DNA of 32,865 nucleotides from Prochlorococcus sp. AG-673-M19 (lineage in GTDB: Bacteria; Cyanobacteriota; Cyanobacteriia; PCC-6307; Cyanobiaceae). Position numbers and translations under genes: made by a program. Position 1 is the stretch's first letter; each line of letters begins with the position of its first letter. Of the stretch, positions 1 through 32,865 are shown piece after piece. The notes under the pieces are model-generated. The model ran no database searches and was not told the DNA's origin. It was given only the letters and a program-made list of their open reading frames with translations. The stretch covers positions 1 to 32,865 of the forward strand of contig QCTP01000013.1 in NCBI GenBank assembly GCA_003211115.1. Reading direction: 5' to 3'.

Positions 1-360
1 AAAAGAAAAAATACCTATGCTCAACCATCTTTGAGCTCCAGAAATTGAGATCCCAAAAAAATAGATTAAAAGTAATGAAATTAAAGAACTAAAATAAAAT
101 GGAATCAAATATTTTCTAAATCTTTCTATTGGAATGTATGAAATAAAAATTGCTAAAAAATAACCCAAAAAACCTGTTAAAAGATGATTTAAAAAATCTG
201 ATTGTAAAAATTCTCTTTGTACACTTTTTATTAAAATACTCGAAATGAATACTAAAATTAAAGGTATTATAAGTAATATTGGAAAGAAATTTTTTCTATT
301 AATTTTATTTTGCTTTTGAAAAAATCTCTTTTTCTTTAGTAGAGAAATTCCGTTAAACAT
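1..360 (-). CDS. rodA: RodA/FtsW-family cell-shape protein, C-terminal part outside window
   Basis: I translated the reverse complement of the first 360 bases. It gives an uninterrupted 120-codon reading frame that starts with ATG at 360 and runs off the window edge, so the gene is partial. After a basic, Phe/Lys-rich cytoplasmic start (about residues 1-23) come hydrophobic segments near 24-42, 59-76 and 85-102. The last residues contain GAQRWLSIG, the signature of the SEDS (RodA/FtsW/SpoVE) family, which polymerises peptidoglycan glycan strands in the inner membrane. Its ATG lies 6 bases beyond the stop codon of mrp, so the two are very probably co-transcribed. I choose RodA over FtsW mainly because an mrp-rodA order is familiar to me from marine picocyanobacteria. 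The family call is firm; the paralogue call is less so. Confidence 0.85.
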   Translation of the reverse strand, partial: MFNGISLLKKKRFFQKQNKINRKNFFPILLIIPLILVFISSILIKSVQREFLQSDFLNHLLTGFLGYFLAIFISYIPIERFRKYLIPFYFSSLISLLLIYFFGISISGAQRWLSIGIFSF

Positions 361-366
361 TAATTA

Positions 367-1437
367 CTAGATAATAAATTGTTTTTTAATTAATTGAGCT
401 AACTCTTTAAATCTAATTGAACTTTCTTTATCTGGTTCACTGACTGAAATTGGAACACCCTTATTACTCTCATTAACTAGTGTTATTTCAATTGGAATTT
501 GTGCAAGTAATGGTAAATTATTTTCCCTAGCTAAAATTTTACCACCACCTTTACCAAAAATTTCATATTTTTTATTGGGCATATCTGGAGGAATAAATAC
601 AGACATATTTTCTACTACACCCAATAACGGAACTCCAAGTTGCCTAAACATTGCTAAACCTCTTCTTGCGTCTTGCAAAGAAACTTGTTGGGGTGTTGTG
701 ACAACTATTGCACCAGAAATGGGGACTGATTGAGATAAAGATATCTGAGCATCGCCTGTACCAGGAGGTAAATCAATAACCAAAAAATCTAGATCACTCC
801 ATTCAACTTGATAAAGAAATTGCCTAATTATGCTATTTAACATTGGTCCTCTCCATATAACTGGTTGTCCTTCTTCTATCAAAAATCCCATAGAGACTAA
901 TGAGATACCGTATTTATGAATTGGTATTAATCTTTGATCACTAGCACTACCATCTGTCACTTTTGGATTTTCTTCTGTTACTCCGAGCATAGAAGGAGTA
1001 TTTGGGCCATATATATCAGCATCTAATAAACCAGTTTTTAATCCTAACTTAGCTAAAGAGCATGCAATATTAACTGCAATTGTACTTTTCCCTACCCCTC
1101 CTTTACCACTACTTATAGCAATAATATGTTTTATACCTTTTATATTCTGTAATTCAGGTCCATTACTTTCACTTTTGGAATTTGATTGAGATATGTCATT
1201 ATCTATTTCTATTTGCACATCATTAATATCATCAAATTTAAGGAGTTTATTTCTAACCTCTTGTACTATTCTCTCTCTCTGAGAATTCGCAAATGAAGGT
1301 AATGAAAGAGTAATTATTATTCTTGGTAAAACCACCCTAACATTCTTAATCCAAGCCAATTCAATTAGATTTTTCTTTGATCCATTATCTAGAATCGTTG
1401 ATAAAACATAATTCGCATCTTCGACTGTAGTCATCAA
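367..1437 (-). CDS. mrp: Mrp/ApbC-type P-loop ATPase (iron-sulfur carrier family)
   Basis: A 356-residue protein. An N-terminal MIP18/DUF59-like domain (about residues 6-78) is joined by a Ser/Asn-rich linker to a ParA/MinD-like ATPase. The ATPase has a deviant Walker A GKGGVGKST at 111-119, DADIYGPNTPSML at 139-151 and DLPPGTGDAQISL at 222-234. The family loads or carries Fe-S clusters in the cytoplasm. In many members the clusters sit on a C-terminal CxxC just after ENMS. Here the stretch after ENMS (276-295) has no cysteine, and the only cysteine I find is Cys126, so cluster binding must differ from the E. coli type. The gene leads a probable operon with rodA and is divergent from hemF. 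Confidence 0.93.
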   Translation of the reverse strand: MMTTVEDANYVLSTILDNGSKKNLIELAWIKNVRVVLPRIIITLSLPSFANSQRERIVQEVRNKLLKFDDINDVQIEIDNDISQSNSKSESNGPELQNIKGIKHIIAISSGKGGVGKSTIAVNIACSLAKLGLKTGLLDADIYGPNTPSMLGVTEENPKVTDGSASDQRLIPIHKYGISLVSMGFLIEEGQPVIWRGPMLNSIIRQFLYQVEWSDLDFLVIDLPPGTGDAQISLSQSVPISGAIVVTTPQQVSLQDARRGLAMFRQLGVPLLGVVENMSVFIPPDMPNKKYEIFGKGGGKILARENNLPLLAQIPIEITLVNESNKGVPISVSEPDKESSIRFKELAQLIKKQFII

Positions 1438-1591
1438 AATTTTTAAATGTTTGTAGTTTAGTCGACTCTATAAAAGATTAAGAACTATGTCGAACTATCA
1501 AATAATAAGAAAATTCCCCCCCTTAAAGGAAATTATAAAGGGAAACTACTAATTAACCAAAAATTAAATTCTTCAAACTAAAGTGAAATAA

Positions 1592-2620
1592 ATGTCTAAA
1601 GAACCCCCTAAAAATTCAAGAGAAAAAACTAAAAATCTCTTACTAAACTTACAAGATAATATTTGTAAAGGTTTAGAAAATACAGACGGGAAAGCAAAAT
1701 TTACTGAAGAATCGTGGCTGAGAAAAGAAGGCGGAGGGGGGAGATCAAGAGTTTTAAAAAACGGTTCTATTTTTGAGCAAGCTGGAGTGAATTTTTCAGA
1801 GGTATATGGTAACGAACTGCCTCAATCAATAATTTCACAAAGACCAGAAGCTAAAGGTCACCAATGGTTTGCAACAGGGACCTCAATGGTCTTGCATCCT
1901 AAAAATCCATTTATACCTACAGTTCATCTTAATTATCGTTATTTTGAGGCAGGACCAGTTTGGTGGTTTGGTGGAGGAGCTGATCTCACGCCATATTACC
2001 CTTATTTAACTGATGTAAGACATTTTCATAATGAGCATGGTCTTGCGTGTGAAAAAGTTAATAAAAATCTTCATAAGGTATTTAAACCATGGTGTGATGA
2101 ATATTTCTTTTTAAAACACAGAAATGAATCAAGAGGTATTGGAGGCATATTTTACGATTATCAAGATGGTTCTGGCAAAATTTACAAAGGGACCAACAAA
2201 GATGGTAATGCCTATAAGGAATCTATTAATGTTGGAGAATTAAACCTAAATTGGAATAATTTATTTTCATTAGCAGAAAATTGTGGCGGAGCTTTTCTAA
2301 ATTCATATCAACCGATAATTGAAAAAAGAGTTAAGCAAAGCTATACAAAAGAAGAGAGAGAATTTCAACTTTATAGACGAGGCAGATACGTTGAATTTAA
2401 TTTAGTTTGGGACAGAGGAACAATTTTTGGATTACAAACAAATGGTAGAACTGAATCCATATTGATGTCCTTACCTCCCTTGGCCAGATGGGAATATGGG
2501 TATAAAGCAAAAAAAGAATCCAGAGAAGATTTCCTCACTAGCATATTTACAAAACCTCAAGACTGGCAAAATGATAAAAATCTAGAAAAATTTTGTATAG
2601 AAAATAACATTTTTGATTAA
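1592..2620 (+). CDS. hemF: Oxygen-dependent coproporphyrinogen III oxidase
   Basis: A 342-residue cytoplasmic enzyme that decarboxylates coproporphyrinogen III to protoporphyrinogen IX using O2, in heme and chlorophyll synthesis. Family signatures are clear: GGGGRSRVL at about 47-55, a block around [15 protein letters not shown] near 89-103, [11 protein letters not shown] at 124-134, [10 protein letters not shown] at 181-190 and a C-terminal [16 protein letters not shown]. The length is normal for HemF (about 300-340). The start ATG follows a 154-bp region shared with the divergent mrp gene, which contains a C8 tract at 1516-1523. The gene ends 30 bp from the convergent CCB2/CCB4-like gene. 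Confidence 0.97.
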
Positions 2621-2650
2621 GTATTTTGTAACTGCTTGAGAGATTTTTTA

Positions 2651-3211
2651 CTAAATTGGTGTCTTAAACAACGAACCATCGCTTTTTAGATCAAGCCTAT
2701 CACTTAATTCATTTTCTAAAGATATTAATTCATCTCTGTGAGCTCTTAACCTCATTGAAGTCATTTCTTTATTATCATCACGATCTATCAATCTCAATTC
2801 AAATTTTTCTTCCCTAGCTGATTTCTTAGAATAAATGATTCCTGAAACAGGACCGCCAATTAAACCTAAAAGAATAGGCCACCATCCTAAAGTTGGAAAA
2901 ATTTGAATAATCACTAACCCTAAAGCACAAGATCCAAATCCTCCAAGCAAACTTAAAAATATTGCTAACAATTTGCTAGATATAACTTGTCCTTTAAATA
3001 TTAAAATTCTTTTATCAAAATCTCCACCTGTCTGTTTCCAACCTCTTAACTGAAGCCATTCATAAATAATATTTAAAACCTCAACTGGTTTTTGAGAAGA
3101 AGTTATTTCAACTATTGTTGTTCTATCTTTACTTGAAGCTCTTAGGAAAAAAAATAAACCTATTGCAAGAAGAATAGTAAGTAATAAAGTTGAATTAAGA
3201 GAATAAGTCAT
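2651..3211 (-). CDS. CCB2/CCB4-like cytochrome b6f cofactor-assembly protein (DUF2930)
   Basis: A 186-residue membrane protein. The N-terminal hydrophobic segment (about 5-24) runs into FFFLRASSKDRT, a block I recognise from the cyanobacterial DUF2930/CCB2-CCB4 family. Two closely spaced hydrophobic segments with a Gly-rich turn follow at roughly 80-127, and then a charged soluble tail. In chloroplasts CCB2 and CCB4 help attach the covalent heme c(i) to cytochrome b6; the same role is inferred for the cyanobacterial relatives. The hydrophobic pattern and the conserved start support the family call. No operon partner is apparent: it is convergent with hemF and divergent from the RNase D gene. 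Confidence 0.7.
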   Translation of the reverse strand: MTYSLNSTLLLTILLAIGLFFFLRASSKDRTTIVEITSSQKPVEVLNIIYEWLQLRGWKQTGGDFDKRILIFKGQVISSKLLAIFLSLLGGFGSCALGLVIIQIFPTLGWWPILLGLIGGPVSGIIYSKKSAREEKFELRLIDRDDNKEMTSMRLRAHRDELISLENELSDRLDLKSDGSLFKTPI

Positions 3212-3284
3212 CTATAAATTACTAATAATATTTACGAATTTTTTTATATCTAGGAACTCATCATAATATAAATTACGACTCGAT

Positions 3285-3353
3285 ATGATTCAAAATAACA
3301 TTAAATCTAATCAAGAACTTGAATCACAAATTTATGAAAATAATGTAAAGTAA
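3285..3353 (+). CDS. Possible 22-residue peptide upstream of the RNase D gene
   Basis: A short ATG-to-TAA frame of 22 codons in the 170-bp gap between the CCB2/CCB4-like gene and the RNase D gene. The peptide is polar, rich in Asn, Gln and Glu, with no motif I recognise. I see no convincing ribosome-binding site before it, and frames this short occur by chance in AT-rich DNA. It could be a leader peptide or nothing at all. Confidence 0.12.
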   Translation: MIQNNIKSNQELESQIYENNVK

Positions 3354-3381
3354 AAATTGAAATGATTTACTGTAAATACTA

Positions 3382-4023
3382 ATGAATAAAAGTGAAAAAA
3401 ATAAAAAAATAATTTTTTCCCATAATGATATAACTACTGATTTATATAATCAATATAAAAATTCATCTTATTTAGCTGTAGACACTGAAGCAATGGGCTT
3501 AATTCACGGAAGAGATCGTCTATGTTTAATACAAATATGTAATGAATTTAATGTGACTTCATGCATCAAGTTGGAACTTAAAAAGACTGAATCACCTAAT
3601 ATAAAAAAATTATTTGAAGATAATAAAATAATGAAAATATTTCATTATGCAAGATTTGATGTAGCAGCTCTAAAATGTAATCTTGAAATTAATACAAATA
3701 ACATTTTTTGTACAAAAATAGCTAGTAAATTAGCAAGGACATATACAAATAAGCATGGATTAAAAGATTTAATCCATGAATTAATTGGAACAGAATTGGA
3801 TAAAAGTTCCCAAAGTAGTGATTGGGGAAGTTCTGAAGATTTATCTAGGAAGCAAATTGATTATGCTGCTAACGACGTTAGATATCTAATTGCGGCAATG
3901 CAAAAATTAAGGATAATTCTTGAAAGAGAAGGAAGATATGAGCTAGCTCAGAAATGTTTTAGGACTATTCCAGTTCATTCTGAATTAGATATATTAAAAT
4001 TTTCCAATATATTTGAACATTAA
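3382..4023 (+). CDS. rnd: Short ribonuclease D (DEDDy 3'-5' exoribonuclease)
   Basis: A 213-residue exoribonuclease of the RNase D type, which trims 3' ends of tRNA precursors and other structured RNAs. All three exonuclease motifs are present: Exo I VDTEAMGL (Asp34, Glu36), Exo II HYARFD (Asp93) and Exo III YAANDVRYL (Tyr161, Asp165), so it is a DEDDy enzyme. The E. coli enzyme is about 375 residues and carries HRDC domains; this one stops after the catalytic domain, as is common in cyanobacteria and alphaproteobacteria. Its stop codon directly abuts the stop of the convergent 88-residue gene. Confidence 0.9.
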   Translation: MNKSEKNKKIIFSHNDITTDLYNQYKNSSYLAVDTEAMGLIHGRDRLCLIQICNEFNVTSCIKLELKKTESPNIKKLFEDNKIMKIFHYARFDVAALKCNLEINTNNIFCTKIASKLARTYTNKHGLKDLIHELIGTELDKSSQSSDWGSSEDLSRKQIDYAANDVRYLIAAMQKLRIILEREGRYELAQKCFRTIPVHSELDILKFSNIFEH

Positions 4024-4290
4024 TTAATCTTCGGTCATAAAATTATCTTCGTTTTCTAGGGTTGACATTAGTTTATCAAGTATCTTTGAAGAACTTAGTT
4101 TATTCCCATTATCCTTTTCACATAATTTCAATAGATCTTGTGCAACCTGCCTTTTTTCTTCAATAGTTTTAGAACCTTGTTTTGCAATTTGAATTTCTAC
4201 TTTTTTCTTTGCTGATGACAAACTTACACTAAGTAAGCTAGCTATTTCAGAACATATTGCTAAATATTGACGATCATTTATAGGATACAT
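4024..4290 (-). CDS. Conserved-looking small protein of unknown function
   Basis: An 88-residue soluble protein I cannot assign to a family. It has no cysteine cluster and no membrane segment. The first two thirds look helical, with alternating hydrophobic and Lys/Gln/Glu positions; the last third is acidic and ends in EDNFMTED. Normal codon use, a clean ATG and exact abutment with the RNase D stop codon argue that it is a real gene. It lies 34 bp downstream of the LpxB-related gene on the same strand and may be co-transcribed with it. Confidence 0.7.
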   Translation of the reverse strand: MYPINDRQYLAICSEIASLLSVSLSSAKKKVEIQIAKQGSKTIEEKRQVAQDLLKLCEKDNGNKLSSSKILDKLMSTLENEDNFMTED

Positions 4291-4324
4291 TAAAAACTTA
4301 AAAATCTTTTTTGATATTAGCTTA

Positions 4325-5587
4325 TTAAGCTAACAAACTTAAATTTATATAATCTACAATTTTTTTGCTTGCACCACTTTTACCCATTCTTTTCATTCCA
4401 ATTTTTACTTGTTTTATTCTACGATCTTTTTCATTTATAAGAATCTCTAAATTATCTAAAAGAGTTTTTTTATTTTCGCAAACTAATACGCTTCCTCCTA
4501 ATAATCTAGACTGTCTTTCAGCAAATGATTTTGTAAATTGAGGGCCCCCCCCAGGAAAAGAAATAGATGGGACACCAAGGCCAGTAATTTGTTCGGTAGC
4601 AGTTCCTGCATTTGACAATCCAACGCAAGCCATATTAGCCCACTCTTTAAAAGTACTTTTACCTAACAAAATATATTTTTCTTTATTTTTCCAAACTGAA
4701 TCTTCACCAACCATAAACTGAATATTATTTTCTCTTAAATAACCATTATTTTGTAAATGGCCCTCAATTGTAAAAACATTTGCATTAATACTTAGAGGCA
4801 AAAGAATAATCAAATCATTTGATAATCTTAAATCTCTTAAGCAATCCAAAAAAATTTCAAGATTGTATAGTGCTTCAGGGAATCTACTTCCTATTATTAA
4901 AATTAATCTATTGTAAATAATAATATTTGAAATTTTTTCATTTTTTTCATCTACAAAATCCATCATTGGATTACCAAAGTATTTAGCACTAATCATTTTC
5001 TTATTTAAATTATTTGCTGTAATTTCATCTCTCATTATTAAACTTTTACATCTAGAAGATCTCATGAGAAAGATTTCCCAAGGATCCCATTCAGAGCCTT
5101 TGAATTTATGATAAAAATCAGTGAATTTCCATCCTGGTCCATTACTCCACGTATGATCACTTTTAGGTGTACCGAGAAAAGCAAATTCACATTTTGAACT
5201 CCATGCAAAAAATAAAGGTAATAAATCACCCACAGCAATAATTTTGTATTGATCTTTTGACTTTCCTCTTAAAATTAAAAAGTTTTTAACAGTATCTACT
5301 AAAAATCCTGCGAACAAATCAAGAACAAATCCTTTGAAACTTTGATTACTAAAACCTCCGCTTGGTAATTCCTTTAGATAACCAATTTTGCTAAAAATAT
5401 CTGACTTAATAGAGTCAAACACATTACCGTTCCCAACTAAAGGCATTACTTCAATCCTTTTAACATTTCTTTTTTTTAATAATCTTTTTATTATTTCAAA
5501 CGCAATAATATCTTCTCCATGCCCATTACATACAATTATTAGTGAATAAGACGCGTTACTGGTAGGATCATTAGGTGATTCAATCAA
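4325..5587 (-). CDS. Lipid-A-disaccharide synthase-related glycosyltransferase-like protein
   Basis: About 420 residues. It resembles the cyanobacterial LpxB-related family (the one TIGR03492 describes), GT-B fold proteins related to lipid A disaccharide synthase; the exact substrate is not established. Near the start is VCNGHGEDIIA. Toward the C-terminus are SNAGTATEQITGLGVPSIS and FPGGGPQFTKSFAERQ, the region that in LpxB/MurG-like enzymes binds the nucleotide sugar. The open frame reaches an ATG at 5737, but that extension is only the antisense of tRNA-Cys and the element arm, so I reject it. TTG at 5587 is the first plausible initiator after the tRNA. The start remains uncertain because there is no good ATG. 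The PGGGP codons contain a G8 run (4545-4552). Confidence 0.8.
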   Translation of the reverse strand: MIESPNDPTSNASYSLIIVCNGHGEDIIAFEIIKRLLKKRNVKRIEVMPLVGNGNVFDSIKSDIFSKIGYLKELPSGGFSNQSFKGFVLDLFAGFLVDTVKNFLILRGKSKDQYKIIAVGDLLPLFFAWSSKCEFAFLGTPKSDHTWSNGPGWKFTDFYHKFKGSEWDPWEIFLMRSSRCKSLIMRDEITANNLNKKMISAKYFGNPMMDFVDEKNEKISNIIIYNRLILIIGSRFPEALYNLEIFLDCLRDLRLSNDLIILLPLSINANVFTIEGHLQNNGYLRENNIQFMVGEDSVWKNKEKYILLGKSTFKEWANMACVGLSNAGTATEQITGLGVPSISFPGGGPQFTKSFAERQSRLLGGSVLVCENKKTLLDNLEILINEKDRRIKQVKIGMKRMGKSGASKKIVDYINLSLLA

Positions 5588-5596
5588 ATCTCTATC

Positions 5597-5667
5597 GGCG
5601 GCATGGCCAAGTGGTAAGGCAGAGGATTGCAAATCCTTTATCCCCAGTTCGAATCTGGGTGCCGCCT
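5597..5667 (+). tRNA. tRNA-Cys (anticodon GCA)
   Basis: A full cloverleaf can be folded by eye. The acceptor GGCGGCA pairs with TGCCGCC, the D arm is GCC...GGC, the anticodon arm GAGGA/TCCTT has loop TTGCAAA (anticodon GCA), and the T arm CCCAG/CTGGG has loop TTCGAAT. The discriminator is T (U73), as expected for tRNA-Cys. CCA is not encoded. The 3' part from 5648 onward is repeated exactly at 7470, so this gene is the apparent attachment site of the neighbouring element, which has restored an intact tRNA 3' end. Confidence 0.97.
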
Positions 5668-5674
5668 TCTTTAA
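5648..5674 (+). repeat. att core, tRNA-side copy (27 bp)
   Basis: This 27-base stretch, TTCGAATCTGGGTGCCGCCT followed by TCTTTAA, covers the T-loop, the 3' T stem, the acceptor stem and the discriminator of tRNA-Cys plus 7 bases. It recurs exactly at 7470-7496. Direct repeats of a tRNA 3' end are the usual footprint of tyrosine-recombinase integration. Confidence 0.9.
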
Positions 5675-5728
5675 TTTTGATACTAAATCCCCTATAAACC
5701 CTTCCAAACACTTGAGTTTTGTATACTT

Positions 5729-5759
5729 GTTATACATTTCTTAGGGAAAATTTAGTCAA
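5729..5759 (-). promoter_or_regulatory. Leftward promoter-like sequence with dyad, arm A
   Basis: On the minus strand TTGACT (5759-5754) is followed after 19 bases by TATAAC (5734-5729), close to sigma-70 consensus though with a long spacer. The -10 overlaps a perfect 6-bp inverted repeat TGTATA-N5-TATACA (5720-5736), an operator-like layout. It would transcribe across tRNA-Cys in antisense into the LpxB-related gene. The same elements occur with identical spacing in arm B. Confidence 0.45.
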
Positions 5760-5765
5760 ATTCTT

Positions 5766-5792
5766 GGTCGGCAAGTGGTCGGCAAGTTGACC
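5766..5792 (+). repeat. Tandem GGTCGGCAAGT arm motif, copy A
   Basis: Two head-to-tail copies of the 11-mer GGTCGGCAAGT, then TGACC, so the outer GGTC/GACC also form a short inverted repeat. It begins 91 bases after the att core, exactly as in arm B. The layout resembles arm-type recombinase binding sites; the binding protein is unknown. Confidence 0.6.
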
Positions 5793-5976
5793 ACATTTTC
5801 ATTCCAAAATATTTGTAATAATTTCATTATCTCACTTGCTGACTACAGAGGAAAATTTATAACAACATAACAAAAATCTTTTAGAAGAAAAATAGTCTTT
5901 ATTTAAACCTTTCTTTAGCACCAATAAGGTAACAATAAGTTTTCAACTAATTTACAAAAATTGGACCAATCACTTA

Positions 5977-7086
5977 TTAAAAGGAAAAGAAGTTATTGCA
6001 GGATGGATTCCATAACTTATCTATTTTTATCAATAATTCATTTGCTTTTTTATAATAGGGATCTTTATTGGTAACTCTGTTTAATGAGTTTATTGCCTTA
6101 CACATTCCGTATCCTTTAATAGATGCAATTCTATAAAAAGTTAAACCTAAGGCATAATTAGCACCTTTTAAATTTTTATCTAACTTTATCGCTTTCTTAT
6201 ACCAATATTTCGCATTTTTATAGTCGTTACCTCCAAATTCCAATTGACCCTCATAAAAATAAAGTCTTGCTTTTAAAGCATTTTTATCATTTGGATTAGT
6301 CATTAGTTGTATTCTTTGTCTACTAGATTCTGGGAGTTTTGGTCGCGAAATAAACTCATAACCCATCAAGATCAAAATGATGGCAAACAATGGGTATACT
6401 GATTTTTTTAAAATAACTACAAGGTTGTTTATTGTATTTTTTCGTATTTTTTCAATCTGCAAATTCTCACTTTCAATTAGTTGAGAAATATACTCTTTAA
6501 GTTCTATTTTTTGTTTTTGTAATTTTTTTACAAGATTCTCATTATGTAATTCCGCTCTTCTAATTGATTCTTCGACCTCTTTAATAGCATTTTTATTATG
6601 TAGTTTTGCTTTCCTAATTCCTTCTTCAACCTCTTTGATCAATTTCTCATTATGTAAGTTTATTGTTTGAATTACATCTTCTTGATATTGTTCAAAATTT
6701 TTATGATCTAATGCCCATCTTTTCCATGTCCCCCAGTCTTGAGCAGCACTATTAACTTGATTAGAACGATTTGCCATAAACATAGTACTTGAAATATTCA
6801 AAGTGCTTCCTTCTCTTGCAAATAATGCGCTTACAGTTGATAAAGTATCCCAACCATTCCATGATCCTACAGACCTAGGTTTTACATTCACTTCATATTG
6901 CCTTAAAAATTCGATTATTATTTGATCTACTGAAGGTTGTTCTAATAAAACAACATCATTTAAAGAAGGTACCCTTATAGTGTTTGCATCTTTTAAAGAT
7001 GGCACTTTCGCAGGTCTCAACTCAGGTTTTTTTGCGTACAACAAACGTCTTTCCCGTTCATTAAAAATATCTGAATCTTTCAACAT
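5977..7086 (-). CDS. Element cargo: coiled-coil, single-pass membrane protein with TPR
   Basis: A 369-residue protein I cannot name. The first 140 residues are soluble, with two VPSLxD repeats (28-33, 39-44) and a Trp-rich stretch. Residues 144-191 hold three near-copies of an 18-residue helical repeat starting LHNxx, the first two being very similar, in a long coiled coil that reaches about 215. A hydrophobic segment at 231-248 is the likely membrane span. Residues about 272-305 form a TPR-like unit (YFYEGQLEFGGNDYKNAKYW and the following helix), with a weaker second one after it. This is the only clear gene of the tRNA-Cys element. The features suggest a membrane-anchored scaffold or sensor; I see no enzymatic motif. 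The promoter-like sequence in arm B points toward it. Confidence 0.8.
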   Translation of the reverse strand: MLKDSDIFNERERRLLYAKKPELRPAKVPSLKDANTIRVPSLNDVVLLEQPSVDQIIIEFLRQYEVNVKPRSVGSWNGWDTLSTVSALFAREGSTLNISSTMFMANRSNQVNSAAQDWGTWKRWALDHKNFEQYQEDVIQTINLHNEKLIKEVEEGIRKAKLHNKNAIKEVEESIRRAELHNENLVKKLQKQKIELKEYISQLIESENLQIEKIRKNTINNLVVILKKSVYPLFAIILILMGYEFISRPKLPESSRQRIQLMTNPNDKNALKARLYFYEGQLEFGGNDYKNAKYWYKKAIKLDKNLKGANYALGLTFYRIASIKGYGMCKAINSLNRVTNKDPYYKKANELLIKIDKLWNPSCNNFFSF

Positions 7087-7222
7087 ACAAAAACTTATCA
7101 GTCGTCTGATTATATATTTTAATCTTTAATTTGAATAATGATTTCTCACATTAAATATAGAAATTGATTTAAATCCACTCTAGATCAACTTTTAAACCAA
7201 ATTTTCTATACTTAATTCCTTT

Positions 7223-7309
7223 TTATTTTCCGCTATGTTTAAGCGTTTCCAGTTCGAGTTCATTGTCAGTTTTTGGGTTCCCACAATAGGGACAATTTAG
7301 AGGGTTCAT
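7223..7309 (-). CDS. Possible 28-residue CxxC peptide in the element
   Basis: An ATG-to-TAA frame encoding MNPLNCPYCGNPKTDNELEL and 8 further residues. CPYCG is a typical zinc-knuckle half, but with one CxxC it would need a partner or dimer. The ATG is 6 bases after an inverted copy of the arm motif (GTCGGCAAGTTGA, 7328-7316). It lies between the arm B promoter-like sequence and the TPR gene, all on the minus strand. It could instead be the remnant of a longer zinc-ribbon protein. Confidence 0.35.
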   Translation of the reverse strand: MNPLNCPYCGNPKTDNELELETLKHSGK

Positions 7310-7389
7310 TTAATTTCAACTTGCCGACTAAGAAGCAATGTTAAATGTTAATTAGTGGGTTAATTTCCTAGTTAGATATTATTAACTCT

Positions 7390-7411
7390 GGTCAGCAAGT
7401 GGTCGGCAACT
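7390..7411 (+). repeat. Arm motif on the other side of the att core
   Basis: GGTCAGCAAGT followed by GGTCGGCAACT, each one mismatch from the tandem 11-mer of the arms. It ends 58 bases before the 7470 att core, so this core has motif pairs on both sides. A further inverted copy, GTCGGCAAGTTGA, lies on the minus strand at 7328-7316. Confidence 0.55.
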
Positions 7412-7469
7412 TAATAAAATACCCCTCAAAACCCCCTGTTTTAGGCACTTTTTAGACTATTATGTCCAC

Positions 7470-7496
7470 TTCGAATCTGGGTGCCGCCTTCTTTAA
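7470..7496 (+). repeat. att core, distal copy (27 bp)
   Basis: Exact copy of 5648-5674. The sequence before it (GTCCAC) does not continue the tRNA, so this is a truncated tRNA-Cys 3' end and not a gene. It marks the far boundary of the 1.8-kb element. Confidence 0.9.
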
Positions 7497-7550
7497 ATTA
7501 GACACAAAATTCCCTATAAACCCTTCTAAAAACTTAAGTTTTGTATACTT

Positions 7551-7581
7551 GTTATACATTTATTAGGGGAAATTTAGTCAA
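7551..7581 (-). promoter_or_regulatory. Leftward promoter-like sequence with dyad, arm B
   Basis: TTGACT (7581-7576), a 19-base spacer and TATAAC (7556-7551) on the minus strand, with the TGTATA-N5-TATACA dyad over the -10. It points into the element toward the 28-residue frame and the TPR gene, for which I find no better promoter. Several spacer bases differ from arm A while both hexamers and the dyad are unchanged. Confidence 0.45.
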
Positions 7582-7662
7582 ATTCTTGGTCGGCAAGTGG
7601 TCGGCAAGTTGACCACATTTTCATTCTAAAATATTTGTAATAATTTTATTATCTCACTTGCT

Positions 7663-7958
7663 AACTTAAGATCAAATTTACTTAATACAAAAAGAATTTG
7701 AAATTTTTCACTACTATTTTCACTACTATTATTTACAAAAAATGAATTGTTAATCCATAAGTTTGCATCAATTTAAATATATTTATGGAATTAATTGAAA
7801 ATCCAATAGATTAATTGTTGATGTATAAGAAATTAAAGACTAAGAAATATGTTTCATTAAATCTGGATTGTTTGATGAAACTATACTTTAACAAATTTAT
7901 AAACAATTTTTTTAAATGCTAGATTTTCAATATAAGTATTTTTTAGTAACCGAATCTA
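7663..7958. other. Very AT-rich gap after arm B, no gene seen
   Basis: About 300 bases between the end of the repeat arm and the formyltransferase gene. It contains a tandem duplication of the 12-mer TTTTCACTACTA (7705-7716, 7717-7728). The only open frames are short and lysine/asparagine-rich, with no motif. It may be the eroded interior of an older element and should also hold the promoter of the formyltransferase gene. Confidence 0.5.
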
Positions 7959-8984
7959 ATGCAAATAAAACTTGATAAAGTTGAAAAAATTATATTACTG
8001 GGTGGAGGTCGACTACTAATTGGATTAGCACGATGGTGTAAATGTAATGGAGACCAATTATTTATTGTCACTTCTCCTCGCCACGCCGAAGAAATAATTG
8101 AATCAGGAAAAACATTTGCAGAGATTTTATCTCTTGAAAACATCTCATTTAAAGTTGTTGAAGAAATTTCTTCCAATGAAGTCAAAAATTATCTAGGAAA
8201 TTTGAGTAATGCTTTTTGCCTCTCACTTGGTGCTGCTTGGATATTTAACAAAGAAACAATCAAAACTTTATTCAAAGAAAAATTATTTAATCTTCATGGG
8301 ACCAAATTGCCTCAAAATCGAGGAGGGGGAGGATTCACTTGGCAAATCTTGATGGGTCATAGGTTTGGGTTTTGCCAGTTACATTTAGTTGATAGTGGGG
8401 TTGATACAGGTGAAATTGTTAAAACAAGTGAATTTTTATATCCGCCATCATGTCGAATACCTAGGGAATATGAAAGTTTCTCTTACGAAAAGAATTTGAA
8501 TTTTATGATTGAATTTATTAAAGAAATAAAACAGTTTGGTTTAAATGAAAAAACCACTAAACAACCAGAATATTTTTCTAGTTATTTCCCAAGATTAAAT
8601 ACCTTAGAGAATGGATGGATTAATTGGGATGAAAATATTTTGGACTTAGAGAAATTTATCTGTGCTTTTGATGAACCATATGCCGGTGCGAAATGCTTAT
8701 GGAAAGAAATAACTGTAACTATAAAAAAAGTCTGTGTAGATTTTTCAGACCAAAATTTTCATCCCTACCAAGTTGGAATCGTTTATAGAAAAAATAAAAA
8801 TTGGTTATGTGTTTGCGCGAACGGCGGATCTTTGATTATTGAAAAAATCAATGATGAAAACGGATTATCAATTTTAAAAGACATTAAAGAGGGTGATCGA
8901 TTGATTACCAATACAAATGCAATACAAAGTAGGTTAAATAGAGTTATCTATACACCAAAAGGAATTAAGAATAACTTCAATTAA
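7959..8984 (+). CDS. Formyltransferase, probably acting on an amino sugar
   Basis: A 341-residue protein of the Fmt/N10-formyl-tetrahydrofolate formyltransferase family. The catalytic Asn-x-His is NLHGTKLPQNRGGGG (Asn111, His113), and the catalytic Asp lies in DSGVDTGEI (Asp149). After the catalytic domain (to about 200) there is a linker and a beta-rich C-terminal domain (about 255-330) like that of Fmt. It departs from Met-tRNA formyltransferase around the nucleotide-binding start (LLGGGRLLIGLARW), so a sugar N-formyltransferase of surface-glycan synthesis is more likely. No nucleotide-sugar genes lie beside it. It sits just outside the tRNA-Cys element and may be older cargo. The family is sure; the substrate is not. 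Confidence 0.8.
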   Translation: MQIKLDKVEKIILLGGGRLLIGLARWCKCNGDQLFIVTSPRHAEEIIESGKTFAEILSLENISFKVVEEISSNEVKNYLGNLSNAFCLSLGAAWIFNKETIKTLFKEKLFNLHGTKLPQNRGGGGFTWQILMGHRFGFCQLHLVDSGVDTGEIVKTSEFLYPPSCRIPREYESFSYEKNLNFMIEFIKEIKQFGLNEKTTKQPEYFSSYFPRLNTLENGWINWDENILDLEKFICAFDEPYAGAKCLWKEITVTIKKVCVDFSDQNFHPYQVGIVYRKNKNWLCVCANGGSLIIEKINDENGLSILKDIKEGDRLITNTNAIQSRLNRVIYTPKGIKNNFN

Positions 8985-9078
8985 TAAAAAAAAGACAAAT
9001 TTATAGTATTTTTTGCTTATGGATAAAGATAAATTATCTAGATAAATTAAGTAGAAATTTATAAATTTAGGGGAATTT

Positions 9079-9222
9079 ATGAGTGGAGACTTTGAGACAC
9101 TAGAAATCAATCAGCCAAAGATCTCATATATTCATAAGAGATCAGAGAATAAGACAGAATGGTTAGATGAAATGATCAATAAAATTGAAGATATGAAAAA
9201 CAAAATATCCGAAGTTGCATAA
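9079..9222 (+). CDS. Small acidic/basic helical protein (47 residues)
   Basis: An ATG-to-TAA frame of 47 codons. An AGGGGA element 5 bases before the ATG is a good ribosome-binding site for this genome, which is why I accept it despite its length. The protein starts MSGDFETLEINQPKISYIHK and ends in a Lys/Glu/Met-rich amphipathic helix; there is no cysteine or membrane segment. I do not recognise a family. A weak hairpin follows the stop codon. Confidence 0.5.
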   Translation: MSGDFETLEINQPKISYIHKRSENKTEWLDEMINKIEDMKNKISEVA

Positions 9223-9231
9223 ATAAACATT

Positions 9232-9256
9232 AAGAGGGTATTTGTTTGCCCCTTTT
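9232..9256 (+). terminator. Weak hairpin after the 47-residue gene
   Basis: AAGAGGG and CCCTTTT can pair over 7 bp (one G-U) around an 11-base loop, starting 9 bases after the stop codon. The T run lies inside the stem and no further T tract follows, so termination would be imperfect. Confidence 0.25.
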
Positions 9257-9416
9257 GAGTCTTGCACTCATTATCTAAAAGTCGGATAGTGTTTTGGAAT
9301 CCTGTATTATTTATATTCCTCTCAAATATAAAAATTAAATACTGACAATCACAAAGTACATCTATTCAGGTAAAAATACTCTATGAATTTCTAGTTTATA
9401 GAAGGAAAATAAAGGC

Positions 9417-9617
9417 ATGGATCAAGGAGATCTTATGAAACTTTTCAATCAATTCACTATCTTTCCAAAATACTTAACTGCATTTAACTATGCAGGTTTA
9501 AATCTAAATGAAACTCCAAGAGAACTTGAGCAATGCTCTCAAAAGTTTAAAAACTTCTGGAATAAAGAGTGCAGAGATAATCCTACTAATCAAAATTGTT
9601 TAATTTATTGCGACTGA
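9417..9617 (+). CDS. Small cysteine-containing protein of unknown function
   Basis: A 66-residue protein with four cysteines in its second half (…EQCSQ…KECRDNPTNQNCLIYCD), no signal peptide and no long hydrophobic segment. The last two cysteines sit in the final seven residues, which could allow disulfides or metal binding. A purine-rich AGAAGGAAAATAAAGG precedes the ATG; a second Met at residue 7 is an alternative start. I do not recognise a family. It lies in the accessory-looking stretch after the formyltransferase gene. Confidence 0.6.
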   Translation: MDQGDLMKLFNQFTIFPKYLTAFNYAGLNLNETPRELEQCSQKFKNFWNKECRDNPTNQNCLIYCD

Positions 9618-9712
9618 AATATTTGATTATGGAATTAATAAGTTAATAAAAAATCTATCCTTTTTTTAAAATTCAGAGTTTCTAAAGTGAATGGTTTTAA
9701 AAGTTAATCATT

Positions 9713-9880
9713 CTAATAGTCATTATCAGCTACACACATACCCAAACACCGTATCCCATTTGATGCTGTCCTCAAGCAGTGAGGACATAATATTTTTTCC
9801 TTCTCTAGTAAAACCCTAGATTCATTCTTTTTTGTAGTTTTATCATTTGTCGAATAAAGATCATGCTCACAAACTGACAT
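9713..9880 (-). CDS. Small zinc-ribbon-like protein
   Basis: I place the start at the ATG at 9880 (protein MSVCEHDLYSTND…, 55 residues) rather than at the more distant in-frame ATG at 9925, because the extra 15 residues are the upstream gene read in another frame. The C-terminal half has CPHC followed by C and C (CPHCLRTASNGIRCLGMC), a likely zinc-binding site. The start overlaps the last 14 bases of the 214-residue gene, so translational coupling is likely. Function unknown. Confidence 0.6.
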   Translation of the reverse strand: MSVCEHDLYSTNDKTTKKNESRVLLEKEKILCPHCLRTASNGIRCLGMCVADNDY

Positions 9881-10511
9881 TGTTATTATTTTTGCCTGTA
9901 TCGATACTAACAACAAGAGAAGCATTAGTGTTAGAGGAGGGTATATCCATAATCTTTACAGATTCTTTTGGTTCATCAATAACTTCACTTTTCTTAGGAT
10001 TCTCATCTACAGCACAGGCTTCGAGAGCCTCTCTAAGAAGAGAATCAAAAGTTGCTCCAGGTAATCTATGTCTTGCGACCTCAAGAAAAGTTCTTGGTAA
10101 CGATTCAGAAGCAGCATCTCTTAATGCAGGATTGTTCTTTCTATGATCTTGTTCTTCTTCTATTGATTTTATAAATCTCAGGGTGACATCTCTTTTAGTA
10201 GATGCTTTTATCAAAGTATCATTTTCAGGATTTGTAGAATTTGGTTCATTCTCAAGATCGCCGAGTCTTTTCTCAAGACTATTTAAAACCTCATTTGCTT
10301 CTTTACTTATATGAGCTAATTGTCCATCAGATAAATTTGGTAAATCAGCAACAAAAACCTTTCCATGATCTCTTAAAGTTAAAAAAGTTGGTCTGGGTCC
10401 TTGATTTTGGCGCCCATTAAAATCAGAGTTATTACCTATTGGCCTTTTAGGAGGTGTAGGTCCTGCTGAACTACGTCTACGTGTAATTCTTTGATTATTT
10501 TCAAAGGGCAT
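9867..10511 (-). CDS. Conserved-looking protein with basic, Pro-rich N-terminus; function unknown
   Basis: A 214-residue soluble protein. Residues 1-42 are disordered and basic (RRR, PTPPKRP). A central part (about 43-150) starts with FLTLRDHGKVFVADLPNLSD and continues as charged helices. A predicted helical segment RTFLEVARHRLPGATFDSLL lies near 138-157, and the tail is acidic and low in complexity. The tail overlaps the start of the zinc-ribbon-like gene by 14 bases. I cannot assign a family. The basic start is compatible with nucleic-acid binding, which is only a guess. Confidence 0.7.
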   Translation of the reverse strand: MPFENNQRITRRRSSAGPTPPKRPIGNNSDFNGRQNQGPRPTFLTLRDHGKVFVADLPNLSDGQLAHISKEANEVLNSLEKRLGDLENEPNSTNPENDTLIKASTKRDVTLRFIKSIEEEQDHRKNNPALRDAASESLPRTFLEVARHRLPGATFDSLLREALEACAVDENPKKSEVIDEPKESVKIMDIPSSNTNASLVVSIDTGKNNNNVSL

Positions 10512-10574
10512 TGAATTAAGGTTAAATCTACTTACTTAAATCTCCGATATAACTCGGCGGTAATCCTATTATAT

Positions 10575-10599
10575 TACACATAAGTTTTTCATTTGTGTA
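10575..10599. repeat. Short inverted repeat between purM and the 214-residue gene
   Basis: TACACA (10575-10580) and TGTGTA (10594-10599) form a 6-bp perfect inverted repeat with a 13-base spacer. It lies upstream of the 214-residue gene and downstream of purM, so it could be an operator or a poor terminator. The evidence does not decide. Confidence 0.2.
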
Positions 10600-10644
10600 G
10601 ATAAATTTAATTTGTAATTTCTCATTAAAAATTTTTAAAGAGAT

Positions 10645-11688
10645 TTAAATTATTATTTCAGGCAAGAATTTATTCTCTTTTGAATTATCTTTCTTAAGAA
10701 CCTTGCCTAAGACCCAACTTGATATTTGATTATCATCACAAATATTTAAAATCTCGTCCTTAAATTTCTTATCAATTATCAAACAAAAACCCACCCCTAA
10801 ATTAAAAGTATTCCAGAAATCTTGTTCAGGAATCTGACCAACATCCTTTAGAAATTGGAATAAAAAAGGAATTTCCCAAGATTTCATATCTATATAAGGA
10901 ATAAAATCAGGAGGCATACACCTCGGCAAATTTTCAGGAATCCCTCCACCTGTGATATGAGACATCCCCTTTATTTCAATACTCTGAGATAAAATTTGAT
11001 CTACAATTTTAAAATAAATTTTTGTAGGTTTTAGTAATTCATCATAGAAATCTAAGTTGCATCTTGTTTCAAATTGCTTATCAATTTGATTATTATTTTC
11101 AATTATTTTTCTAATTAAACTAAATCCATTACTGTGAATTCCATTACTTTGTAATGCAATTATCAAATCATTTTCGCATATTTTTTTGCCATTAATTAAT
11201 TTCTCCTCGTCAACTATTCCTACACAAAATCCTGCTAAATCATATTTATTTTTTGAATAAAATCCTGGCATTTCTGCTGTCTCTCCCCCCAATAAAGAGC
11301 AGTTATTTTCTCCACAACTATATGAAATACCTTTAACGACCTCTAATAATTTATTTTTATCAAGCTTACCAGTAGCTATATAATCAAGAAAAAAAAGGGG
11401 TTTTGCTCCAGTTGTAATTATATCGTTCATACACATTGCTACTAAATCTATACCTACTTCAAAATGAAAGTTTTTACTTTGAGCTAATTCCAATTTTGTA
11501 CCAACACCGTCAGTGCCTGAAACTAGGACAGGTTTTTCAAACCCCTCAAGGGGTATTTTAAAAAGGCCACCAAATCCTCCAATCCCTTCGATAACATTAG
11601 AGGAGTGAGTTAACTCAACAGCTTGTTTGATTTCTGATACAAACTCTCTTCCTGCTTCTATATCAACTCCTGATGTTTTGTAATCCAT
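10645..11688 (-). CDS. purM: Phosphoribosylformylglycinamidine cyclo-ligase (AIR synthetase)
   Basis: A 347-residue cytoplasmic enzyme that closes the imidazole ring of AIR using ATP, in purine synthesis. Recognisable PurM blocks are MDYKTSGVDIEAG at the start, GGFGGLFKIPLEGFEKPVLV followed by SGTDGVGTKLELA (the ATP/metal region), AMCMNDIITTGAKPLFFLDY, GGETAEMPGFY, and SHITGGGIPENLPR near the C-terminal domain. Its length matches the family (about 345). It is divergent from panC-cmk across a 97-bp gap. Confidence 0.97.
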   Translation of the reverse strand: MDYKTSGVDIEAGREFVSEIKQAVELTHSSNVIEGIGGFGGLFKIPLEGFEKPVLVSGTDGVGTKLELAQSKNFHFEVGIDLVAMCMNDIITTGAKPLFFLDYIATGKLDKNKLLEVVKGISYSCGENNCSLLGGETAEMPGFYSKNKYDLAGFCVGIVDEEKLINGKKICENDLIIALQSNGIHSNGFSLIRKIIENNNQIDKQFETRCNLDFYDELLKPTKIYFKIVDQILSQSIEIKGMSHITGGGIPENLPRCMPPDFIPYIDMKSWEIPFLFQFLKDVGQIPEQDFWNTFNLGVGFCLIIDKKFKDEILNICDDNQISSWVLGKVLKKDNSKENKFLPEIII

Positions 11689-11785
11689 AAAATAAAAATG
11701 ATAGACTTCTCTTATATAGATATTCCTCCGTAGATTGCTTTTGTCCAGTAAAAATTTATTAAATAGATTTATTTTTTAAAACAAC

Positions 11786-13315
11786 GTGAAAAAGATAATA
11801 ATTAGAAAAACAGAAGAGCTTGAACAATGGCGACAATACCTTAAAAGTGATATTAACTTTATCCCAACCATGGGTAATCTTCATAATGGTCATCGAAAAT
11901 TAATTTCAACAGCAAAAAGTGATAATTCCAATTTTAATTTAGTAAGTATTTTTATTAATCCACTTCAATTTGATAACAAGTCAGATTTAGAGAATTATCC
12001 TAAAACAATTGACAATGATATTAAACTCTCCTTTTCAAATGGCGCAGATGCCATCTTCATCCCAAGTACTGAAGATATATATCCGCCGAATAATAAAAAT
12101 ATAACTTTCCTTAAAGCTTCCGTAGAATTATCTTCGGCATTATGCGGATTAAATCGAATTGGACATTTTGATGGGGTTTGTACTGTAGTTTATAGACTAC
12201 TTAATCTCATCAAGCCAAAAAATCTTTATTTAGGAGAAAAAGATTGGCAACAACTATTAATATTAAAAAATCTTATCCTAACAAAGGAATTAGATATAGC
12301 TATTAAATCTATACCCACTCAGAGAGATTTTGATGGCATTCCTTTAAGTTCTCGTAATGTACATCTATCAAAAAACGAAAGAAAATTAATTAAATTTTTT
12401 TCAAATGAATTATTAATAGCGAAAACTAACTTCAAACAAGAAAAAAAGATTAATTTAAAAGGAATAATTAAAAAACTTTCAGCAAAAAAAGTTCTAATTG
12501 AATATTTAGAACACTTACACCCTTATACCCTTGAAAACTCAAGAGTTGAGGATAATATTTCAATACTGGCTGGTGCGATAAGATGTGGAGAGACAAGATT
12601 AATTGATCACGTTTTTCTAATGAAAAGAAGCCCAATTATTGCAATTGATGGTCCTGCAGGGTCAGGTAAAAGTACTGTTACAAAATTGATAGCTAAGAAA
12701 CTAAAACTTTTATATTTAGATACTGGAGCAATGTATAGGGCATTAAGTTGGCTCTTAATAAAGGAAAATATTGATTATAAAAAAGAAAAAAAATTAAATA
12801 ATATTCTTAAAGATATATCTATTGTGTTCAAGTCAAATACAAATTCACATCAGGATGTTTTTATTAATAACTATTGTGTTACTGAAGAAATTCGCTCGCA
12901 AGAGATTAGTTCCATAGTGTCTAAAATTTCCTCAATTAAAGAAGTAAGAAAATTCTTAGTAGAAGAACAAAGAAAAATTGGAGAATTAGGCGGAATAGTA
13001 GCTGAGGGAAGAGATATAGGAACTACTGTTTTTCCTGATGCAGAACTGAAAATATTTTTAACTGCAAGCATCGATGAAAGAGCAAAAAGAAGAAAATCTG
13101 ACAAAAAAAGCAAAGATTCACAAGATTTAGACCTTAATAAGTTAAAGGAGCTTATAAAGAAAAGAGATTTTGAAGATTCTAATAGGGAAATTTCACCTCT
13201 AATAAAAGCGAATGACGCAATAGAAATTATTACGGATGGATATTCAATTAATCAGGTAGTAGATAAAATTATTGATCTTTATGATGACAAGATCCCCAAA
13301 GAGATTCAGATCTAA
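11786..13315 (+). CDS. panC-cmk: Bifunctional pantothenate synthetase / cytidylate kinase
   Basis: A 509-residue fusion known from cyanobacteria. Residues about 1-275 are PanC, which joins pantoate and beta-alanine with ATP: PTMGNLHNGH (His33 and His36 of HxGH), GHFDGVCTVV, GEKDWQQ and PLSSRN. Residues about 282-505 are Cmk, which phosphorylates CMP and dCMP: P-loop GPAGSGKST from Gly289, LDTGAMYRAL, EGRDIGTTVFPDA, and FLTAS with the following DERAKRR. There is no stop or frameshift between the halves. The start is GTG at 11786, placing M-K-K-I-I at the usual distance before the HxGH motif. It converges with the phosphatase gene, leaving 5 bases. Confidence 0.96.
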   Translation: MKKIIIRKTEELEQWRQYLKSDINFIPTMGNLHNGHRKLISTAKSDNSNFNLVSIFINPLQFDNKSDLENYPKTIDNDIKLSFSNGADAIFIPSTEDIYPPNNKNITFLKASVELSSALCGLNRIGHFDGVCTVVYRLLNLIKPKNLYLGEKDWQQLLILKNLILTKELDIAIKSIPTQRDFDGIPLSSRNVHLSKNERKLIKFFSNELLIAKTNFKQEKKINLKGIIKKLSAKKVLIEYLEHLHPYTLENSRVEDNISILAGAIRCGETRLIDHVFLMKRSPIIAIDGPAGSGKSTVTKLIAKKLKLLYLDTGAMYRALSWLLIKENIDYKKEKKLNNILKDISIVFKSNTNSHQDVFINNYCVTEEIRSQEISSIVSKISSIKEVRKFLVEEQRKIGELGGIVAEGRDIGTTVFPDAELKIFLTASIDERAKRRKSDKKSKDSQDLDLNKLKELIKKRDFEDSNREISPLIKANDAIEIITDGYSINQVVDKIIDLYDDKIPKEIQI

Positions 13316-13320
13316 TAAAT

Positions 13321-13794
13321 TCAAGAAATACTTTCCAAGAACCCACTAACAGAGTCTTCTAAAATATCAAGGACGTTATCAAAGCCCTCATCACCTCCAA
13401 AATATGGATCAGGAACTTCTTGCTCATTAAAAACTGATCTAAAATTTTGTATTTTTTTAATAGATGAAAAATCAGTTGATGATGTTCTATTTTTAAGATC
13501 TTGTATATTTCGAAAATTTGAGTCGTCCATAGCAAGAATATAGTTAAATTTCTCAAAGTCATGGCTAGTAATTTGACGAGCCCTACTTAAAATATTTATA
13601 TCTCTTCTTTCCGCCGCAATTCTCATTCTATAGTCAGCCTTTTTCCCTATATGCCAACTCCCAGTTCCTGCAGAATCTACAATAAAGCAATCGGTTAATC
13701 CTTTCTTTTCTAGTAAATTTATAAAAATAGCTTCTGCGGCAGGAGACCTACAAATGTTTCCCAAACATACAAATAGTACAGAAATAATTTTCAT
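13321..13794 (-). CDS. Low-molecular-weight protein tyrosine phosphatase family
   Basis: A 157-residue cytoplasmic phosphatase. The active-site loop CLGNICRS supplies the nucleophile Cys10 and Arg16 at the N-terminus, as in the family, and the general acid Asp129 lies in VPDPYFGG. Also visible are DSAGTGSWHIG and an AMDDSN block. The natural substrate is unknown; relatives act on protein phosphotyrosine or arginine phosphate. It lies 31 bp downstream of pebB on the same strand and is probably the last gene of the ho1-pebA-pebB unit. Confidence 0.92.
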   Translation of the reverse strand: MKIISVLFVCLGNICRSPAAEAIFINLLEKKGLTDCFIVDSAGTGSWHIGKKADYRMRIAAERRDINILSRARQITSHDFEKFNYILAMDDSNFRNIQDLKNRTSSTDFSSIKKIQNFRSVFNEQEVPDPYFGGDEGFDNVLDILEDSVSGFLESIS

Positions 13795-13825
13795 ATAATT
13801 ACAAATTTATAAAATTATAAGACGT

Positions 13826-14587
13826 TTAAGTAGTAAATAAAACTTCTTTGATTAAAGCTTCAGTAAATTCCTTACCAAATAAACTCGATAACATTGGCCT
13901 TGCTGGATCGTTATCTCTTCTATATTTCAAATAATTATTTTGACCATTTATTAAGTCTTTTTGGAGCTCCAGATTAGCTTCCTGACTTTCAAAAAGAATT
14001 TCCAAATACAATGTTAAATATTCTTTGAATGAAGTATAAAGCTGATTAGCAATTAAAAAATCACTACTCTCTTCTTTTGGAAGTTTTGACCAGATTAATC
14101 CTGGAGAAAAAAATCTGGCTACATCTGCAGACATTGTTTCAGCTAATGGGAGTGATGAATGACAACGAGTTTTAAGTTTTAAAAGTTGTTCTAATAATTT
14201 ACTACTATATTGATTTTCTATTAATAATGAGGGTTGGAAATCTAATACTAATAAATGACTATTGGGTAGAGAAACAAAATCTACTCCAAAAAATGGGACG
14301 TTATAAATAGTATTTGGAATAATTAAAAAATTTAAAACAGAATAATTTGGACTATTAATACAAACTGCTCTTGCAAATTTAATTCTTTTTTTATGAGTTA
14401 CGCCCCAAGTAGAAAGATTCACATTTTTTTTTGATTTTTTTGAACCATAAGTTGAATCTTTGTAAGAGTATTTAGAGGGTATTACTTTATCTAGACAGTT
14501 ATATTTACTTAAATTATTTATTAAATATTTTAGAAAATTATGCCATTTCCAGTCTGGTCTATAAAAAATAGTATTTTGTATTAACAT
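13826..14587 (-). CDS. pebB: Phycoerythrobilin:ferredoxin oxidoreductase
   Basis: A 253-residue ferredoxin-dependent bilin reductase that converts 15,16-dihydrobiliverdin to phycoerythrobilin, taking the product of PebA. Family landmarks are [10 protein letters not shown] with the catalytic Asp103, [20 protein letters not shown], and a C-terminal [14 protein letters not shown] with Asp227. The ATG is immediately after the pebA stop codon (no gap), which favours coupled translation and substrate hand-over. In high-light Prochlorococcus the phycobilisome is essentially lost, so the bilin probably serves a degenerate phycoerythrin or signalling; this is background knowledge and not seen here. 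Confidence 0.93.
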
Positions 14588-15298
14588 TCAATAAATAATC
14601 TCATTATTTAATGTAAAAAGAAAATTATTAATAAATTTTGTTGTCCATTTTTCTCCAAAAAAAGATTTAAACAATTTATCTGCAGGGTCTTTTTCAAAAC
14701 AATACTTATCATATTTAATTTGATTAATCTTTATTTGTTCTAAATTTAAAAATTGATTAACAGGATTCAATTTATAAATATTCAAATAATTGATAACAAA
14801 TGAATGGAATATATTTTTTAAATCTCTATCAAGATTTAATTTATTTCCTCTACATATTATTACCCATGGGGAGAAATACTTTTTTGAATCGTAGATATTC
14901 TTCATTTTATTATTATCAAATGCAGAATATTTTTTCTTAATATTACCTAAACTTGAACAATATTTTTCGAGATACTCACTTTCTTGAATTAAGGGTTGAT
15001 AATCGAGAATTACTAATAACTTTTGAGAAGTTCCAAACCATAAAATATCAGCTCCTAAGATAGGCAATTCACTTTCAAAATTTGGATATGCGACCGTATT
15101 AAACACTTGCAGTTTTTTTCCACCATCTAATCTAGTTATTCGCCACTTTCTATATTCAGGAGATGAAAAAAGCCAATTTTTAATAATATATTTTGAATCT
15201 TTATTATGATGTTCTTTAAATTCGCTAGATATATGAACTTCCTGACCATTTAATTCATCAATATTGGTTTTAAGGAAATCAACTAATGAATTAAACAT
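14588..15298 (-). CDS. pebA: 15,16-dihydrobiliverdin:ferredoxin oxidoreductase
   Basis: A 236-residue ferredoxin-dependent bilin reductase that reduces biliverdin IX-alpha at the 15,16 bond. Signatures are [27 protein letters not shown] with the catalytic Asp84 at the position known for Peb[19 protein letters not shown], and [15 protein letters not shown] with Asp204. It is the middle gene of ho1-pebA-pebB, with 5 bases to ho1 and none to pebB. The start ATG agrees with PebA proteins beginning MF(D/N)S. Confidence 0.94.
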
Positions 15299-15303
15299 AA
15301 ATA

Positions 15304-16014
15304 CTAAGTCTCAGTGCTTCCCTTCCTAACTTTTTTTGTAATGTAATTAAATACAATTTTGCCTAAAACAGCAATCAAATTACCTTCAAGCTCTTTAAAC
15401 ATTTTCATATTGTAAGTAAATGCTTGATTAGCTTCATCAATAATTTGATCAGCAGTCGTTTGATTTATTGGAAGTTTATTCAAAGTAAGTGAATATTCTT
15501 CCTTAAATTTCTTTTCATCATCAATTAATTCAAATTCGTAAAACTTTAAACCATTATTTCCCTGTAAATTTAATGCTTTTTTAGCGATCTTTTTCAAAAT
15601 TTGCCCACCAGATAAATCCCCTATATAACGTGTATAGTGGTGGCCAACCAATAACTCTGGCGAACATTTTGCCACCTCACGAATTCTTTCAACGTATTCT
15701 TTTGCTGATTGTGAAATATTAATTTCATTTTTCCAATTATCCCCAAAATAAAATTTAAGATCATTTTCAAGAGTTTCTTTCCTGAATAATGATTTAAAAC
15801 CGATGGGTTTTATTACAGGATGTTCCTCATGGACCAATCTTTCAATTTCCTCTTCCATAGCCTCATAAACAAAATATAAATCGCTAATTAATTTTCTATA
15901 TGATTTTTTTTCAACAACTCCTTTTAAAAAACAAGCCACAAAACCAGTATTTTCAGCCATAGTGTGGGATTTTTTTGTCCCTTCTCTTAATTGTCCTGCA
16001 AGAGCGACTGCCAT
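15304..16014 (-). CDS. ho1: Heme oxygenase (biliverdin-forming)
   Basis: A 236-residue soluble enzyme that opens heme to biliverdin IX-alpha, CO and iron with ferredoxin electrons. The proximal heme ligand is His17 (KKSHTMAEN), and the distal helix is [17 protein letters not shown] (about 124-140) with the flexible glycines. It is the first gene of the bilin operon; a 57-bp gap separates it from the preceding gene, so a promoter may lie there. It provides the substrate for PebA directly downstream. Confidence 0.97.
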
Positions 16015-16071
16015 TTAGTTTAAATTTATTTTGTATGTGTATTTAATCTACAAGGAAAATAGATAAAACAG

Positions 16072-16515
16072 CTAATTTTTGTTACTAGCGGATGTTGTAG
16101 AGAATAACTTATAAAGTTCTTTGCAAACCAAAAAAAGATTATCTTTCTGTTTCTTTTGAGGTAAATGAGAACCAGTCATTTCCCACTCTCCGACAGTAGC
16201 TACTCTCCATCTCTCGGAGGGGACAATCATCCCTCTCATTATTATTCCTAACAATTTTGGGACTCTGTTATTGTCATTGTTATCATTCTCACTTTCAATT
16301 CTCAATTGTAAGAGTATTGCTCTACATTCAATAAGAGGACTCCAACCTGGAAAATGAAAGGCGAAATCAATACTATCCTTCATTAATTCATTATTAGAAT
16401 TTTCCCAAGGACTAAAGTTTACGCTAGCATCTGGAAAATATTTCCTAAACAAAGCCGCAGTAGAAGCAATTTTATTAGCTATTTCAACATTACTTACATT
16501 TGAACTCGCATTCAT
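16072..16515 (-). CDS. Conserved-looking soluble protein of unknown function
   Basis: A 147-residue protein. No membrane segment or metal motif is visible. A helical start (IANKIASTAALFRKYFP), a central FAFHFPGWSPLIECRAILLQ block, and an E-R-W-R-V-A-T-V-G-E-W-E-M-T-G segment rich in Trp are the notable parts; the tail is Ser/Asn-rich. It lies upstream of ho1 on the same strand and may share its transcript, but nothing in it points to bilin metabolism. I do not recognise the family. Confidence 0.72.
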   Translation of the reverse strand: MNASSNVSNVEIANKIASTAALFRKYFPDASVNFSPWENSNNELMKDSIDFAFHFPGWSPLIECRAILLQLRIESENDNNDNNRVPKLLGIIMRGMIVPSERWRVATVGEWEMTGSHLPQKKQKDNLFLVCKELYKLFSTTSASNKN

Positions 16516-16728
16516 AAATAGCTAAGTGTTTTTTAGAAAATGACATAATTTCCTTAAACTTGCTTATTAACTACTTTTTCTTTTAATAAAGATGTTGAAA
16601 TGCTGATCAATAATGTACTTTCTATTCACATTTGAATAATAAATTTCTAGCTTTTAAAGAAAATAACTCATCGCAAATTACAATACGAAGAAATTAAATG
16701 AGTTATCTTTAGTAATTAATTCAATGCT

Positions 16729-18153
16729 ATGCCAAAATTTGAAAAATTAAATTTACCTAATGAAGGAGAGATAATAAGTTTTAATCAAGGCAAGCCGAAT
16801 GTTCCAGATAATCCAATTGTCCCATTTATTAGGGGTGATGGAACTGGAGTTGATATATGGCCAGCAACTCAAATTGTTCTTGATGCAGCGATTAAAAAAA
16901 GCTATGGAGATAAAAGAAAAATTAACTGGTTTAAAGTCTATGCAGGAGATGAAGCTTGTGAACTTTATGGGACATATAACTATCTCCCTCAAGATACTAT
17001 TGATGCAATTAAACACTTTGGTGTAGCAATCAAAGGTCCTTTAACAACTCCCATAGGTGGAGGTATTAGATCTCTTAATGTTGCATTAAGACAAATCTTT
17101 GATTTATATAGTTGTGTTAGACCATGCAGATATTATTCAGGAACTCCAAGTCCTCATAAAAACCCTCAAAATTTAGACGTTATTGTTTACAGAGAAAATA
17201 CAGAGGATATCTATATGGGAATTGAATGGGAAGCTGAGGATAATAATTGTCTTGAATTAATTAATCACTTAAATAACTTTGTAATACCAAATAGTAAAAA
17301 TTTAAAAAACAGATCCATACCAGAGGGTTCAGGAATTGGAATTAAACCAGTAAGTAAATCAGGTAGCCAAAGGCATATTAGAAAGGCTATTGAGCATGCA
17401 AAAAGATTATCAGGAGATAAAAGGCATGTGACTCTTGTACATAAAGGGAATATCATGAAATATACTGAAGGTGCTTTTAGAGACTGGGGATACGAATTAG
17501 CAGTAAATGAATTTAGAGAAGATTGCATTACAGAAAGAGAAAGCTGGATTTTAGATAATATTCAGAGAAATCCTGAAATTACAATTGAAAATAATGCGCG
17601 GAAAATCGAACCAGGTTTTGATAAGCTTACAAATAATAAAAAAGCATTTATTTGCGAAGAAATTAAAGAAGTTCTTGCATCTATATCAAATTCCCATGGA
17701 GATGGTAAATGGAAAGGTCTTATTCTTGTTGATGATCGAATAGCCGACAGTATATTTCAACAAATTCAAACTCGGCCTCAAGAATATTCAATTCTTGCAA
17801 CATTAAACCTTAATGGAGACTATGTTTCTGATGCGGCTGCAGCAATAGTGGGTGGATTAGGTATGGCTCCTGGTGCGAATATTGGAGATAATGCAGCAAT
17901 TTTCGAAGCAACACATGGTACTGCGCCAAAACATGCAGGCTTAAATAAAATAAATCCAGGCTCAGTAATTCTTAGTGGTGTAATGATGCTTGAATATTTT
18001 GGTTGGGATGAAGCAGCTAACTTAATTACTAATGGTTTAAGTAAGGCAATAGAGCAAAAAAAAGTGACCTATGATCTAGCACGTTTAATGGAACCAAAAG
18101 TAGAACCTTTGTCCTGCAGCAGTTTTGCTGAAGAAATTATTTCAAATTTCTAA
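16729..18153 (+). CDS. icd: NADP-dependent isocitrate dehydrogenase
   Basis: A 474-residue enzyme that makes 2-oxoglutarate, CO2 and NADPH from isocitrate. In cyanobacteria it is the supply of carbon skeletons for ammonium assimilation. Seen: IRGDGTGVDIWPA, the substrate loop TPIGGGIRSLNVALRQ (Ser115 equivalent to E. coli Ser113), YRENTEDIY (153-161), and the cofactor loop HGTAPKHAG (396-404). Lys401 fits NADP; E. coli has Tyr at the next position, which is His402 here. It is about 55 residues longer than the E. coli enzyme, the extra length lying around 262-330. I found no GTA-N8-TAC NtcA site in the 213 bases upstream. Confidence 0.96.
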   Translation: MPKFEKLNLPNEGEIISFNQGKPNVPDNPIVPFIRGDGTGVDIWPATQIVLDAAIKKSYGDKRKINWFKVYAGDEACELYGTYNYLPQDTIDAIKHFGVAIKGPLTTPIGGGIRSLNVALRQIFDLYSCVRPCRYYSGTPSPHKNPQNLDVIVYRENTEDIYMGIEWEAEDNNCLELINHLNNFVIPNSKNLKNRSIPEGSGIGIKPVSKSGSQRHIRKAIEHAKRLSGDKRHVTLVHKGNIMKYTEGAFRDWGYELAVNEFREDCITERESWILDNIQRNPEITIENNARKIEPGFDKLTNNKKAFICEEIKEVLASISNSHGDGKWKGLILVDDRIADSIFQQIQTRPQEYSILATLNLNGDYVSDAAAAIVGGLGMAPGANIGDNAAIFEATHGTAPKHAGLNKINPGSVILSGVMMLEYFGWDEAANLITNGLSKAIEQKKVTYDLARLMEPKVEPLSCSSFAEEIISNF

Positions 18154-19503
18154 TTAAAAATTATTTTTATTTTCCAAAACTTTCCATATATTAGCTAGTG
18201 AATCTTTAGTACCAATGTTTCCAGGATGTGTAACGATAGGAAGCTTTTGATCATTTTTTAGGTTGTAAGTCACTACAGAAATGCCTGTTAAAATTTGTCC
18301 CTCAAGATAAACATAATCTGCATTAAGTCCATTACTAAGAATCAGATTTGTTGTTATTCCGCCTTTTGAAATCAAATATCCTATTTCATATTTCAAATCT
18401 TTGACTAATTCTGCAATAAAAAGAGCAAGTGAATTATAAAATTTAAATTGTTCAGAATAATCTAGTGACATAAATTTTCTTGAAGTAAACAATACAGGAG
18501 ATTTTCCTTTGAGAAAGGAAATTCTAATTTCTCTCAAAAATTTATTTTTAAACAAATTCCTTTGCCTCTGATTATTCTCTGATGAAGTGATTCTAAAGAA
18601 TTCAAAAACATCTAATTCAATAGGCTCACAAGTACTTATCTCTAATAAATTTTTCAATTGTAATGTTGAAAGTTCCACATAGGATCCAACAATTACCAGT
18701 CCAGGAAGAAAACTTTCTTCGTTATTTTTTATTCTTAAATTAGAAAAAAATATCTCATCCCGAGGAATGCTTTTTTTCTCAGAAATTGAACTTATAAAAC
18801 TTGCTGCAGTTCGAAAAAGAAATTTTTTTTGTTTAGTTAGTTTCTTTATTATTAAAGAAAACTTTTTAAGTTGAGAATAATTTTCTACATCCACAATTAC
18901 ATGTTTATTCTTCTTCAAATTTTTGAGTGTTTTAAAAACCATATTATTTTCTTCATCATTAAGGATTTCGAGATCTGACAATAAAAGATTTTGAATATCA
19001 TCCAAATTTATGTGAGATTTACTCTTCTGAAATAAAAGATTCTTAACATTACTTGTCTCATATCCAAAAATTTTGTCTTTTGCAAAAATAGTTTGATGAA
19101 CAGGGGTTTTATCAATAAAGTGTGATCCATTAATTGTTAATCTTTTGCCCTCTATAAAAGCTGGAATATGAAAAGTAGCATCGAAGGGGCCTAAGCAACT
19201 ATTTAAAGCACTAGGCTCTAAGAAGTTATGTCCCCTAAGAGTAGAATCTCCTCTACTTATAAAAATAATTTCTTCTGCATAAGCCTTAGAAGCTAAAACG
19301 GCCTTAAGATTTTTGCAAATTTCTTCTATTGTTAATTTCGCATCATTTTCCGATAGTGACCTTGTATTAGCCAAAATAAAGAATAGATTAGACTCAGATT
19401 CAAAACCTTTAATTAAAGTTAAATAATCCCACTTAAGAAGTAATAAGCAATCATGTACAGTTTGAGATCCTGTTGGATCATCATCAATAACAACAAATTT
19501 CAT
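18154..19503 (-). CDS. Four-carbon acid sugar kinase-like protein (DUF1537 family)
   Basis: A 449-residue protein with the family's N-terminal block DDDPTGSQTVHD (7-18), then ANTRSLSENDA, SRGDSTLRGH and the PAFIEGKRLT region. The C-terminal nucleotide-binding part shows SKGGITTNLIL and VYLEGQILTGISVV. Characterised members phosphorylate four-carbon sugar acids such as erythronate and threonate; cyanobacterial members have no proven substrate that I know of. Its stop abuts that of icd. It is the last gene of a leftward run, 16 bp after the epimerase-like gene, so a sugar-phosphate salvage or repair role is a reasonable inference. Confidence 0.8.
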   Translation of the reverse strand: MKFVVIDDDPTGSQTVHDCLLLLKWDYLTLIKGFESESNLFFILANTRSLSENDAKLTIEEICKNLKAVLASKAYAEEIIFISRGDSTLRGHNFLEPSALNSCLGPFDATFHIPAFIEGKRLTINGSHFIDKTPVHQTIFAKDKIFGYETSNVKNLLFQKSKSHINLDDIQNLLLSDLEILNDEENNMVFKTLKNLKKNKHVIVDVENYSQLKKFSLIIKKLTKQKKFLFRTAASFISSISEKKSIPRDEIFFSNLRIKNNEESFLPGLVIVGSYVELSTLQLKNLLEISTCEPIELDVFEFFRITSSENNQRQRNLFKNKFLREIRISFLKGKSPVLFTSRKFMSLDYSEQFKFYNSLALFIAELVKDLKYEIGYLISKGGITTNLILSNGLNADYVYLEGQILTGISVVTYNLKNDQKLPIVTHPGNIGTKDSLANIWKVLENKNNF

Positions 19504-19519
19504 AAGTATTACATAATTA

Positions 19520-20371
19520 TTAAAGAGATTTTATTTGTATTGAAGCATTAAACTTTTGACTATCATTTGAAGGAATAACAATGTTTCTGATACCATCAAC
19601 AAAAGAATTTCTGGGACTAGTCCAAGGTTCAAGACATATCATTCTTCTAGGAGGGTCACTCCAAATAACGCCGAGGTCAAAAGGATATGGATGATATAAC
19701 GTTACCTGTCTTTTTAGGACTTTATCTCGAAAAGTACTTTTACCTGAGGTATACATAAGTAGATCAACTCCTAAATTAATATTTTTTAATTCATCCAAAG
19801 TATTACTAAGGATATTGCTTTCTTGATTCTGACAATTAATTGGACTATCAATAAAATCTAAATTTTTGAAATCTGAAATATTAAAATAAGGATGTAATCC
19901 AAAATTTATAGGCATTTTCATGTCTGTTTTATTTTGAATAGTAATTTCAAATTCTAAACAGTTAATCTTTAAGGTAATCTCTATCCTCAACTCGAAATCA
20001 AAAGGATAATATTTTTTTGTTATTTGAGATTGATTTAAAAATAAACATAAAGATTTATCAGTATTATTTAAGCAGTATTGCCAATGCAAATCTCTAGCAA
20101 AACCATGTTGCATAAACTGCAAGTAATCTTTTCCAAATACTGAACTTGAGGCATTTATACTTCCACAAATTGGAAACAGAATTGGAATACCTCCTCTAAT
20201 ACTTTTTGTATTATCCATAAATCTTTTTTCATCGAAATAAAGTATTTCATTACCATCTGAAACCCAATTTGTGATAACTCCACCTCTTTTTGGGCAAAAT
20301 TTTACATAGTTATTATGATCTAATTGAAAAATATAAATTCCTTTATCCCTATTAGATAATTTAATTAGCAC
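19520..20371 (-). CDS. Aldose 1-epimerase / hexose-6-phosphate mutarotase-like protein
   Basis: A 283-residue soluble protein resembling the YeaD branch of the galactose mutarotase superfamily, which interconverts anomers of glucose-6-phosphate. Key blocks are IRGGIPILFPICG (58-70), QHGFARDLHW (His89), FGLHPYFNISD (His160, a catalytic candidate) and CLEPWTSPRNS (Glu248, the candidate base). The phosphate-binding arginines expected for the YeaD type fit Arg59 and Arg92. It sits 13 bp downstream of the alpha/beta hydrolase and 16 bp upstream of the kinase-like gene. The substrate is inferred. Confidence 0.82.
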   Translation of the reverse strand: MLIKLSNRDKGIYIFQLDHNNYVKFCPKRGGVITNWVSDGNEILYFDEKRFMDNTKSIRGGIPILFPICGSINASSSVFGKDYLQFMQHGFARDLHWQYCLNNTDKSLCLFLNQSQITKKYYPFDFELRIEITLKINCLEFEITIQNKTDMKMPINFGLHPYFNISDFKNLDFIDSPINCQNQESNILSNTLDELKNINLGVDLLMYTSGKSTFRDKVLKRQVTLYHPYPFDLGVIWSDPPRRMICLEPWTSPRNSFVDGIRNIVIPSNDSQKFNASIQIKSL

Positions 20372-20384
20372 AATTAATTATTAC

Positions 20385-21284
20385 TCAAAGAGAATCAACC
20401 CAATCCAAAATATGCTGATTAACTAATTCAGGTATTTCATCATGAGGGCAATGTCCAGCGTTTAGAATTACTTCTTTTGTATCCTTTGGAGTAAATTTTT
20501 TATATAAATTTCTTTTTTTAGGGGTATTCATCCATGGATCTTTGCCTCCCCAGAGCAGTAATAATGGTGAATCTAGTTTTGCGAATAACTTATCTAAAGG
20601 TAATCCCTGAGGGCCTGAGGGGTTAAATACACTTCTAAAAACATTAAATGCTCCATAATCTAACGAAGGCTTTCTTATAGACTCAATTAAAAAATCATCA
20701 ACGTTTTTTTTATCCACGTAAACCTGATTCAAAGTTTTTTTAATATTTTTTGGATTTCTCATATTCTCAAAAATTAAACGTTGAAGGACTACATTTTTCA
20801 AAAATATTCCTGCAACCGTTTCAATTGAAGTTTGCAACATATTTTTCTTACTAGATTTTTCTTCACTAAAGTATCCTGCAGCATTGAGTAATATGACACC
20901 TGCATTAAGTTCATTTAACTCTGAACCCGCTGCTAATGCTGCATAGCCACCTAATGAATTTCCAACAATAATTGTAGGTTTTCTTATTTTCTCTTTTACG
21001 AAAGCTACAACCTGATCTTTCCATAAAGATCCTGAGTATTCAACATCCTGAGGCTTAGGACTTTTTCCAAAACCCAATAGATCCATTGCATGAACTTCAT
21101 ATTTATTGCTCAAAATAGGTATGTTGAATCTCCAATGATCAGTAGAAGCTCCAAAACCATGAATTAATAAAATTGCACATTCTTTTGCAGTATGTTCTGG
21201 CTTAGCTGAAACAGTATGTATTGGGTAATTTAAAAAATTCCAGTCATAATTTAAATCACTATCTATTGGAACTGTTTTTTCCAT
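20385..21284 (-). CDS. Alpha/beta hydrolase
   Basis: A 299-residue soluble alpha/beta-hydrolase-fold protein with an intact triad: nucleophile Ser110 in VGNSLGGYAA, Asp249 in LLWGGKDPW and His278 in NAGHCPHDE. The oxyanion-hole motif is LIHGFGASTDHW (40-51). A cap domain spans about 135-225. Similar cyanobacterial and plastid proteins include pheophytinase- and haloalkane-dehalogenase-like enzymes, but the residues I see do not decide a substrate. It lies 42 bp downstream of the antiporter gene and starts the close-packed hydrolase-epimerase-kinase group. Confidence 0.9.
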   Translation of the reverse strand: MEKTVPIDSDLNYDWNFLNYPIHTVSAKPEHTAKECAILLIHGFGASTDHWRFNIPILSNKYEVHAMDLLGFGKSPKPQDVEYSGSLWKDQVVAFVKEKIRKPTIIVGNSLGGYAALAAGSELNELNAGVILLNAAGYFSEEKSSKKNMLQTSIETVAGIFLKNVVLQRLIFENMRNPKNIKKTLNQVYVDKKNVDDFLIESIRKPSLDYGAFNVFRSVFNPSGPQGLPLDKLFAKLDSPLLLLWGGKDPWMNTPKKRNLYKKFTPKDTKEVILNAGHCPHDEIPELVNQHILDWVDSL

Positions 21285-21326
21285 TTATCGAAATTCTATT
21301 TTCTACAATTCTAATAAAATTATTCT

Positions 21327-22694
21327 TTAAAGAAGACCTACTGGATCAGCTGCAACATCATCTGAAATTTTATTATCACCTCCAGGTGGCTTATCTTTTA
21401 AAACAATTCTTAAAAGAACAGGAGCTAGGAATGTTGTACCAATGACCATTAGTAAAATCGCCGCCTCGAGAGAGGGAGTTAAAAGCTTCGCGCTTGTACC
21501 TAAACCAAGAAAAATTAATCCGACTTCTCCTCTAGGCATCATTCCTAATCCAACAACTAATCTATTTGTTGGCTTATCACTTGAAAAAACCCATCCAGCA
21601 GCAATTTTTCCAATAATTGCTACAACTAATAAAAAGCCTGCAACAACAAGCGCAGATCTACTTGAAGGATCTAATGGATTAATAACTGATAAATCCATTC
21701 CAGCTCCAACCAATACGAAAAAGATAGTCGCGAATAATGAAACCAATGGCAAAACTGATTGTTGAATTGCATGGTTATTTTTAGAACTACTAAGAATTAA
21801 ACCGGCAGCAAATGCACCTAAAGCTGCTTCAAGTCCTATCGCTGTTGCCACAAAACAACACAAAACAAGTATTACAAAAGATGCTACAACTACTGCTCCG
21901 GGTGCTTTCAACCTATCAAGAAGCCAATCAAATCCAGGTGCTGCTGTTCGACTTAATGCAATAGCAGCAATTACGAAGACAACAGCTGCAGCAACTAATT
22001 TAACTATTGGAGCTATTTCTAGGGAACCTCCTGCAGCAAGAGCTACAACTACCGCCAGGATAACGATACCTAAAATATCGTCTAAAACTGCTGCTCCAAT
22101 AACAATTTGGCCTTCCCTAGTTTTCAAATATCCTAATTCACCAAATACACTTGCTGTAATACCTATACTTGTAGCAGTCATTGATGCGCCCGCAAAAACT
22201 GCTGGGATAAGATCTACCTGAAATATAAACATTAATCCAAAAGTACCAAAAGCAAAAGGCAAAATTACACCTGCCATTGCAACGGTAAAAGCTTGAGCAC
22301 CAACTGCAACTAATTCCTCTAATTCACTTTCTAATCCTGTCAAGAAAAGAAGCGCATATAATCCAAGTGTTGCTACCGCTTGAAGAGAGGGAAAACTCTC
22401 AAAATAAACTTCAGGAACTACTTCAGGAGGTATTGATGCTAATGAACTTATGACATTTACTAAGCCTTGATTTAATTCAGTATGAGCTGAAGGGGGTATT
22501 AACAAATGAAAACCTGATGCTCCTATAACAACTCCTGCCAATAGCTCTCCCACGATAGTAGGCAAACTGAGTCTTACTAATACTTCCGCTAATGCTCTAG
22601 CAGCTAAAAAAATTAATAAAAATCTAATAACACCTATTAGTGTCTCAGCAACTTCTAAATCATGTGCGCTTAATTCAGCAAGTAAAGGATACAT
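21327..22694 (-). CDS. CPA2-family Na+(K+)/H+ antiporter
   Basis: A 455-residue integral membrane protein, almost entirely hydrophobic segments (about 12 spans) with no TrkA-N or other C-terminal regulatory domain. Features of the CPA2/KefB-NapA family are LSLPTIVGELLAGVVIGASG, FLTGLESELEEL, SMTATSIGITASVFGELGYL, and GAAVLDDILGIVIL, which carries the paired acidic residues DD of the ion-binding site. Later come GLEAALGAFAAGLILSSS and MMPRGEVGLIFLGLG. The presence of DD favours electrogenic Na+/H+ exchange, but the ion is not certain. It is divergent from glgP across 153 bp. Confidence 0.92.
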   Translation of the reverse strand: MYPLLAELSAHDLEVAETLIGVIRFLLIFLAARALAEVLVRLSLPTIVGELLAGVVIGASGFHLLIPPSAHTELNQGLVNVISSLASIPPEVVPEVYFESFPSLQAVATLGLYALLFLTGLESELEELVAVGAQAFTVAMAGVILPFAFGTFGLMFIFQVDLIPAVFAGASMTATSIGITASVFGELGYLKTREGQIVIGAAVLDDILGIVILAVVVALAAGGSLEIAPIVKLVAAAVVFVIAAIALSRTAAPGFDWLLDRLKAPGAVVVASFVILVLCCFVATAIGLEAALGAFAAGLILSSSKNNHAIQQSVLPLVSLFATIFFVLVGAGMDLSVINPLDPSSRSALVVAGFLLVVAIIGKIAAGWVFSSDKPTNRLVVGLGMMPRGEVGLIFLGLGTSAKLLTPSLEAAILLMVIGTTFLAPVLLRIVLKDKPPGGDNKISDDVAADPVGLL

Positions 22695-22847
22695 TTCAAA
22701 TAATAGAAAAATTAAACTAACTAATTGGAAGATAGTTTATTAAGGGCCCACTTTACGAAGTCTGTAAAAAAAAGCAAAAATACTCAACAAGTGTGGATCT
22801 GAAGTTACAACAAAGAATTTTAAATAAAACTGGCTATTGTCATATAT

Positions 22848-25394
22848 ATGTTAAATCCAATGAAATCCAACGAACCCTTTGATCTACGTTTGCCAACTCC
22901 TGGCTGTTATCTAGATCCTGAGAAAGCTGGCATGGATTCTGATGCGCTTTTTAAAGGAATGACAGCGCACTTATTTTTTACCCTTGGCAAATTAGCTACC
23001 GCCGCAAGTCCTCATGACTTATATATGGCTCTTAGTTATGCTGTCAAAGATAGATTAATGACAAGATATTTAGCAAGTCAAGAAGTAATTAGAAAAAAAC
23101 CTCAAAAAACTGTTGCTTATTTATCAGCAGAATTTTTAATAGGACCGCAATTAAGCAATAACTTATTAAATCTCGGAATAACGCAAGAAGCAGAAGATGC
23201 ATTAAAAAGGTTTGGAATAGAATCATTGTCAACGATTCTTGAAGTCGAAGAAGAGCCTGGTTTAGGCAATGGAGGTCTCGGTAGACTTGCTGCATGTTAT
23301 ATGGAATCTTTAGCCTCCCTACAAGTTCCTGCAGTTGGCTACGGTATTAGATACGAATTTGGAATATTTAACCAGTTAATTAGAGATGGTTGGCAAGTAG
23401 AAGTCACTGATAAATGGCTAAAAGGTGGTTGGCCATGGGAATTACCTCAACCCGATGAATCTTGTTTTGTTGGTTTTGGAGGAAGAACTGAAAGTTATAG
23501 AGATGATAAAGGCAACTACCGATCAAGATGGGTTCCTTCTGAACACGCAATTGGAGTTCCTCATGATGTTCCAGTATTAGGCTACAGAGTAAATACATGT
23601 GACAGATTAAGATTATGGAGAGCTGATGCAACAGAAAGTTTCGATTTTTATGCTTTCAATATTGGCGATTATTATGGTGCCGTAGAAGAAAAAGTTGCCT
23701 CTGAAACTTTATCAAAAGTTCTTTATCCAAACGATGGAACTGATGAAGGTAGAAGATTAAGACTTAAACAACAACATTTTTTTGTTAGTTGTTCCCTTCA
23801 AGATATGTTGAGAAGCCTTGAAAAAAGATCTATACCAATAACAGAATTTGCTAAACATTGGACTGTACAGTTAAATGACACTCATCCCGCTATAGCGGTA
23901 GCTGAATTAATGCGCTTGTTAATTGATCAGTATCAAGTAGGTTGGGATAAAGCTTGGAATATAACCACTTCATCAGTTGCATATACTAACCATACATTAC
24001 TTCCTGAAGCATTAGAAAAATGGGATTTAAGTCTTTTTAGTGATTTACTCCCTCGTCATTTAGAAATCATTTATGAAGTAAATTGGAGATTTTTGCAGCA
24101 ACTAAGGCTTCGTTATCCTGGTGATGACAAAATCTTACAAAAACTTTCCATCATTGATGAAGAAGGTTCTAAATCAGTCAGGATGGCTCATTTAGCTACA
24201 ATTGGCGCTCATCATATTAATGGTGTTGCTGCACTGCACTCTGATCTTATTAAAAGGCAACTTCTTCCAGAATTTGCCCAACTATGGCCAGAAAAGTTTA
24301 CAAATGTAACTAACGGAGTTACTCCAAGAAGATGGGTTGCATTAGCAAATCCCTCTTTATCTAATTTATTAGAAAAAGAGTTAGGTCCAAATTGGATAAC
24401 CAATATGGAACTTTTAAAAAACTTAGAAAAGAAAAAAGATGATGCAAATTTCCTTCAAAAATATGAAGAAACAAAATTAATTGGGAAACGTAAGCTAGCA
24501 AGTTATATTCATTCGAAAACAGGTATACTGGTGGATCCCTCAAGCATGTTTGATGTTCAGGTAAAAAGAATTCATCAATACAAAAGACAACATCTAAATG
24601 CTTTGCAAATTATTGCGCAGTATTTAAGAATAAAAAATGGGACAAGTAACTATAAAGCTCCTCGAACAGTAATTTTTGGAGGTAAAGCTGCTCCTGGTTA
24701 CTTTATGGCTAAATTAATGATCCGATTTATTAATGGTATTGCAGATGTAGTTAATTCAGACCCAGATATGGAAGGTCTTTTAAGAGTTGTTTTCTTGCCA
24801 GACTATAATGTAAAGCTTGGAGAAATAGTATATCCAGCAACAGATCTATCCGAACAAATTTCAACTGCAGGAAAAGAAGCCTCAGGAACAGGAAACATGA
24901 AATTTGCCATGAATGGAGCCTTAACTATAGGAACTCTTGATGGGGCAAATGTAGAATTAAGAGATCTAGTTAAGAAAGAAAATTTCTTCCTTTTTGGAAA
25001 GACTGAAAGTGAAATAATGAATTTAAAAAATAATGGCTACTCACCCAAGACATTTATTAATAAATGCTCTGAGTTAGAGGAAGTAATTCGTTTAATAGAA
25101 ATAGGTCATTTTAGTAATGGCGATAAGGAATTATTCAAACCTTTATTAAATAGTCTGACAGGAAATGACCCATTCTTTGTAATGGCCGATTTCGAAGACT
25201 ATTTAAATAAACAAGATTCAGTTAGCAACTGTTGGAATAACAAAAAAGCATGGAATAAAATGGCTTTATTAAATACTGCAAGATCAGGATATTTTTCTTC
25301 AGACAGATCAATTAGAGAATACTGCGAATCTATTTGGAAAGTTTCACCTATGCCAGTTGAAATTACTTGTGATATAGAAGAAGTTTCAACTTAG
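22848..25394 (+). CDS. glgP: Glycogen phosphorylase
   Basis: An 848-residue enzyme that releases glucose-1-phosphate from glycogen. The family signature EASGTGNMKFAMNGALTIGT places the PLP-binding lysine at residue 685. Other blocks are EVEEEPGLGNGGLGRLAACY, YGIRYEFGIFNQ, WTVQLNDTHPAIAVAELMRL, TNGVTPRRW, VKRIHQYKRQ and GGKAAPGYF. The length is normal (about 810-850). The ATG at 22848 is followed by another Met five codons later, either of which could start translation. It mobilises stored carbon; its product joins the sugar-phosphate pool used by the transketolase and GlmS found further along. Confidence 0.97.
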   Translation: MLNPMKSNEPFDLRLPTPGCYLDPEKAGMDSDALFKGMTAHLFFTLGKLATAASPHDLYMALSYAVKDRLMTRYLASQEVIRKKPQKTVAYLSAEFLIGPQLSNNLLNLGITQEAEDALKRFGIESLSTILEVEEEPGLGNGGLGRLAACYMESLASLQVPAVGYGIRYEFGIFNQLIRDGWQVEVTDKWLKGGWPWELPQPDESCFVGFGGRTESYRDDKGNYRSRWVPSEHAIGVPHDVPVLGYRVNTCDRLRLWRADATESFDFYAFNIGDYYGAVEEKVASETLSKVLYPNDGTDEGRRLRLKQQHFFVSCSLQDMLRSLEKRSIPITEFAKHWTVQLNDTHPAIAVAELMRLLIDQYQVGWDKAWNITTSSVAYTNHTLLPEALEKWDLSLFSDLLPRHLEIIYEVNWRFLQQLRLRYPGDDKILQKLSIIDEEGSKSVRMAHLATIGAHHINGVAALHSDLIKRQLLPEFAQLWPEKFTNVTNGVTPRRWVALANPSLSNLLEKELGPNWITNMELLKNLEKKKDDANFLQKYEETKLIGKRKLASYIHSKTGILVDPSSMFDVQVKRIHQYKRQHLNALQIIAQYLRIKNGTSNYKAPRTVIFGGKAAPGYFMAKLMIRFINGIADVVNSDPDMEGLLRVVFLPDYNVKLGEIVYPATDLSEQISTAGKEASGTGNMKFAMNGALTIGTLDGANVELRDLVKKENFFLFGKTESEIMNLKNNGYSPKTFINKCSELEEVIRLIEIGHFSNGDKELFKPLLNSLTGNDPFFVMADFEDYLNKQDSVSNCWNNKKAWNKMALLNTARSGYFSSDRSIREYCESIWKVSPMPVEITCDIEEVST

Positions 25395-25416
25395 AGTTGT
25401 TTTTATCAGGCAAATC

Positions 25417-25640
25417 TTATGTTTGATGAAATAATCTATTTAGAATTAATCTATCAATATTAAGTTGATCTGGGGCTAATTTTTATAAAATTTTTTAAAA
25501 TTTAGATTCAACTTTTTCAGGAACTTTAATTACAAATATTCGCTCCATTAAAGCTTCAATCGAATATTAATAAGGATTTACATTTTCAAGTTCATCAATA
25601 ACTTCAGTAATTCATATATCAGAAATATATATATATTCTC
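25417..25640 (-). pseudogene. Decayed gene with several in-frame stops
   Basis: On the minus strand one frame reads like protein but is broken: ITEVIDELENVNPY-stop-YSIEALMERIFVIKVPEKVE, SKF-stop-KIL-stop-KLAPDQLNID and RLILNRLFHQT-stop. The three internal stops are TAA, each one C-to-T change from CAA (Gln), and glutamine would fit the context; a TGA lies further upstream. This looks like a recently inactivated gene drifting toward AT. I cannot name the family. Part of the 480 bp that separates glgP from the next gene. Confidence 0.5.
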
Positions 25641-25682
25641 CTCAAAAAAATTCCCTTCGAGGTTTTTAAATGATTACTGATT

Positions 25683-25832
25683 TTATAATTCTTCAGTAAC
25701 TTTGCTACAAAGAGTTCTAAAACATTGAATGGATGCCAAATTTAATTCCTGTTGGTGTTTAAAAGTAGGAAATTGTCGAATTAAACGATTATGCTCTTTA
25801 TAAAATCTTTGATAATCAATACATTGAAGGAG
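25683..25832 (-). pseudogene. 49-codon coding-like fragment without a start codon
   Basis: A stop-to-stop frame on the minus strand reading LLQCIDYQRFYKEHNRLIRQ, FPTFKHQQELNLASIQCFRT and LCSKVTEEL. Its composition is protein-like, but there is no ATG, GTG or TTG near its beginning and a TAA precedes it directly. It may be the 5' part of the same decayed gene as 25417-25640, in another frame, or of a second one. Confidence 0.35.
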
Positions 25833-25876
25833 TTATTCTTTCAAAAGAATAACATAACTGTTTTTATATCATTAAG

Positions 25877-26209
25877 CTATTTAGGCATGATTGTAGGACC
25901 ATCGAATAATTCGTCATTTTCATCAAGAGAGTCTGGACTTTCAGGTAAAGGTATTTCAATACTAGTAACTAAATTAATTACATCTCTTAATCTCATTGAG
26001 TCTGCGAACCATCCCATTGCTTGTTCGACATCTCCTCTCTTTTCAGCATCATTTGCTTGATCTTCATGAGCCTCTGCTAATAAAGAAAGCCAACATAGAC
26101 ACCTTGCTTGAACTATTGAAAGGTCTAAGTCATTAGGTTGAGATTTAGAAATACGTTCGTGCTCTTGTTGAATTAAGAGTTTTAGACGCATATCGTGCAG
26201 CTTAGCCAT
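25877..26209 (-). CDS. Conserved-looking helical protein of unknown function
   Basis: A 110-residue soluble protein. The first 85 residues appear to be helices (MAKLHDMRLKLLIQQEHERI; an ARCLCWLSLLAEAHEDQAND segment; KRGDVEQAMGWFADSMRLRD), where the Gly-Asp-x-Glu-Gln-Ala spacing is slightly TPR-like. The last 25 residues are acidic and Pro-rich and end in GPTIMPK. It contains two cysteines close together. It lies between the gene remnants and tRNA-Arg, on the same strand as the tRNA. I do not recognise the family. Confidence 0.75.
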   Translation of the reverse strand: MAKLHDMRLKLLIQQEHERISKSQPNDLDLSIVQARCLCWLSLLAEAHEDQANDAEKRGDVEQAMGWFADSMRLRDVINLVTSIEIPLPESPDSLDENDELFDGPTIMPK

Positions 26210-26287
26210 AAAAGGTTTATTACTATATACACGCTAGCTAGAGAGTTGCTATTTTGCACACATACTACATATAGTTTATTAACTTAA

Positions 26288-26361
<74 letters not shown>

Positions 26362-26384
26362 AAGAGATGTTTTTTGGGGTAATA

Positions 26385-26395
26385 AGCATTATGCT
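26385..26395. promoter_or_regulatory. Palindromic, possibly bidirectional -10 region between tRNA-Arg and rnpB
   Basis: AGCATTATGCT is an 11-bp palindrome in the 34-bp gap. Read rightward it offers CATTAT as -10, placing the start near G26399, where the RNase P RNA P1 helix begins. Read leftward it offers CATAAT for the tRNA. The two hexamers overlap, so the promoters would exclude each other. Confidence 0.35.
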
Positions 26396-26786
26396 AAAGG
26401 AAAGCAGGAGAGGTAATCGCAAAAAAGTTTTATTTCGTTTTGAAAATAAAACTTTTTTGAGGAAAGTCCGGGCTCCCATATGGTCAGGCTTGCTGGGTAA
26501 TTCCCAGTGCGGGTAACCGTGAGGATAGTGCCACAGAAACATACCGCCTAATACTTTAAGTTTTAAGTATGGCAAGGGTGCAAGGGTGCGGTAAGAGCGC
26601 ACCAGCAACATTGAGAAGTGTTGGCTAGGTAAACCCCAGCTGGGAGCAAGGCTTAGTAGATTTATGACCATTAAAAAATCTACTTTTAAGCGCCGCTTGA
26701 GGCTGTGAAGTAATTCCAGTCCTAGATAGATGATTGCCCGTCTTAATAAAGATGAACAGAACCCGGCTTATGACCTGCTTTCTAAA
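26396..26786 (+). ncRNA. rnpB: RNase P RNA (type A)
   Basis: The catalytic RNA of RNase P, which cuts tRNA 5' leaders. The universal blocks are present in order: GGAGAGGTAATCGC near the start, GAGGAAAGTCCGGGCTCCC, ACAGAAACATACCGCC, GGTAAACCCC, GATGATTGCCCGTC and ACAGAACCCGGCTTA. The ends are fixed by P1: GAAAGCAGG (26400-26408) pairs with CCTGCTTTC (26774-26782). An early helix is an almost pure A-T stem of 15 perfect pairs (AAAAAAGTTTTATTT and its complement) closing near 26421-26457. Open frames crossing this gene are spurious. It is followed after about 22 bases by rnc. Confidence 0.97.
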
Positions 26787-26808
26787 TCAATGAAAATCAC
26801 GAATCTAT

Positions 26809-27558
26809 ATGGATAACTATATTGATGAAGAAAGAGTTGAACAAATAATTAAATTTTTAAATTCGCTAAATATCAACTCAAAAAGGTTTGTTCAAATTAT
26901 AAACAATAAAGATAAACTCGTAATTCATACTTTCAATGAAGCATTGACCCACTCCTCCGCAAACAAAATAATTAATTATGAAAAATTAGAATTCTTTGGT
27001 GATGCTGTTCTCAGATTATCAGCATCAGATTTCATAGAGAGAAAATACTATAACTTGAGTGTTGGTAAAAGATCAGAATTAAGATCTCAAATTGTTAGTG
27101 ATGAATGGTTAACTAAATTAGGAAAAAAAATCTTTATAGAAAAAGTAATAATCAAAGGAGCCAAAGCAATGGGTGATGAAAATTCAAAAGATACCATAAT
27201 TGCAGAAACTAGTGAAGCATTAATAGGTGCAATATATAAATGTTTCAATTCTATAGAGGAAGTCAATCTATGGTTAGATAATTTCTGGAGAAAAGATGCA
27301 GAATTATATTTAAAATCACCACATAAATTTAATGCCAAGTCAGCATTACAAGAATGGTGTCAAAGACATGGATTGGATTTGCCGATTTATAAAATATATG
27401 AAGTATCACAAAATCATGGAGACCCAAAAAGATTCTCTTGTGAAATATACATAAATGGATCTAAAAAAGCCTCCAGTTTTGGACATTCTCACAAAAAAGC
27501 TGAAAAAAATGCAGCAAGTATCTTAGTAGAAAAGATTTTCCAGAAAGATAAAAGTTAA
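26809..27558 (+). CDS. rnc: Ribonuclease III
   Basis: A 249-residue double-strand-specific endoribonuclease for rRNA and mRNA processing. The RNase III signature EKLEFFGDAVL lies at 58-68 (Glu61 and Asp65 match E. coli Glu41 and Asp45). A dsRNA-binding domain covers about 175-247 (SALQEWCQRHGLDLPIYKIY; GSKKASSFGHSHKKAEKNAA). At the second catalytic pair the protein reads AETSEALIGAIY: Glu136 matches Glu117, but the E. coli Asp114 position is Glu133, a conservative change at a metal ligand. It directly follows rnpB and may be transcribed with it. Confidence 0.95.
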   Translation: MDNYIDEERVEQIIKFLNSLNINSKRFVQIINNKDKLVIHTFNEALTHSSANKIINYEKLEFFGDAVLRLSASDFIERKYYNLSVGKRSELRSQIVSDEWLTKLGKKIFIEKVIIKGAKAMGDENSKDTIIAETSEALIGAIYKCFNSIEEVNLWLDNFWRKDAELYLKSPHKFNAKSALQEWCQRHGLDLPIYKIYEVSQNHGDPKRFSCEIYINGSKKASSFGHSHKKAEKNAASILVEKIFQKDKS

Positions 27559-27562
27559 TTCC

Positions 27563-27748
27563 TCAAACTAGTTCTAAATTTCTTAATTGAAATGTTACTA
27601 ACTTATCCCAGTTACCTCCCTCAAAAAGAACAGCTGCAGTCTTATTCGTTACTCTTTGTACAAATCCTTTATATCCTCTATATATGGATTTAACATCTTT
27701 AACAACTACTATAGAACCTGGAAGTATTGGTTTATTCGATAATTCCAT
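27563..27748 (-). CDS. ndhS: NAD(P)H-quinone oxidoreductase subunit S
   Basis: A 61-residue protein whose PILPGSIVVVKDV start and AAVLFEGGNWDKLVTFQLRN block match NdhS (the DUF3252 protein Ssl0352 of Synechocystis), the SH3-like subunit near the ferredoxin-docking site of photosynthetic NDH-1, important for cyclic electron flow. The open frame extends to an ATG at 27814, but that would overlap the start of rimM, and the extra residues are not NdhS-like. I therefore choose the ATG at 27748 (MELSNKPILPG). It converges with rnc (4-bp gap) and is divergent from rimM with only 23 bp between the start codons. Confidence 0.88.
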   Translation of the reverse strand: MELSNKPILPGSIVVVKDVKSIYRGYKGFVQRVTNKTAAVLFEGGNWDKLVTFQLRNLELV

Positions 27749-27771
27749 AGAAAACAATTTACTTACATAAT

Positions 27772-28311
27772 ATGATAAATCATGATGAATGGTTGATTGT
27801 TGGATTAATAACATCTCCTCAAGGAATTAATGGAAAAGTTAAGGTAAAGTCTCTTAGTGATTTTGAAGAAAGATTTACAAAACCGGGTAAAAGATGGCTA
27901 CAAAAAGAAAACGAGACTCCTAGAGAAATAGAACTTACCTTTGGTTTTAAAAAACCAGGTAAAGAATTATTCATAATTTCATTTAAAGAAATAAACAATA
28001 GAAATCAAGCAGAAAATTTAAAGGGATATAAAGTCCTTGTAAAAATTGATGCGATTCCAAATTTGAATAAAGAAGAATTTCACTTAACCGAATTAGTCAA
28101 TTTAAAAGTCAAAATTTCAGAGAATGACAAATTACAAATAATAGGAAAAATTATAAATTTAGAGAACGAAAAAAATAATTTACTTGTGATTCAACTATTG
28201 AAAAATAATAAGAAAGTTCTTGTGCCATTCGTGAAGGAAATAGTTCCAACAGTAGATATTAAAAATAAATTTATAATAATTACTCCTCCATCAGGCCTAT
28301 TAGATTTATAA
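27772..28311 (+). CDS. rimM: Ribosome maturation factor RimM
   Basis: A 179-residue protein that binds S19 and helps mature the 30S head. The N-terminal beta-barrel has [20 protein letters not shown] and an end near the [10 protein letters not shown] block (about 82-91); the C-terminal PRC-barrel domain starts with [13 protein letters not shown] and ends [20 protein letters not shown] followed by PPSGLLDL, the typical RimM finish. The length is normal. It is convergent with glmS after a 20-bp gap. Confidence 0.94.
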
Positions 28312-28331
28312 ATTTGTCTTTTTAAAAATTT

Positions 28332-30227
28332 TTACTCTACTGTTACACTTTTAGCTAAATTCCTGGGTTGATCAACATCCAGTCCTCTATGGGCAGCTAT
28401 ATGATAACTTAACAATTGAAGAGGAATAATAGAAAGTAAAGGAGAAATCCACTCATTTGTTGAAGGTATAGTCATTAAATAATCAAAAATTTCTGTTCCA
28501 TTACATTGAGGGGCAACACCAATCAAATAAGCATCTCTGGCTTTTGCTTCTTGAGCATTACTAATAACTTTATCAAATACTTCTCCTGGAGTAGCTATTG
28601 AAATTACTGGCACTTGTTTATCTAATAAAGCTATTGGTCCATGTTTCATTTCTCCAGCAGGATAACCTGCAGCGTGTATATAACTAATTTCCTTTAACTT
28701 CAAAGCCCCCTCAAGTGCAATGGGATAATTTATGCCTCTACCCAAAAAAATAACATCTTTAATATTAAAAAAATCATGTGCAAGTTTTTCAGAAGATTGA
28801 TTATGTTTCTCTAAAAGTTCTTCTATTAAAGGAGGTAATTTAGTTAATTCTGAAATTAATTGATTAATATTTTCATTACTTTGACTTTTTTTAATTTGAG
28901 CAAATTTAATAGCTAATCCATAAAAAGACAAAAGTTGAGCAAAAAAAGTTTTAGTAGCAGCAACTCCAATTTCAATTCCAGCATCAATATCAATTATATT
29001 TGGTATTTTTCTCCCAATTGAGCTTTCAATTCGATTTGTGATCGCAACTAAATTTGGTTTATAATTTACATTACTAATTGAAGCTCTCCTTTGAATTTCC
29101 ATATTTATAGCAGCAATAGTATCTGCAGTTTCTCCAGATTGTGTTACTCCGATCGTTAAAGTATTAGGAAGTAATGGTGGTGGTGAATATCTAAATTCAC
29201 TCGCGTAATAGACATTTGTTGGTATACCTGAAAATTGTTCTAATAAAAAACTACCCACCATAGCAGCATGCTTACTTGTACCACAAGCAACAATTTCAAT
29301 CCTTTCAATTGATTCAAACATCTTAGTATCAAAAGAATAGTTAATTTGAAATTGACCAGTCTTTGGATCTTTAATTAAATATTTTTCTAACCAATATTTA
29401 GCAATATCAGGCTGATCATAAATTTCCTTTAACATATAATGTCTAAAATCTTTTTTATCAATTACTTGTTCTGCAATTTGTAGAGAAATTGGATTTCGAT
29501 ATTGCCTTTCATTATTTGAATCATAAATCTCTATTCCTAAAGGAGTTAAAAGAGCAATTTCTTCATCCTCTAAAGGTAAAATAATCTTTGTAAAGTTAGC
29601 AATTGCTGGAGTATCACTTGCGCATATAAATTCTCCTTCCCCTAATCCAATTATTAAAGGAGCCTGCTTCCTAGCAACGACTAATGAGTCAGGAGCACCA
29701 GACCATAGTACTGCTAAAGCATAAGAACCTTCTAAGTCAGAGATTACGTTTCTTACTGCCACTAACAAAGTTGAGCCATTATTTTCAAGATTTAGTTTAC
29801 TTAAAGCAAATAACTCCTTTTGAATTAAATGTGGAATAACTTCTGTATCGGTATCAGAATTAAAAACAACTCCTTCCTTTTCTAACTTATTTTTTAATTC
29901 CTGATAATTTTCAATAATCCCATTTTGGACAACTGCAACTTTTCCTGAACTATCAATATGAGGATGTGCATTCTTGACATCTGGTTTTCCGTGAGTGGCC
30001 CAACGTGTATGTCCTATTCCTACAGTTCCAAGAATTTCAGTATTTTTTACAATATTTTTTAAATACTTAAGTTTTCCTTGTGCCTTATTACAAACTATTT
30101 TTTTTGTTTGAGAATTTATTATTGCAATCCCTGCAGAATCATACCCTCTATATTCAAGTTTCTCTAAACCATTCAAAAGTAATGGTAATGCTTTTTTATA
30201 ACCAGTAACAGCAACTATTCCACACAT
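28332..30227 (-). CDS. glmS: Glutamine--fructose-6-phosphate aminotransferase (isomerizing)
   Basis: A 631-residue enzyme that makes glucosamine-6-phosphate for peptidoglycan and lipopolysaccharide. It begins MCGIVAVTGY, so Cys2 becomes the N-terminal nucleophile of the glutaminase domain (about 1-245). The domain also shows GYDSAGIA, GHTRWATHG and NGIIENYQEL. Two SIS domains follow, with VACGTSKHAA, TQSGETADT and RGINYPIALEGALKLKEISY, and the standard end DQPRNLAKSVTVE. It is on the same strand as psaC, 84 bp downstream, but the large difference in expected expression suggests separate control. Confidence 0.98.
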   Translation of the reverse strand: MCGIVAVTGYKKALPLLLNGLEKLEYRGYDSAGIAIINSQTKKIVCNKAQGKLKYLKNIVKNTEILGTVGIGHTRWATHGKPDVKNAHPHIDSSGKVAVVQNGIIENYQELKNKLEKEGVVFNSDTDTEVIPHLIQKELFALSKLNLENNGSTLLVAVRNVISDLEGSYALAVLWSGAPDSLVVARKQAPLIIGLGEGEFICASDTPAIANFTKIILPLEDEEIALLTPLGIEIYDSNNERQYRNPISLQIAEQVIDKKDFRHYMLKEIYDQPDIAKYWLEKYLIKDPKTGQFQINYSFDTKMFESIERIEIVACGTSKHAAMVGSFLLEQFSGIPTNVYYASEFRYSPPPLLPNTLTIGVTQSGETADTIAAINMEIQRRASISNVNYKPNLVAITNRIESSIGRKIPNIIDIDAGIEIGVAATKTFFAQLLSFYGLAIKFAQIKKSQSNENINQLISELTKLPPLIEELLEKHNQSSEKLAHDFFNIKDVIFLGRGINYPIALEGALKLKEISYIHAAGYPAGEMKHGPIALLDKQVPVISIATPGEVFDKVISNAQEAKARDAYLIGVAPQCNGTEIFDYLMTIPSTNEWISPLLSIIPLQLLSYHIAAHRGLDVDQPRNLAKSVTVE

Positions 30228-30311
30228 TTAAAATAATTTTTTCCAAATTATATTGAAAAAAATCAAGTATTTAATAAAACATGGACTCTCTTACAACTGC
30301 ACTATAAAAAA

Positions 30312-30611
<300 letters not shown>

Positions 30612-30691
30612 TTAAAAAAATTAAGATATGCTTCACTCTTGTTAACTCTAGGGCATAAAATCTTATAGATAATTAGTAAATTCCATAAACT

Positions 30692-30934
30692 ATGTCAAAA
30701 GAAGAAATCCTTCAAAAAGTTTGCTCTATTGTTTCTGAGCAACTAAGTGTTGAATCTGGAGAAGTCAAATCTGATTCAAACTTTCAAAACGATTTAGGTG
30801 CTGACTCCCTTGATACTGTAGAGCTAGTTATGGCTCTTGAAGAAGCCTTTGATATCGAAATACCGGACGAGGCTGCTGAGGGCATAGCAACAGTTGGAGA
30901 TGCTGTTAAATTCATAGAAGAAAAAAAAGGTTAA
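30692..30934 (+). CDS. acpP: Acyl carrier protein
   Basis: An 80-residue acidic four-helix carrier of growing fatty acyl chains. The phosphopantetheine site is Ser39 in [19 protein letters not shown]. The rest ([27 protein letters not shown]) is standard. It lies 6 bases before fabF, the classical bacterial acpP-fabF pair. Upstream, TTGTTA (about 30638) and TTATAG (about 30662) could serve as -35 and -10, but the match is modest. Confidence 0.98.
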
Positions 30935-30940
30935 TTTAGG

Positions 30941-32185
30941 ATGCCAAATTTCCATCGAGTAGTTGTTACTGGTATAGGAGCAGTAACCCCAATCGGTAAC
31001 AACATTGATGAATATTTACTCGGCCTTCAAAAAGGGACTAATGGAGTTTCAGATATTACTCTTTTTAACCCTGAAGAGCATCCCTGCAAATTTGCAGCGG
31101 AGGTTAAAAATCTTCAACTCGAAAAATTTATTGAACCTAAAGAATCAAAAAGATGGGATCGCTTTTCTCAATTTGGAGTAATAGCAGCAAAACAAGCATT
31201 CAATGATTCTGGACTTGAAATAAATGAATCCACTGCATCAAGAATTGGAGTAATTATTGGCTCCGGAGTTGGAGGCTTACTAACAATGGAAACTCAAGCT
31301 CAAATATTGAGTCAGAAGGGGCCTAAAAGAGTAAGTCCATTTACAGTTCCCATGATGATTCCCAATATGGCAACAGGGCTTGCTGCTATTGCTCTGGGAG
31401 CAAAAGGGCCAAGCTCTGCTGTATCTACAGCCTGTGCTGCAGGATCAAATGCTATTGGAGATTCTTTTAGATTGTTACAACTTGGAAAAGCAGACGCAAT
31501 GATTTGCGGAGGAGCTGAGGCAAGTATCACTCCTCTTGGAGTGGCAGGTTTCTCAAGTGCGAAAGCTCTATCTTTTAGAAATGACAATCCTCAAACTGCA
31601 AGCAGACCTTTTGATGCTGAAAGAGATGGATTTGTAATAGGGGAAGGTTCAGGTATTCTTGTTTTGGAAACCCTAGAAAATGCAAAAAAAAGAAACGCAA
31701 GAATCTATGCTGAAATTATTGGTTATGGAACAACTTGTGATGCTCATCATATTACCTCTCCTTCTCCCGGTGGAACAGGAGGAGCTGCAGCAATTAAACT
31801 AGCTATTGATGATGGTTCTATTAATCTTGAACAAGTTGATTACATAAATGCTCATGGAACTAGTACTGCAGCAAATGACAAAAATGAAACTTCTGCAATT
31901 AAATCCATATTTAAAGACAGATCTTACCTCATTCCTGTAAGCTCTACTAAGTCGATGACTGGTCATCTCTTAGGGGGTTCAGGAGGTATAGAAGCGGTAG
32001 CTTGTATTCTTTCTTTGACACATAATTTTATCCCTCCTACAATAAACTACGTCAATCCAGATCCAGATTGCGATCTTGATTATGTACCAAATAATGCTAG
32101 AGATGCTCAAATAAGAGTTACTCTTTCAAATTCATTCGGCTTTGGTGGTCACAATGTTTGTCTAGCTTTTAGCAAGCTTGATTGA
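30941..32185 (+). CDS. fabF: 3-oxoacyl-ACP synthase II
   Basis: A 414-residue beta-ketoacyl-ACP synthase that condenses malonyl-ACP with acyl-ACP in chain elongation. The Cys-His-His triad is complete: Cys165 in STACAAGSNAIG, His305 in NAHGTST and His342 in TGHLLGGSGG. The start VVVTGIGAVTPIGN and end NSFGFGGHNVCLAF are typical of KAS II. It is coupled to acpP (6-bp gap) and followed 42 bp later by the transketolase gene on the same strand. Confidence 0.98.
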   Translation: MPNFHRVVVTGIGAVTPIGNNIDEYLLGLQKGTNGVSDITLFNPEEHPCKFAAEVKNLQLEKFIEPKESKRWDRFSQFGVIAAKQAFNDSGLEINESTASRIGVIIGSGVGGLLTMETQAQILSQKGPKRVSPFTVPMMIPNMATGLAAIALGAKGPSSAVSTACAAGSNAIGDSFRLLQLGKADAMICGGAEASITPLGVAGFSSAKALSFRNDNPQTASRPFDAERDGFVIGEGSGILVLETLENAKKRNARIYAEIIGYGTTCDAHHITSPSPGGTGGAAAIKLAIDDGSINLEQVDYINAHGTSTAANDKNETSAIKSIFKDRSYLIPVSSTKSMTGHLLGGSGGIEAVACILSLTHNFIPPTINYVNPDPDCDLDYVPNNARDAQIRVTLSNSFGFGGHNVCLAFSKLD

Positions 32186-32227
32186 TGAAAACCAATTCTG
32201 TATTCCCAAATTACCTTATTTAAAACA

Positions 32228-32865
32228 ATGGTCGCTGCATCTATTTCATTAGAATCGTTATGTGTTAATAGTATAAGAATGCTAGCTGTAGATGCAGTAA
32301 ATAAATCTAATAGTGGGCATCCCGGATTACCAATGGGTTGCGCTCCTATGGGTTATGCATTATGGCACAATATTCTTAATCACAATCCAAATAATCCAAA
32401 ATGGTTTAATAGAGATCGCTTTGTATTATCGGCAGGGCATGGATGCATGTTGTTATATTCTTTATTACATCTAACTGGATATAAATCAGTCTCTATAGAA
32501 GATATCAAAGAATTTAGACAATGGGGTTCTAAAACACCTGGACACCCAGAAACATTTGAGACTGAGGGTGTTGAAGTAACAGCAGGGCCATTAGGGGCTG
32601 GCATTTCTAATGCAGTTGGTTTAGCAATTGCAGAAACTCACTTAGCTGCCAAGTTCAACAAACCAGATTGCGAAATTGTTGATCATTATACTTACGTCAT
32701 AATGGGCGATGGCTGTAATCAAGAAGGGATTGCATCTGAGGCTTGTTCACTCGCTGGACACCTTAAACTTGGCAAATTAATTGCATTATACGATGACAAT
32801 CAAATTACAATTGATGGACGTACAGATGTTTCATTTACAGAAGATGTTTTAAAAAGATATGAAGC
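32228..32865 (+). CDS. tktA: Transketolase, N-terminal part (window edge)
   Basis: The first 212 codons of a transketolase; the rest lies beyond the window. The thiamine-diphosphate domain is clear: [58 protein letters not shown] followed by G, and [14 protein letters not shown], with the GDG and later N that bind Mg2+ and the cofactor. It moves two-carbon units in the Calvin cycle and the pentose phosphate pathway. The ATG at 32228 ([11 protein letters not shown]) gives the usual length before the first conserved histidine. Confidence 0.96.

Follow-up and report, generated by a model that had tools for sequence, protein, structure and literature searches.

An integrase-less single-gene insertion at tRNA-Cys in Prochlorococcus with the attachment ends of recombinase-bearing elements

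Introduction

A novel integrase family has been described from Prochlorococcus and Synechococcus (cluster158946; PMC10187409). It lies near tRNA-Cys or tRNA-Phe, is distinct from the integrases of tycheposons, often occurs with a small serine recombinase, and has a mechanism of movement that is given as unknown. What that paper sets out on the family includes no mention of exact att boundaries, arm repeats or integrase-less derivatives. Islands without integration modules and CIMEs are already known elsewhere, as described in PMC5704250 and PMC3146451; among open-licence papers, covered by titles and abstracts, none describes such cassettes at the tRNA-Cys site.

Here, we analyze an insertion of this kind, element 1, in a stretch of 32,865 nucleotides from Prochlorococcus sp. 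AG-673-M19 (contig QCTP01000013.1), which as a whole we call the window. Element 1 shares host group and tRNA-Cys target with the integrase elements portrayed in PMC10187409, and its att layout is that of recombinase-bearing elements at the same site, which further resemble the published family in a resolvase-domain protein (genomes G155 and G173) and, in some members, a tRNA-Phe-type core; it differs in having neither recombinase. Like a CIME, as PMC5704250 presents them, element 1 keeps attL and attR, has no integration or transfer genes and stands in tandem at one site, whereas we propose movement in trans rather than in cis, its size is that of a single gene, and no recombinase gene was seen in the adjacent element 2. 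The ssrA islands of Dehalococcoides also have short repeats of the 3' end of the target gene, tandem islands, and 15 islands without integration modules; however, serine recombinases serve there and a tyrosine recombinase here, and arm sequences do not figure in the account given (PMC3146451). Integron cassettes and CALIN, as outlined in PMC11389934, are likewise small cargo units in arrays with a recombinase supplied elsewhere, while element 1 has a tRNA 3' end and double arm sites, and the recombinase at its site is not annotated as an integron integrase. To the autonomous element, whose mode of movement PMC10187409 gives as unknown, our analysis adds the attachment core, empty sites and arm sites.

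An insertion between two copies of the tRNA-Cys 3' end

The features of element 1 are as follows.

5597..5667, plus strand: tRNA-Cys(gca), found by ARAGORN; the integration target, with its 3' end as left core
5648..5674, plus strand: left att core, a 27-bp exact direct repeat made of 20 nt of the tRNA 3' end plus 7
5648..7469, plus strand: element 1, 1822 bp from core to core; the site is empty in 31/81 loci
5977..7086, minus strand: cargo gene, 369 aa, with a weak TPR match in its C-terminal part
7316..7334, minus strand: one inverted and imperfect occurrence of the arm motif, close to the right end (inverted repeats I4 and I7)
7470..7496, plus strand: att core shared by element 1 (its right core) and element 2 (its left core)

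The preliminary description of this DNA had noted that the end of tRNA-Cys plus 7 bases recurs exactly at 7470. Indeed, TTCGAATCTGGGTGCCGCCTTCTTTAA at 5648-5674 has a second exact copy at 7470-7496, and the pair is nested in a longer ungapped direct repeat (5638-5870 against 7460-7692; 233 nt, 88%). Because the longer repeat spans past the second core, the flank there repeats the left arm. A chance origin of the second core is very unlikely: in 1200 Markov-1 resamples of about 2.5 kb each, drawn from 12 loci, the 18-nt core had no plus-strand match at up to 3 mismatches.

The 369-aa ORF is the only one of at least 60 aa that lies wholly between the cores, and ORF and Pfam searches of element 1 turned up no recombinase or transposase domain, which bears out the proposed content of one cargo gene and no such enzyme. 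The stated lack of terminal inverted repeats needs amending in view of the imperfect inverted arm-motif copy at 7316-7334.

Searches with the cargo gave no functional clue in Pfam, 300 family genomes or viral contigs. Its Pfam matches are to weak TPR models only, its relatives among the 300 family genomes are weak partial matches in four genomes besides the window's own (at best 31% over ~130 aa), and none of 72 pattern matches in viral contigs was confirmed. With regard to a phage satellite, element 1 holds one TPR-like gene and no packaging or capsid-related gene, and its PHROGs matches are weak, above E 0.01. The viral contigs yielded no confirmed relative of the cargo, core, arm motif or recombinase, and the phage records none of the recombinase; two phage records that matched by sequence were discarded, their alignments covering the tRNA only.

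Empty and filled sites in other Prochlorococcus genomes

A query of the tRNA-Cys and arm region matched 152 of 200 genus genomes, and 80 of these plus the window's own provide 81 loci for comparison. The loci are a non-random set: the first 20 were nearly all picked for similarity to the window arm, and the other 60 by hand, mostly on long contigs. We call a site empty if the host flank of G172 directly follows the tRNA, and attR-bounded if a second core precedes the next host gene. By these definitions, the 81 loci fall into 31 empty sites, 19 with attR (the second core) and 31 that are neither. Related genomes thus do not all carry an insertion at this tRNA. The preliminary description had expected an empty site to read tRNA, one core and then the flank that begins at 7497. 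The tRNA, the single core and a flank are found as expected, the last being host flank; it is not the 7497 sequence, because that is the left arm of another element. In several filled sites, the same host flank resumes right after the last core (G006, G153, G060, G023, G029 and G173).

The attR-bounded units are mostly small. Seventeen of these 19 precisely bounded insertions in the loci examined, the window included, are without the recombinase and measure 197-2269 bp, while the other two carry it beside attR (7131 bp in G155; 9508 bp in G173). A third carrier, the 9.5-kb element of G511, comes in addition to the 19. Here, "without the recombinase" means no tblastn match to 19 aligned family sequences; in a Pfam scan of 60 ORFs at these loci, matches are listed for the best 25 of 59 families, so these units may contain recombinases of other kinds. 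At the lower end of the size range, G153 (L045) has a 197-bp unit consisting of ends only with one arm pair, and G060 (L050) has a tandem whose unit between the second and third cores is ~190 bp long and shares its arm pair exactly with the recombinase carrier G155. These two loci show that ends-only units occur at tRNA-Cys.

Matched arm-type sites

Two tandem sites flank the cargo inside the cores.

5766..5787, plus strand: left arm-type site, GGTCGGCAAGT twice in tandem
7390..7411, plus strand: right arm-type site, GGTCAGCAAGT GGTCGGCAACT, ahead of the right core by 80 bp

A left tandem was scored where an 11-bp unit recurs with at least 9 of 11 positions matching and the first unit starts with GG. 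It starts 159-170 nt from the tRNA start in 31/90 loci, and it is found in 0/31 empty sites versus 16/19 attR-bounded elements. The unit varies among elements: it is GGTCGGCAAGT in the window, GGATGGTAAGT in G060, G187 and G511, and others elsewhere. For the right side, 21 attR sites were compared, namely those of the 19 elements plus G511 and the second one of G060, and 17 of them have a tandem pair 79-82 bp ahead of the core. Of the remaining four, G023, G029 and G109 have none, and the repeat in G129, at 44 bp, is unrelated.

Left and right arms match each other within elements. Taking the best match in a 40-nt right region, 15 elements average 0.97 mismatches of 11 between their two arms, versus 3.01 when arms are permuted, and 0 of 20,000 permutations were as good. 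The 15 are drawn from 20 attR-bounded elements (the 19 and G511) after dropping G023, G029, G109 and G129, in which no right tandem was read, and G153, which has a single pair. The match also holds when each close group is represented by a single element (11 elements), and for the 12 elements that lack the recombinase. An earlier version of the comparison, in which several elements were in poor phase, gave 7/20,000 for the 15 elements and 232/20,000 for the 11-element subset.

The window's own arm pair occurs at up to 2 mismatches in 9 of 265 genus genomes, adjoining tRNA-Cys in all nine, and the backwards control had no match.

Recombinase-bearing elements at the same tRNA

In arm spacing, arm pairs and core, the att ends of element 1 are of the kind found in G155, G173 and G511, each of which has a tRNA-Cys core, arms, and a recombinase beside attR. 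The proposal in the preliminary description, an integrase-less tRNA-Cys insertion that would need a recombinase in trans, is supported by these elements together with the empty sites. In G289 and G362, two such elements from other genera, tRNA-Cys marks one end, while the opposite end holds the core, the arms and the recombinase; only in G289 could a left tandem resembling the right one be read.

The recombinases of G173 and G155 (461 and 462 aa) are 47% identical, and neither has a Pfam match. Pfam, PHROGs, PDB sequence and NCBIfam searches with the G173 protein returned nothing usable, and the identification was made from catalytic residues and fold comparison. R285, K314, R394, H395 and Y432, which we take to be the catalytic residues of tyrosine recombinases, are invariant in an alignment of 19 recombinase sequences, and the best matches of an AlphaFold model (mean pLDDT 84, pTM 0.55) are Tn1549 Int, XerH, XerA and lambda Int.

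Among 300 family genomes, 32 encode homologues; within the genus, 9 of 266 genomes do (two partial, one with an internal stop). Eighteen homologues in other genera have a core upstream near the gene, tRNA-Cys-type in 10 and tRNA-Phe-type in 8, and 16 of the 18 have a tandem 11-bp pair before it. Within the genus, the family members of G021 (L178) and G084 (L179) lie beside tRNA-Phe with a different core. G155 and G173 each also encode a resolvase-domain protein. By host, tRNAs and neighbours, rather than by sequence comparison, the recombinase appears to be the tRNA-Cys/tRNA-Phe family (cluster158946) as characterized in PMC10187409.

The search yielded no cognate helper bearing the arm sequence of the window: the nine arm-pair genomes (of 265) and the nine recombinase genomes (of 266) do not overlap, and the recombinase has no match in the window's own assembly. 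Since many assemblies are incomplete, the window's own being 66.7% complete, this absence is weak evidence. In the genome of the window, Pfam Phage_integrase has a single match, to a 208-codon Xer-like frame (L058; contig C27, 896-1402), which falls below NCBIfam cut-offs and outside the tRNA-Cys recombinase family.

An antisense host frame that runs into the arm

Antisense to the tRNA, a host reading frame enters the left arm.

4325..5737, minus strand: host lipid-A-disaccharide synthase-related gene (TIGR03492), with its frame antisense through the tRNA into the left arm of the element
5668..5737, minus strand: left-arm segment that appears to code for the first residues of the antisense TIGR03492 ORF; frame open in 81/81 loci, with codon periodicity

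The TIGR03492 model covers residues 68-465 of 470. In all 81 loci, the antisense frame is open through the tRNA and ~900 nt of the gene; past the tRNA, in the arm or flank, it stays open for 24 codons or more. Minus-frame variability is concentrated at third positions in elements (p = 2.6e-5) and in empty sites (p = 0.0083), versus 0.71 and 0.16 beyond the segment. With an open frame and codon-like variation in the arm, every inserted element appears to provide the TIGR03492 gene with a new 5' coding end. One result counts against a coding reading: in the empty sites, the plus-strand frame that shares third positions has a pN/pS as low (0.27 vs 0.34). This plus-strand frame is stop-free in 1 of 31 empty loci, compared with 31 of 31 for the minus frame. 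Conservation of the frame through DNA-binding constraint only was also considered; the third-position variability argues for coding.

A second element after the right core

The sequence to the right of 7497 is not plain host flank; another element's left arm comes first, then a formyltransferase-like gene.

7489..7692, plus strand: left arm of element 2, with arm sites at 7588-7609; 95% identical to the G025 left arm over 207 nt (part of the core included)
7959..8984, plus strand: formyltransferase-like gene, the probable cargo of element 2, for which a right core was not found

Among the 81 loci, the formyltransferase-like gene occurs at the tRNA-Cys site only in the window, plus as a fragment in G051, where one arm unit and the gene fragment are kept. 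As no right core precedes the next conserved gene, we read element 2 as eroded and the window as holding a tandem of two elements. Farther right, a 47-aa ORF at 9079-9222 is matched in G025, on the downstream side, and by tblastn in none of the other 79 loci.

Shared ends around different cargo

The right end of element 1 is 98.75% identical to that of G006 over 160 bp and the left arm 88% over 168 nt, compared with 76.3% for the host gene beside the tRNA. Between these ends the two cargoes have no match by blastn or tblastn; both cargo proteins have TPR-like repeats, and the cargoes may be of a similar kind though they do not align. G025 has a left arm 94% and a right end 86% identical to those of the window around a non-matching cargo; with a host gene at 85.7%, this pair says little about recent movement. 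The first unit of G060, which is without the recombinase, and the carrier G511 are 80% similar at the left end and 77% at the right. Two pairs share more than ends: G101 and G038 are 99.0% identical over 1579 bp, G101 being without a recognised attR, and the interiors of G064 and G168 are 98.3% identical, while the host gene stands at 93.2% in either pair.

Proposed movement in trans and its alternatives

Taking together the att anatomy, the empty and filled sites, the helpers with the same anatomy and the shared ends with different cargo, we think it likely that element 1 is a non-autonomous single-gene derivative of a picocyanobacterial tRNA-Cys element with a divergent tyrosine recombinase, probably moved in trans. 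From the anatomy of the ends and their comparison across loci, we infer recombination in trans and, with it, a circle, arm-site binding and transfer from cell to cell. Element 1 keeps a full pair of ends, namely the core from the tRNA, a tandem of 11-bp arm sites at either end and the inverted site near the right end, with cargo in the place where helpers carry the recombinase. At some time, a helper recombinase whose arm specificity fits would have shared the cell with the cassette; it would bind the arms and cores of the cassette, excise it as a circle and insert such circles at the tRNA-Cys 3' end. The tRNA would be restored at each insertion, with the left arm supplying a new in-frame 5' end for the antisense host gene, and repeated insertion at the first core could build tandem arrays such as the one in the window. 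Against this reading stand the lack of any helper with the window's arm sequence, the 31 of 81 loci that are neither empty nor attR-bounded and the 4 of 21 attR sites without a right tandem.

The alternative that survives best is a dead remnant, in which an autonomous element lost its recombinase by deletion and has decayed in place with no further movement; we consider this unlikely, though it deserves weight. Decay is common at the site, given that 31 of 81 loci are not empty and yet show no recognised attR, and both G051, reduced to one arm unit and a gene fragment, and element 2, lacking a right core, are examples that a remnant would resemble. Element 1 itself, however, has arm pairs and cores both intact, and attR-bounded units without and with the recombinase stand at 17 to 2 in these non-randomly chosen loci. 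Identity also runs counter to decay in place: the right end shared with G006 (98.75%) is far closer than the host gene (76%), and the G038-G101 block stands at 99.0% against 93.2% for the host gene, where G101 is without a recognised attR.

Homologous recombination between resident islands, through arms, tRNA and flank, could instead have swapped the cargo, with site-specific recombination confined to the distant past. Window-related left arms up to 94% identical occur elsewhere and would offer homology for crossover, and the 197-bp unit of G153, with its one arm pair, is what recombination between left and right arms would leave. Such exchange would scramble the arms, yet they match within elements; moreover, the high-identity block shared with G006 is the right end only, bordered on one side by non-matching cargo and on the other by a second left arm in the window versus host flank in G006. 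We find this explanation improbable.

Descent from tycheposons, which the preliminary description had raised, finds no support here, and a tycheposon relic seems very improbable to us. Tycheposons have seven target tRNAs. A tRNA site in Prochlorococcus and the habit of carrying cargo are common to both; element 1, however, has no recombinase and is 1822 bp long, against tycheposons of 4-200 kb that carry a tyrosine recombinase, as PMC10872708 reports them, and the recombinase of the elements with matching att layout appears to belong to the family that PMC10187409, in what it says of the two, separates from tycheposon integrases. If the tRNA end had simply been duplicated locally in tandem, with no att function, the two direct copies of the 233-nt segment would be accounted for, but this is exceedingly improbable in view of the empty sites at the same tRNA, a core that ends numerous cassettes of different kinds, and the fixed spacing of the arm sites.

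A possible cassette system and other cargo at the tRNA-Cys site

More tentatively, element 1 may belong to a tRNA-anchored cassette system in Prochlorococcus. One- to few-gene units docked at tRNA-Cys would outnumber their helpers, their matched 11-bp arms would be the key that fits one helper recombinase among several, and each unit would replace the 5' coding end of the host gene antisense to the tRNA; with the tRNA as its docking site, the system would be integron-like in effect, with unrelated machinery. The core, empty sites and arm sites, together with the 17 of 19 bounded insertions that lack the recombinase, suggest a concrete way, open to testing, in which single genes could travel among streamlined ocean genomes, and the matched-arm rule would predict which helper moves which cassette.

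G145 (L047) has, at 429-6587 from the tRNA, a 6-kb biosynthetic block (DAHP synthase-like, methyltransferase-like, and glycosyl and cytidylyl transferase-like by sequence), for which attR was not found. Among the matches listed, six ORFs at the site (in G003, G023, G029, G109, G130 and G157) match Poly_export/SLBB (Wza-like). This cargo is 75-89% identical across the six loci versus 93-94% for the host genes; because it is more diverged than they are, shared cargo does not always mean recent movement. Readable arms differ between some of these Wza-like loci, suggesting repeated capture of an envelope function.
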